From Paraphaeosphaeria minitans (taxonomy: Eukaryota; Ascomycota; Dothideomycetes; Pleosporales; Didymosphaeriaceae), in NCBI GenBank assembly GCA_015832175.1, contig WJXW01000015.1, positions 744,001-808,000 on the forward strand: DNA of 64,000 bases. The letters run 5' to 3'. Each line of letters starts with the position of its first letter. Position 1 is the stretch's first letter. Below, piece after piece: positions 1 to 64,000 of this stretch. The notes beneath the pieces are model-generated. The model saw only the letters and a list, made by a program, of their open reading frames with translations, did no database searches and had not been told where the DNA came from. The position numbers and the translations under genes are program-made.

Positions 1-2450
1 GAAACGACCATTTAGCCTTCGTGTCATGTCGTCCGTGCATTCATGTGCATTCCGCGGTCAAGTCACAAGCATAGGCCTCTCAGCTATCTCACCCTGCATT
101 AGCGTCGGGATTTAGATGCTAAGAGTCAGTCCCATCGCAGTCGTCTTGTGTTTTGATCTTGGGACCCCTTCACCGGCTTCTTTCGCGATGGCAAATAGGG
201 AAATTAGAGTGTTATCAAATGGAGGTATCCATTTTTGTCACGTGATGGTGTTGCCAAGAAGGCGCTGACACAACCCTTACGCGCTAGTCACAACCGCGTC
301 TCGCCCTTCATTACAACCAGGCTCCTCATAGTCACTCCTACCCACCTCGCCATGATGACTCCAACAAGCGCAGTGACGGCGAGGACTATATATACTGTCT
401 TTGCACGGCCTTTCCACGCGACAAGACACTCCTGCATTGCTGTAGAGCGCTTCCGTCATACCGCAGCTGCAAGAGCCATTCACGTTGCGTCGGCCGAGCT
501 CACTAATGTTGGCCCGGACGGCACGCTCGTGACGGAAGAAGTCTCCATTCGAGTAGGAGACCCTGGGGAAGCGTACGTGTTGATTCCAACTGAAGTTGGC
601 AATGCCCTGCGGGCTGGTAGTCGACTTTCGAATAGCTCCTCGGCCTTTCTCGAACGCCTAGATAGGTTCAAGATGAGTTTTTTTCATGATACGCAACACT
701 TTGCCTCCGGTAAATTATTTGCCATACTATAAATGAATGCTGCTAACGTCACAATCTTCAGAGTCATCGCCCAGTTGCCCACGCCTTGTCATTTCTCAAC
801 AGCTCCCTCGTCAATCCAACGCGAATATAAGCCCAGCAACGCTGTATCTCTACGGCGTCATGCATACGATTGCTCTAGACGGAACCCCAGATGGTATTTT
901 GCCTAGGACTTGAACTCGGTTCGAGAATGCTGACCAAAGGCAGCGGAGTTTGCGGAGCTTGCTAGTACCATCACACCAGAAATAGGAGAGGCGCTAGATA
1001 AATTGAAAGATATGTAAAAGTTCGACGAGCTCTAAAGGGCAAGTATAACTGGATTTTTAGAATTAATCTATCAATGCCTGCCCATTCTTCACAGTAATTA
1101 CTGATTAATCACCTTCCTTTCACTCTTTTTTAGATATTGAAGGCTGAAGATGTGGCAACAGCAAGCACAGCGAGGGCAGCTTAGGATGACATTGTGATCT
1201 ACCGCCCCAAAGCAAGTGTCCATTTCTGACATGTAAATGCAAAGGCCTCATAGGTAGTGCGCTACTAGGGCTCTTGTCTATTCTTGACTGTCTACATGCA
1301 CGTCCTTTATATAATTGAAAGAATTTCCGCACTGTACTTTCTAGTATCCCTCATCTACATGTTCATCTCATATATGTCTTATCGAGCAAACTACTCAAAG
1401 CAACTTTAATATGTACCTTTATCCTGTCGGCGATCCCCAAACCCAAAATTCGGCTTAAGCCCTCGTTCATACATCATAGAGTGCGCTCTCAGCTACATAA
1501 GGAATTGCAACCTGAACAACAAACCCGCATACCATAAAGGCGTACTTTTTCCTTCCGTTCCTATAGGCTAGAACGCCGAAAGTCAACCCCGTCACCGCTT
1601 TCGATTGCTGTCTCCCCGATATTCTGTGATCATCTGGCGAATGCAACACCAAAGCCTCGAATAGCCTTGTGCATGTCTGTGCTGGTTGCACGCGTGATCT
1701 TCGCTAACCTTACGTTACTAAGCGCATTCACTGCTCGGCGCTCTTGCTTCGGTCGCGCTTGATCGAGAGCGTGACCTCTGCTCATTCCGCATTCCCTCGA
1801 CAAGTTCTCACACCACAGTGCTGAGGGCATCTCCAGCAAGAAAGCTACGTTGCCGGAATGTGCAATTGCACGGTTGGCTGCTGCCTGTCCGACAGCACCG
1901 CATCCTCCCGCTGAAAGCCTGCTTCTTACTGGCATGTTTGCATTGGGCCAGTTCGCATCCTCCAGTACTCCGTTCCCTTCTGCATTCATACGCATCGACG
2001 CACTGTGCTGCCATCGAAAGAGAGTGTAGCGCTCCTGTTAAACGAAGTGTAATTCCATTGACTCTAGTCCATGTGTGGATGGCGAGAGATAGGGGCCATG
2101 CAGATAAGTGAGAGCGCTTAAATGGAGATGGATTGGAGGATGTTTGGAGCGCCTATTCAACGATTGGCGTGGTGATCAACGCATGACGCGACCCACTTTC
2201 AGAGTTGGGACTGGTTGTGCGGATTTGTGGTCGATTCGGAGCGCGCGCTTTCGTTGGCTCGCTTGAAGATTAGCACCCTGGTTGCTGCTCACGTGTTGCC
2301 GTGACTGATCTAACGGAGAATGTCCAGGGAGTTACGCTAAGCTCTTCCTTCTCTCCTGTCGTCCTCTAAACCTGCACCTTAACTTTATTTATGACTCACT
2401 TGCCGCCGAGGGCGGCGCACGCAATGAGCTACACCTGAAGATAATAGCGC
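1..2450. other. No recognisable gene (left edge)
   Basis: Short open frames occur on both strands, the longest plus-strand one at 235-732, but none shows a family motif, a convincing start context or splice signals that extend it. Base composition is mixed and no terminal repeats were seen. I read this as intergenic or decayed sequence. Confidence 0.45.
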
Positions 2451-2456
2451 CAACGT

Positions 2457-3340
2457 GTGATGGCGCCTGTCACGACAAAAGCGCGCCGCTCTGCACCTGC
2501 TGAGGCACCTTCATACGTACCCCAGATCAACAGTTCGCATATCGAAAAGAACTGTATGCTCGAGTCAAGCCTCTCTACCCCACGCAAGCGTCGCAAGCGC
2601 GCTCGTTCGGAGCAGCACTCGGACCAACAAAACGAAGCATCACTCTCGACCAAGAGAAGGAAAGCCAGCCATTTTAGGGAACCTCCACCGGCGTTCTGGG
2701 ACAATTTGTCTAAGATCTGGTTCATGATACATTCTCGGCGTAAATTATCGAGATCGGAACGTCTGTTGAGCCGGTTCATCTTGCCGAGATTGTTTCGGTC
2801 AACCCGCATGGAAGCGTGCTGTGGGCATTTGCTCCCCCAGTCTCTTCCTACCGCACAGTATGCCAGCTTCTTAGCAGAAAGTACGTACCTTGAGGCATTA
2901 CGGCACCCAGCCCTCGACATGCCCCGGCCGGAGTATGGGAGGCGATGCGTCCTTCAGAGTCGCGATCGTCTTGTGTGACGGGCTATGACGCGCCTGTATC
3001 AGCCCGGCTTCACCGGCCATTGCCGACGTGACTACCCAGCGGGCTGAAGGTATTGTTTTGGTCCAAGTCAAGGGGATGGATCAGGCTGGGGTCGCGGCGT
3101 GCGGTCGCTCGACTAGCTGGAGTACGATATCAACGGCATGGGCCTCGTTTTACGATTCCCGTTGCAGGGCCTGGGCACGCTTTCTGGCTTTTGTTCGAGA
3201 GCCCCATGTTCATTCTCCTGTCTCCAAGTTCACGGTCTATTTTAAACGTTCTGGTGCCCGACTTTGTGGCCGTTGTCAAAAACGAGCCTCCATGCGCCAG
3301 CAGTAACCGCCGCCAACATCGTAGCCCCAGTATCTAACAA
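2457..3340. pseudogene. Chimeric relic: DUF7924 N-terminus (+) joined to PD-(D/E)XK-like fragment (-)
   Basis: The plus strand at about 2557-2770 encodes a Lys/Arg-rich stretch, then PPPAFWDNLSKIW and a basic RRKLSRSE segment. This matches the N-terminus of the intact DUF7924 gene just downstream (SAFWDNLTKLW, then LRELDRRN). The match then stops. From about 2885 to 3085 the DNA instead resembles 33430-33730, a coding part of the PD-(D/E)XK-like gene on the minus strand: both hold forms of 'ggcacccagcc', 'ggcattgcgtcctt' and 'gctgaaggtattg' in the same order, with a gap. It looks like an old fusion of two gene fragments. An open frame of 173 codons still crosses the junction, but I see no sign that it is a working gene. 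Confidence 0.6.
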
Positions 3341-3631
3341 TAGAACATTCAAGCATGTGACCGATGGGTGCGCAAGCGCCAAACGCGGGGTAACCCCATA
3401 GACCCGTACGAGCGATGAAACGAGCCAATGCGGGTGGCGATTGGTTCTCGTCGCAGGTTCCATGTGACTCATCTACCGCCAAGAACAAGATGCACGGTCC
3501 GTCCAGTGTCAGCCGAATCGACGCGACTCTAACCTCTCAGCTACGCACTACATAGACCCCGCCTTCTGCCCGCCTTCAATTCACCTTCTCATGTCGCCGG
3601 ATTCGACGTCCATACGCCCGATAATTACCAT

Positions 3632-5300
3632 ATGCTCGAATTGCCACTCCCAAGTCCACGCAAACGTCAATGCCCAGAGCCGCCTGAACAGACTGGAACG
3701 TCGCAACCTCCTTTCAAGAAGCAGAGGCTCAACCATCCTAGTGGATCTCAACCACCATCGGCGTTTTGGGACAATCTGACGAAACTCTGGTTGACGAAGC
3801 GAGCGTTGAGGGAGCTAGACCGAAGAAACAGTCAAGCTGCTCCAAGCCTATCTCATTCGCCGCATCGACGCGCCCGCCGGCCGGTCACTCGAAGGTTCAT
3901 CGCTGAGCAGAAGACGAACTATCAACTTGCCCACTGTACAGACTATCTTTCCCGCTGCACGCCGAGGATATTGAAGAACATAAGGGTACTCGCCAGACAC
4001 GGTGGTCCGGATCTGTCAGATCTCCGGAACGTATGTATCGCAAAACACTTGCCGGCTTCATCGAAGCTGACGCTCCTAGTACCCCGAACCTACACGTCGT
4101 TTCGATCACACAATGAGCTCTAGCCAGTCGGCTCAGAGCCGACAGCGGGGTTCCGCAACTACCTCGAGCACCAGACCCACCACGAATACGACAAGAACAA
4201 AGAGCACCGGGGTCTATGACCGTGCCTTTCACCAACATCTTGTTGATAACGGTGTATATCCTGATGCATACGAGTCCCCGGATGGGAGTGTATCTGCTGA
4301 CCCAAACAACTTGGAGGACCTTACACGGATGCTGGCCCAGCCTCGACCGTCGCTTTCGCCGTCTCGTTTTGCCGACCGAGAGTTTAGAGAACTCAGACGC
4401 GCAGATGCGCATGCTGTCAAAGAAAGACAAGTGTCTGAGTCGGTGATTCCCATCATCGAAGGCAAGATGATAGATGCGAGATGCCGCTCAGGAGGAATCC
4501 CTTTTACCAATCTCGAGCCTTTGACGGATGGCACGCTCAAGCCGGGCAATCCAGATGTCTACTACGGGGCGCGGCCCGAACAGCTCAGTCGAAAGGTCCG
4601 CGGCGAACTTAGCGACCTGATCATCCCTTCGACGCAGCACGACCTCCCCACGGTGCCAAATTTCTTTCTAGCAACCAAGGGGCCAGATGGATCTGCTGCC
4701 GTGGCCAAGCGCCAGGCCTGTTACGACGGCGCGTTAGGAGCGAGAGGTATGCACAGACTGTTATCATACGGACAGGGCGAATCAGTCTACAACAATGCAT
4801 CTACCATCACATCGATTTATCATGATGGTACTCTCAAGATGTACACCAGCCATGTTGCCCTGTCACCCAGTCCTGGAGCCCGTCCAGAGTACCACATGAC
4901 TCAAGTCAACACTTGGGGATTGACTGGCAACATCGAGGCCTGTCGAGACGGACTCCGCGCATACAGGAACGGACGAGACTGGTGCAAGGAACAGAGGGAC
5001 GAGGCAATCAGGCAGGCGAATGAGAGAGCAAACCCTGTCGAAGCTGAAGCACCAACTGGCGATGCAGCCGCCAGCCCAGCTTTAAGCTTTGTAACTGCAG
5101 TGTCGGAGACAGAGGCTTACACCATGAGTCAGGAGTCTCGGACGTCCTTAGATGAAGACTCGGACGGCTTGGAGGAATCTGATAGCTCAGAGGACCTTAC
5201 GGTTCACATATTCCCCGCCAAACGTCCCAACAAGCATTCGAAGCAGGCGCAGACTCGGAAACGACGCAACGTTAATCCGACAGCTGAACAAGCGAGATAG
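3632..5300 (+). CDS. DUF7924-family protein, two exons
   Basis: Exons 3632-4030 and 4080-5300 are separated by a 49-nt intron (GTATGT...CCTAG) and give 539 aa. The splice is phase 0 and restores the run DLSDLRNYPEP, which I remember as conserved in this family. Residues 1-60 are basic and disordered; SAFWDNLTKLW lies near 45 and ARHGGPDLSDLR near 125. The conserved core (about 270-360) has PDVYYGARPEQL, an invariant-looking KGPDGSAAVAKRQ and CYDGALGARGMHRL. The last 100 residues are acidic then basic and look disordered. DUF7924 is common in ascomycete genomes with no assigned function; its core has been compared with PD-(D/E)XK nucleases, which is inference here. The residue before the KGP motif is Thr, where I remember an E-x-K arrangement in relatives, so activity is doubtful. 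ATG 3632 is the first in-frame Met and fits the family N-terminus. Confidence 0.82.
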
Positions 5301-5767
5301 TGGACGGCAAACGTTGAGCGTTAAAGAAAGAGGAAAAGACATACTGCTATGCAGTGCAACTGCACCGTTGCGCCTGCCCTTCTCTCGCACGACCTTCAAC
5401 GCGGCCTGGAGCTTCCGACCTACATCAGCAATGGATCCGTTTGTAGAAGAGTCAGCATCCACGTCCCCATGCCCATCCTCCACGGTCAAGCGCAGGCCAA
5501 CGAAACGCTCCCCTCGCAACCGAATAGCACGAAAACTCCGCTATCTTCTATCAGCGTGTGTGCTCCTCATGTGACTTTCCACGTCACTCGCACTGCGACC
5601 GTGACGAATGTCTACAATACGTTGCCCTGATTCCTTCACCGTTGACGATTCGATCGTTCGCCCCGTCCCGCATCCCTGCTCCAGCAGAAGTAATCCAAGG
5701 TCGTCTTCGTCGTCCATAATACGTCGGTCTACATCCTTCGGCGAGACACGATAGCACTGCGCCGACA
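5301..5767. other. No recognisable gene
   Basis: Downstream region of the DUF7924 gene. A short frame from 5432 is rich in Ser, Pro and basic residues but matches no family I know. No repeats or RNA signals were seen. Confidence 0.4.
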
Positions 5768-6022
5768 TGTCGCTCCTTGATCTACCCAACGAATTGCTTT
5801 GCACCATCCTCGATAACCTCGATGCCGCCCGAGATGTATGCTTTGAGGCAAACGAGCCAGAAATTGCGTGACATAGCGACACTGCATCTCTGCCAGAATG
5901 CGAGCTACTATATCTTCGCGTGGGTCATTGCAACACATCGATCAAGGATACTCGAGATGCTATTGAAGGAACGATCCGGTTTACAAAGAAAAAGGTCGTT
6001 GTGCTATTGGCGACTCTTTTAG
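5768..6022 (+). pseudogene. F-box gene fragment, frameshifted
   Basis: From ATG 5768 the frame reads MSLLDLPNELLCTILDNL, the start of a fungal F-box domain (the LPNEL..I...L core that binds Skp1 in SCF ubiquitin ligases). The frame is lost near 5835. The rest of the box continues in another frame as ALRQTSQKLRDIATLHL and then a stretch like the first ankyrin-type helix pair (ILEMLLKERSG). A one- or two-base indel near 5833-5840 explains this. Nothing ankyrin-like continues after 6022, so the copy is also truncated. It resembles the architecture of the F-box/ankyrin gene at 59.9 kb. Confidence 0.72.
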
Positions 6023-7600
6023 GCAGCACCTGTTCGGCATGCACGATGATAAGGGGTTGATTCGTGAGTCGAAGCGCCACCATATGCGGAAGTACGTCTG
6101 CAGTCACAGGTCCGAATGTTGCTTACCGTGACCCCAACAAATCGAAAGAGCCACGGAAACGACGTAATCGCGGAAGGACCAAAAATAGGCACAAGAGCCT
6201 CAAGAGCTCGAAAGAGCTTTCATATTTGGTCCAGTACTTTTTCCAGGCAATGCGGTCTTAGAACAACCAGCCTGGTAACCTAGAACGATGAAGAGCACTC
6301 ATGCCTCGCGCTGAAACATAGTAGGATCAGCTGATGACCGTAGAGCAGTGGAAATATCGAGAACAGCATGAAGCTAAGGTTGGGTGGCAGAAAAAGAGTC
6401 CAGCAGCGTGTGAGCTCTTGGTGTTCGGTGATCAGGTCCTATTGCCGAGGTTGATTCGGCCAACCCTTCTCATCAGCGGGTCATGGGTATTCGCTCATAG
6501 GGTTCTGTATTCACCACGCACGTATGCACCACAAGCTATCTTTACTCAATTCATTCCCACCGCTGCTTCTAACCGAAGCTTAGCCTTCCAGCATATGCAC
6601 CTTCCCAATGTCTTGTCTTCCTATACCTTGTAGCGATGCAACGATCCGTGGCTGTCTAGGGACACTTAAGTAACGTTAACACCTAGAGCATCGGCCATTC
6701 ACTAGTATCGATTGCCTAAGCGCGTGGTCGCTCGTTGTTTGAAGCACATGGCGGGTCCCTGAGTAATTGGAGTAATTACCAAGAAGAACACCTGATTGAA
6801 CGCCAAGCTAGTGGCACTAATTATCGGGGGTGTTAACGTGCCGAGGTTGTTCCGGTCTTGGCAGCGTTCGAGGGCATTCGCTCTCCGAATTGTTTGCCAT
6901 CCAATTAAACACACACGAACGCCACGAATGCCAATTATTCTTATTACACGCAGCCTGCGATGCGGAAATAGCTAAATTTTGCTCGTCATGCGACTGTGAC
7001 AATGTCCACGGTACATCGCGTTCGTCGCGAGGACACTTCACCGTCATCGAGTCGATGCTCGAGTGCGAGGTGTCGGAGCCTATGCGCTCGGCGGGATGAA
7101 CAGCGCCCACAGAGATGACTCCATTATGGGAAGCCTCGCGATCGCCGTTAGACGTAAAGCTGCCCACCAGGCTCATCTCGCGACCCCTTCTTGTTCACTC
7201 AGGCTGCAGATCGCTCGTCCCGTCGCGCGTTCCCTTCAGCAGATGCAATGGAAGGTTCCCTCATAATACGTCGACCTGAACCGCTCAGCGAGCACATCCT
7301 GCTACACGCCTGCCTCGATCGCGACACGTGTCCAGTAACTTGCTATCGACAGACCCAATCGCTTCAACGATGTCTCCCCACTGCGGAGCCCCGACGGACC
7401 CCCCCCCCCCCCCCCCCCCGACGCCAAAATAGATACATTGGAGTGGTACATACGCTCAGCAAGCGGGCGAATTTATGGAAAGGTGAATGAAACATGGACA
7501 TAAAACAGGGCCTGGAATCGGGAACTGGAAGCTTGCTGACTCCCAGAATAGAGTCTTACTAGGGTCCAGAACAGGAACCCGCAACCTCGCCCAGGGCCTT
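6023..7600. other. Gene-poor stretch with degenerate repeat copies and a poly-C tract
   Basis: No gene family was recognised. Two copies of a degenerate ~55-bp sequence lie at about 6440-6495 and 6838-6885 (see the repeat entry), and a run of 21 C residues lies at 7399-7419. Short open frames here have no recognisable motif. Confidence 0.4.
7399..7419 (+). repeat. Poly-C homopolymer, 21 nt
   Basis: An uninterrupted run of 21 cytosines, unique in the window. It is a mononucleotide microsatellite whose length should be unstable in replication and hard to read in sequencing. Confidence 0.9.
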
Positions 7601-7610
7601 GTTATGGACA

Positions 7611-7894
7611 CTGTTTCCCCATGTGTATATTATTCTCGATGCCCTTGATGAGTGTTCTGTGCGGGCAGATTATCTGCATGGTAGCTTCAGAACTCGCACA
7701 CCCTCTTGGCCAGCCGCAGAGAACGGTACATTGAGAGTTCGTTAAAGACATCTATACAGCAGCAGGACTTCGTCGATCTACAAAGCGAGCTGGTGGACAG
7801 TGACATACGGAAATCCATACAGCAACGACTTATCGACGACGTACGATTGAGCAGGTGGAGAGCAGACCTTAGGGCAATTCTTGATCAGGGGTAA
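7611..7894 (+). pseudogene. NACHT-domain receptor fragment
   Basis: At 7611-7690 one frame reads LFPHVYIILDALDEC, a NACHT Walker B segment (hhhhDALDEC) of fungal STAND/NLR proteins. The next conserved part continues in another frame from about 7703 to 7894: SRRERYIESS, then QQQDFVDLQSELVD and DIRKSIQQRL, the usual continuation after sensor 1 in NACHT/ankyrin proteins. At least one frameshift separates the two. The P-loop and the C-terminal repeats are absent. This is a relic of an innate-immunity-type receptor of a different class from the NB-ARC gene at 9.7 kb. Confidence 0.75.
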
Positions 7895-8614
7895 AGGCCT
7901 CCTCGTCTGCCTTCACTGCAGCCCCCGCTCGAGCTCTCGGACACCAGCATCAACGCATGTAGCCAGGAGTTGCGCCTTGGTATCTGCGATCTTGCTTCTT
8001 GTCGCTTGAATCGTGGGGCTTCGGCTGCGCTTCTGTTCGACGTCCTGCATGGCCAGCGGCGCCTGATGAGCTTCAAGCCCTGCTTCATGTAATGTATGCT
8101 GGGTGAAAGAGGAGGCAGCGAAAGCGCCCATGGTGAGAGACCAGGGGGCGGCGAAAGCGCTCGCGGTAAGAGAGATGGGAGGTTCCAATGGCAGTCGAGG
8201 TAAGAGGGGGAGCCCTAAACAAACGATGCGCAGTATAGCGAGGGTGTCTTTGGCAGCAGCCTGCCACCTCTTTACTCCTCGCACCCCTCTTCGCACCTCT
8301 CTACTCCTCGCACACTCTCCGCTCCACCGCTCCCGACTCGCCGACTGCCGTTAGCGAGATTTCGGCCGAAGAACTCACGCGAATGCATGTAAGTGTATGG
8401 CAGAACCTTTCTGCCAACATTTTGCTGCCTCTGTGCAGAATAGTAGGTATAGTTCGTGTTGAAGATGTGTATACATTCACACAGGACCTAGGCAGAACTC
8501 CAACACTTCGAGCGTCTCGTTCGTCCCAAGCCGTCGCAGATCAGCACCGTGGTCTTGCATTAGCCAGAAACCCTATACCACCCTAGTACCATCCTGTGCC
8601 ACCCTTCACCAGCT
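7895..8614. other. No recognisable gene
   Basis: Intergenic sequence between the NACHT relic and the 3' end of the HeLo gene. A run at 8120-8230 has several imperfect repeats of 'ggcg(g)cgaaagcgc(t/c)c', and open frames on both strands cross it. No family was recognised. Confidence 0.35.
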
Positions 8615-9409
8615 TTAGCTGCCTTTCCCAAAGCTGAACCCTGACATTGTACCAGAGTTGTGGCCCACCTGAACACCAGTATTACCACTGCCTGAAAACA
8701 CGATGTGGTGCGACTGTCCAACACTCTCCGCAGCCTTCGTGATAGCCTGTTCTAACAATTTGTCCTGGGAGGCGGCAATTTCTCTCAACGCAGAGATGCT
8801 TTCGCCTTCTCCAATGGCGGATACTTCGATGTCGCAGAGGTCCCGCTGGGACTGCTGAGTGGCGGGGAAAAGGCCGTCTAAGTCGTTGACCAACTCGGTG
8901 ATGTCCTCAATCAGTCGTCTGAACTGTTTCTCTTGATACAATGCCCACTTGGCCTTCTGCCGTAAGCCAGCCCGGTTCTGGCGCTCGATGGCTAGCTGGC
9001 GCAGTTTCTCATGGAGCTTCGCCATTGCCGGATCCAGATCTGTCTGCGGATCGTATACCACAAGGCTGACGCCCTGAGGCTCTTTTCGGCTCCTATATTT
9101 GTTCGACACGCCTTCAGCTTCCGCGAACAGTTCTTCGATCTGGCCCAGCAAAGCTGCAGCGTGCTTGACGTTTGCCACCGACCCAAAATGCCCCTGAAGA
9201 GATACCGTATCTCGAACATCATCATCCAGACCTAGAGACTTGCCCCACCGCGACAAGCGGAGTCTTGCGTTGTCTAGTTTGAGCTGACTGGTTTGGAAGC
9301 TCTTTCCGAATGAACGGCCGAGCTGGACGAATTCGAAGCACTCGACTGTGTTGTTGAAGAGGCCAGCGAGGGCGACAACGCCGGCCACAAGACCGGCGGC
9401 CTCTGCCAT
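8615..9409 (-). CDS. HeLo-domain (HET-S-like) protein with C-terminal amyloid-type motif
   Basis: A single-exon gene of 264 aa. Residues 1-60 closely follow the HeLo pattern of Podospora HET-S: AGLVAGVVALAGLFNN, ECFEFVQLGRSFG, then a segment of the QLKLDNARLRLSRWG type. The predicted fold is the helical HeLo bundle (about 1-220), which in HET-S and relatives inserts into membranes and causes programmed cell death when templated. The C-terminal ~27 residues are Gly/Asn/Ser-rich with the spaced pattern FxGxGNxGxQxGxNxG, not the two-repeat HRAM of HET-s; it resembles the sigma-class motif of fungal amyloid signalling. The NLR gene on the other strand carries the same motif at its N-terminus. ATG 9409 is chosen because HeLo proteins start just before the hydrophobic helix; an upstream in-frame ATG at 9475 adds 22 residues without similarity. 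Expected role: membrane-acting executioner in incompatibility or immunity. Confidence 0.88.
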   Translation of the reverse strand: MAEAAGLVAGVVALAGLFNNTVECFEFVQLGRSFGKSFQTSQLKLDNARLRLSRWGKSLGLDDDVRDTVSLQGHFGSVANVKHAAALLGQIEELFAEAEGVSNKYRSRKEPQGVSLVVYDPQTDLDPAMAKLHEKLRQLAIERQNRAGLRQKAKWALYQEKQFRRLIEDITELVNDLDGLFPATQQSQRDLCDIEVSAIGEGESISALREIAASQDKLLEQAITKAAESVGQSHHIVFSGSGNTGVQVGHNSGTMSGFSFGKGS

Positions 9410-9681
9410 GTTGGTCCGCTGAAGTGAAGACGGAACAAGGGCAGAGATACGGATGCACTTCTGCTTGACGCTCACTTGTGACCTGAGGTACTAAGGCAGC
9501 AGTAGCGGTGGGGACGAGTGGACGTAACTCTTGCACAGGCGCGCGATCGCAGGGTGCTCATTAAAGAACGTGCCAGCGGCTCAGCCGAGGCTGGCGCCTC
9601 AGCCTCATGCGTGAGAGTAGCTGTGCCGCTTCGCAAAGCCTGCAACAACGCGCAAACTCAATCGCTGTCACGTACAGCATA
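9410..9681. promoter_or_regulatory. Shared bidirectional promoter of the HeLo/NLR pair
   Basis: 272 bp separate the two divergent start codons and must hold both promoters. No specific binding site was recognised. The arrangement would allow co-regulation of receptor and effector. Confidence 0.55.
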
Positions 9682-11867
9682 ATGGCTCACTCTAGCATCA
9701 CCACTACGTTTACAGGCCACGGAAACGAGGGAATGCAAATTGGATACAACTCTGGCTCTATCCACATCGCTGCACCCGGCAAGTGCCCGCCAACTTTGAC
9801 CCACCTTGCGTTAACTAATCGCGCTTCTCTTCATAGCACGTCCCGAGACACCACCGCAACCCTCGTGCTTCGTGCCGTTCCCTCGCGATGCAGACTTTGT
9901 CGACCGCGGCACGCTGCTCGACCAGATCCGCGAACGATGCTCTGCGCCAGCATCGCGAGGAGCGCTGGTGGGCCTCGGCGGTGTGGGGTAAGTTTGGCGG
10001 AAGATTCTTAGGTTAACGTAGGAAGTCGCAGCTAGCCATCGAGCACTGCTACCGCACCGCCGAGCAGTCGCCGGAGACGTGGGTGTTCTGGGCGCACGCC
10101 AGCAATACAGCGCGACTCGAGCAGAGCTTCCGCGAGATCGCCGAGCATGTCAAGGTTCGCGGGCGCAAGGACCCGCACGCAGATGTGTTCAGGATGGTGC
10201 ACGACTGGCTGCGCGACGCGAATAATGGGCGGTGGCTATTAGTGTTAGACAACGCTGACGATGCTGCTGTGCTTTCTCAGGCAGACGGCGGCGGCGGCAG
10301 CGCTCTCCAACAGCATCTGTCGAGGTATCTGCCCTCAAGCAGGCACGGCTCCGTCCTGGTGACGAGCCGGACAAAGCGCGCGGCGAGGCAGGTCGTGGAA
10401 GAGAGCGACATTATACCGATAGAGCCGATGCACAATGCGGCTGCACACGCTCTGCTCCGCAAGAAGCTAGGCAGCACAAAAGAGGAAGATAGCAGCATTG
10501 TTCAGCTCGCGACGACGCTCGATCACATGCCACTTGCTCTCGTGCAGGCAGCAGCATACATTCGAGAACGAGCGCCGCGATGCTCAGTGCGGCAGTACCT
10601 AGAGGAGTATCGGCAGAGCGACAGCAGGAAGACAAGCCTGCTGAACAGGGGGGCGGGCCATCTTCGCCGAGACGAGTCAGCCAGCAACTCGGTCCTTGTA
10701 ACATGGCAGATCTCGTTCGACCACATACGGAGCACAAGACAGTCAGCAGCAGACCTGCTGTCACTGATGAGCTTCTTCGACCGACAGGGGATCCAGGAAG
10801 CTCTGCTCCGACGCCAGAGCAACACAGCGGCCGAACGCGGGTTGGCTGTGCAGTTGGACGACGGGTTTGAAGACGATGTGCTGGCGCTACGAGACTACTC
10901 GTTCATCACAGTGACTAGAGATGCGAGCACGTTTGAGATGCACAGCCTAGTGCAGCTAGCGACGCGTACATGGTTGGAGAACGAAGGGCAGCTCGAGAAG
11001 TGGAGGAAGCAGTTCATTTCCAACCTTTGCGCGGAGCTGCCGACAGCAGAGCACAAGAACTGGGAGAAGTGCCAGGCGCTGTTCCCGCATGCACGAGCGG
11101 CATTCGCACAGCGGCCACATGATAGCGAGTCATTGAAAGAGTGGGCACTGTTGCTGTACAAGGCGGCATGGTACGCGTGGCAACGAGGCAGAGCAGGCGA
11201 GGCAGAGCAGATGTCAGTGATGTCGATGCAGGTCAGGAGCGAGGTGCTTGGGAAAGAGCATGCGCAGACGTTGACGAGCGTGGAGATGGTGGGAATAGCT
11301 AAGGAGTTTGGGGGCAAGTACGGAGAGGCGGAGGCGATGCACAGACAGACGCTGGCGCGGAGGGAGAAGGTGCTGGGGCATGAGCACCCAGACACGCTGG
11401 GAAGCATGAACAACTTGGCAGGAGTGCTAGGCAGCCAGGGCAAGTACGAAGAGGCGGAGGCGATGTACAGACAGACGCTGGCGCGGATGGAAAAGGTGTT
11501 GGGGCATGAGCATCCATCCACGCTGGGAAGCATGCACAACCTAGCACGAGTGCTAGGCAGCCAGGGCAAGTACGAAGAGGCGGAAGCGATGCACAGACAG
11601 ACGCTGGCGCGGAAGGAGAAGGTGCTGGGGCATAAGCATCCAGACACGCTGGGAAGCATGAACAACTTGGCAGGAGTGCTGGGCAGTCAGGGCAAGTACG
11701 AAGAGGCGGAGGCAATGTACAGACAGACGCTGGCGCGGTATGAGAAGGTACTAGGGCTTGAGCATCCAGACACACTAGGGAGCATGAACAACCTGCACAT
11801 GAAGCGCCCGCACGCTACAATCCGCCCGTGCGGGCAAACTCTCTGTGCGGTCGATTCAACCACATAG
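9682..11867 (+). CDS. NB-ARC/TPR NLR receptor with N-terminal amyloid-type motif
   Basis: Three exons (9682-9778, 9837-9987, 10022-11867) give 697 aa. Intron 1 uses a GC donor (GCAAGT) and ttaactaat before the acceptor; intron 2 is only 34 nt (GTAAGT...CGTAG). Together they restore RPETPPQPSCFVPFPRD and the P-loop VGLGGVGKS. Order: motif GNxGxQxGxNxGSI (about 12-26), NB-ARC with Walker A (~85), Walker B WLLVLDNADD (~155), SVLVTSRT (~190), MPLALVQAAAY (~240) and an MHS-type motif in FEMHSLVQLATRTWL (~375), then TPR repeats of 42 aa. Fungal NLRs of this type bind a ligand, oligomerise and template folding of a partner through the N-terminal motif; the divergent HeLo gene has the same motif. The last TPR breaks off after NNL and is followed by about 22 unrelated residues, so an insertion seems to have cut the repeat domain. 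The 34-nt intron is unusually short and needs RNA evidence. Confidence 0.85.
11305..11797 (+). repeat. Near-identical 126-bp TPR-coding tandem repeats
   Basis: About four copies of a 126-bp unit coding for a 42-aa TPR of the kinesin-light-chain/nephrocystin type (GKYEEAEAM(H/Y)RQTLAR, then EKVLGHEHPDTLGSMNNLA). Copies differ by few bases, so they are homogenised at DNA level, as reported for repeat domains of fungal incompatibility NLRs. Confidence 0.9.
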
Positions 11868-12085
11868 CCAGTTTGACCGTAGCGCGAACGCCCGCACGTC
11901 GAAACAGCCCGTGCCCGACAATCCCGTGCGGTCCATAAAGCCGCGCCCCTCTTTTGTTCCCTGCAGAATGCGCCCGCACTCGCTGAATGCCTATGCGGGA
12001 ATCGCCCGTGCACTCTAAAACGCCGTTCGCAGTGGGTTACACCACAAAACACGGCTACATAGGAACCTAGTGGGCAGCTTCGCAA
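11798..12085. repeat. GC-rich insertion with repeated GCCCGYRC motifs
   Basis: The TPR homology ends at about 11797. The next ~230 bp carry roughly ten copies of gcccg(c/t)(a/g)c on either strand, including the palindrome gcccgtgcgggc. The far end (about 12035-12080) is related, on the opposite strand, to 25738-25790: both read cactaggttcctatgt, then gccgtgt and ttgtg. It looks like a dispersed non-coding repeat that truncated the NLR repeat domain. Confidence 0.55.
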
Positions 12086-13611
12086 GTCAGGGAACGTATT
12101 TCAACCCTAATAGCTCGAAAGCAAGCTAGCATATACGTGGAAGGCACACTAGGGGAGACTAAAGGTATTGCACCCGCAAACGTAATTAAGGACCAAAAAC
12201 ACAGGCGCAGATACAAACGGAGATGTGTTGGTGTTCGACTCGGGGAAGAGTGACCAGGTCCGAATCTACCTCGGCTCGATGTCAGCCAATCGTTCCTCAG
12301 TATGAACCGGATCTGTGTCCTGCTGCGAACGACGTCTTTGAGGATTGCCGTTCCTGGTATACTGGACATGTGGCCTCCAGCTGCCTTGACCGGACCTTCA
12401 CTGCGTAGGCCTCAATTGGGTGGCAGATGTCTGTGTCCCTGCGCGGTCAACGCGGCACCCGAGAAGGTCGTCCGACAGCCTCGATGCAAATAGCGGCAGG
12501 CAAGCCACCAATAGTGATGAGCAAGGAATAGTACTCGGTTGCAAGTATGTCTGGGGCACAGTACGTGAATCACAGCATTAGACAGGTGAGCCACCAACAA
12601 TCATGAGCAAGCGTTGCAGCCAAAATACGTCAGCGAACCTTAGCCGTAGTTTGCCGTCGACGTCATACCAAATTGCACGATTGAGAAGAGTATGTCAAGG
12701 CTCGCAAGGGAAGATGAATACATTACTGAGCGTCACGTTGCAATGAATGAACAACAGGACGTCTATACTCACGCATTGTCTAGCTTTGCCAAATTCATTC
12801 GAATATTGTGGAGCAAACGACCAAGTCTGGGAACTCCACATAGCGGCGCTGTCGGTGGCGGAGCAGCTCTGACTTTAGTGGAGCGCTCCTGAACAAGGCC
12901 AATCATTAGGACAGATTTGGCGCGCCTTGCTGCAGCACCGGGCGCCTCTGTCTCTTAATATGACGTGGAAATGGCTGAAACAAATATAGAAGAATTCAGA
13001 AATGGGAGACGAAAATTTAAAATGAACAACTGATTACGGTAGCCAACCTAGCGCTGCTCGCTAACCCTAGAAGCGAATCTCCAGTCTTCTTCAGGTTGAT
13101 ACTAGAATTGCATTTAGCTCCTAGTACGCGATTTCTTGATCTTCTGTCTAAAGCGGCGGATGATGTAACGAGACGTCGCAGCGTGGGACTTGCTTATTCT
13201 GTATTTGCTGAGGTCGTTAGTAGACTTCAATAGCGACACGGCGCGTCGGCTGAGACCCGGCAGAGAGCACAGAGGCACAGCCAATCAAGCGTAGCTAAAC
13301 CTTGGCATGAGGGCGCTTAATACCCAGGCACTAGCGCAGGTCTTTCCGCTAAATGGATTCTTCGTTTTAGAAATTAATATTTTAATTGCGAAAACTAAAA
13401 TCCAGAAGTTAAAATTGTAAGTTCTATAAGAGGATAAGGGGCTTTAAAGCCAAGTATATAAATCTCGCGCTGCCCCCCCTTAAATGCTCTATTAAATTTC
13501 CTCGATATTATTTCAGCACTATCTGGCTTCTTGAGCACTAAGCCGCTTACAGAATTAACTCACGTGATGCTAATTAGGTTAGCTCTGGAATAAATCTCGA
13601 AAGGCTGATAC
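12086..13611. other. Gene-poor, partly AT-rich sequence
   Basis: No family was recognised in the short open frames. From about 12950 the sequence becomes AT-rich (for example around 13365-13425, dominated by ttaat and aaaattaa words) and contains no long open frame. This fits transposon remains decayed by C-to-T mutation; the missing transposase of the older element at 17-19 kb could have been here. Confidence 0.4.
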
Positions 13612-13633
13612 TTAATAAACCACCCAAAGGATA

Positions 13634-15465
13634 ACGTGTTCCACCAGTCAGTGGGACACCCCAGTCAGTGGGACACACCACCAAAATCACGACGCGTCCT
13701 CCACCAAACACGCCATGCCGCCCACCCTAAACACTCAGCAATCCCAGAAGGAAGGCAGACTAGCTCTTTTAATATATGCGATTCAAAATAAGCAGGTTTC
13801 AAGTTACCGGCGCGCAGAGCGGCTCTATAATATCCCTCGATCAACACTCCATAGACGCGTTAGTGGTGCGCTACCTCAGGCTATTACCAACGCGCAGAAA
13901 CGGAAGCTACACCCTGTAGAGGAGCAGTCTCTTGTAGAGTGGATCCTAGACCTTGACCGACGAGGATTTCCACCCCAGATCATCGACGTACGACGGATGG
14001 CAGACAATCTACTCGCTGCGCGTGGCCAGAATCCTCCACCTCAGCCAGTAGGCAAGAACTGGGTATCCCGCTTTATTAAGACCCAGCCAGAGCTTCAGAC
14101 AAAGTGGGATAGGAAGCTCCATAGTCAGCGCGCGCTCTGTGAGGATCCGATCAAGATCTCTGCCTGGTATCAGCGCGTAGAGGAGACGCGCCAGGTGTAC
14201 GGTATACAGGATGGAGATACCTACAACGTTGATGAGACAGGGTTCATGATGGGGGTCGCTGCTTCATCTATGGTAGTCACCAGCGCAGACACTGTAGGCA
14301 GAGCTATACATATACAGCCAGGTAATCGAGACTGGGTCACAACAATTGAGGCTATTAACGCATCTGGCTGGAGCCTACCACCTCTTATTATCCTATCTGG
14401 CAAGCTCCACCAGGCCAGCTGGTATACAGGCCTACCTGCTGGCTGGGTACTCGCAGTTAGTGACAATGGCTGGACCACTGATCAGCTAGGGCTCGCCTGG
14501 CTAGAGCACTTCAACCGGCATACAGAGGCTCGTACAGTAGGCACCTATCGGCTGCTTATCCTAGATGGCCACAGCAGCCATGCTACACCTGAGTTCGATC
14601 AGTACTGTACAGAGCATAGGATAATCACCCTCTGTATGCCTGCGCATACAAGCCACCTCCTGCAGCCCCTTGATGTGAGCTGTTTCTCCCCACTTAAGGC
14701 AGCGTACGGAGGTGCGGTAGCTGAGCTCGCCCGCCAAGGTATCTTCCATATTGATAAGGAGGAGTTTCTCTCTCTCTACCCACGCGTACGGAGCTCTGTG
14801 TTTACAGAGCAGACTATCCAGAGTGGCTTTCGAGCGACTGGTCTTGTCCCTCCCTGTCCAGAGCGGGTCCTCTCATGCCTGACAGTGGTTAGGACCCCGT
14901 CACCACCAGGGACAGTAGCAGACGCTGAGGCGGTATGGACAGCGGAGACACCTCATACTACCCAGCAGCTTGAGCAGCAGGCACGGCTTGTACGGGATCG
15001 CCTCCAGAGACAGTCTCAGAGTCCTACAAGTCGAGCTATCGCCCAGATTGTCAAGAGCTGTCAGCTAGCGATAAATTCAGCAACAATCTTAGCAGAGGAG
15101 AATAGGAAGCTCCGCGCTGCTAACCACCGCCGGAGACAAAGGCAGGATAGAAGGCGGCAGTATATTGCCTCTGGGGGTGCTCTGCAGGCTGAGGAAGGCC
15201 GTAGGCTAGCTGCAGAGGCAGAAAGGGTGCTCCAGCAGGTAGAGCAGGAGGACCGTGTAGGACGGCCACGAGCACCACCAACATGCAGTAATTGCCATGA
15301 GCAAGGTCATAAGCGAAATCAATGTACCCAGAGATTGTAGCTATCATATAAATCTATCTGTAGCTTTTTTAACTATCGCGTTGTTGAGCTATCGTGTAGG
15401 AAGCTGCATCGATTTTGGTGGGGTGTCCCACTGACTGGGGTGTCCCACTGACTGGTGGAACACGT
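13634..15465 (+). mobile_element. Fot1/pogo-type transposon, intact (copy A)
   Basis: An 1832-bp element. The left end starts acgtgttccaccagtcag and the right end is its inverse. Each inverted repeat holds two direct copies of cagtcagtgggacac, probable transposase-binding sites. It is flanked by TA at 13632-13633 and 15466-15467, the target duplication of the Tc1/mariner/pogo superfamily. It contains one uninterrupted transposase gene and may be mobile. Its right-hand TA is also the left-hand TA of the next element. Confidence 0.92.
13715..15340 (+). CDS. Pogo/Fot1 DDE transposase
   Basis: A 541-aa single-exon transposase. N-terminus: a psq-type helix-turn-helix (SYRRAERLYNIPRSTLHRR, about 28-50), then a CENP-B-type DNA-binding region (WILDLDRRGFPPQ to LCEDPIKISAWY). 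The DDE_1 core has Asp in NVDETGFMMG, Asp in LLILDGHSSHATP and Asp in LLQPLDVSCFSPLK, the D-D-D arrangement of pogo transposases. The tail is basic and ends with a CCHC zinc knuckle, CSNCHEQGHKRNQC, seen in a subset of fungal pogo transposases. All catalytic residues are present and there is no stop. It excises and reinserts DNA at TA sites in the nucleus. Confidence 0.95.
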   Translation: MPPTLNTQQSQKEGRLALLIYAIQNKQVSSYRRAERLYNIPRSTLHRRVSGALPQAITNAQKRKLHPVEEQSLVEWILDLDRRGFPPQIIDVRRMADNLLAARGQNPPPQPVGKNWVSRFIKTQPELQTKWDRKLHSQRALCEDPIKISAWYQRVEETRQVYGIQDGDTYNVDETGFMMGVAASSMVVTSADTVGRAIHIQPGNRDWVTTIEAINASGWSLPPLIILSGKLHQASWYTGLPAGWVLAVSDNGWTTDQLGLAWLEHFNRHTEARTVGTYRLLILDGHSSHATPEFDQYCTEHRIITLCMPAHTSHLLQPLDVSCFSPLKAAYGGAVAELARQGIFHIDKEEFLSLYPRVRSSVFTEQTIQSGFRATGLVPPCPERVLSCLTVVRTPSPPGTVADAEAVWTAETPHTTQQLEQQARLVRDRLQRQSQSPTSRAIAQIVKSCQLAINSATILAEENRKLRAANHRRRQRQDRRRQYIASGGALQAEEGRRLAAEAERVLQQVEQEDRVGRPRAPPTCSNCHEQGHKRNQCTQRL

Positions 15466-15472
15466 TAACGTG

Positions 15473-15576
15473 TTTTATCAGTCATTGGCGTATATCAGTC
15501 ATTGGCGTATATCAGTCATTGGCGTATATCAGTCATTGGCGTATATCAGTCATTGGCGTATATCAGTCATTGGCGC
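15473..15576 (+). repeat. Six tandem 17-bp subterminal repeats in copy B
   Basis: Unit gtatatcagtcattggc, six copies in a row beginning inside the inverted repeat. Copy A has two copies of its related unit cagtcagtgggacac at each end, so these are probably expanded transposase-binding sites. Confidence 0.9.
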
Positions 15577-15738
15577 ACCCCACCAACATGCGCGACACCT
15601 GAACACCGATATCTCCACAACAGTAAGGTATTTTTGTATAGGATTTTGTATAGGGATAGTTTATTACTGTCTACACTGAGTCCTTCTATGTCCTTGTTCA
15701 TGGCACTTGCTGCACGTTGGTGGTGCGCGCTGGGAGGG

Positions 15739-17286
15739 CTAAGATGGCCCAGCCTCAGCAGCCTCCGCCAGAGCTAGATGAGCTGTAGCAGCTAGAGCAC
15801 GGCCTTGCTCAGCCTGTAGAGCGCCTCCTGTAGCAATATACTGTCTTCGTCTATCTTGCCTTTGTCTCCGGCGGTGATTTGTGGCCCGTAGCTTCTTATT
15901 CTCCTCTGCTAAGGTTATTGCTGAGTTCATTACTAGCTGGCAGCCTTTGATAAGCTGGCGGATAGCCTGGCTTGTAGGACTCTGAGACTGCCGCTGGAGG
16001 AGCTCTCGTACGTGACGCGCCTGCTGCTCAAGCTGGGTAGTGGTATGAGGTGTCTTGGCTGTCCATGCTGCCTTAGTGCCTGCTGTTGTCCCTGGCGGTG
16101 ACGGGGTCCTAACCACTGTCAGGCATGAGAGGACCCGCTCTGGACAGGGAGGGACAAGACTAGTCGCTCGAAAGCCACTCTAGATAGTCTGCTCTGTAAA
16201 CACAGAGCTCCGTATGCGTGGGTAGATAGAGAGAAACTCCTCTTTATCGATATGGAAGACTCCTTGGCGGGCAAGCTCAGTAACCTCATGCCCGTACGCT
16301 GCCTTGAGCGGGGAGAAGCAGCTTACATCAAGAGGCTGTAGGAGATGGCTTGTATACGCAGGCATACAGAGGGTGACTATCCTATGCTCTGCACAGTAGG
16401 TATCGAACTCAGGGGTAGCATGGCTGCTATGGCCATCTAGGATAAGCAGCCGATAGGTGCCTACTGTACGAGCCTCTGTATGGCGATTGAAGTGTTCTAG
16501 CCAGGCAAGGCCTAGCTGATTAGTGGTCCAGCCATTGTCGCTGACTGCAAGGACCCAGCCGGTAGGCAGGTCTGTATACCAGCTAGCCTGGTGGAGCTTG
16601 CCAGCTAGGATGATAAAGGGCGGTATAGGCCAGCCAGCCGTGCAGATACACTCAATCGTTGTGACCCAGTCTCGATTGCCTGGCTGTATGTGGATAGCTC
16701 TGCCCACAGTATCTGCGCTAGTTACTACCTTTGACGATGATCCTACACCCATCATGAAGCCAGTCTCGTTAAAGTTATAGGTATCTCTATCCTGGATACC
16801 ATAGGCCTGGCGCGTCTCCTCCACCACCTTATACCAGGCAGAGATCTTGATAGGATCCTCACAGAGCGCGCGCTGACTGTGGAGCTTCCTATCCCACTTT
16901 GTCTGTAGCTCTGGCTGGGTCTTAATAAAGCGGGATACCCAGCACTTGCCTACTGGCTGAGGTGGAGGATCCTGGCCACGCGCAGCTAGTAGATGGTCGG
17001 CCATCCGTCGTACGTCGATGATATGGGGTGGAAATCCGCGTTGGTTAAGGTCTAGGATCCACTCTACTAGGGCTTGCTCCTCTGTAGGGTGTAGCTTCCG
17101 TTTCTGAGCATTGGCGATAGCTTGTGGGCGAGTACCTGTTATACGGTTGCGGATAGAGGTCTCTGGAACATTGTATAGCCGCGCAGCCTGGCGATAACTT
17201 CTAACCTGCTTATTCTGAATCGCATATATTGAAAGAGCTAGTCTGCCTTCCTTCTGGGGTTGCTGGGCGTTCTAGGTGGGTGGCAT
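15739..17286 (-). pseudogene. Inactivated Fot1/pogo transposase of copy B
   Basis: Closely related to the transposase of copy A along its length. The start (17286) is followed by a TAG at codon 5 (17274-17272). A second TAG at 16182-16180 replaces a CAG codon, and the first catalytic Asp (NVDETGF in copy A) is Asn here (codon 16770-16768). The second and third Asp are intact (LLILDGHSS, LLQPLDVSC). C-to-T and G-to-A changes of this kind suggest RIP or similar decay. The C-terminal zinc knuckle of copy A is missing, because the frame ends in an Ala/Glu-rich tail. Confidence 0.88.
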
Positions 17287-17352
17287 GGCGCGTTTCGTGG
17301 AGGACGCGTCGTGATTTTGGTGGGGTGCGCCAATGACTGATAAAACACGTTA

Positions 17353-19003
17353 TCCTCTACTCGGGCAGCTCTCAGTCGCCGTTTCCACTTATTATCTCGC
17401 CGCTGCATCTTTCTGCAGTCCTCCTGATCGCTCTCAGAAAGTCCTGTATACCAAAATCGCCACTGAATTGCCATTCTCCGGAGTCGCAGAAGCAGTGGGA
17501 CTGGCAGCTCGAAATCCTCTCTCCAAACGTTGTACGGCATACCTGCGTTCGATCCATCCATAAGCATGTTCAGATCGATCTGCCCGCCCTTAACAACCTC
17601 TGTAAGTACTCTCTTGATATCTGGCACTTGTACAGCCATTGCCTGATCCATCCACCAGTCAAAGAAGTACCGAGTATGATAGGAAAGCTCGATGTTGTTC
17701 TCGTACGTCAGATCTCTCCACCCTGACACTGGCACGCTTGGAGTACTTGCAGAGCTTGCAGCGGGCGCTGCAGGTACAGGTGCCTGCCGTGCAAGCAGTT
17801 GACTGTGTGCTAACTGACTGACAGATAGCGCGCTGGCAGCGATCGCGCTCATAAAGCTATCTGCCGTAAAGGCAGGCGTAGAGCTCTGTTGCGCCTTCTC
17901 CTTCGCCTTCTCCTTCGCCGCCAGCTCTCTGGACGTACACAGAGCTACGCGTATGATATCGTCTGGCTCGTTGACGCTGCACTTCCCGAGGGTGACGTTG
18001 CGCGCCCACATGGCCACAACATTGCTGCTTATCGGGTAATGGTTCTCAAATCGATCGGGCTGGCCAGCTGTACGTTGGATCCAGCACACGTACGGGTAGT
18101 TGCCACAGTAGGTATCTTGGCACCTCCATTTATCACGGATAGCGATCGAGGGCCCGTCAGCAACAGCATGGCCAGCTAGGATCTCTGGCAGCTCTTGCAG
18201 CTGCCTTTGTGTTGCAGTAAGTCGAACCTGGCCTTGGGAGCTAGAGGAGCCTCTGCTACGTTGTTGGCCTATGGGACTGATCACCTCTACAGACTCAGTA
18301 CCAAGCGTCGCCTCAAAGTCAACATACGTGGCGTCGATCGAGGACTCCTTCAGGTGCTGCGCGTACTCGATAACCTGCATGAAGCCGGCACCTTCTCCAC
18401 GCTTGAGCGATTGCCGCAGCTTCTGCTTCTCTGGGGTCTTTGGCTTATACGCGCAGGCGGAAACGTCCCTAATAATCACTTTCTGCGGCGGAGTTGTCTC
18501 TATAGCTAAGTCTTGAACAACCTCATCTACCCATGCCCAAAGCTGACCTGCGTAGCAGCGATCTAGATCGAACTCCGCTTTAAATTTTGGCTTGTAGAGC
18601 TCCTTTTTAGGACCCACGAAGGCCTGCCAGCGACAAGTAGCGTACGACGACTCTACTTCAGGTACCCCAGTAGCTGATTTTGGCTCCTCTTGCTGAGTTT
18701 CTTCCTGTATAGGGCCACTAATTGGATCAGATACACCTCCACTGGGCGGGTCACTAGGCGGGTCACTGGGTAGATCACTGGACAATACAATTGCTGGCAG
18801 TAGCTGCGCAGACGAAGGCTCGATCTCCCGATTAGGGTCAACAACGTTGCCCTCTGGCGGAGGAGGATCCTTGTTGGATACTTTTCTCCGTAACTTGGCA
18901 CCTCTGGCAGCTGCTGCAGGCGCCCAGCGCGCACGTTTGGAGGATTTTCACCTCCATCAAATGGCTGGGTAGCTGTACGCTTACGTTGACTACGCAGCGG
19001 CAT
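17353..19003 (-). pseudogene. Transposon accessory ORF interrupted by copies A and B
   Basis: A minus-strand frame from about 18900 down to 17353. If the 3.7 kb of copies A and B is removed and one TA kept, the frame runs on for six codons from 13631 to a TAA at 13614-13612, so the insertion hit just before the original stop. The N-terminus is Pro/Ser/Asp-rich, with a possible first exon or frameshifted start from ATG 19003 (MPLRSQRKRT). The middle has CxNxPYVC, HYPISSNVVAMWARNVTLGKC and a KAKEK helix; the C-terminus has SVPVSGWRDL, YFFDWWMDQA and LLLRLRRMA. The same blocks in the same order occur in the second gene of the mariner-like element at 26.7-28.7 kb. I do not recognise a published domain. 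The older element it belonged to is otherwise not visible. Confidence 0.65.
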
Positions 19004-19461
19004 AATACAGGTATTAATACAGGGTGAATGTTCACTGTAATCATTGTTTTACTACCTAAGTTTAGGTTTTGGTGTTGGTGCATCCAAATTCAGCGGCTTT
19101 GGGCGCCGCTTTTGGAGGCTCGAACACCTTGTACAGGCCCTGCAACCGATTGCCGCTTTAAAGGCCTAAGCGAGGGATCCCTGTCTCCTTCGACCCCATC
19201 GAAAGTGCGTGCTACGCCTCACGCAACTGCTTACGCTCGAAGCATCGAGGGTATTAAAGGAATGCCTTTCAAATATGCCCGTCCCCCACCTGTACCGTTC
19301 TCCCCTCGCCAGCGCCGCATGCCTCTGTCCGTTCGCGCTGCTCCAGCCTTCTTCACCCTCCCCGTGCGCCGTTCACTTGCCAACCAGCATCTCTGCGGCC
19401 CTCCCTCTCAGCGGCCGTCCGCTTCCCAGTGCAACTACTCGCCACGTTCCCTTGACCCTCG
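19004..19461. other. Upstream region of the DUF3435 gene; no gene seen
   Basis: A frame in 19028-19558 is rich in Pro, Ser and Arg and overlaps the true start of the recombinase in another frame. No terminal repeat was recognised that could mark the edge of a large element. Confidence 0.35.
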
Positions 19462-21927
19462 ATGGTTGCTTCCGCGATGGCAGCGCACAAGAAACCGCAG
19501 CGTCGCCTCCGAGTCTCCCGCCCAGAAGGATACTATAAAGGTCTGCGGGAAAAGCTAGCAGTGCAAGGTTATACACAACCTAAATACGCTGCCGCCACTC
19601 AAAGGAACTTGAGAGGGACGTGGAAGAAGTGGACAAGGTAAGCACCCCTTGTGCAACTACTGAGCAGTAGCACCGGCTCATCATCTTGTCAGATACTGCG
19701 AGGATGTCAAGGAGGAACCGATCCCCTTCATCAAGAGTCAAGATGCGGCCGACTATAAAGCGTTTTGCCAATGGATCTTAGACAACTATCCTAGGGTGAA
19801 TACGCATTCCTCCCTACACGAGTACTGGCGGCAGTTGCGTATGCTTTACCAAGAGCATGCGAACGATCGGCTACCGAAGAACCTTAAGGACGATGTGAAC
19901 AATGTAAGTCGCACTCGCAGAGGCCCTAAAGATTCAAGTTTAGTAATGCTGTGCTGCAGTACATCCGCGATCTTACGATAACTTACAGGCTTATCAAAAC
20001 GCCTCGCACAAAGCCAGTGACGTCCAGCGACGACATGTACGTGCTAAGGTTTCACCATTGGATGCACTGCAAGAGAGTGTACCCAGACGAAGAACAGAGG
20101 ATCGGGTTCTCTTTGCTATTAAAGTTTGCCGGCAGCACGGGTGCACGGCCTGTATCATTCCTCGATGCGAGTGTCAAGGTACCAGACGAGGATGCAAGAA
20201 GCACTATCAGAGATGAAGCGATTCGTTTCTACGGCCCAGACGAAGAAGATCCAACCGATGACGACGGTGGTGAGGAAGCAAACTTCGATAGAGGTGAGCT
20301 GCCTCCTGAGGAGGAGCTCATGTCGGTTCTCTTCGAGCATATTACGATCATGTTAGCAAGAGTAGAAGACCGTACGGAACTCGTCATGTACCTTACCCTT
20401 ATACATACAAAGGGAGAGGACAGAAGGCCACAACCGTACGTATCGAAGACGTCCCTCTTTGTTTCCGAGCTGATGACCGATTAAGGAAAACGTTCAGGAT
20501 ACACCAGCATAAAGATCCTTTACTTTGCCCTATCTTAGAGATGATTAGCATAGGCTTGGCCCGTAACGCATTTGCCGCCACTACTGTCCGCGAACCCGAA
20601 GACATCTTGCTTGCACGCATCCCTAAGCGAAAGGACTGCCTCATCTTCAGATGGAAGGAGGATCTATGGGAGGAGCCCGTCTTTCGAGAACCTGAAAGCT
20701 CGAAGTGCGGGATTTCATCGCCGAGGCCGTCCAAGCCTTTACGCGCGGCCACTGCAGCAAGGTACATGAAGCGTCTAGGGCTAGATGCCGGTATAGAGGC
20801 GACCTTGACGCATACGTGCATTCGACGCGGCGTGGGAAATGCCGTCAACCGTACGTGCTCCCGTTCTCTGCGCCCTTTGGCTGAAGGCTGACAACTTGGC
20901 AGACAAGGCCCCGGTGGCTACGCGGAATCAAGTGATGGGACACAGCCGGTCGAAGATCTTCCAATCCTACATCAACCAAGACGTGGAGTTCGACGTCCAT
21001 GCAGCCTACCTAGACGAACCCTCCGACACGGCTGTGATCAAGGCAATGGGGAACATGTCGCTCACGCGTGACCCGCTCGCACCGACTAAGCTCAGTCGGG
21101 ACGATGCCCGTGCGATCGAACAGGACGCTACCGTTGCCAAGCTGCGTCAGCAACGAGACGCTTTAACGAAGGAAATACGCGAGGTCCGACGAGACGGCGG
21201 ACCTTGTGAAGTGCTTTGCGAGTTGAGGGAGACGACGCGGGCAAAATTGCTTAGAAAAAGGAAGAAGCTGCAGGACCACAGAAAAAAGAAGGCCAGGAAG
21301 AGGTATTTCCTGGAGAACGATACGAGAGAGCTTGACCGCGAGGGCGACCTGTCCCTTGAAGATGAGGATGAGGCTAAACCTGCTGCCACCACCTACGCAC
21401 TTGAAGAGCGGGCTTGCATCGCAAGGATGCTTTGCGAAACCCCCCGTGACCAGTACGAGCCCGGCGCTTTGGAGCAGCGATGCGAGCTGCTTCGAACCAT
21501 GACGAAATTGTGCCGCCGTCGAGAAATCCGGCGGCGCCCCGTCGCTTTCGAACCAGCAGCGTCCCAGACCATGCAAGAGCACAGTCCGACGGTCTCTTCG
21601 TTTCCCTTGGTGTGCGACCCTCGCCAATGCCTATTCTGCATAGGCGATGAGCGCCCACCCATCGCCCAGCGGATGTTTTGCTACAGTCGGGTGGCGAAGA
21701 TGTGGGACCATATCGAAGACGAGCACCTCCGCCGCTTCGCACCGGACGCAACATTCCCTTGCCCCCATCCAATATGCCGAAAAGAGGGGGTGCCATTGGA
21801 TGGTGTTCTGCATTTTAAAAGACACGCCCAGGATGTTCACGGCATCAAGCTTCGGTTTCCGAAGGTCTACGTCCTAGAAGAATCGACAAAGGGAACGGTG
21901 GCAAGCTGCGACAGTCATAGTTCGTAG
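19462..21927 (+). CDS. DUF3435 tyrosine recombinase (Starship-captain/Crypton type)
   Basis: Five exons: 19462-19637, 19693-19903, 19960-20435, 20486-20850, 20903-21927; introns of 50-56 nt with GTAAG/GTACG donors, every junction in frame, 750 aa. Residues 1-130 form a core-binding-like helical domain (TWKKWTRYCED). The catalytic part has box I Arg in STGARPVSFLD, a second group HTCIRRGVGNAVN, then NQVMGHSRSKIFQSYI with the expected nucleophile Tyr, followed by FDVHAAYL as in DUF3435 proteins. After a Lys/Arg-rich coiled coil (~510-560), the C-terminus has CxxC and a C2H2-like finger (CPHPICRKEG to HFKRHAQDVH). Such enzymes cut and paste large fungal elements (Starships) or Cryptons. It reads intact. 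A second ATG at 19477 is possible. No element boundaries were found, so whether it is a captain is open. Confidence 0.85.
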
Positions 21928-22039
21928 ACCGGTACCTCGATCCTTCAAACTGAAGTTTCAACACCACCCGCCCACTCGTTCGATAGGATGTGCGTTTTTA
22001 TAGATTTTTCAACGCACAACATTTCAACATCCTGCTAGA

Positions 22040-22860
22040 CTATGGAACATGCCTTGCTAGAGCCACCGCTGGAACCAGGCCAGCACTTACTTCTCTATGC
22101 CTTCGAGACACAGGGTCGTCGGGGTTGCCGCGTTTCAAATCAGGGTCACGGTAGTTGTCTAAGAAACCACGAGATAACTGATACTTCGCATCCATCTCTA
22201 CAAGGTTTAATTGGTACCTTTCGACGTCAGAGGATTGGGAAGGTAGCATGCGAGAAACCACGCTGTCCAAAGTCGTCTTCCCGTCTGCTAGAGGGATCGC
22301 TGATCGCGTAGGAATAGGAACGCTTCGCACTTCAAAGCCGTGGAGGATAGCGGATAATGGTGAAGCACAAGTGAGCAAATCATTGGCTACTCGGAAATGA
22401 TGACCAAGTCGCCCGATGTAGTGCCTCACTGAGGAAAAAGCATGGTGGATTGCATCCTTGTTACTTTTGTAGCTGGGCTCGGCACCCAGTCTTGCGAGAG
22501 GCTGCATGAAGTCTGATTTTCGCTCTTGATAAGAAAGGCGACACAGATCCTTAGGGTCCCTCTCATCGTTCCAGTTTTGTAGCCATTCACTTAGATCATG
22601 TGCTTCGTCTGATGTTCTCGTTAGTACTTTTTGTAGAATTGCTGGCGCAGTGCAAGCCTTTAGTACACTTACTATCGTCATGATCTTGGTTGTTAAGATG
22701 ATGTAGACATCGTTGCAGCACTGGCTGAAGATGGTTCCTGTATGCCTTAATCCTTAGAGCTGCGAAGTCAAGACATTTTTTGCGGCCAGATCTTCCACTT
22801 GTTCTAGAGCAATCACGGGTGTCTTCGTCGCTCCGTCCGCCGCAATTACACCTAGGGCCT
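22040..22860 (-). CDS. Unrecognised multi-exon gene
   Basis: The main exon runs from about 22731 to 22040 and encodes about 220 residues with SEWLQNWNDERDPKDL, SVRHYIGRLGHHFRVANDLL and LSRGFLDNYRDPDLKRG. The frame is closed upstream by a TAA near 22755, and ctcttcag-type acceptor signals lie near 22725. The probable preceding exon, about 22860-22755, reads AVVPWKALGVIAADGATKTP in a natural-looking composition. I do not know this family. The exon structure is uncertain and a frameshift cannot be excluded. Confidence 0.4.
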
Positions 22861-23318
22861 TCCATGGAACCACAGCTTTGCACGCTCCGATCGTCTTCCT
22901 CGAAGGTGGATGAACCCCTGATCAAGTTGACATGCTTGGACATCTGCATCTGGAGGTGAAGGAATCGCTGGTGCTCAACCTGAGTTATACCGGACGATCC
23001 TCCCACACCCCGCATGTCTTCTCTGCATATGCAGGGAAGACTTCTCACACGAATGGCGCATGCGCTATATACCGCGAAAAGACATCCCTAGAAAGCACGT
23101 GAAGACATATGTAGATATTGGATTATCTGGCAGATCTAATTACTTACAGTACCATCAGCAGCAACGGCGTTGTCGACGTCTCCCCACAACTAGGGTCAAA
23201 AATGGGAGCTTTGCGCTTCCTCGACATGATTGAATGCCGCTTCGCTCGCAACACTGCTGTTGCAATTTAAATACTGAATCATACATACACGCTGGTGTTC
23301 AGGCTCCTTCGAACATAG

Positions 23319-24038
23319 CTAAAACTTTCGGCTGATATCAAGCATGGTCATAGATTGACCATTCGATAAACCACCACTTTCCATCTGCCTCATCAGTCTC
23401 CGCACCTCTGAACCATTTTCCCCCATTGTGCCCCTGCCATAAATTACTTCAGCCAACAATCGCAGTTGCAACGGCATCTTTTCGTATCCGTAATGCTGAA
23501 TGACTTCGTGCTTTGTCACTTTCTTCTTTAAATCGCTCCATGCGCGACTCATGCCAAAGGCGACACACTCTTCGATCTTCTTCGGATCCCACCATGACGG
23601 TAGAAGGTTTTGACATGCGGTTGCCCTGTCGAGGTATTGGCGAAAGGGTTCGGTGCTGGATGGAGCGCCAGTATAGATGCTTGGCGGTGTGGTCCTTTTC
23701 TCGTATTGAAAGTCGTCCGCTTGCCGCATACGAAATGAGTCGATGAGAAGCTTGAATGTGTCCGTTTCTGGACGATCGTGCAGATACGTGCCCTCATCGA
23801 GTCTCGTGAACGGATCGGGTACATGCTGCTCAAGATCGTGAAGACGAGGTGCGGAGTAGGAATTGGAGTGCTCGACCGGCTTAGGGCAGACTTTCTTATG
23901 ACTCTTGTAGTCGGCCTTCTGGCAATCGCGACCACAGTATAAAGCCGTCTTACAACGTGCGCATGCTTGGAGGCATGGGACTTCCCTGGCTTCGGCTGTT
24001 TTTTTGCAGTAGGCGCAGGTCTTTGTTTCGTTTGCCAT
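23319..24038 (-). CDS. MYND zinc-finger protein
   Basis: 239 aa, single exon. The MYND finger fills residues 5-48: CAYCKK, CARCKTALYC, RDCQKADYKSHKKVC, with all eight Cys/His ligands. MYND fingers bind Pro-rich peptides and occur in transcription co-regulators, SMYD methyltransferases and many fungal proteins of unknown role. There is no SET domain; the rest (PSSTEPFRQYLDRA, WWDPKKIEECVAFG, MPLQLRLLAEVIYGRG) matches the C-terminal part of a large fungal MYND group. ATG 24038 directly precedes the finger; an in-frame ATG at 24098 would add 20 residues without a known motif. It is divergent from the frataxin gene, with starts 367 bp apart. Confidence 0.85.
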   Translation of the reverse strand: MANETKTCAYCKKTAEAREVPCLQACARCKTALYCGRDCQKADYKSHKKVCPKPVEHSNSYSAPRLHDLEQHVPDPFTRLDEGTYLHDRPETDTFKLLIDSFRMRQADDFQYEKRTTPPSIYTGAPSSTEPFRQYLDRATACQNLLPSWWDPKKIEECVAFGMSRAWSDLKKKVTKHEVIQHYGYEKMPLQLRLLAEVIYGRGTMGENGSEVRRLMRQMESGGLSNGQSMTMLDISRKF

Positions 24039-24405
24039 ATGGAATGAACAGCTCAGAGCTAAAAGTCGCAGACATGAATCAAGTCTCAAGGCTAGCACAA
24101 GCGCTATCAGGGTGCGAAAGGACAGGCAGTGGGTTTGGGAAACGTGGCTAAACGCCTGGCGCGAGGCGGTTATAGGTGCGGGGTCGGATACGCTAAACTC
24201 ATAAGAGAACGGGTCATGGTGGTAATTTAGAGGCCCCTAGCTAACAAAACTCCCGAGCCACATTGACAAGCTTACGCCAAGCCGATGATATGGCTCATGC
24301 GGTGCCGTTTCATGCTGGTAGCCGTGATAGCAAACCATCAGAAAAAGTACACGCGCTCCGCAGCCTCACCCGCAACTTACCTTCAAGTGCCGCCATCAAT
24401 ATAAG

Positions 24406-25112
24406 ATGCTTTCGCGCCTCGCCCGTGCTTCACATATTCCATCTCTATTTCGATATCGGATTCCTAGGATAGCAACGGTTCTTGTCCATTCCACAACACC
24501 AGATTCTGCGACATCCTTGATCCGGTGGCATCATTGTGGCCGTGGCCGTAGAGCAGTCAGTTTTGCATCCCCTCTGGATCTAGAGGACAACAAAATAAAC
24601 AAGCCTCGACATGTGTCCGCTACACAATTATCTGACAGAGACTACGTTGATCTAGCAGATACGTATTTTGAAGCAGTCGAAGAGTATGCAGGATATGTAA
24701 TAGAACTCACCGTTGAACATCAGGTATGGTCTCATCTTCTCAGTATCAGATGCAGTCATGTCACAATCCTTGGAACCATCTGTAATTAAGCTCAGGCTAA
24801 CAGTCTTCTTTCCTTTCGAACGACGTGATCACGATCACCGCTCCGGGCATTGGTAACTACGTCCTCAAGCGCCACGATTCGATCAGACAAATATGGTTGA
24901 GTTCGCCAATCTCAGGGTCGACCGGCTTCGAGTGGTTTGAATATGGTGGGAGTGGTGAGAAACAAGATGTGTATGACGAGAATGGAGAGCAACAAGACGG
25001 GTACGGCGATGTAGTAATGGGACAATGGCTACAGCTGAGTGATGGTACAAATTTGTCGGAGGTTTTGAACGGAGACTTAAGGATGGAGATGGAAATGAAC
25101 TGGTTTTATTGA
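24406..25112 (+). CDS. YFH1: Frataxin homolog (mitochondrial iron chaperone)
   Basis: Exons 24406-24723 and 24804-25112, phase-0 intron of 80 nt (GTATGG...AACAG); 208 aa, a normal length for fungal frataxin precursors. The N-terminal ~50 residues are Arg/Ser-rich without acids, as expected for a mitochondrial presequence. The frataxin domain starts LSDRDYVDLADTYF and has the strand VITITAPGIGNYVLKR and the nearly invariant RQIWLSSPISG (NKQIWLSSPISG in relatives). Frataxin promotes iron-sulphur cluster assembly on the Nfs1/Isu1 complex in the matrix. The segment EEYAGYVIELTVEH is less acidic than usual for helix 1 (the iron-binding ridge), and the inserted GYGDVVMGQW region is longer than I expect. 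A normally essential gene sitting here may be a diverged second copy; that is inference. Confidence 0.85.
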
Positions 25113-25282
25113 TTTCATGCTGGACGAGAGCTCGTGTACAGTACTGCTGCTCGAGGGCTCGTTTACCCTCACGAGCATAACAACATCGTCAAAATCTGGA
25201 ATCAAGCTGATAGAGATTGCTTCTAGGCAAGAGTTGATGTGTTGCCACTGCCATCTATGGGTCCGTTCAGACATAGGCCACA

Positions 25283-25313
<31 letters not shown>

Positions 25314-26477
25314 CCTACTCGGTTTCAGCCGCAATGTCTCCGCAGCTATGCCCGGAAACAGAGGTTTGGCAAACAGCCGACGCGCTGCGAAAAGAAATCG
25401 AAATGCCCCACTTCACCGTACTAAAAGTACAGCCAGCTGTTCCCTCGCCTCCGCTTGTGGTCTGGCTTCTATCTATGACTACGTACATGCCGTCAAGAAG
25501 TGACGTATCTGTGCCTGTGTTTTTGGCTTCCAATGTATTGTCTCTGGTTTGTGCCGTGAAATAAGTCTTTTTCGTTGCCGTTGTATTGAGACGTCGTAGA
25601 GGCCTTGACCTCGTTTGTCGTATCTGTGTACCTACAGTCTCCCCCTAGTGTTCGGCTTCATGTTGCTGTACCTGCCCTTGACCCTCAGGGCTTGCGTTTG
25701 TTCTGTGTACTTATTTCTCCCATCTTCTTGCTGCCTCTCACTAGGTTCCTATGTGGCCGTGTATTGTGTTGTGACCTGCCATTGGCGGCAGCGTCAACGC
25801 ACCAGCTGCGATGCAGCTTCCCGAGAACGAGGCTCCGCTCCTTCGTGCTCTTGGGTCTAGTAGCCATGCAACGCTACCGCGACTCGCCTCAGACCTTGTC
25901 GGGTATGTCGAAAGGGGCACCACTCCTTCGACATGGGGGCGACAGTGGACGAGGCTGTCTGTGACTGTGTATTGTGTGGCATCTATAGTAGCATGCCGGG
26001 TGTCTGTGAGGCGATTTGCGTGAGCGTTGATGTCGTTCCACCCGAAGGGCCGTCGATGCGGGACGTCGCAAACGATGTCGAGTGGTGGGCTGATCGGGAA
26101 GCCCACCGGAAACTGTGTGTTGTAGCTTTACGAGGTTTGGGCTCCGTCGTCGCTCTCGCGATGCGGCATCGTGGCTAGAGGGTTGTTGCTGCCGTCAATG
26201 GGTGTGTCATGTTTTGTAGCCTGCTCGCAAATTTTGCTTTCGTGACTGCCGCGGCCGCAACCATGTCTCTACAGGTACCAGCTAACGCAGAGGGATGCGT
26301 TTTGGCCTATAGAGACGGCTACGACCGCCAGCAGATAAGTCTCGATGCTGTGTGATGGATAATCCAGGAATTGAATTCTCGCTGTTTGTCGTGTTTTTTT
26401 AGGCCACAATTGTGGAGTTGCGCCAAACCCCACCTTGGCGGGGTCGGCCGGGGTGCGGCTTGGCACGTCTGATCTGT
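25113..26477. other. Gene-poor region with a tetranucleotide repeat and a dispersed repeat
   Basis: No gene was recognised. A gatt microsatellite lies at 25283-25312. The region about 25738-25790 is related to 12035-12080 on the other strand. The words aggccacaattg occur at 25276 and 26401, the second within the palindrome ccacaattgtgg. Confidence 0.4.
25283..25312 (+). repeat. (gatt)n microsatellite
   Basis: About seven uninterrupted copies of gatt. A simple sequence repeat of likely variable length. Confidence 0.92.
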
Positions 26478-26479
26478 TA

Positions 26480-26664
26480 GATGCATAATTCTGGGAAAGC
26501 TTGGCGCGCACCGTCGATTTTCCCCCCACCACACTAATTGTATAGAGCGTCGAAATTGGTAGATGCCGCGCCCGCCCCGCCCATGCGCCATTTACGGGTC
26601 AGGTAAGCTTGAGGTCGTAGATTCACGCGTATAAGGCTATACTGACTTTTTCTTGGTGTTGTAG
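26480..26664 (+). repeat. Left terminal inverted repeat with promoter and 5'UTR intron
   Basis: Pairs with 29957-30143. It includes gcgtcgaaattggtagatg, a GC-rich box of the cgcccgccccgccca type, then an intron 26603-26664 (GTAAGC...GTTGTAG) ending 9 nt before ATG 26674. On the other arm the matching intron is 30016-29957 (GTAAGT...GTTGCAG), ending 18 nt before ATG 29938. Confidence 0.8.
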
Positions 26665-26673
26665 CTATCAAAC

Positions 26674-28685
26674 ATGCGTCCCCCAGGCCGCCAGCGGCTC
26701 CCGCCCATTACGCTACGGAACCTAGAAGAGCACGCAGACCGCTTTGCCAACACGGCGCATAAGTCTAGAGCTATTAAAGCTGCTAGAGCTACAAGATCTC
26801 GGCGTAAGATGGTTATAAGCCATATAAGTTAGATACCTACTTACTCCATAGTGTAGGAGCTGCACCTAGAACACCATCGCCGCCAGCAAGGCCGGTTAAA
26901 AAGACGCGTGTCACGAAGACAAAGGCACAGGCGGCACTAGTAGAAACTGCTCCTACTACTGCTACTCCTCCTGTTATTATTGAAGTGGCTGAGACACCGC
27001 CCTATCGTCCAACACAGAGCTTGCCTTACTCCAATATAGCAGAACTCTTGCAAGTCTCATCACCAACTATCCAGCTAGTTCAAGGCCTCCAGTCGTCTCC
27101 ACCACCTATTGAACTTGAAATAGCTCCTAAGCCACAAGTTGTTACAGGACTACCTATACTTAGGTACATAATTGAGGTTTCCTTTACTGTTCGCGTGAAC
27201 TCAAAATTTGTTGTCCGAAGCGAGAAAACCTACAGTCGAGAGGACCTATGGCTGTTAGCGTTTGAGGATAAAGTGGAGGAGATGAGGAGCAGCAAGGCTT
27301 CTGGAATTGAAGGCAGAGACTATACAATACGCTGCACGTCACTATCCTATCGGGCGATAACTCGAGGAGCTATCTGGAAAGCTGAGACGATTGAAGACTT
27401 TGGTGACGACGTTAGCATATCCTTTTTGGACAATGTTGATAGGCATGTCGTCAGCCTCTCCGCGCGGTCTCCAGTTGAACTTGTGCAGATGAGGCTTGAA
27501 CAGAAGCTAGAGTGCAACTTAATTGGGAGGGCGTTCTCGCGCAGTCAGTACGCTAACGAGCCATCCTCTGACAAGCTAGAGATCTTGACTGCGCTTGAGT
27601 CCTCAGCTGGCAATCGAACAAAGCAACAGATAGTTGAAGGTCGCATGATAACGAGGGCAGAGGAAAGGGCAGAGCGTCGTGCAGCCCAAGTTGAGGCTAT
27701 CCGGACTGCGCATGACCACGTAGGGGCAATTAATAACCGCTGGCGTCGTACAGAGGAGGCTGTCTGTACCAACAGAGGTGGCTATTGTTATGTACCTTTT
27801 GGTCAGATGGCCCACTACCAAATTAAAGCTGTTGATATGGAGGCTTGGGCTCAAGAGATAGTTATTGGTACGACTAACGTCAGTGTTGAAAGTCCACCTA
27901 TTAAGCTACTCCAGCACTGGAGGGAGGTTGGTAATAAGCTCCAGCGTAATCCAAATAATCGGAGGAAGCTACGTAAGGGGTCCGACTCCTCAGGTGACTC
28001 AATTCAACAGTACCGTCGGGACCTGGAGCGCGCAAAGCTAGAGGCAGAGCGTGCTAGGGCAGAAGATCGCGCCCGACAGATGGAGGACGCGCGTGAAGAT
28101 AGAGAGGCAAGGAGAGAGGCTGATAGGGAGCGGAGGGAGGATGAAAAGAGAGAGAGAGACGAGCGGAGGGAGGCTGAGAGACTTGATAGAGCATGGCGCG
28201 TAGAGGAAACCCGGCGACGACAGCAGCAACAGTCATACTTCCTGCCACCCCAGCTGCCAGCTCATGCTTATGCCTGGCCACCTTCTACTGCTCCTGCTCC
28301 TCCTCCACCAGCCCCGAGCATCTGGCCTCTCGCGGCAACAAACGATACCACAAACGCCAGGTATACGGCATCTCGCCGCTCCCCAGTGTCATCAAGCCCT
28401 GTATCTGGGCGTGGTTGCGCGGACGACAGGACAGTCGTGAGGCAGTTCTTTCAGTGGCTAATTGCCCAGCAGCCAGAGGATGACCAGGAGGACTACAGCG
28501 AGGCGGCGCGCGTCGCGATAGATCAGAGGTGGACAGTTGAGGATATCCGAGCAATGTCCAACCCAAAAGGCGATCTATACACAATCGCGATGGGTTTTGG
28601 ACTAAAGGATGGTGTTATCCGCCACCTCCGTGAGGAGCTGCGATTGTTCAAGCCAGCTTACCGCGCGCGTGGCGGGTCGGAGTAG
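26674..28685 (+). CDS. Second gene of the mariner-like element (uncharacterised family)
   Basis: Exons 26674-26803 and 26857-28685 (53-nt intron, GTAAGA...GTGTAG, phase 1) give 652 aa. Residues 1-44 are basic (MRPPGRQRLPPITLRNLEEH), then a Pro/Thr-rich linker. A globular part about 145-400 has LRYIIEVSFTVRV, NNRWRRTEEAVC and CYVPFGQMAHYQI followed by MEAWAQEIVIG. Next is a Glu/Arg-rich coiled coil (~430-490), a Gln/Pro-rich linker, and a C-terminal domain with SSPVSGRG, VRQFFQWLIAQQ and IRHLREELRLFK. The same blocks are seen in the ORF at 17.4-18.9 kb. No known catalytic motif is visible. Location suggests an accessory DNA-binding or regulatory protein of the transposon; this is inference. 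The convergent partner is the transposase. Confidence 0.75.
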
Positions 28686-28810
28686 TCCTATAAGTTTCTT
28701 TGTTTATCTCTACCTCAACATGATACCCCAGCAACAATATATAGTATATGATACCTAAAAGCAAGCTGTTTGTATGATATAGAGTATGAATTAGTATAGA
28801 ACGTGATATC

Positions 28811-29938
28811 CTACTCCTCAAAGGCAAAGTCTGTCTCAAGCCTCAGCTGATCATGGAGACCATCTAGCACTGTCTGCTCCATATAGAGACCTCCAGCAGC
28901 GTGTTGAAAGTGCTTTCTTGCAAATCTATCACAGCCACTTTCTGCAATTGCTGCCCGCAAGAAGTCGCCAGAGCCACTATCTCCTGGAAAACGTGTCCGT
29001 ATATAGCAGTAGTTACGCCGGATCCATGCCTTCAAGACGGCAAAGGTAAGCTCAATAGGATTGTAGTCAGGAGAGTACGGCGGCAGGTATCGTACTACAA
29101 ACCCAGCGTCGCGGAGTAGACGTGGCACGTCGTTGTTCGTGTGGATAGAGACATTGTCAAGTACAATAACAACTGGGCGTCCACCAAATTTGACTCGTAG
29201 AGCAGGTATAAGCTCCAGTTCCACCCACTCAATAAACTCCTCCCGGCTGTAGTAGCCCTCCTTGATGCCTGTACACGGCAAATACCCATCAACAGTATAC
29301 GCTGGCAAGATGGCCCAAGTCTTACCACGCTTTATGTCTTGCGTATAGCGCATCTCTTCACCGATAGGAGCGTAGGCGTGGTGCCTCCATCCAGTTTTCT
29401 CGTTGAAGATAGATTCATCAAGGAATACAACATCCTCTGCAGCATACCGCCTCATAGAATCGCGGTAGTAACCACGGAGCTCCTCATTGCGGTCAATGGC
29501 GTATGGGCGCAGCGTTTTACGACTCCAGCCCTCTCTCTTCAACAGGCGACTGATAGTGGACTGAGTGATAAAGATGCCACGCTCAACGCTCAACCACCAT
29601 ACCATCTCGTCCTGATACATCCAGCCATGTCGTAGTAGCTCACCGCGGAGAGCAAGTGAGTCTTCCTTTGCTAGTTTTGGAGGACGCCCAAGCTTGCCAG
29701 TAAGAGCCTTCCGTACACAACCAGTAGTTATGATGTTATTATAGACATTGCGTACAGCATGTCTTGAACAACCAACTTGGTCTGCAATCTCCTGCTCATG
29801 CCAACCTAGGCAGAGATACCGATTAATTTCTAGCCTCTTTAAGTTTGTCAGACCATGGGCAGCGTAGAAGGGCCCAGCAGGAGGTGGTTCAAGGGCTGAT
29901 AGAGATGTCCGAACGCCGTGGGCGCGATGGGCGGCCAT
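28811..29938 (-). CDS. Tc1/mariner-type DDE transposase
   Basis: 375 aa, single coding exon. The N-terminus has homeodomain-like helix-turn-helix motifs: RYLCLGWHEQEIADQVGCSR and LGRPPKLAKED, then a winged region (ITQSTISRLLKREGW). The DDE_3-type core has VVFLDESIFNEKTGW (first Asp), VVIVLDNVSIHTNND (second Asp) and LPPYSPDYNPIELTF (Glu after the SPDYNP box). All three catalytic residues are present. Translation probably starts at 29938, after the 5'UTR intron carried by the inverted repeat; an ATG-like codon further upstream would lie in leader sequence. It moves the element by cut-and-paste at TA. Confidence 0.92.
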   Translation of the reverse strand: MAAHRAHGVRTSLSALEPPPAGPFYAAHGLTNLKRLEINRYLCLGWHEQEIADQVGCSRHAVRNVYNNIITTGCVRKALTGKLGRPPKLAKEDSLALRGELLRHGWMYQDEMVWWLSVERGIFITQSTISRLLKREGWSRKTLRPYAIDRNEELRGYYRDSMRRYAAEDVVFLDESIFNEKTGWRHHAYAPIGEEMRYTQDIKRGKTWAILPAYTVDGYLPCTGIKEGYYSREEFIEWVELELIPALRVKFGGRPVVIVLDNVSIHTNNDVPRLLRDAGFVVRYLPPYSPDYNPIELTFAVLKAWIRRNYCYIRTRFPGDSGSGDFLRAAIAESGCDRFARKHFQHAAGGLYMEQTVLDGLHDQLRLETDFAFEE

Positions 29939-30381
29939 CTGGCGCGTTGGTGACAACTGCAACACCAAGAAAGTCAGTATAGCCTCTATGCGCGTGAATC
30001 TACGACCTCAACTTACCTGACCCGTAAACGGCGCGTGGGCGGGGCGGCGGGCGCGGCATCTACCAATTTCGACGCTCTATATAATTAGTGTGGTGGGGGG
30101 GAAAATCGACGATGCGCGCCAAGCTTTCCCAGGATTATGCATCTAATAGATGCTCGGCGGAACCGGCAGATCCACTCCAATCTCACCCATGTCAAGATCC
30201 TGAGCGCATGCTGAAAAGTAGCGCAAAGGATGATCCTCTGTTGTCAGGACAGTCATTCGCCTATACAATACTGACCCTTCGCAAACGCTCCTTGTATGCA
30301 GGTCAATAGTTCTTCAAACATGATTACAACATACTTAAAGGTGACCGCGCACATCAAATCCTCGACCATTTGACCATTTCG

Positions 30382-31182
30382 ATGGCAGAAGTATATGACA
30401 CCACCCGATTTGGCCAGTTGTACTACGCATCTAGGCAGCCTACCACCGACCAGCTTGGGCTTGCGGCAGTACACATCACAACGTGGCTCAGTCAGTATGG
30501 CTTGCCGAATGCAATCATAGGTGGGTGGGCAGTGTTTCTGAGAGGAGGTACACGGCAAACGTTAGATGTGGATCTTACCGTCTCAACAACGATGCCGTAC
30601 CTCAAGTCAGTACTACTTCTAGACCGCCGGTAAGTTACAATCCAACAGGAAAGGATGATGCTCAAAATTCGAATTCAGCATCTGTTTTCCATCAATTCAT
30701 GGGTCAACAGCTGTACAAATCTTCGTTTGGGTTGGTAAGAGCTTTGATGCATCGGCGTCAACGACACCAGACTATGCTGTGAGCATGGACCTTGTCCTCA
30801 GCGGTATGTATCTCTGACATCTACCATGACAAGTTCATGCGAATGATGGGGACAGGAAATCTGGACATTCCTGCCTCTCTGAACGGCGCATGCGAAAACA
30901 TCAGACGTCGTTAATACGCCACATGGAGGATCGGCGGTGGTATTGAGCGTTTTCTATCAGTTATACGCCAAGTTTGGAGCCTTCTCCAGGCGTGGCACAA
31001 CCACAGACAACGACTTCAACGATTTGGTTTTCCTACTCAATAAGCACGCAAATGAAATGCCGTCTTTGCGGCAATCGCTGAATGTTAATCAGCGACGCTC
31101 TTTCTTAGCAAGGTACAGTCAAAAATTCGTCGGATATGACGCCAACATTGCGTATATGAAATCCCTGCTAGGGTTAGAATAG
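30382..31182 (+). pseudogene. Nucleotidyltransferase-like gene, frameshifted
   Basis: From ATG 30382 the first exon reads NAIIGGWAVFLRGGTRQTLDVDL, the Gly-Gly helix and D-x-D strand of a fungal nucleotidyltransferase fold. Further blocks are GSTAVQIFVWVGKSFDAS (30705-30750 region), MDLVLSG, then NLDIPASLNGACENI after a 50-nt intron (GTATGT...GACAG, ending 30855), and AVVLSVFYQLYAKFGAF to the end. Between the first block and GSTAVQ the frame is broken near 30640-30700, and again near 30898-30905. Two indels therefore disrupt what would be a three- or four-exon gene. The intact paralogue-like gene lies 230 bp downstream. Confidence 0.65.
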
Positions 31183-31410
31183 CGACAGCTCTGTCAGCCA
31201 AGGCAAGGCCTTCCAAAAATAATTGAATGATCTTACGACGCGCTTCCATGTTAGCCACTGTGGCTTTGCTTGAGGGCGCACGGAGAAGCAGTTATTGGCC
31301 GGCTAAACGAGGGCCAAGACACTTGAAGCCAGGGCTATAATACACCTAGCACGTCAGCTAGCTGAGGGTCTCATGCTTACCGTGTCACTATATCAAGCGG
31401 TCACTTCACA

Positions 31411-32221
31411 ATGCAGATTACATCGTCGAAAAACATGTGCTTTGGTAGAGCTGAGCCTCCGAATGTCCAAGAATTGATCAAGACGCTTGAGGAGCATGGG
31501 ATCCGTTCTTTCGTCGCGGGAGTCTCAGCGCTAGTGTTCTATGGCGCCGAACGCCTACAACACGTATGTTTATGGACCCACACGAGCCTCTGCGACTAAC
31601 ATTCACCAGGCTTGGGAGATCTGTGTCCCCTCACACCAATTCAACTATGCCATCGAACTCCTTTGCTCAAACTTGCTTTCTTGCACGTACGAGCCCGTTC
31701 GTCACGGGCTGCTGCCCCAGCCTAGTACGCTGTCACACCTGCATCCTCGATTCCGCACAAAGGACGCTGAACTCGATATCGTGTTGGTTCCTTCGTTCGA
31801 CGTACACATCGAAAGCACAGTCCCTACACTTGTGTACAGTGCAAGCGGTGTTCCGTATCCGGCACTCCATATCATAGTGCAAAGCTTCCTCGATACCTAT
31901 GATGTAGTGTCGCTATGCGATATCATTGACGGTACCGATATTTCGGAAGCATGGGGCCACAAGTTTTTAGACTTGAGCGGTACAAATGATGTGCAGTGGG
32001 CCGAACAAATGAATAAGCGATATTTTGCTTCTATCGCTAGGGGCCAGGAAATGGTGTTGCCATTATTCCCAACTCAGAGTATAGGAAGACAAGTCATGTG
32101 GGAGACATATGTACGACAGAAAAAGGCAAGATTGGGATGGACGCATCCCGATGGTGTGTTCGATACTCGGTTTCGATTGAAGGGATTCCAGTACCCAGAT
32201 TGGGAACAGAAAGATGTTTAA
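31411..32221 (+). CDS. Nucleotidyltransferase-like fungal protein, two exons
   Basis: Exons 31411-31563 and 31610-32221 with a 46-nt intron (GTATGT...CACCAG, phase 0); 254 aa. It has SFVAGVSALVFYGAERL, then WEICVPSHQFNYAIELL after the splice, and AELDIVLVPSFDVHI. Members of this ascomycete group share a VAG.SALVFYGA.R....DWEICVP signature that resembles the G-S and D-x-D parts of the nucleotidyltransferase fold. The residue before WEI is Ala here, where I remember Asp, so catalysis is uncertain. It follows the related broken gene at 30.4 kb in the same orientation. Confidence 0.65.
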
Positions 32222-32384
32222 GATGGTTGTTTCGATCTCTTACAAGGACGCGCGGAATATGTTTTAAGATCATGCTTCGTGGCTTCTCCATCATCTATGA
32301 AGATAAAGTGCATGTGGCTGCCCACCTTCAGTCAAGGGTTGTTTTGAATACCGTTCATCCATCACAAGACCATAACCTCACCCT

Positions 32385-33970
32385 TCAAATAGTAATATGT
32401 GAAGCGGTAGCACTTCCCATGCATATGGCCTCATCACCGAGGGTTGCAGCACTTGCAATTCCCCTCGCTATTTCCGTTCCACCAGCCAGCCTTTCGAGAA
32501 CCGGTCCCAAGAAGCCACCCCAGTATCCAACCTTCGCTTTAAGCCCCCCTTCCTCAAGCCCCTCCAGTCCATACTCAACCACATTCCTCAACACCCTTAG
32601 AATCTTGAACACCCCTGATATGCTGTTGGTTGAGCAGGAGCCGTGTTCAAGTACGTGGACTGCACCATCAGAATGCAGGTACGCCAGGTAAAAGTACCAC
32701 TCATGGCCCACCACTACAAAGGAGGGCTCGATCAGTGCCGACGCGGTATCCGAGAATCCAGCCATGCGGACAAGCTCTGCCTTTTTCCGTAGGCTTGCGC
32801 CCATGAATATGCTAATCTGGTATTCTGCCTCCGACTTGTCGCCATCCGCCGCTTTAACCTCAATGCCGCTGAAAAGGGCAGTAGTCTTTGTGAAAGCGTC
32901 CGACATGTGACTAACGGCGGAGATTCGAGGCTGTAAACGTGCGTAGAGAGCAGCGAGGTCATCCTCTTCGTGCGAGTACGAATAGGTGAGGTCGGTCTTG
33001 CGGTCAAGGCGCCTTCCGGATTTAGCGTCGATAGACAGATATCTAGGATCAATAACCTGGGTTTGCCTGAGTATATTAGTCATATGTGCACCAAAAGGCC
33101 ATGGAACAGGGTCATACACGCTTTGCAACAGCATCTTGCCATTGCCAGAGAGCTCTAGTGCCAACTCCATCAGCGGCTGGATCACCACTTGACACCAGGC
33201 GTTCTCATCACGACCCCTCGTCTTGCACGTCCTTGCGCGCTTGAAAATCTGCTTGACCTTACCCAGGGTGTATCGTAGCTCCTCGCGGAGAGATGGATTG
33301 CACTCGGAAAGGTTGCAAGGAGAGTCAGTGAAGGCATGTCGATCGAAAGTCTGAACGCCGAGTGCGTTGTCGGACTTGATCTCTTCCTGCAGAACAGATG
33401 TCAGTCATTAGACACATGTAGCACATGCACACGTACTTTGAGGCATCGCGGCACCCAGCCGTCGAGTTGCCCGGGCCCAAGTCGCTCCATGACGTCCATC
33501 ACCATATCCATAATAGCCTCGTTTACCGGAAGCTGCGCGCCATCGTATGGCTCTGTCAATATTGGAGGCATTGCGTCCTTAAGCGTCGCGATTGTCTCGC
33601 GCAATGGGCTAATGCCGCGTCGAGGCGATGACGCGTTCGTACTAGCCCGGCTGCCCCGGCGACTGCCGATTTGACTATCTAGGGGGCTGAAGGTATTGTG
33701 TCGGCCCAAATCGAGCGGATGGCTCGAATCAGTGACAGATGGGCTTTGCCCGCGCATGACATCATCATCAACTCGTCGGCGCTTCTCGGGGCTGGGGGCG
33801 CGGCGTGCGGTGCCCATGGGCGCGGAGTTGGCGCGCCTGCGCTTCAGCGGGCGGACGTGTTCGGGATGCGTGTGGCCGGGGGGGGATGGAACAAGTCCCG
33901 CAATCCAAGAGGTGATATACGATGATTTTGCGGGGTGGGGAAATGGGTATCGAGGTGGTGATGCAGCCAT
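32385..33970 (-). CDS. PD-(D/E)XK nuclease-like protein, two exons
   Basis: Exons 33970-33437 and 33386-32385 with a 50-nt intron (GTACGT...CTGCAG, phase 0) give 511 aa. The N-terminal ~90 residues are Pro/Arg-rich (SPPRYPFPHPAK, RRRANSAPM). The C-terminal domain has TYSYSHEEDD, GIEVKAADGD (an E-x-K pair of the nuclease fold), FMGASLRKKAELVR, FVVVGHEWYFYLAYLHSDG and SISGVFKILRVLRNVVEYG, the features of the fungal 'PD-(D/E)XK nuclease-like' family. Its function is unknown, and the family is usually multicopy near telomeres or transposons. ATG 33970 is preferred over 34072 because of similarity to family starts; both are in frame. A fragment of this gene is part of the relic at 2.9 kb. Confidence 0.8.
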
Positions 33971-34357
33971 GAAGAGAGGTGGAGAGGGGAAGTGGTCGCG
34001 GGATGTTGTTGTTTTCGTTCGGTGTTGCACAGTCCGATTAGTCAACGTCCGGCGCGCGCATCCCATGCGCACACGGGTCTTTCGGTGTAGCCTGCTTGTG
34101 AAAATGGGTTAGAATTGAAGCCTCAGTGTTGATACGACGAAAATCGGCGTTGATTAGATCATGGACGGCCGTGGAGGTTTCAAAGGCTGAAGAAGGCTGG
34201 TCCGGAAAACCTCGGCAATTTTTCTGCCGAACGACATCTGTCAACCAATCACAATTGCCATTGGTTACAACTTTATCCGCCAGCCCTTCGCATTGATTTG
34301 ACCGCGTCAACACGATGGGCGGCCCATGCTTAACATACATTCGAACACCCCGCCAAG

Positions 34358-34905
34358 ATGAGTGTATCACGATACGACCGTATTAAGGGCCATTCGCGTG
34401 GACCCAAAAAATCCTGGAACCCTTCTCGTGGGCAAGAGCTGAAGGGTGACTCCAATCACCTCTTGATCAGTCAATTGTTCTGGGAGCAATTGCAACCATG
34501 GAAGATCATTGCTGCAGAGCACGTCAACAAATTTGCTCGTGCTGCAAGAACTTTGTCTGGATGATTTTGGAGCAGAGCGCCCCCCCTGAAATCGTTGAGA
34601 GGCTGGTGAATATCAGCGTAGGTGCTGCCCTAGCAACTGCTCTGCAGGAGTACAAGCAAGAGCTAGGCAAGATTCTAGCGGATCAGGCACGGTTCCCGGT
34701 AACATACAACCACTACTTCACCACCACGCTGCAAAAGCAACGCCAGCGGAAGCACGAAAAGCACGCGGGACGTGCAACTCAGGCGTCAAGGATCGAACGA
34801 CATCACGTTAATGAAACAAGCCATGGCGGATTTCATCGAGCCAGACATGGACAGATTCGCCTCCGAAGAAGCCTTGGACAAGCAAAAAGCTTACTATAAG
34901 GTAAG
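34358..34905 (+). pseudogene. Dynamin-like GTPase stalk/GED fragment
   Basis: Three frames are needed to read the family: SRGQELKGDSNHLLISQLFWEQ and IAAEHVNKF in the first; CCKNFVWMILEQSAPPEIVERL and FPVTYNHYFTTTLQKQRQ in the second; NDITLMKQAMADFIEPDMDRF in the third. This order is that of the stalk of fungal dynamin-like proteins (antiviral Mx/vacuolar type). The GTPase domain is absent. Frameshifts lie near 34545 and 34785, so this is a truncated relic. Confidence 0.7.
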
Positions 34906-37900
34906 AAAGCAGACCGCTTTTCGATAGCTGATACTTGTTCGGTACGGCTCGACCAATCATAATACGTAGCGGTTTCATCCATGGTCATCGCAATGGACAT
35001 CTTCACCGCTCAGATGGAGGAATATGATTACAGTACACGACTGTACGCGGAAACGCACCATCCAAATGCCCAGCCCTAGGTAATGAGCTAACCCTGTTAA
35101 CATCATATTGGCTTCAATGCTGCTTGTCGTACATTACACTTTGATTAAGCCAACGTTATCTAGGCTTTATTAGAAGGCACTCAATCCGGAGTATTCTCAG
35201 CCACATCAATGCCACTATGGGATCCATTTAGGACATTTGGCTTTAATACGCAACGGGACGGTCTTTTTACCTGCTCAGGCGTCAAAAAGGGAACAACAAA
35301 CTCCTGCGGGTACTCCCTTTTTCGTGGAAAGAATACCAATTCTGCGGCGACACCACCCTGATCATCTCCATGAGCGCCGTCGCCTTCGTCGCTCATTATT
35401 ATCATTAGATGCACCGGCTATGCGCGACTTAGCTATCAGGTCACATCGATTTGAAAATACCAACACTGCGTCAGCTATAGGGATGCGTACCTGAGCATGT
35501 CAAGTCGACGGCTTCAACGCCAAGCGCCGCGGGTGCAAATTCATCGATATTGCTCCACGCACTATTCAAATCAGGCTCGGTACCTAGAAAATGACCAAGA
35601 TTGGGGCACTCACTCGTCGTGACTAGAAAGAACTTTCTCTGTCGAATTCCTCGGAGCTTCTGACTTGGGGGTACAGTATAGTTTACAAATTGCGTTGCGG
35701 CTGCTGGACTGAAAAAGTACTGAGAAATATTGTCATCGCGGCGTTGGTATCAATAAGTCGAAGTATGTGGATTCTATGGGAGCGGGAAACGCAGACGTTT
35801 AAGTGGGCCATGAGCAAGCTTGAGGAGCTCTCCGCGCCCGAACTTGCACAGTCGCCTAATGCTGCTCATGGTGCACCTTTCGTATTTGGCGCCTTCGCCG
35901 TCGGATGGAATCGTGAGCGCATATCCAACAGATACTCGCCCCAAGACTGAAGCATGGTGGCGCCAATTTGACAGGGAAAGGCCATGCCGTAGGAACCTAA
36001 TCCACCACTTTTCGTCAGAGGCCGCCTCACGATCGTACGAGCCTGCAGCCAATGCTTCCGTCTAATTCGATGCCCGCACCCGATTAATCGGCTTCCAATA
36101 AAGGCTCTCCACTCGTCCGCAACTCCGAGACCCAGACCTGGGCTCATATCTTCATCCGGGCCTCAAATCACGCTCTTAGTGGGGTGGACCTAGATATTGG
36201 AGACAGATCGGCACCCAAGCGGGCTCCTGCTCGATCAAGAGGCCGCTCTAGCCATTCACTCGGCTTCATATTTAATGACGGATTGAAACCTGCCATCATG
36301 AAGCAGTCATGCAGCTAGACTCCACCAATCGGTGTCGAGTGCAGACTGGACAAGTACATGCCGATGGCTGAACGGCGGGTCGCGGCCTAGCTGGGTCTGC
36401 CTTATCTGACTCTCGTGAAACTGACTTTGCAGGAACAGCAGTCTAGGCCAATCGTCTTTCTGAGGCTTGCAGTTCCGCGAAATTGTTGACGTTCCAGCTG
36501 AGATTGCATGGGCATGGTCCCTCCCGCTCAGACGCTATCGAGACGTGCAAGGCGCTTCTATTGCCGTCCCGCGTGACTGATGATGTGGTAGGTCGATGAT
36601 CTCCGAGACGAGCAGTTATACAGCTTCTTCTGAAAGGAGGAACCAAAGGGATAGCTGGGATCCGTTCATGGGCGGTGCTAGAGTAGAGTGTAGATCTCAT
36701 GAACACTGCTCATCCATGGCGAAATCCAGTGGGAAATTGGAGCCATCTGGGTAATTAGACTGCCATCTCCTGTTCCGCACCCTGAATATCAATTTCGTAG
36801 AGCTTGTTCATTGCACCGAAGTTTCAATTGATCCGAAGAGAATAACCGAACCTAGGATTGGGGCTAGCGGTCGAAGCTGGAACAGCGGAAGCCGGATATA
36901 GATGCAAGTATGAGCTAGAGCGCTCGGTAATGCCGGTATCCTTTAAGGCGCAGCAACGAAAGGGCACCATCAGTCTTGGTGAGGCATTTTATTGATTGGG
37001 CTGGTTTCATTGCATGACATGGCGCGTAGCTTCGTGGCCATTCAGTGTAGTGACCGAGCTCGGCGTCCTGGTTGTGGCAGCGAAGTGGGTCGCATGAGCA
37101 TCAATCTTCGAGCCCTTGCTCAGCTGATTGCAATTTGTAATGCCGTCCGTTGATCCGAGTGAAGTGTTGGCGGCGTTACGTGGCCTTCTGGAGCGGAGGC
37201 ACAGAGATCAAACTCCGGCGAATTCTAAGAGCGCTGTTCCTGAAAATACTGGACGGGTGCAATGAAGTAGGGAACCTGCTTCATGGAGGGAAAATATTGA
37301 CGATAGTCGAAGCTGCCACCAGTGAAATGCAGACCCGGAGCATCGTATGGGTACTCTTATCTTGGTGCTAACAAGTAGGAATAGTAAAACAGGGTAGTAG
37401 AGGCATAGTTCTACCGTGCGCAAGAGAGTACAGCTAGAAAAAGGACGGCGAGAGTTGAGATGTTTTAGGTGAAATAAAACCAAGACGGAGAAAGCTTTCT
37501 TATACATAACGACGATTATGTAATGAACATGGATTGGTGGCGGATCTAAGAATCTCCGGTGCCAAGATTTTGCTGGCTTGGAGGCGTCCATTTTCGGACG
37601 CAAAACTCTCCAGATATGGAGGCATCAAAGCCAACCTAACATCGTTTATGAGGAAACGTACGCCTCCAGTTTAGCTACTGTTTCTTGATATTCCAATGAT
37701 ATATTCCAAAAATCCAGCGTAATCCATGGCGGCCAGAATTCGATGGCGTTGTCTCCTAGGGATAGATTGATAATGGCACGACGTAGGTCCAAGAACGTGG
37801 CGGAAGAACGATCCAAAGCTGCATCTAGCTCTGTGGCTTTATGGGAGATCTTATAAAGACACTTTTTTCCCCAAGACATTAACTTGCACATATTGAGGGA

Positions 37901-38560
37901 TGAGGGTTCCGCTATCAGCTGCTTCACACGTGCGCATGACAGCAAGCGGGGCAACATCAATAAGCGCAGCGGCACAAAACAGAATGTTTACATCATACGA
38001 ACACCATGAATCGTACTTGTACCATTTTAGACACATTCAAAGGAAGAAATCAAGGCAATCGGCTTGGTAAACAAATTGTATATCTTAGCGCATAGTTGCA
38101 CAGCGTGATGTTATTGGCGTCGTGATTACATCGACCAACATGCTCGTCAGTCTCTCATAGCGCCCTCACATCGGATGTGCTCCTAGCCGCGATCTGTAGC
38201 GGAGAGCGGACGAAAGAGACGACAACGGTCTTGGGCGGACTAGATTGATGAAGGAATATTTCCCCTCGTTGCCACGTACGTCCACAATTAGATGTGAATT
38301 GTATCACTGGCAACAGATGGTGGATTCGGGCGGCTGCAGGTACTGACGCGCGCGCTGATGCATCCTCCTGCAACGTGCGTGGATATTGCTGCTAAGCCAT
38401 CAGCTCTCCGTAGCAATGAAGTAAGTAAGTAGAGAGGACGATTTGCTAGTGGCGACAATCGGAATCAGTACTTCGAACTCGTCATTTTAGCGTCGGAAGG
38501 GGGACTTGTTCACAATCCGCATCAAAACCAGCAGCATCAAAAGGATCAGCATTCTCGAGC
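34906..38560. other. Long gene-poor stretch
   Basis: No family was recognised on either strand. The longest candidates (37646-37975 minus, 35690-36065 plus) have no motif I can name. A minus-strand run around 37660-38030 has a natural-looking composition (WPPWITLDFWNISLEYQETV) and may be part of a gene with unseen introns. Confidence 0.35.
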
Positions 38561-38569
38561 CTTATGCAG

Positions 38570-39410
38570 TCTCCACTCGGCGCATATCAGCGGTATCAGT
38601 AGCATCGTCAGTATCTAGATTGGTGTGGTCTCCACTTAGTGCGTCTCGGCAGCATCTGCTTTATCAGCAAGATCGGCAGTCTTTAGCAGTATCAGCAAGA
38701 TCAGCGATATCAGCATTATGTAGATTTTTGCAGGTACCACTTAGTACGTGTGAGCAACATTACTAGGATGAGGAGCATCTAGATTTGTGAGGTCCCACTT
38801 GGCTCGTATGGGCAGCATCAGCAGTATATAATACTACCGCGGGCACCACTTGGTGCGTGTCAGCAGCATGGAACACACAGCATTCGTGGATTTTCTGCCG
38901 TCTCCACCTTGTGGGTACTGTAAGCGTCAGCAGCATGCAACACATAGCATTCCTGAAATCTAGCGGCCTCCACTTGGTGAGTGTGAGCATCATCGAAAAT
39001 TCTTCCGTCTCCACTTGCTGCACGGTAAGCGTAATAAGCATGGAAAAATTGGCATTCGTGGAGTGTCAGCAGCATGTGACACTGTTGAAAAATATTCCGT
39101 CCCCACTTGCTGCACAGTAAGCGTAAGCAGGATGGAAGAATTGGCATTCGTGGAATTTCTGTGGTCTCCACTTGGTGAGGGTCAGCAGCGTACGGCACTA
39201 TTGAAATTTTTCTGCCGTCTCCACTTGCTGCACGGTAAGCATAAGCATGATGAGATCATTCGTTGGAACTGTGGGTCTTCACGTAGTGTGTGTGGGCACT
39301 ATTGAAAGTTCTCCCGTCTCCACTTCCTGCACTGTGAGCATAAGCACCATGGAACACTCAGCATTCGTGGAATTTATGGGTCCCCACTTATTGCTTCGCG
39401 GCAGCATTAT
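38570..39410 (+). repeat. Degenerate minisatellite, about 13 units
   Basis: Irregular units of roughly 30-70 bp built on (g)tctccacttggtgcgtgtcagcagcat and a longer variant ctccacttgctgcacggtaagc...aagcatgg, followed by gcattcgtgga. Units start near 38572, 38626, 38731, 38790, 38844, 38909, 38967, 39008, 39099, 39165, 39218, 39277 and 39380. Spacing is not constant, and long and short variants alternate towards the right. Open frames across it have no stop-free consensus, so it is probably non-coding. Confidence 0.8.
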
Positions 39411-40320
39411 CTGGATGACCGTGCGTATCACCTAGTAGGAGTTTAGCCACGGTGATGGACAGGCCCTCCGCAACCGCATAACGCGGAAGCACAGCAGTGT
39501 CATAGTTCGGCTAAGACGGCGATCCGACGTCCCGAGGCGGACCGCGGCATAGCCTGCAGCTTAGTCGTCGGCAGTAATACATTGGGCTGGTCCATTTCGG
39601 AGAGATCCTTGCCTTCGGGTGTCGCTGCGCATCCTTCTTCGCTCCGCGGCACTTTGGCACGACGTGTAGTAAGCATCTTTACCTCGCTGCAGTCATCACT
39701 TTATTGCGCATTGTCTGTGCGCATCAGCTGGATTGCCATGGACCGGTTGCACGGCAACGCATCCGGCGTATCATACCTAGTCTGGCGATGCGTATCAGCG
39801 TTGAATGATGTGGCGTAGCGGTAAGATACCAGTTGCGCCGAGTCGCCGCTTCGGATGCCTGCCACTTTGAACGTTACTGCAGCAGTCTCTGTTACGCTCA
39901 CAATCCATGCGCATGGATGGGCTGCGTGGAGTGCTGATTTTTGTGTGAATGTGTCATCTTGTAGAGCTAGCAAGTTAGGTAGGTAAGCAAGCATACGAGA
40001 CGAGCACCAGCATAAGCATATTCCAAGCTATGGAATTTCACACTGATGGAAATCGAGGCCGATGGATATCCACGCGCGGCTAGAGTGGAGCTCGCACGGC
40101 TTGCGGCTAAGACGGACGCCTGTTGTGCAAATGAAGAAGCTATGATGAGAATATCAGGAGCGGGCAACGATACGATATGCAGGATCAGGTAGAACGATTT
40201 CTTCATTAGGTCAACCGTCAGCATTTTTCGAATTACAATCTCCAGCCACCTTCGATACTATATTCATAAGAAGCTACTCAGGCCAGAGACTGTCGTCTTT
40301 ACTCAAACTCAGGTGCTATC
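39411..40320. other. No recognisable gene
   Basis: Between the minisatellite and the EthD gene. Open frames of fewer than 100 codons on both strands show no known motif. Confidence 0.4.
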
Positions 40321-40945
40321 ATGGAGTGTCCTAGTCATCTCACCCTCCAATTTTCCTTTGAGGAGCTCGCAGTCGAACGAGGGTCAAATCAGCAGCCTTA
40401 TATCAGAATTCTGATCTTTTTCAACAAGAAAAAAGGCCTGTCCGAAGCGTTCTTTCATGAGCACTGGAAATCAATCCACGCCGACTTGACCATGTCATTT
40501 GGGAATGGGACAAAGAATTTTAGCCGCTACGTACAGGTTTGGCCTCCCCTTTGTCCAATACAAGTTCTGCACTCATATAATCAAGTTTCACCAAGATGCC
40601 GAGCACCGAAAGCTGGTGTCGTCGCTTTCTCAGTACAACATGCAACCTCTCCAGTACGATGGTTGCGCTGAGTTTCACGCCGAGAATGCAGAGCAGTTCC
40701 TACGATTCATGGCTGACATACACAACTCAAAGGAGCTAGTTGGTGAGTGGATTTGGATTCGATTCATATTCAAGGCTAAACGAATCGCAGGGTGCGGATC
40801 TCGATTCACAGATGTCGACGACGGAATGCATGTGATGGTCGGCTACGACAATCTCATATATGGAAGCCATATCACTACTTCTGGAGGATGCGACGGCATA
40901 TTGCCTTCTGATCCCCGTATCGAGGAACGGCTCAGGCTCCGATGA
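40321..40945 (+). CDS. EthD-domain (dimeric alpha-beta barrel) protein, three exons
   Basis: Exons 40321-40536, 40586-40742 and 40791-40945 (introns 49 and 48 nt) give 175 aa. After a ~20-residue lead it reads IRILIFFNKKKGLSEAFFHEHW, typical of the first strand and helix of the EthD/DABB fold. It continues SRYVQFHQDAEH across intron 1, DGCAEFHAENAEQF in the second repeat and MVGYDNLIYGS at the end. EthD proteins include decarboxylases and cyclases of polyketide pathways (conidial pigment, anthraquinone) and proteins needed for ether degradation; the exact substrate cannot be read here. The second intron has no in-frame stop, so retention would add 16 residues. Confidence 0.83.
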
Positions 40946-41772
40946 AAAGAATCTCAGTCTCAACAAATCAGGACCTGAACGCGACTAGACTTAGAACAAA
41001 TAGCATGACTATGTCTGGCTGTGTGGCGCACAACTCTACATGGTGCAAATCTGCTAGCAATGGAATAGAACTCTAATAACAAAGACGAAGTAGTAGTATA
41101 TCAGGCATTATTATTGAAAGTTGTGTTAGAGGTGATCTGACGTGCAGCCCTTGTAGCGATTACGCCTCCCCGATAGGGCAGTGTATCCCCCTCGCTGTGC
41201 CAACCATACCAACGCGAACTTCAAGGATCACTATATATAACTGGTCGATTTTGACAGAGTAGATCGGGCCTTTTACAACCGCAACTATCGAAAATTCCAG
41301 GAGGGCATACGATATGAACACTCCTCTGTTCCGATGGACATAAACTAGAGACTTATTGTATGTGGTTATAGAGTTCATCCGGTCATTACAATGTATGTAT
41401 ACTACTTGTTCAAGTAAGAGCATAGTGGTTTGCACGGTTCATGAGGACATCGACGCTGCAGTCGCTCTGCCTAATCACTAGTTGCTATTTTCGTGCTGCA
41501 TTACTGGATAAGCATGATTTGAGGACTGACGATAACTCCGTCATCTTGCGCAGCAGTTCTATGTAACCATGCTCATGTGAGCAGAATCGTAAGGGCCCGT
41601 GGGACGAAATACTGAGAATGAACTAAACAAGAAATACTGTTCAGAAAGGAGGAAATTTGTTTTGCTTAAGAATCCGCGAACTTATTCGCACGCATTTGAA
41701 AACAGATTTCCAGCGCCTGCCCATCAGATGAGGCCGCGATAAAGACCCTTCGTCGACTTACCGACGTTCTGT
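40946..41772. other. No recognisable gene
   Basis: AT-rich intergenic sequence downstream of the EthD gene and upstream of the F-box gene. No RNA gene or repeat was seen. Confidence 0.4.
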
Positions 41773-42045
41773 ATGGAGAAGCTACCCGTAGAGCTATGTG
41801 TCCAGGTTCTCATACATCTAAGATGCTTCCGAGATGTGGTCGCCCTCAACCAAGTTTCTACCACCTGGAAAGCTATTATCGACCGCGCTTTCCCAATTTG
41901 GCTGCAAAACCAGCCTCAAGGCACCCCGTTACCCTCCTTCCTAGGGACACGAGCAGAGATGAGAAGTCTATGGAAATACCTGCCGGGTAAGGTCACGATT
42001 GGATCTAGTCCTAGCGCATCCGACGCTGACGATCTGGGTCATTAG
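41773..42045 (+). CDS. Short F-box protein
   Basis: 90 aa from ATG 41773. MEKLPVELCVQVLIHLRCFRDVVALNQVSTTWKAI is a complete F-box (the Skp1-binding LP.EL...I...L...D......VS..W core). It ends about 45 residues later after FLGTRAEMRSLWKYL, without the substrate-binding half normal for this class. Either an intron joins it to open sequence at 42110-42650 or it is truncated; no splice pair was convincing. Confidence 0.65.
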   Translation: MEKLPVELCVQVLIHLRCFRDVVALNQVSTTWKAIIDRAFPIWLQNQPQGTPLPSFLGTRAEMRSLWKYLPGKVTIGSSPSASDADDLGH

Positions 42046-42721
42046 TCCTCATAGCACAGCGAGTTTCGCTCACTTGTAGTTTAGCGCAAGACAGCCGGCC
42101 ATCATGGTGGATGACGAAAGAGAGTGGCGCACCACCCGAAAATTGCGGACGACAGCAATGTTCTGTCTGTCACAGCTGTCACTTCAACAGGACGGAAGAC
42201 TTGCGAGTGCCATATTTGGTGGTAAAAGCATGGTATCCAGGGAGGCGAGGCTGTTGGCCAGGCTCGGACTGTTTGGTATTGTTCTCAAGGCTACAGCAGT
42301 CGCAGCTCCAGCAGGTGGAGCTGTGTTTTCTACCACGGTTGACGGGTCGAGACGACGAAAGAGAGTCCCAGAGCTTGACGGTGATGGCGGATCTTGCGGC
42401 GGCGTTACTAAGTCGGGGAGGATTTGCTTTTCCGCCGACTATTTGTTCCTGCTTTGAAGAACTATGCGGAAATTGTGCTTTGCACCGAGTGCGTACATCT
42501 ACTCGTGTATGGACAGCATGGAGCTGGTTCACTGGTGTCAATCGACCTCGAATGCCATCTTGGTTCAAGGGTATAAGCGACTCGGTTGGCTTAGTTGGTC
42601 AGGATGGGTCAGCATGGTTGTCCTGCCGCTCACGTATTCCAACTATTTAGTCACAGCCTTTGCACTGTTCTCATCCACCATAATGCAGATTCTTCCTAAC
42701 ACATTGCATATCCGAACTAAA
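42046..42721. other. Possible continuation of the F-box gene; unresolved
   Basis: A plus-strand open frame (42111-42650) is Cys- and Arg-rich and could be downstream exons of the F-box gene. No family was recognised. Confidence 0.3.
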
Positions 42722-42723
42722 TA

Positions 42724-44559
42724 ACGCACATGGCAAGCGAGCGGCCCACGCAAGTGAGCGGCCCACCCCACCAAGTTTGTGCACCTGGTCAAGCGTACAC
42801 TCCAACCACGTTGAGAGATAATATATACAATTTGAACCTAGCTAATTAAGCAGCTTCTAAAGTATCTTTTTTACACGTACGTGAGTTGTGCCCAGTCTCT
42901 CTGCACCTCTTGTAGCGCGCCAGAGCTTGGCGGCTGAGGCCTGATCGCTCTCCACCTTGACGCTGTTCACGCTCTATCTGCTGGTCAGCCTCCTTTTGAG
43001 CGAGTATGTCCATTCCCCCTCCTATTGTTAAGGTCCCCTGCCTCTGTATCCGCTTCTTTTTGCGCTACCTACGCTTTGTTGCTGCCTCATTAGCTCTCTC
43101 AAGGCTCGTGATCCGATCACGCATTAGCTCAGCTGAGAGCATCATCACCTCTGCCCCCTTCTTGAGCTGGCTGATCGCCTTAATAATTGAAGCTGGTGAC
43201 GAGCTCTTATGCTGCCGCACGCGATCGCGTATTAATGTTAATTAAGCCTTAAGCTCGCGTACGTTGCGTGGTGTACGAGCCTCCCAGATAGCCTCTACAG
43301 CAGCAGCTAGAGGAGTAGGCGTACGGAGCTGCACATCTAGCTTTAATAGAACAACGTCTGGCTGGAGAGGAATAAGACCTGCGCCTCGAAAGGCTGAGTA
43401 GATATTAGCTACCGTAAATGATTGCGTAAAGGCTGCCTTTAAGGCTGGCAGAAACTCAAGCTTCATAATGTGGTTGATGTGGTTGCGGATAAGAGTCTTA
43501 ATCTCACGGCTGTACGCGCGCTTCAACGGCGAGAAGCAGCCAACGTCAAGTGGCTATAGTAGGTGGGATGAGTGAGGCGGCATACAGAGCGTGTAGATAT
43601 TCTTCTCCTTACAGAGCTCTTGAAACTCAAGGGAGTGGTGGCTCTCATGGCCGTCAAGGATGAGCAGCCGATACGCCCTGACTACCTTACCCTCTATATG
43701 CTTGATAAAGTGCTTTAGCCACTCAACTCCAGTCTAGTTGGTTGTCCATCCATTTTTGCTGATATCGATGGCCCAGTCGCGGAGGATATCCTCCTCATAC
43801 CAGGCAGATAGGTGATGCTTACCAGCAAAGATGATAAATGGTGGGATAGCCTAGCCAGCAGCGTTGATTCCTTGGATCACTATCGCCCACTCGCGATTGC
43901 CAGGCCGGACAGCCTTTGGCCGACCTCTCCTCTCTAACCCTATCACAACAAGCTGAGTTGTAATCTTACCCATAATAAAACCAGCCTCATCGAAGTTGTA
44001 GACGTCCTCATCACAGATACCATACTTGGCCTTTGTCTACTCTACTAGCTCAACCAGCTTCTAATTAGGATAGGATCCTCGCATAGAGCTCTCTGCCTAT
44101 CGTACACTCGGTTGAAACGTGTCTTGAGAAAGTCTGTACGCCTAATAAATTTGGCTGGCCACTTTTGCCCAACCTGGCCTGCGCCGCGCGCAGCTAGCAG
44201 CTTATCCGCCATATCACATACAGCCGCGTACGTAGGCGCAAATCCACGTCGATCTAGGTCGAGTATATATCTGACAATCACATCCTCTTTTAGCTCTGTG
44301 AGCTTCTTCGAGTTAGGCTGGCAATTGCGTCGGGTAGGCTTTCCAGCGCGTCGGCGTTGGAGCGGTATTTAGGGTACTTCAAATATCTGCGCAGCATGTC
44401 TTGTAGACTGAATCTGGTTTCTATTGATAGCTGAGATTGCAAGGTGTATGCTGGCGTCAGAAGAGGCTGGTTGGGCTTGAATTGGGGGATCCATGATGGG
44501 TAGGAGTTCATGTGTCGCGAAAAGTGAGTGGGGTGGGCCGCTCGCTTGCCATGTACGTC
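42724..44559 (-). mobile_element. Degenerate Fot1/pogo-type transposon (copy C)
   Basis: 1836 bp. The ends read acg(c/t)acatggcaagcgagcgg on both sides in inverted orientation. The left flank is TA (42722-42723), the right flank CA, so the duplication has mutated. Near the left end agtgagcggcccac repeats part of the inverted repeat. The transposase lies on the minus strand and is broken (next entry). Just outside the right end, tggcaagcgagcg recurs at about 44575. Confidence 0.82.
43242..44515 (-). pseudogene. Inactivated Fot1/pogo transposase of copy C
   Basis: Recognisable pieces line up with the copy A transposase: DLDRRGFAPTYAAVCDMADKLLAARG and RQRALCEDPILIRSW (44281-44045), and RGAGLIPLQPDVV-type sequence near the C-terminus (43526-43242). 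In the catalytic core at 43550-44040 the frame has several TAG codons where CAG or TGG is expected, for example at 43556-43554 in the LLQPLDV motif and at 43736-43734. C-to-T changes dominate, which suggests RIP. Confidence 0.8.
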
Positions 44560-46555
44560 ACCTATATGTGGGGCTGGCAAGCGAGCGAACTGGGTACTTT
44601 ACTGGGCGCATGTACTGTATAGTTTCGCCATCGGGCATTATTTGCGGCGATGACTTTACGATAAGCTAGGAAAATGCGTTGTCGTTTTGCTCTCATTTTG
44701 AGCCTTCATGCCCCTGCGATGTTGCATTGAGAGGATCTGTTATGTCTTAGCCTTAGGAAGAACGAAACTTAGAACTCGACGCCCAAGATGATTCGCCTGA
44801 GAGCGGGGAAGCAGAGCATGCATGCATCAGACAGAACATTTTTTCGATGTTCCGCCCCGTGGCGACGAGGCTATCCTGCATTTGTGGGTCGGGGCTTCTT
44901 TTCTGTTGACGCTGCAACCCTGCATTGTGTGAAGTGCTGTGTGGGACATATGTGGTATACATGCCGGTAATAGGAGCAGCAAAGACTGTACATAGCACAC
45001 TGCCAGGCAATAGGTGGATTTGGGAAACTCGTAACTAGCTGAAAGATGCAGTCCAAACCCTGCATTCAGTAATGATTGCTTTGTACATCGGTCAACGCGG
45101 TATTGCACAACATGGATCGCGCTGTTTCAATGGTAGTAACAATTTTATGCACTCCAAACCTTGCAAGGCTTGGTATTGGATAGATCGTCACATGCATGTA
45201 CTGCACCATGCGAAAAAAGCTCGCCTCAAATTCTAGGTGTTGCAGGGAAACACTGTCAGTCGACTAGTCAGATGTCGTCTTCCTTTGGCCTATCTCCCAG
45301 ATCTGCTGTATTGGATCCGTGACGAAGCATTGAGCAAGACATTCGTGCGCGGAAGTAGACTACCCCCTGCTCTTGGCTCGGCTGCGTCGTTTGGTGGTGG
45401 GCTGATGGTTGGCTGTCCGGGGCCAGTTCCGAGAGAGCTACTCATTGGCTGAGACGGCGCCGATGACATGTCATCGTTCCTAAGGTAATCAAGAATACTC
45501 GAATTTGAGGCTTTTCGACCTGCGCAATGCAGGTCGCAAGGTGGCACAATGCATCTAGAACTCTTTCTTGGTACCGTCTGAGTACTGGTCGAGGTTGATA
45601 CGAATTTTACATGTTGTACCATACATCATCTACTGGTCTACGCGTAGACACATGGGATCTATTGGGCTTTTGAAAAACTCGGGAGTCTATACAATGCGCA
45701 AAGGCGCGGACGTGAGTTGGCGGCGGATGTAGGCGTTCCCCTTGCACCAGTGCACCTAATCATATTCGCAAACACGAGAGGACGGAGAGAACGCTCATGA
45801 TACCGGCATACTCTCTAGCGAACAGATGAGAATCAGTGAACCACGACATCCCCCTTGATGCTTCCGGGATCGCGCTACACTCCAAGCTGATACTGCATTG
45901 CTGAACTTTATGAATCCCTACCCGGTCTCATACGAGGCTTCGTTACCACGAGGCCCTACGCGATCATGTCTTCCAGCGCACCGGGCCCCTCAGGCAGGAA
46001 GGTCCGATACCTCGCCTTCAAGGACTTGATCAACCGCAATCCTTTGGGGAGCAGAGAAGAATCAGTCGTGCGTGGGCGTTTCTGGAAACGGGAAACGGAA
46101 AATGGAAAACGTAGAAAAAGGACTCGTTAAGTTGAAACACAAAATCAAACTTGAGAACGGTAGAATAAATGCCTTTTATTCTAACATAAATCCAGTCCGT
46201 TCCAGCAGCGATCCACAAAACCTTCCTGGGGATATTGCACCTTAAGCCTGTCTATCATGTCGTCTCGACAGCAATCACTCACTTCGACGTCAAGGACTAG
46301 GCTAGCTGCCAATAACGATTATCAGAAACTATCAAAAGACTCTTTACGAGATTAGTTAAGCTTTGCTAAGATTACGATACCCATGTTTACTTCCTGGCTT
46401 ACTGAAATAGCCAGTTCAATAGATTCGTATCAACAGACAAAGCGGGCCAGCCTTAGATACCTCCAGACCAAAAAGCTCGACCTCACAACACGTAATCAAG
46501 CTATTATCTTCTAGCCGTAAATTTTACTCCATTCCAGTAATTAAGACGCCAAGTC
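44560..46555. other. No recognisable gene; possible transposon debris
   Basis: Open frames are short. A 55-codon frame from ATG 45966 has no motif. From about 46255 an AT-rich tract (MSSRQQSLTSTSRTRLAA-type start, then several stops in one frame) looks like a decayed element body. Confidence 0.35.
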
Positions 46556-46559
46556 GTTG

Positions 46560-46890
46560 CTACCGAGCTTCAAACGTTCCGCTCGCATCAGCTTGCTGAA
46601 GATGATTCACATAGTCTCTAGAGACGACAGCGTCTGCTGCGTCCTCTCAGGCGTCTCGAAGTACGGCAGCGCGTGCTTGACCAGCTCCGGACACTTGGCC
46701 ATGATATGGTGCACAAGTCTGCGAAGCACGGCTACAGCCGTGTTGCGCTTTCGTCCTGGGCGCTGCAGAAGAAGAAAATCAGCTCTGCATCTTCTGTGCT
46801 GGCTGCATGTCTCTCCAGTTCCTGTGTCAGGAAGACTGTGTTGCGTGAATCAATGCCTCATACAAGAGATTGTCTCTGATTAGGGATGTA
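46560..46890 (-). pseudogene. NACHT-domain receptor fragment
   Basis: Read on the minus strand: FLTQELERHAASTEDAEL, IFFFCSAQDE, then after a one-base loss RNTAVAVLRRLVHHIMAK, KHALPYFETPERTQQTLSSL and IIFSKLM. This is the region between Walker A and Walker B of fungal NACHT NLRs. A TGA at 46609-46607 replaces the usual Trp of LETLWIIF. No P-loop, Walker B or repeats flank it, so only an internal fragment remains. Confidence 0.78.
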
Positions 46891-46978
46891 TAGAAACCTA
46901 CTTCCTGGTATGCCAGCATAAGTGCTACATCATTCAGTGTTGTGCCTCTGCGGACTCTTTCCCATATCTAGCTGGGTC

Positions 46979-47462
46979 CTAACCACGCTCTTCACCCTTT
47001 TTGTCAATACTAACATGTTGGTGGAGGTGGCTGGCTTCTCTGTCTTTATGTCCTTCCTTTACGCCTTTTTTTTGCTCACCAGAATCGCCCTTAATATTGC
47101 TGCCAGCAGGGACAGGAGATGAAGGATGAGATATGCCCTTGCGAAGAGGGTGCTCTGTGCCGGTTCGTATTTGGCCAATGTCGGATACTCTATGCGCATG
47201 CGAGAGGGAAAAATCACCCGAATCGAAGTATTTGCGTCTCTGCAATTAATCGAATCAGCTAATACATAATGTACTGGTCGATATAAGGCGAACATACCTC
47301 AAGTTGGTGATCAAGCAGATCTTCTCTTGCTGGAAGCTTTCCGTAGCGGCGAAGCAAACGAACATCTTGTGCGGTAAGAGGCTTTTACGGCGTGAGTATC
47401 TACGCATAAGGCGGCAAGAAAGGACATACCTCAGAGCCATCCTGATCCTGAGAACGGTTCAT
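46979..47462 (-). CDS. igo1: Endosulfine (ENSA/ARPP19/Igo1) homolog, three exons
   Basis: Exons 47462-47430, 47381-47298 and 47239-46979 with introns of 48 and 58 nt (GTATGT donors), all phase 0; 125 aa. Diagnostic features are LTAQDVRLLRRYGKLPAREDLL, RRKYFDSGDFSLSHA and GTEHPL near the centre. In the family, the Ser of FDSGDY is phosphorylated by Greatwall/Rim15 kinase; the protein then binds and inhibits PP2A-B55 at mitotic entry or quiescence. Here the Tyr of FDSGDY is Phe. The C-terminus is Lys/Gly-rich and disordered. The gene seems intact although it sits between relics. Confidence 0.87.
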
Positions 47463-48296
47463 CTTTGCAGAAATACTGTGAGCGGCGGAATATGGTAGGG
47501 TTGGGTAGGACGGAGACAGCATGTGCCCGAGAACATCCAAGGCATTATATAAATCGGAGCGATAGATGTGTTCCCTATTCGCTGAACGGCACTCGACATA
47601 CCAGTATGATATATTGTTATTCAGCTTCGAGCGTACATTATTTTATTAATGCTGTCAAGAATTGCTAATAGTCTGTGGCATGCAGACCATCACCTCGGGT
47701 ATTGACATATGCTTAAGACTGGTCTTAAACACTGCTGTTGGATTGCGATCTGCTCCCAAACGCAAAGCGGCGGTATGATGCTGTCAAGAGCATTAGCTCC
47801 AAATAAGTGTCATAGGTGCACTACGTCACCATGCGGTCAGCCGGTGTCCTGACGGCCCACATTTCTAGAGCTGCCCCCTCTTCATTGTCGAATGTGCTTT
47901 AATATTAGTTCTCGGTGGTCAGATTTTTTTTTTCGTGCGGCGATTTAGCGATCTGTACTAAGAAACAATGACTTATGATTTTGCGCCGGCTCGCTGATGG
48001 AAGAACAAGTAGGAGAGAAAGCGCGGCTTACCCTAGTCATGTTGTTCTGTTCTTTGCTGTAACTTAGTTCTGAAAACTACACACGAGCGCTGTTGTCGTG
48101 CTGTCATACGCTGGGTTTTCTTACCGGGAGCTTTAGGATGCTGGGCCACGCTACATGGAGCACCGTACTTCAGTCCCGCCAAGAAGAGGGGTTGGCCTCT
48201 AGCGCAAAGCTCAAACGGATCGAGGATTCAATACGCAGGTGGGTTGCCAAATGCTGCTGCCTTCATCAATATCGAGGCATGCTGACTCGCGTATAG
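47463..48296. other. No recognisable gene
   Basis: Promoter side of the endosulfine gene and sequence up to the phytochrome relic. No motif was recognised. Confidence 0.4.
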
Positions 48297-49302
48297 CGTC
48301 GTGTCGGTCGATCCTACCCCTTCGTCTACTCTGCACAGGCAAACCGATTACACCCACCAGTATTCTGAACCCCACGGCAGGCATACCTATACCGGCCGAG
48401 GCACGCCGACAGTCGCAAGGCTCAACCGCTTCGTATACGTCGCAACCCTCTCAACGGGCACCTCCACATCAACAAGCCGTTCCTAGACAGACGTCTGCGA
48501 ACAGAGAGCCTGGGGGCGCAAGTCGGAATGAGATGACACGGAAAGCGTCCCTCTCGTTGCCCAAACAGCTGCTCAATGACTTACCTCGAGCAGCCATAGT
48601 GAGAGCGTACTCGAAAACATGAGTCGCTCCCCGTCGTTGAAGCCTGATCAGCCTCCCTCCGCTGATGCAGATTTGATCAAGAGTGCTGCAGGCAGCTTAG
48701 GAGACATTGGCGGTCCGTTCAAACACCGCTTCAAACACGTTGCCACTGAAGGTGGCCATGCAGTCATAACAGGCCGGGATGGCGATACGCTACAGCGTTG
48801 CGAAGACGAGCCAATACACATTCCCGGCGCCATCCAAGGCTTCGGGCTCCTAGTAGCACTGCAGGAAGATCCCGGGGGAAGTGGGAGTCTTCCTGTGCGC
48901 ATAGTCAGCGAGAATGCTAAGCGGATTCTTGGACGATCACCACAGAAGCCTTTTGCGCTAGAAGAGTTTCTCCGACATCTTATCTGAAGAGCAGGCAGAT
49001 GTTTCCCTGGATCAAATCGACTTTATCAAGGTCTAGGATGAGGATGTGCAAACCAATGGGCCTGACGTTTTACCTTGTCCATCAAGATGCCGAATGCTAG
49101 ACGATCGCGTACATTGTGGTGTGCAATACACGTTAACGACTCGAACCCGGGCTTGATCATTTGCGAATTTGAGCTCGAGGAAGACGACACCTACCCCCTT
49201 GTACCGTCCAGCGAAATGACTCCCAAGCTTCCAGAAGAAGAAGTAGAAGCGGTAGCAGTAGAAAGAGAGGCAAAGAAGGAGGGCGTACAGCGAGCGTTCT
49301 AG
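48297..49302 (+). pseudogene. Fungal phytochrome fragment (N-terminus and PAS domain)
   Basis: After a probable acceptor (cgtatag) the sequence reads SVVSVDPTPSSTLHRQTDY, a segment near the start of fungal phytochromes. From 48619 there is an open piece with RCEDEPIHIPGAIQGFGLLVAL and VRIVSENAKRILGRSPQ (PAS_2). A one-base loss near 48972 shifts the frame to ILSEEQADVSLDQIDFIK, followed by a TAG and another shift. LWCAIHVNDSNPGLIICEFELEEDDTYPLVP at 49110-49215 ends the PAS part. GAF, PHY, histidine kinase and receiver domains are all missing. The full gene encodes a light-sensing hybrid kinase; this is a dead N-terminal relic. Confidence 0.85.
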
Positions 49303-50110
49303 CAGCAGCAGCAGGTTTAACAGATCCCGCGACAGCGTTTAATGCAGGTGCAGTAAGAAGCACATGTAAACATAGAGTAGTTGCGCAGGCATTTGGCGCG
49401 GTGGGCGATTTAGTGTGGGATATAACCCTAACCCCCTTTATCCGTATTATATCCGTAGTGGGTCTAGGGCTTGCGGAAGCAGAATCTTGTTGTCAGCTTT
49501 AAGTGCTTGAACAGTTCGAGCTCATGGTTCGCTTCGTTAGATAGATAGGCTCAGGAAACTAAACAAGACTATCAGCTTTGAAACGATACGGTGTCGAAAT
49601 ATAAACCTACACTCCTCAGGCCCAACAAATCTGGGTCACCGTGCCTCGCAAATGATTTCACGTCCTTTAAAGTGCTCGGGTAGTGGCTGCAGGAAGCTTC
49701 GAGTCTCTCCCATTCACTAGTAGTTTCTAACTGCTCATGCACTGGATAATACGCGCTCGGATGAGCCTGGGTATTTCTCCCGTCAAGTTCTCTCGATAGC
49801 TTTGGTGGCTAGTTGCGGCTTTGCAAGGATGTCTGGAGTGTAATTTAACTGAGCGCATAGTCTCTTCATGCTCGGGCAGCCCGACTAAAGTCCCTAGTTC
49901 GCAAATCTGACCACATTCGACACTATGAACGATGTCGCGAAGATAATGGATTGCTTCTTAAGGGTAACACCGGCAGCGTTATTAATTCTGTTGAGCAATT
50001 TTGCTACAGAATAATAAGGCACTGTCGCCCAGCCTATGATGCTAAGGCCTACGTCATTTAGTGACACGGACTCCGTGGCGGACACCCGAGTTCATTCAAT
50101 AACTCGTGAA
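49303..50110. other. No recognisable gene
   Basis: Between the phytochrome relic and the dehydrogenase gene. A short telomere-like run (ccctaaccccc at 49426) is too short to mean anything. Confidence 0.4.
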
Positions 50111-51378
50111 TTACCAATTTGAGCCGATTTCACGGCCTCGGATGGCTGACACCAGTCCAGACACGCCTTCATCCGTCTCATCGACCTTGTAAACAAGCTT
50201 GACAACCCTAACCTTACCCTCGCCGTGCTCCGCGATGCTTTTTTTTTTGTAAGCATATGTTCAGTCTGCACTGGTTGGCTGCACTCACCCTCCGGCGATA
50301 CCAGCCAATCCACCCTTGCGGAGAGCAACTGGATGAGGCTTAACCTTTCCTTCTGCCAGTAGCTTTTGGCTCAGCTTCCAGAACATCACGCCGTACTCGA
50401 AATGAGGCGGAATTTCGGGGAAGTCGATGCCGAACTTGGTGAAGGGTTTACCAAAAGACGTGTACGCGAGAATGGCAGTAGCAGTGATATCCTTCCTCGG
50501 CCAGGTATCCGTAGGCAAGAGCGCCACCACCCTAACTTCCTTCTGAGGTGTCTCGGGAAGCGCCTCTGCAACGAGCTTGTAGCTTTGCTCCGTTGATATA
50601 CAGTCGAGGACGTAGTAAAGTTCTCCTTCTGTGTATTCCTTGATGAGTCGCGCACATTCAGGATCATGATAATCGAACACGGCGTCGGCGCCCCTCGACT
50701 TCAGCAGCTCATAGTTCTCGGGACTGGCAGCGGTGACGACTGTGCACCCAGACCTACGTACAGTGAGTGATCCGAGCGCATGCGAAGGTAGGTTGACCTA
50801 CAACTTGGCATACTGGATGGCAAGTGTCCAGTCGCAGAGCTTCCGCCATAGACGAGGAAGAAAGGTGCGCCTTCGATGGGTTTCTCTCCTGGGAGCGGCA
50901 GGCCCATAGTCATGTATAGACTCTGGCCGATAGTGGTGACTCCGACTCCCAATGTGGCTGTCTCCTCGAAAGACAGATTCTCTGGGATCTTTGCAACATG
51001 GCCATCGCGCACCAGGGCATACTCAGCAAAGGCTCCGTCTTCCTCAGAGTTCTTGAAGTGTGTTGGCAGACGATCGAGACGTTAGAGGTACGTAGACTCA
51101 AAGCAGGAACTCACCATATTAGCTCCGTGGCACACGCCGTAGACTTTGTCGCCCTTCTTCACAACTGATGTGCAGTCGACGCCAACTTCTTCGACAATGC
51201 CAGAAAGGTCGCATCCAATGATTCCGCCTACGCGACCAGCCCCTGCGGTATGATGAAGATCAGTGGGGTTGATGCCTAGAGCTACGGTCTTGATTTTAAT
51301 GTAGCCGGGTCGTATCGTCTGCTCTTTAATGTCTGTGAGCGCGGCGACGCCATGCTCCTTAATGATGACGGCCTTCAT
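50111..51378 (-). pseudogene. Zinc-type alcohol dehydrogenase/enoyl reductase (ToxD-like), one frameshift
   Basis: Exons 51378-51115, 51051-50802, 50753-50289 and 50237-50111; introns of 48-63 nt. The GroES-like domain reads MKAVIIKEHG, GINPTDLHHTAG and GCDLSGIVEEVG; the Rossmann part has FFLVYGGSSATG, GCTVVTAASPENYELL, GADAVFDYHD and YVLDCIS. The family is the medium-chain reductases, often trans-acting enoyl reductases or toxD-type genes; it is a dehydrogenase fold and not itself a toxin. Without correction, the coding length is one base short of a multiple of three. The loss lies at about 50822-50832, right after the glycine-rich loop, where the frame should read TLAIQYAKL. Everything downstream is conserved, so it is either a very recent pseudogene or an assembly error. 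Confidence 0.75.
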
Positions 51379-52086
51379 GATGATAAAACGAGTCAAAATT
51401 TTAATTTAAGTTTGAGGCTTGTGAGAGTGTGGGGCAAGGCGATGAGATATGGCCAATGTTGAAAAACGGTGCAGGTAATAGTTGCGTGGGTGACCAGCAG
51501 CGAATCCCCGCCGTTATATGTGTTTTTCGCATGATTTTTGGTGGTCTGAGGGCGTGGGTGAATGTGGGCCCAGATGCTTTAACGATCAGCAGAGGAACAA
51601 TTTAGGCTAGAAGGTAGGATCGTACGGAAACACTAGCGGATGATAGTAGGCAATTGAAAAAATGTACTTTTCATCTGGCGCCCGCGTTTGGCTACATAGC
51701 GCAGTGGCTCTGAGATCGAGAATGGCGACGATCTGGCTGCGCTCTTGCGCCCTGCAGACGCGTACCTACGTCTACTATGGTTACAGGCAAAAGTAGTGTC
51801 AAAATTGGGTCCGGAAATGAGTGCCAATGACTGTATTTTACGCAGTCACGTGGGTTACGCGAGTCACGCTAGTCCATATATAGATCGTACTAATAATTAT
51901 AGCGATGCCATTTGTTCGCGAAAAATTTAGCATCGCCAAGAACTCGTAAATTAGCGCGCGTCAAGCAACTCCAATCGCCGTCTTTGCACTGATCCTCTTG
52001 AGGTCACATAGGTGGTGATAAGTGTCCTGGCATCACTTTTAATGCCGTTCCTGTCTGTATTTATTCTTGGGAAGATGGTGCAAGTG
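51379..52086. other. No recognisable gene
   Basis: Promoter side of the dehydrogenase and 3' side of the kinase gene. No open frame of interest. Confidence 0.4.
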
Positions 52087-53520
52087 CTAGATGCTGTGTC
52101 CATCGAGATCTGCGACCCATTGTGTCTCTTTGTCGAAGCTGCGCCGTTCCTCGCCCTTCAGGTCACCTAGCCCGACTTCTCGCATATCTTTGAGTATCTT
52201 GACAGCCTTACTGAAACTCTCGTTCGACGTATAGCCTTCATCAGTCAAGACACCTTGTAACTCTTTCCAGAATTCCTGGCTCTTGTTGAAAGACTCCGCC
52301 TCTTCGTAGTGTTGCCGTATCTCCTCTGCTGAGAAATGGTACGGACATGGTTCGCTAGTATCAAAGTGGTCCCACTCGCTGCAACAATGGTCAGCCAGGA
52401 AACTTAATGGCAAACAGATCAACACACCTCTCAACGCGGATCAAACATTCTTCAAAGGGAAAGAGACAGTTGTCCCAGGTAGAGCCAACAAAAGCTTCTA
52501 ATTGCTTGAGGGTCTGACCATGGGGATGTCGCATAACCTTGTACATCAGAGGGTTCTTCTCCGCCGTGGATGTTTCGTACGTGTGAATTAAGACAGACTG
52601 CGACACTTGGTATCTGAGCTCATCTTTTGTAGCATCGTCGAGTGCTTTGAAGTTTTCGGGGAGCTTCATCAACATGTCAATCCCATAGTCCAGAAGCAAT
52701 GGGGGGTTGGCTCCGATGAACACCGGGGAAGTCCAGGCTCCTTGCCAGTCAATGATGCATGATATCCGGGCTTGGTCGTCGATATAGATGTTACCAGCAT
52801 GGAAGTCTAGGTGCCAAAGTCTGGGAGAGGCGAGCTCTGGGTCTTCGGGAGTGATATACGGAATTGTAGCTAGAAATTTCTCTAACAGAGCTGTGTGAGC
52901 CTCTGGGGACTTCTGCTGTGGACTCATGTACTGCCATGGAGTTTTATTTGGCTCCTGTGGGTTCGCATGGGCGTTGTTCCAGTCGATCTCACGGCGAGCG
53001 ACAGACTTTAGGTATTCTGCAGAAGATGTCCCTACAACTATTGTGAGTCTATATCCGAGTTTCATAGACATCCAGAAACGTACAGGGACCATGATATTGC
53101 ATGTCACTGCGCTGTTTCTCCCAGAACTCCCTTCGAGTGATGGGTCCAATGCAGTAAGTTGATTCGACGTGACCGACGACATCTTGCGGACCAGTTGTAA
53201 CGATAGCCGGCTCGCATCCTGCGATACCACTATCTTTAAAATACAATGATCCCAATCTGCCAGTTTGTGTAAGTTAAACCGGCCGCAAATTCTCTGTTGG
53301 AGCAAGTTGGATCCTACTTTTCAAAGGAGACTGAGAGTAGTTTCCTTTCAACGTCTACAAACTCACGAATGATGTCAGACTTCCTCCGCAGTGAAAGATC
53401 CTGCCAGACTTCGTGGAGTTGGGAGCCTCTCGCTTCTTCCATGATAATATATTCTGCTTGGACAGGGTTTTGGTCGGTAGCACTCCAAGCAAGAACTCGT
53501 GGGACGGGTAAACCTCAACG
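52087..53520 (-). pseudogene. AIM9-like aminoglycoside-phosphotransferase-fold kinase, 5'-truncated
   Basis: Exons about 53520-53318, 53256-53084, 53031-52428 and 52378-52087, introns 49-61 nt, all in frame. Blocks: PVPRVLAWSATD, AEYIIMEEARGSQL (hinge), WHLDFHAGNIYID (catalytic H-x-D-x5-N) and CIIDWQGAW (IDW metal site), then the family tail with YHFSAEEIRQHYEEA. Relatives are annotated 'altered inheritance of mitochondria protein 9' or phosphotransferase family. The N-lobe upstream of PVPRVLAW (Gly loop, ATP-binding Lys) is missing: a TGA stands directly before, and the DNA there belongs to a polyketide synthase fragment on the other strand. The remaining gene is open, but cannot be a normal kinase. 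Confidence 0.78.
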
Positions 53521-53526
53521 GGGGAA

Positions 53527-53665
53527 TGATGGCCGTGGGCTGTACGCCCGAACTGGCGCAAGAGATCTTCATCGAGAGGAATCTCCAAGCCACGGTGGCA
53601 TGCGTCAATTCCCCTGCCAGCATCACGCTGTCTGGCGAACTTTCGCTTCTTATTAAGAAAATATA
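53527..53665 (+). pseudogene. Polyketide synthase acyltransferase-domain scrap
   Basis: A 46-codon piece with MAVGCTPELAQ and TVACVNSPASITLSGE, the signature of PKS AT domains before the catalytic-His segment. No KS, ACP or other AT motif was recognised around it. It directly abuts the truncated AIM9-like gene in opposite orientation. Confidence 0.7.
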
Positions 53666-54071
53666 GAGTCCATTTCTGCGTAGCGAGACACCCAGTGCAA
53701 AATCATTCGCACAGGAGGCCCACAATCAGAGCTACATTAAATTTCTGTCAAAGATGGACGGCAAAGCTATGCTGGCCGAAAAACAAAGCCTGACATATCT
53801 AGGAAGGTTGGAAAAGCATGGGACTGGTCGTATTCTCTTGGAGGGTTCATGCTCACTAATTTGGTACTAATCAACGCTTTTGCCTAAAGATACAACGTCC
53901 ATCCCCACACAGCCCCGCTCCGTTATGGCACCAAACTGTACAACCGCGATGATGTACCTCAGAGTCTTTGCACGGACATCCGGATGCACCGTTATTGCGA
54001 GTATCGATGGGGATACCTGAAGAGGGCAGTGTCGGCTGAAGGCACTTGTTCTTGCACTCGCAGTAGAAAAT
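53666..54071. other. No recognisable gene
   Basis: Continues from the PKS scrap without further AT motifs in any frame. Confidence 0.35.
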
Positions 54072-55880
54072 TTATTTATCTTTCAAGAGGGATATTAGTC
54101 TTTGGACGGGGTCTTGATCTGACTGTGAGTATGTATAGAAAGCATTACTCGGGATTGCTTCCAAGTGAGCTTTAACGGTTTCGAGCTCGTTCAAAACCTG
54201 GGGGAACTGTCTTGGAGCGTCCTCGTTGGTAGAAAGACTGTTTTGGAGGATATAGCCTATATTGGTCATGACGTGAGTTATAGAGCTCTCAGGCCATATC
54301 ATGCCGCCAGTCATGAAGGAGTCCTCGATCGTAAGTACCGCGTGAATAACTGGGTACCCTGAGGGTGTTACCCGGCCTCAGTAGAATTCCTTGCACGGTG
54401 GTAGGGGCAGGCTTCCAATCCAGACCGTCTTCTGCGTAGCTTTTCTGAACTGCCTCATCCCACGGGCCACAATATACCAGCCACAATTTCAGTCCGGTCT
54501 TGCACTGGACCCAAGTTCCTTTGAGCGCATCCATGGGATACTCAGAAAAGGATCCCCTCTCCCGTACAGGAGGAATTTGAGACACGCTTCCAAATCCACC
54601 AATCAGGCCAGTTGGAAGCTTAGTTTGCCGATACCGGTCTCCGTGCTGTGGCCGATGGACCGTTTCGAAAGAACGGACAAGAGGCGGTATCGGAGCGTCG
54701 TGACGGCTTCCGGCTCACGGAAAGCCGAACCAAGAATCTCGGCAGACAGACTTAGAACGTTTACCGGATCCTTCCACTCGGCTTCACTGCGCTGCATCTC
54801 GGGACGCTGTCCTCGCTCAGTCAAGCGGCCGAAGAAGTCTTCCAATAGCATGAAACCAGTTAGGTCCTCCTCCTCTTCTTTGCCATTCCTGATGACTGAT
54901 TGTATTGTTGATATTCAATAGTGGTGTCCCACCCTTTGCATTGGGATTGGAACACTTCGAAAGTATCGTCGATCTTCCGCCGAGGTTTTGTTGGAACAAG
55001 CACACAGCTGACGCAATCGGGAGCTTCTGCCCTGAGCCTCTCATCTCGTTCAGTTGTTTGTCAGTGACAGCGAGCACCGGACTGTCCACTTCCGCATCTG
55101 GGGAGCTAATTTCGTAATCACCACGTAGCAGTCCATTCACGTCGGGGACTTCCAGATATTCGGGGGCCAGTGTTGCGATCGGAGCGAAAAAATCTTCTGG
55201 GCTGTTCCCTTTACAGACCCGAAATAGCTCTGCGTACCCTTTTGCCAACTTGTCGAAGGACTCTGGTCCCGCCGTCTGCGCGCGGGGAGAATTTAGAAAC
55301 ACGGTAATTTCTTGGAAGATTTTCTCGATGGTGTCCTTGTACGGGCCCGCATCTGCATTCCCAGCCGCTCGCGCGGGTTGGGCGTAGCAGCTGAGGCTGG
55401 GGCACTTTGTCGTAGAGCTGAGGAGGGTTTACAGTAGCACGTGCTGCTCGGGCCAAAAATCTTGCGGCAACTCGAGCAATACGTCCAATCTTGACCTTGC
55501 TGCTCGCATTCACGCAAAGCCTTTTCCCGCCGTCTGTTTTGGCTGTCCGGTCCCCTTTCTCTGCAAGGGCCACAATATTGTTTAGTGCCGTCCTCCTTGA
55601 CGCTGGCACGCCGAGTACGGCAATTTGTGCAAAGTGATTTTCGGCAATTGTTACACCCAAGCTCAACAGATTTCCGCCCTGGCTTCTCCCCACACGTTTC
55701 GCAATTCGGCAGGGGGTCTTTGCCATGATTCGTTCGAGGTTTCGCATGCAGTTTTGCAGTTCGAGGCGTTACGGGGCTGCGCAGGTGAGGTGCGGGTGCT
55801 GCCGCGGGATTGGCGGTGCGGGGAATTGGCGGTGCTGGGAATTGGCGGTGCTGCTGCGGGTTTGCGCTTGGCATGCGCAA
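54072..55880 (-). pseudogene. Cys-rich/cupin (JmjC-like) fungal protein, frame broken near the C-terminus
   Basis: The first exon (about 55880-55406) has a Pro-rich lead and a Cys-rich region: CETCGEKPGRK, CNNCRKSLCTNCR, YCGPC and YCSSCRK, a zinc-binding layout. A 53-nt intron (55405-55353) leads to GPYKDTIEKIFQEI and SFDKLAKGYAELFRVC. A 67-nt intron (54955-54889) leads to EEEEDLTGFMLLEDFF and then TGIGKLSFQLA. The cupin part reads KGTWVQCKTGLKLWLVYCG, ILLRPGNTL, then VIHAVLTIEDSFMTGGMIWPESS in another frame, so a small indel lies near 54355; another shift or unseen intron is near 54600. The end, NSLSTNEDAPRQFPQVLNELE, is family-like. JmjC-like relatives may be 2-oxoglutarate oxygenases, but the Fe ligands cannot be confirmed. 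Confidence 0.6.
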
Positions 55881-58590
55881 CTACCAATCGATGGTTGCCC
55901 CGCCGCGTCAATTGAAGCCTCGACCACCACAACGTCGACTCGAGGTCGAACCATGTCCCTCTCCACTTCTCCCCGCCCCTCGTCCTGTTTCTTGCACACT
56001 TGCAAGCGACGGCAGCTTGACAGTTGGGAGAGCTCGCGCCCGCGCCCCTGAAAGAAGAAACGCAGTGTTGGGCTAGGCGAGATAGCGGCGAACGACGAGA
56101 ACATGTTCGTGCGTTCCCCCAATAGCAACGCGTCGCGCCCAAAAAAAAGAGAGCATTGAGAAGAAGAGCAACGCCCTCGCCATCGAAAAATCAGCGCCAA
56201 TTTCCCGACGACGCGTATTCGCTAACGACATCGGCGAAGCGACCCCTCGCCCGGACGGCTTCGGACGTAGCGCATACCCCATTCCTAATCTCTCGTACAT
56301 AGAGGCTCTTGCCAACGAGCCTATCGAATACGGCGACGACCTCCAGGCCCGTTCGCCTACACGACCGCACACACAGTCGCAATCTTCCAACCCTTCGGCC
56401 AGTCCCAAGAAGATTACTTCTTTATGGAACGTTGGCAATGGGGTGACATTCACACACTTGGCAAACACGATCGCCTCGAAACGAGAACAACCGCGGTGGA
56501 AACGGACTTGCGCTCCTGGAGAAGCTGGAAGAAGTGGGCCACCCTCATTCCAACATTCCAGTTTCTCGGTCGCTGATTGGCGACGCTTCGCTTTCGAGCT
56601 GGACCGTGCCTCACCTCACCAAAACGGTACGCCAGCCTCTGCAGGTAGCTTTTTCTAGTGTGCAGTAGAATTATGACCTCTCACGTGACTTCGCGTCACA
56701 CTCGCGTTGCCGCCTACTGCTGCCTACCTGGCGCCGACTCTACGCACCTGTATATCTTTCTAGCTAAATACCTTCGTTAGCAATAAACCCAGTCCTCATC
56801 CTTCCTCCTCACATACCTTTAGACTATATCTTGACCGTGGTGTGGTGAGGGGTTGTGTTAGATTATCGCGTGATGAGAATCGTCAAGTATCTCATGAAAA
56901 AGTGATCATTGATTGTTCGTTTTGTGTTTTCTTGTTTTCTTGTTGAATGCATGCCAAGCAAGGGAGAACACCGTTTTCGGGATAGGTACAGGTGCGCCAG
57001 CCACCTCGCAGTGCTGATGACCATGTAATCGGACAGGTTGTGACATGGCGCCTCGGCTAAGAAAACAGCCAATGAGAGGCTGGTTCGATCCTGATCCCCT
57101 CATTCTTCCATATCCGCCAGCACAAGCTCTTTCTAGACAATTGGGTTGGCATCTCCCAAGTGAAAGTGCCTCTAGCAGGACCTGCCACAGGAAAAGCAGC
57201 GATTCTGGTAATCGAATTTGCTGCCATAGAACCGTGTGGTTATGGGCATCAGGGTTAGGGTAAGGTTGGATGAGGCGGCGGTCACACCCGCGAGAGTGCG
57301 TTCCGAGATGAGGATGGAAAACTAAAAGCGAAGACACTTCGAGTCGCGAAGGATCCCAGGAAGCGATGTTTATATAATGCCACATGCAAGTGGCAGGTAG
57401 CAACAGTAATGTGGCTTTGATTCAATTACCGTCACCAGATTTCACCCACATTAGTTGTCCGTTGCAGCAGTCCACCATTCGTATTGGGGAGCAAGTACGA
57501 ATTGAGAGCTCTACAGGTGTTCCCTGGAATATGGCGCATCGCAAGATACCATGCAGCCATGTTCCAGTCTACCTTAGACCTGCGCTGCTCTATTGTACAA
57601 GATCGCGACTCTTCTCCGCTTCCCACCCGTTATGCACCCTTTCCCCAATCGTAAACGTGTAACCATGTTCCCATCCATACCTAAATAAGGCTGCATATAT
57701 TGCGTCCTTTCCGTACAGAAGAAGCTGTATTCAGTCGGTATTATCCCAGCGTCAGTTACTGTGTCCGCTCGCTCGGTATGAAGTCAGCGAGTCGGGCTAA
57801 TGTCAGAGTGGGTAGAATGGAGGTACACTGGAAGTGTCTGCATCACATTAGGATCGACGATACTGCCTAGTCAACATTCTGGAGGAGTATATAAGGCGAC
57901 GAATCTGGTATCATACCAATCACATTATGTTCACGGTAGTGACCATGACGATAACTCCGGAATACTCGCTTAACTCCGTCATCTCATCAGCGTGTTGAAG
58001 TCCAGTGTAAACAGAACATTTGGAAGCACCTTTTCAAAACAATTCTAAATCCCCAGTAGCTTAGATCACTAGAGCTCTCCATTCCTCTCATATAATGGGA
58101 CAAGTGAAACAGTACGGATTAGAGCCATCAACTAAGTGTATTCCCTGTTGCACTCTTGTTCAGACCCTCGACTTGACGGCTCCAATCGTGCTTTTTTCCT
58201 TATCCCATATGATGAGGGGAATGGAGACCTCTATACTTTCCACCTCTTGAGGTTTGAGATCATTTTGATGAAGTGTTTGAAAATGCTCATTTTGCAACCG
58301 ACTTCATGCGCTGACGAGACGACGGATTCAAATCTTGCAAGGCGGACTTCATAAGGGTTCCAGCCCGCTATTCGTATAGCGATCGGGTGAAATGGCTAAA
58401 TTGTTTTCATTCCAACTACTAACTGTATGATGCCGTCTTTCTTAGGGACTCTACTTGGTAGGTTTAATGCATTGCTCGGTTACGGCCAGCACACATGGTT
58501 GGGCGATAAAAATATATTGTATGAAGATGCGGAAGTACGAGGGTTTTTCCACACAGGGGGCGGCAGAAATATCTTATAGTTAGTTTGCTT
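55881..58590. other. Gene-poor region with one uncertain open frame
   Basis: A plus-strand frame of about 180 codons without an in-frame ATG runs to the stop at 56658 and contains RRVFANDIGEATPRPDGFG, YIEALANEPIEYGDDL and SLWNVGNGVTFTHLAN. Its composition is natural, but after about 56500 other frames look equally plausible, so it is probably a broken gene of unknown family. Nothing was recognised between 56.7 and 58.6 kb. Confidence 0.35.
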
Positions 58591-58593
58591 GAT

Positions 58594-59035
58594 GCGGAAA
58601 ATGGGGGAACCTGAATCTCGACCGCATCGTTCAACAGCAACTCGAACAGTGGAAAGAGACCGTTGAATCGGCGAAAGAGGAGACCGAAGCCATCGAACAC
58701 GCATCAAAAACAAACATTCAAGCTTCGCTACGTAGTAGACAGAGTTTGGTGAGAGACGTTCAGCTAGAATCTAATTTGTCTTCGCTCCTAGAATTGAAAT
58801 ACCGTGCGGTAGAGGTCTCGATGCAGCATTCTTCGGACATGCCCTACTCCAGTAGTGAAGATGTATTCAACTTCGCCTCTAGTCAAGCCTGTCCTTCAGC
58901 ACGCATGGTAGCTAGAAGCCCTTGTGGAGTTCGGTCTCCAAAACGATTGAGACGCGCTTGTGAAGCTTGTCGGTGTACTTATTGTAGACAGCGGCGAGGT
59001 GCTTCGGTGGCTTCTCGCAGCACTCGAGCATAGCA
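58594..59035 (+). other. Open coding-like stretch, unassigned
   Basis: Open from 58594 with no ATG near its start. The first 50 residues are helical and charged (EQWKETVESAKEETEAIEHA). From 58912 it overlaps the cyclin fragment on the other strand and is then probably only its antisense. Could be one exon of a decayed gene. Confidence 0.3.
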
Positions 59036-59352
59036 GACAATAACGAGCGAAGCTGACGTGACGTATACCTGGAAGAATGGACGTGAGCTTGCGACTAGAA
59101 ATGTTAGCGGTCAAGCATATTGGAGGCGTGAACGCTTACCCAGTCACCCTTCCGCAACACGAAACGGGCCAAGCAATGAGCACCAGCGGCAAGGAAGCTT
59201 GGCTTGTACCCAACAAAATGCTCGTCTGTCATGACAAGCTTGAGAAAGTATTTGGCAAACGTGCGGGTCTCCAAATCGTAGTCATCAGCCCTACTAGATT
59301 GTCGGAGGAAGCTCAGAGCGGCCAATGTGCGAAGGATAGCGGATAGTTTCAT
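58912..59352 (-). pseudogene. B-type cyclin, C-terminal domain only
   Basis: Exons 59352-59140 and 59094-58912 with a 45-nt intron (GTAAGC...TTCTAG). It reads LSFLRQSSRADDYDLETRTFAKY, the segment at the junction of the two cyclin folds (FLRR.SKADDYD in fungal cyclin B), then SFLAAGAHCLARFVLRKGDW and LECCEKPPKHLAAVYNKYTD. The Cdk-binding N-terminal cyclin box and the destruction box are absent; the sequence upstream of 59352 shows no cyclin similarity. The remaining frame is open for 131 codons. A truncated copy of a mitotic cyclin gene. Confidence 0.8.
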
Positions 59353-59877
59353 ATCTGTGAGTGGTTGAAACGGAAGGAAACGATTCCCAAGAGGTGTTCG
59401 TAGGGTGGGCAATTCATGTTAAGAAAGGACAGTAATTACGTGCCTTGCAAATCCAATTTCATTGACTATGGTTTTAGAACGGCTTGTAGGGCGCCTCACA
59501 TCTCAGCATAGTATGACACGCGGTAGAGCGCCTTCCTCTTTTGCCATGCACCATGATAGCTGGCTCTGTTATCCTAGCAAGTCAATACCTGCTGTATTAG
59601 GAGGGAGGCGACAGCTGCAGCTGCGTCCGAGGTGCTTACCAGCGCCATCAGCCTCGACGCGGCAACTGAACTCGGAAAGCGACGTAAACTATTAACAACA
59701 TCAATCAAACGTTCCAACGCCGCAGACTAACACCAAGCAACATCACCGTAATCAGCGTCACGAGTTTGAAGCGTGGGATGTGTATGCACTCAGCATCGAT
59801 ATCAGCATGCTTGGCGCGCCATATCAGCAGGAGAGGGGTCTTGCCTAAATTCTACTTTCCCAAATGCCGCCCGTCTG

Positions 59878-60657
59878 ATGCCATCTCCAGCAATGTCGCT
59901 TCTTAGCCTGCCTTACGAGTTACTACTGCTCATAGCAGAGCACCTGGAATCTGAAACGAACATCCTTGCCTTTGGAAAAGCGAACCGCCGCCTTTATCAT
60001 CAACTCAACAGCCTTCTTTATCATTACAACGTACAGCATTCTGGAGGCTCAGCGCTCTTGCGGACGACCCAACATAGGCAGGAAACAGCCGTCCAGAAGG
60101 CCCTACGTGCTGAAGTTAACGCGCGAGGTATATATCACCACCAAGCACTGGCCAAGGCATCATACGATGGCAATCAGGCATTTGTGAGGTTACTGCTCGA
60201 AAATGGCGCCGACATCAACACGCAAATTGGAGTTTTCGGCAATGCACTCCAGGCGGCTGCATGGAGAGGGCGCGAGATAACTGTGAGGTTTCTGCTTGAG
60301 AAAGGCGCCAACGTCAACGCACATGGTGGATACTTTGGCAACGCACTTCAGGCAGCTTCATGGGGATGTCACAAAGAGACGGTCGAGCTACTGCTCCACA
60401 GTGGCGCCGACATCAACGCGGAGGGTGGCGAGCACAGCAACGCACTTCAGGCGGCTTCATGCGCAGGTCACGTGGCAATTGTAGAGGTTCTGCTTGAGAA
60501 TGGAGCCGACGCCAACGCGCTGCGAGGCGAGTACGGCAGCGCACTCTATAGGGCTTCAGAAGGAGGGTACAAGGCGGTTGTAGAGCTACTACTTGACGAT
60601 GGCGCTGACGTCAACGCGCATGGTGGACTACACGGCGATGCACTCAGCACCTCGTGA
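59878..60657 (+). CDS. F-box/ankyrin-repeat protein, C-terminally truncated
   Basis: 259 aa from ATG 59878 (a second ATG, 59893, starts exactly at the F-box). MSLLSLPYELLLLIAEHL is an F-box, followed by LAFGKANRRLYHQLNSLLY. From residue ~85 there are about five and a half ankyrin repeats of 35 aa: ALAKASYDGNQAFVRLLLENGADIN and on, each with GNALQAA(S/A) and LLL..GAD.N. The last repeat stops in GDALSTS, where AAS is expected, so the repeat domain is cut off. Probably an SCF substrate adaptor or an ankyrin protein of the expanded fungal family; frame open, function unknown. Confidence 0.78.
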   Translation: MPSPAMSLLSLPYELLLLIAEHLESETNILAFGKANRRLYHQLNSLLYHYNVQHSGGSALLRTTQHRQETAVQKALRAEVNARGIYHHQALAKASYDGNQAFVRLLLENGADINTQIGVFGNALQAAAWRGREITVRFLLEKGANVNAHGGYFGNALQAASWGCHKETVELLLHSGADINAEGGEHSNALQAASCAGHVAIVEVLLENGADANALRGEYGSALYRASEGGYKAVVELLLDDGADVNAHGGLHGDALSTS

Positions 60658-61188
60658 AGATGATTTTGAATCTACACCAGTCGAAAGGTTTGGACGTCTT
60701 AATTCTTGCTATGTTATTGCATAAGGAAGAAAGCACGATCAGAGCCGTGTGCCAGGGGGGTTTAAGCAAGGGTACAACCGGAAAGATACTCAATTACTTG
60801 GTTCCAATTTTGATTTCTCCCCTGTCCCATAATATGGAAGAAATCAAGAGCTTTAGTACTTTCAGTAGCTGTTGAGTTGAAGTCATCTCAAGGAGAGGCT
60901 CGGAAATGGTTGTTTTGCAACGGACTTGATGGACTGAAAACCTTGCTAAGCAGGTTTGATACGGGGACCCGGACCGCTGTATTTTCAGCAACTCAGTGAA
61001 GTGACTGAACGAATTCTACTCCATTTACCAACTGTACGTGCTGAAGCAATTGATTGAGCAGAAACTAATGATATTGTATTGAAGGGCGGCGCGGCGCTGT
61101 GTATATATGGACATCATCCACGCTCCAGCCACACACATGTGACTGTTTCAGCCACAGTGATCTTCAACAATGTTAAGCTGACTGAGTT
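60658..61188. other. No recognisable gene
   Basis: No continuation of the ankyrin repeats was found in any frame. A tatata-containing stretch precedes the exonuclease relic. Confidence 0.4.
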
Positions 61189-61980
61189 GTGGGGATTGAC
61201 GCCTCACTAGATAACGACAACCTACTGAAGATCAACCGAGCCGCTCGTTTATCACATTCCGCCATCTCAGCCCTTCGAAACAATGACGTGCGCCCAACAT
61301 TAAAAGGCATCGCTACGACAGTGGACTACCATAATGATGCCTTTATCACGATGATTCTAACTGATTGTGATATAATTCAGGCCAATGTCGGTCAGATCCT
61401 CGGTCGCGTTTCTATCGTGGATTATGAGAGTCAGACCATCTTCGACATACTCGTGTGCTACCCGGAACCAATCGAAATTACAAACACACATCAAGAGTAT
61501 TAGGGAGCGACTGGGACGGTATCGACCCACAGAGCGGTGCGCGGCCATTCTCTGGAGTCCAAACACGACTGCTTGAGCTATTTTATAACCACATTGTGAT
61601 CGGGCACGATTCACAAAAAGATCTAAGAGCCATCTCGATGAATCTGCCACCTTGCGTCTCATGGCTCCAAGGTTTTTCTCGATTCGTGATCCCCATCGCC
61701 TTCGACATGACTGTCCGGGACACACAGAGAAATATAATGGATACCGAAAGTATGCCAATCGTGGCGCCCAGCAGGTGCTAGGTCATTCAATATAGTAGGG
61801 TCGGCCTCTAGCGTTGAGGATGCTCTTGCAATTATGGAAGTGTATCGCAATGCTGATGTGGCTATCGACCAAGGGTATAAACTACGAAAGGATCATCCAG
61901 CAGTACAGGAAGATAGTGATCGTAGGCTTATCTCTAGTATTATTATTCCTACAACTGTTTTGAGGTTTGTGTAGTACCAC
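61189..61980 (+). pseudogene. REX4-like 3'-5' exonuclease relic
   Basis: The first frame has MILTDCDII and LGRVSIVDYESQTIFDILV (ExoI region of DEDDh RNases; the expected D-C-E is D-C-D here). A frameshift near 61500 gives GSDWDGIDPQSGARPFSGVQ and HIVIGHDSQKDLRAI (ExoII, VGH...D in relatives), and after more breaks ASSVEDALAIMEVYRNAD (ExoIII-like). Family members process rRNA in the nucleus. Frameshifts, stops after 61780 and the altered acidic residue make it non-functional. Confidence 0.72.
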
Positions 61981-62660
61981 AGGCAGTGAGTCCTCAAACA
62001 CGCGAGGAGAAAGTCCTTGACCAGAAAGAAAAGGGACCGACAATCCTAGGAACTGAGCTGCTGTCTATGCACTGCGTTTTCACACTCCCTATGTGACAGC
62101 GCAGCAGATTGACATTCTACTGATGAGGTGTCAGATAGTTCTGCATCTGATGATGCGACAGGTGTAAATGCATACTTTTGTGACGGGCTTATATGTCTGC
62201 TGCTGGTAGCTCTAGGTCAGTGTCAAGCGAATTGCGCCTGAAGTGGCTTGGGAATGAGTACTGATGGCGAATGGTATGGCGGCGTCCGCTTTAACCCTAC
62301 GCCGGTCTGCGATTATAAGGTTGGACACCAATGGCTGCGGAGACCGCCTTACCTCTTGTTGCAGCTTTGGCCTTGAGTTTGAAGATGCATTATACCTTGA
62401 TCCGAGCAGTATGTTTGGCACCGTCCAAATAGAGGAACATGGATGAAGCTCTCTAAATATCTCTCGCAAACACAGCTCTCTCAGAACTGCAGATTTAGGA
62501 ACACTCCGCAATGACGCCATCCTCAAGCCTACCCAGCAAGTACTTCTTTACGGCGCAATGTAGGAGTGCAGCATGCGTCAATTCGGATATACGGGACGGA
62601 GGATAGGATTTCAAGCTATTTTAAAGCTTTGAACTCCACTCCTAGTAATCTGCTGCTTTC
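61981..62660. other. No recognisable gene
   Basis: Open frames below 105 codons on both strands, no motif. Confidence 0.4.
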
Positions 62661-62665
62661 GAAAG

Positions 62666-62935
62666 TCAATCAGTGATATTTTTCTGATCCGCTAAGAGGA
62701 ACACCTGCGCATGGATCAGAAGTGGATACTCATTCAACCCCTCAACCAATGTCTCATCATAATCCATGCTGTAGAAGAAACCGATTATTCCTGCCAATCG
62801 CTCGTAGAGCACATGTCCTATATCGATAACGCCCTCCCGTTGTTCCTGAACCTGGTCACGAGTAAGTCTGATCTTGAGAGCGGAAGAGGAACGTTTCAAG
62901 TTTGGAAGGCCCGTCACATGCTTTGTTAGATACCG
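62666..62935 (-). pseudogene. BTB/POZ-domain fragment
   Basis: On the minus strand: RLTRDQVQEQREGVIDIGH, RLAGIIGFFYSMDYDETLVEG and LNEYPLLIHAQVFLLAD. The last two segments correspond to the middle and distal helices of a fungal BTB domain (F..F.Y..DYD..., then L..A.V+.LADKY). The start of the domain and everything after ADQK are missing. Confidence 0.6.
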
Positions 62936-62995
62936 CCGATAAAGCACAAATGATAAACACGATCGACCGAGATTGTTCCGAGATCCTGCGTGCAA

Positions 62996-63282
62996 TCCCT
63001 GGGACCAACCAGGCGCATCCGCCTAATCGGCACATAGCGTGATTATGCTTGCTCTACACATGGAGTCCGCTTGCAGCGTTTGGTCTTTGAGTAACTCTAT
63101 CTAAACAAATTCAGATTGCCTTTGAACAGATCTTGATATTCCATCGCCGCTTGCGTCAGAGTGAACAGTGCGACGATTAATGTCAGCGTCTTGCGAAAAG
63201 CCTTTCATACAAATACAATGACTCTTTCATGTATAAAGACGACATCGTCTGACACCAATCACGTCTTCCAGAAAATACCACG
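62996..63282. other. No recognisable gene
   Basis: Short spacer between two BTB-type relics. Confidence 0.4.
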
Positions 63283-63912
63283 ATGCCTTCTCCGCTTGTC
63301 ATTCTCGACGTCTCCGGCTCCCTGTACAGGACGCACAAGAGTACAAGCTTCTTCATATTTTCGAAATCTCATTGCTAGATGGGACGACTGCTGCAATAGA
63401 CAAGAAGAAGACTCTTTCTTTGTCGATGCCGACCCGGAAATCTTCCAGAATATCCTTAGCTTCATGCAGCGGCCATCACAGTTTCCGTTATTCTGGACAA
63501 AGACAATCAAATTCGACTACGCACTGTACGAAAAGCTCGAAGCAGAAGCAGACTACTTCCCTTCGATGACTTGCGCGACTGGATCAGAAATAAATGTCGC
63601 CTCGAGTCTGTCAAGACTGTCATCGAAATAAAGGCAGTATCCGAATACGAACTTGACAAATATCAGAGGCAAACTAGTCACGACACAAACTCCGAATTGC
63701 AGATCCTTTTGGGTTCATACTCAGGAGAAAAGCGATTCGGTAATTCGTGCGAGATTCATGAAGGCATTGGGAGTGTACGGGGCTGCAATTCTTGCTGTGA
63801 ACTCATGCGCGCTTTTGGACCATACTATGATGATGCACCTAAAAAACTCACCCTAGTGAGTAAAAGGATAGAGTTTGATCAAGCTATCTGTACGAATAAA
63901 CTCGACCCTTGA
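63283..63912 (+). pseudogene. BTB/POZ (T1-type) gene with two frameshifts
   Basis: The start at ATG 63283 reads MPSPLVILDVSGSLYRTHKST, the first strand of a K-channel-tetramerisation-like BTB domain. The frame is lost near 63340-63370. A second frame gives ARWDDCCNRQEEDSFFVDADPEIFQNILSFM and FDYALYEKLEAEADYF. A third, from about 63565, gives DDLRDWIRNKCRLESVKT and then a conserved tail (LLGSYSGEKRFGNSCEIHEG, CNSCCELMRAFGPYYD) to the stop at 63912. Two single-base indels would account for everything. Such proteins are usually Cullin-3 adaptors. Confidence 0.75.
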
Positions 63913-64000
63913 ATGGTTTCAAAATGATGCAGGGTTAAGACACAGTATGAGTTTCAAGGAATGTAGGCTTTACGGCATACCGTCTGCTATACAATGCTCG

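Follow-up and report, generated by a model that had tools for sequence, protein, structure and literature searches.

Two neighbouring genes of Paraphaeosphaeria minitans, a mycoparasite of the order Pleosporales (family Didymosphaeriaceae), are read away from one another, one encoding a HeLo effector and the other an NLR receptor, and a first-pass annotation had noticed that the C-terminus of the effector resembles the N-terminus of the receptor. The question raised by the locus is whether this resemblance marks a signalling system and, if so, of which type. We read it, with a probability of roughly 85%, as a two-gene NLR/effector amyloid-signalling pair of the PP (RHIM-like) type, in which the receptor is a PP-NB-ARC-TPR protein and which would work by a HET-S/NWD2-like mechanism. 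The genes and their domains, the shared motif and its restriction to this pair within the genome, its conservation, and a predicted HeLo fold with a low-confidence tail were all computed here.

Organisation of the locus

The window, by which we mean the whole stretch of 64,000 nucleotides that was analysed, corresponds to positions 744001-808000 of contig C15 (1,603,724 bases) in a genome of 47.45 Mb on 30 contigs. The start codons of the two genes lie at 9409 on the minus strand and at 9682 on the plus strand, so that the head-to-head arrangement across 272 bp given in the first-pass annotation is correct. The coordinates given there also span the receptor gene, which is interrupted by two predicted introns (9779-9836 and 9988-10021). 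The features of the locus are as follows, with the evidence for each in brackets.

8615..9409, minus strand: HeLo-PP effector gene, 264 residues in one open frame (open frame; PF14479 and PF17046; HET-s structure 2wvn)
8639..8713, minus strand: PP motif at the C-terminus of the effector protein, core FSGSGNTGVQVGHNSGTM (PF17046 at 33.6 bits in a six-frame genome search, C15 752639-752713; alignment)
9410..9681, no strand: intergenic region of 272 bp between both start codons, with putative divergent promoters (length and sequence)
9682..9778, plus strand: NLR exon 1 with the N-terminal PP motif, core FTGHGNEGMQIGYNSGSI (splice model; PF17046 at residues 4-28)
9779..9836, plus strand: predicted NLR intron 1, GC-AG (hand-made splice model; protein alignment over the junction)
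9837..9987, plus strand: predicted NLR exon 2, as far as the Walker A glycines (splice model; relatives P0126 and P0130)
9988..10021, plus strand: predicted NLR intron 2, GT-AG, 34 bp, inside Walker A (splice model; gapless alignment with relatives)
10022..11867, plus strand: NLR exon 3 with NB-ARC, DUF7779 and TPR repeats, its last ~22 codons in a repeat (Pfam; relatives; genome repeat search)

The 272-bp gap may hold divergent promoters; no CCAAT, ATTGG, TATAA or TTATA string occurs within it. A literature search found no papers linking Paraphaeosphaeria minitans with heterokaryon incompatibility.

The HeLo effector

The effector frame runs uninterrupted from the ATG to the stop at 8615. A Pfam scan assigned residues 6-205 to HeLo (PF14479, E = 2.2e-54) and residues 233-257 to PF17046 (E = 4.4e-7, 30.1 bits against a cut-off of 23.2), and no other family matched this protein (P0001) at E ≤ 1. 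A strict HELLP identity was considered and rejected, since PF17111 (HeLo-like) was not matched at E ≤ 1 and the domain is HeLo PF14479. The nearest solved structures by sequence are the HeLo domains of HET-s and HET-S, with E-values from 2.6e-37 (2wvn) to 3.5e-33.

An AlphaFold2 model, built on an input alignment of 46 sequences, reached a mean pLDDT of 73.2 for the best of five models, which ranged from 73.2 to 38.5; confidence in the model is thus moderate and uneven, and this weighs against our preferred reading. Residues 2-231 are helical and pLDDT falls below 50 at residues 231-240 and 243-264, as expected for a folded HeLo domain followed by an unstructured tail, and the low-confidence end is probably unfolded. 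A Foldseek search with the model returned, at E ≤ 0.001, four chains of 2wvn, 2wvo and 2wvq as its sole matches (TM 0.67-0.70 by query, 32% identity to 2wvo), and the HeLo assignment of the first-pass annotation is thereby upheld by sequence and by fold.

The hydrophobicity of the effector, averaged over 19 residues, peaks in the window starting at residue 1 (mean 1.65), the best value beyond residue 30 being 0.77. E3 is invariant and residue 23 is acidic in all 46 aligned effector sequences. Residue 33 is Ser here and T, N, S, A, K or D among the 46, never Pro or His. In Podospora, H33 is described for the active form (HET-S) and P33 for the inactive form (HET-s) (PMC3531502); as Ser is neither, the residue is indecisive on effector activity, and we counted it against the preferred reading.

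The NLR receptor and its 3′ end

With the two short introns removed, the receptor gene encodes a protein of 697 residues with the motif first, an intact Walker A (GLGGVGKS) and no internal stop. The splice model is a hand-made prediction, and its second intron is short at 34 bp. The frame of exon 2 is backed by two relatives, P0126 (84%) and P0130 (78%), which align over positions 9815-9964. Over the first 140 residues of the joined protein, the alignment to P0127 needs no gap and that to P0134 a single one, and the Walker A junction is gapless against all four of these relatives. A public Paraphaeosphaeria minitans protein, P0129, is encoded by the window (100% and 99.8% identity over two stretches), and passes from exon 1 directly to exon 3; because it skips exon 2, it is without the Walker A glycines.

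Pfam assigned NB-ARC (PF00931, 5.4e-7), DUF7779 (PF25000, 3.5e-10) and TPR repeats (PF13424, 8e-66) to the spliced protein, among 25 of its 27 matching families, and five stretches each of PF13424 and PF13374 correspond to about five remaining TPR units. The NB-ARC and TPR families, together with the Walker A recovered on splicing, agree with the earlier designation of this gene as an NLR.

The 3′ end of the gene is less regular. Relatives cease to be similar beyond 11795, and the rest of the window downstream holds no additional TPR match, whilst the DNA from ~11800 onwards matches nine places in the genome, its own site included, which makes the last ~22 codons repeat-derived. Transposase frames lie near the locus; convincing terminal repeats were not found for the repeat itself. 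The repeat may have cut the TPR array, and the receptor may be impaired. A stronger version of this idea would have the whole locus as a decaying copy, in which the TPR end was lost to a repeat element, the receptor fell silent and the HeLo protein was left without a working activator. The lost similarity, the repeated DNA and the transposase frames all speak for such decay; however, the spliced receptor has no internal stop, its motif and the HeLo gene are intact, and the five or so remaining TPR units fall within the range of 4 to 9 tabulated for strains of the P. anserina receptor PNT1 (Pa_5_8060) (PMC4986451). We regard decay as improbable, if worth keeping in mind, and a signalling pair, perhaps with an altered sensor, remains the reading that we prefer.

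A motif shared by the two proteins

The resemblance between the two ends is real. In a whole-protein scan, residues 4-28 of the receptor match PF17046 with E = 6.2e-5 and 23.2 bits, a score equal to the cut-off, which we counted against the preferred reading; the first 67 residues scanned alone reach 27.7 bits with no other family at E ≤ 10, and the six-frame genome search gave 27.6 bits at C15 753688-753768. The profile check that the first-pass annotation had proposed for both segments thus found each of them above the cut-off, the effector in the whole-protein scan and the receptor end when scanned alone. The best gapless alignment of 18 residues between the effector end and the receptor end has a BLOSUM62 score of 64. 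Away from the two ends the score never exceeded 14 among HeLo windows that begin before residue 191, or 15 among receptor windows that begin after residue 41.

Both ends are short and rich in Gly and Asn, and they might resemble each other through composition alone with no interaction between the proteins, a suspicion to which the borderline whole-protein score of the receptor adds. Against this, none of 2000 composition-preserving shuffles of the receptor end reached the observed score (maximum 44), and the motif is retained among relatives. A database search with the effector found 349 proteins at E ≤ 1e-5, and amongst the best 120 of these, query included, PF14479 and PF17046 occur together in 110 and PF14479 alone in 10. 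The strict motif pattern matches 99 of the same 120, the 21 misses including truncated proteins and variants with few substitutions, and Gly, Asn and Gln positions are invariant in the 46 aligned effectors (G240, N243, G245, Q247 and G253).

A six-frame search of the genome with PF17046, which could miss genes split by introns, gave three matches at E ≤ 1, and the only two above the cut-off are the two ends of the present pair. The third place, C8:967838 (L003), scored 21.3 bits, below the cut-off, in a 35-residue frame without a visible gene, and we dismissed it as a chance match. The first-pass annotation had suggested a survey for other HeLo genes with this motif; none appeared, as the other five of the six HeLo places in the genome carry no PF17046 match above the cut-off. 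Equally, no PP-bearing lipase that could act as a third partner exceeded the cut-off anywhere in the genome, although introns could hide one. With the motif confined, above the cut-off, to this pair, a chance likeness of composition is very hard to credit, and the sharing of one motif by the effector C-terminus and the receptor N-terminus, as first noticed, is confirmed.

The motif is of the PP class

The first-pass annotation had called the motif sigma-like, and on this point it does not hold, for the shared motif is PP (RHIM-like). The PP motif is described as defined by the core NxGxQxGxN (PMC9815663) and as related to RHIM. Its consensus was given in 2012 as FxGx(x)NxGLQLxGxNxGxL, which as printed has one x more than the present sequences, and the sigma motif as a three-fold GxGxQFNxx / GGTQNINT pattern (both PMC3321046). 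A 2025 paper lists PF17046 as "PP (misnamed SesB)" and PF17106 as NACHT_sigma (PMC12261475). A HeLo-sigma combination, to which the Gly, Asn and Gln richness of both motifs and the name SesB, that of a protein of the sigma locus, lend a superficial appeal, is scarcely credible, as PF17046 is the PP profile and is the only Pfam family matched at E ≤ 10 by the receptor N-terminus and by 14 motif pieces (six from effectors, eight from receptors), PF17106 matches neither these pieces nor the effector and has no match in the genome (in a search with no positive control over the cut-off), and the three-fold sigma pattern is absent by eye from both ends.

PF11558, the profile of the two HET-s repeats, is likewise absent among the effector matches and has no match in the genome, in a weak search with no positive control above the cut-off. 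The effector tail carries one PP copy, not two repeats of the HET-s type. Of the earlier view that HeLo is here joined to a motif other than the two-repeat HRAM, the single non-HRAM copy survives, whilst the sigma label and the implied novelty do not, HeLo with PP having been in print since 2012 (PMC3321046). Taken as a whole, the first-pass interpretation was partly supported: right in its domains, motif sharing and gene arrangement, and wrong in its class of motif.

Conservation and linkage in relatives

Among the matches listed, effector homologues come from Alternaria, Pyrenophora, Paraphoma, Ophiobolus and Didymella, all Pleosporales, and from Cenococcum and a member of the Mollisiaceae. 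The corresponding search with the receptor found 2596 proteins at E ≤ 1e-10, of which the best 120 were used. PF17046 is precomputed in 17 of these 120, including P0175, where it sits on a HeLo tail, a low share that we counted against the preferred reading. Among the other receptor matches listed, many are partial, some have the motif without a PF17046 call and some have a different N-terminus. A regular expression found the PP motif in 16 of the 120, which is an undercount, since many of the proteins are partial and visible motifs are missed (P0121, P0125, P0127 and others).

The two genes appear to travel together. Twenty of the 120 listed effector homologues, the present locus being one, lie on a contig identical in size to that of a listed receptor homologue, against 0 or 1 in each of 14 offset controls; identical size here denotes the same contig, not adjacency. 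Four of the shared contigs are short (7,996 to 30,509 bases), and in Kalmusia the locus tags of effector and receptor are consecutive (000048/000049), so that the linkage looks old and stable. Co-evolution of the motifs pair by pair was not seen: across 13 of the 20 pairs, matched HeLo and NLR motifs were no closer to one another than mismatched ones (10.77 vs. 10.60 of 18 positions, p = 0.23), the seven other pairs having been omitted for a partial or motif-less protein, with two NLRs on two of those contigs.

Proposed mechanism and known systems

A HET-S/NWD2-type mechanism is our best inference for the pair. By analogy with HET-S/NWD2 and HELLP/PNT1, a ligand would bind the TPR repeats and the receptor would oligomerise through NB-ARC, the oligomer would gather the N-terminal PP motifs and so nucleate an amyloid fold, and this fold would act as a template for the effector's unfolded PP tail, after which the HeLo domain would free its N-terminal hydrophobic helix, enter the plasma membrane and kill the cell. 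In P. anserina, signalling through PP motifs is documented both for HELLP/PNT1 and for C. globosum genes that were expressed in this host (PMC7885112), and PP prions and HELLP-driven death in the same fungus are reported together with partial cross-seeding with the RHIMs of human RIPK1 and RIPK3 (PMC7885112; PMC12881547).

The architecture itself is already known, because HeLo+PP proteins beside PP-NB-ARC-TPR proteins were described from Arthroderma in 2012 (PMC3321046). The pairs of Arthroderma otae and A. gypseum share with ours the HeLo domain, the short C-terminal PP motif and the adjacent NB-ARC/TPR STAND gene with its N-terminal PP motif (PMC3321046), and differ from it in species and in the TPR array, which here ends in a repeat. 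In 2015, 98 PP motifs, in single copies, were counted among 579 HeLo-related proteins (HeLo, HeLo-like and SesA together; PMC4518210). The present pair adds to a gene-pair type described since 2012 and the surprise is low; its new details are that the public model omits the exon encoding the Walker A glycines and that the TPR array terminates within a genomic repeat.

HELLP/PNT1 of Podospora anserina, also a two-gene cluster, and HELLP/SBP/PNT1 of Chaetomium globosum likewise carry PP at the effector C-terminus and the NLR N-terminus, with PNT1 an NB-ARC-TPR receptor as here; the effector domain there is, however, HeLo-like (HELL; PMC7885112), whereas ours is a HeLo domain of the HET-S type, and the present genome yielded no PP-bearing lipase above the cut-off. 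HET-S/NWD2 of P. anserina has the HeLo domain, the adjacent NLR gene and a shared amyloid motif in common with our pair (PMC3531502; PMC7885112), yet is described with two HET-s repeats and a NACHT-WD40 receptor in place of one PP copy and NB-ARC-TPR. In the sesA/sesB/het-eN sigma locus of Nectria haematococca, effector and NLR ends again share an amyloid-type motif, but the motif is the three-fold sigma, the effectors are SesA and a lipase/esterase, and the receptor combines NACHT with ankyrin (PMC3321046).

Within the literature searched, every test of PP signalling employed HeLo-like effectors or a lipase, every test of HeLo employed HET-s motifs, and HeLo joined to PP appeared in no bench experiment. 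With the present pair, a HeLo domain could be studied under a trigger of the RHIM-like kind. The pair leaves what is known of amyloid signalling in fungi unchanged, adds to it a clean PP pair from a dothideomycete, the sole one that its genome yielded, and points to HeLo+PP as a common combination among relatives. We consider it likely that in Pleosporales and their neighbours a pore-forming HeLo domain of the HET-S type is under RHIM-like PP control, as a conserved two-gene death switch whose receptor in this strain of P. minitans has a sensor perhaps shortened by a repeat.

Gene model and surroundings of the NLR

The public P. minitans NLR protein (P0129) lacks exon 2 (within window 9784-10019), and because this exon is skipped it is without the Walker A glycines, which were regained in the spliced NLR model built from the window sequence. 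At its 3' end the gene runs into a repeat, whose start coincides with the end of the TPR array (~11800), and the final ~22 codons of the NLR are repeat sequence. Repeat and transposase features in the window were as follows:

~11800-12250, repeat with nine matches in the genome, its own copy counted
13706-15340, transposase frame, DDE_1 with Tc5-type HTH, inside an open 573-aa frame
28814-30007, transposase frame, DDE_3

HeLo and NLR relatives

Five additional HeLo-domain places were found in the P. minitans genome (C2:4394934, C14:186381, C12:1734249, C11:1574187 and C17:655640, by contig), three with the matched frame interrupted by stops; a genome search with PF17046, the PP motif profile, gave no match above cut-off at any of the five. 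Among database homologues, P0175 (889 aa) and P0035 (421 aa) each hold TPR repeats, a HeLo domain and the PP motif in a single open frame, an arrangement that looks as if a tandem NLR and effector had been joined into one protein. The junction is identical in both; the fusion could be genuine, or could be read-through by the gene caller. In the NLR homologues P0192, P0209, P0216, P0233 and others, the PP motif is replaced by another, SFGDANAGFQAGIINGPV-like N-terminal pattern, and these differing N-termini suggest motif swapping on one receptor backbone.
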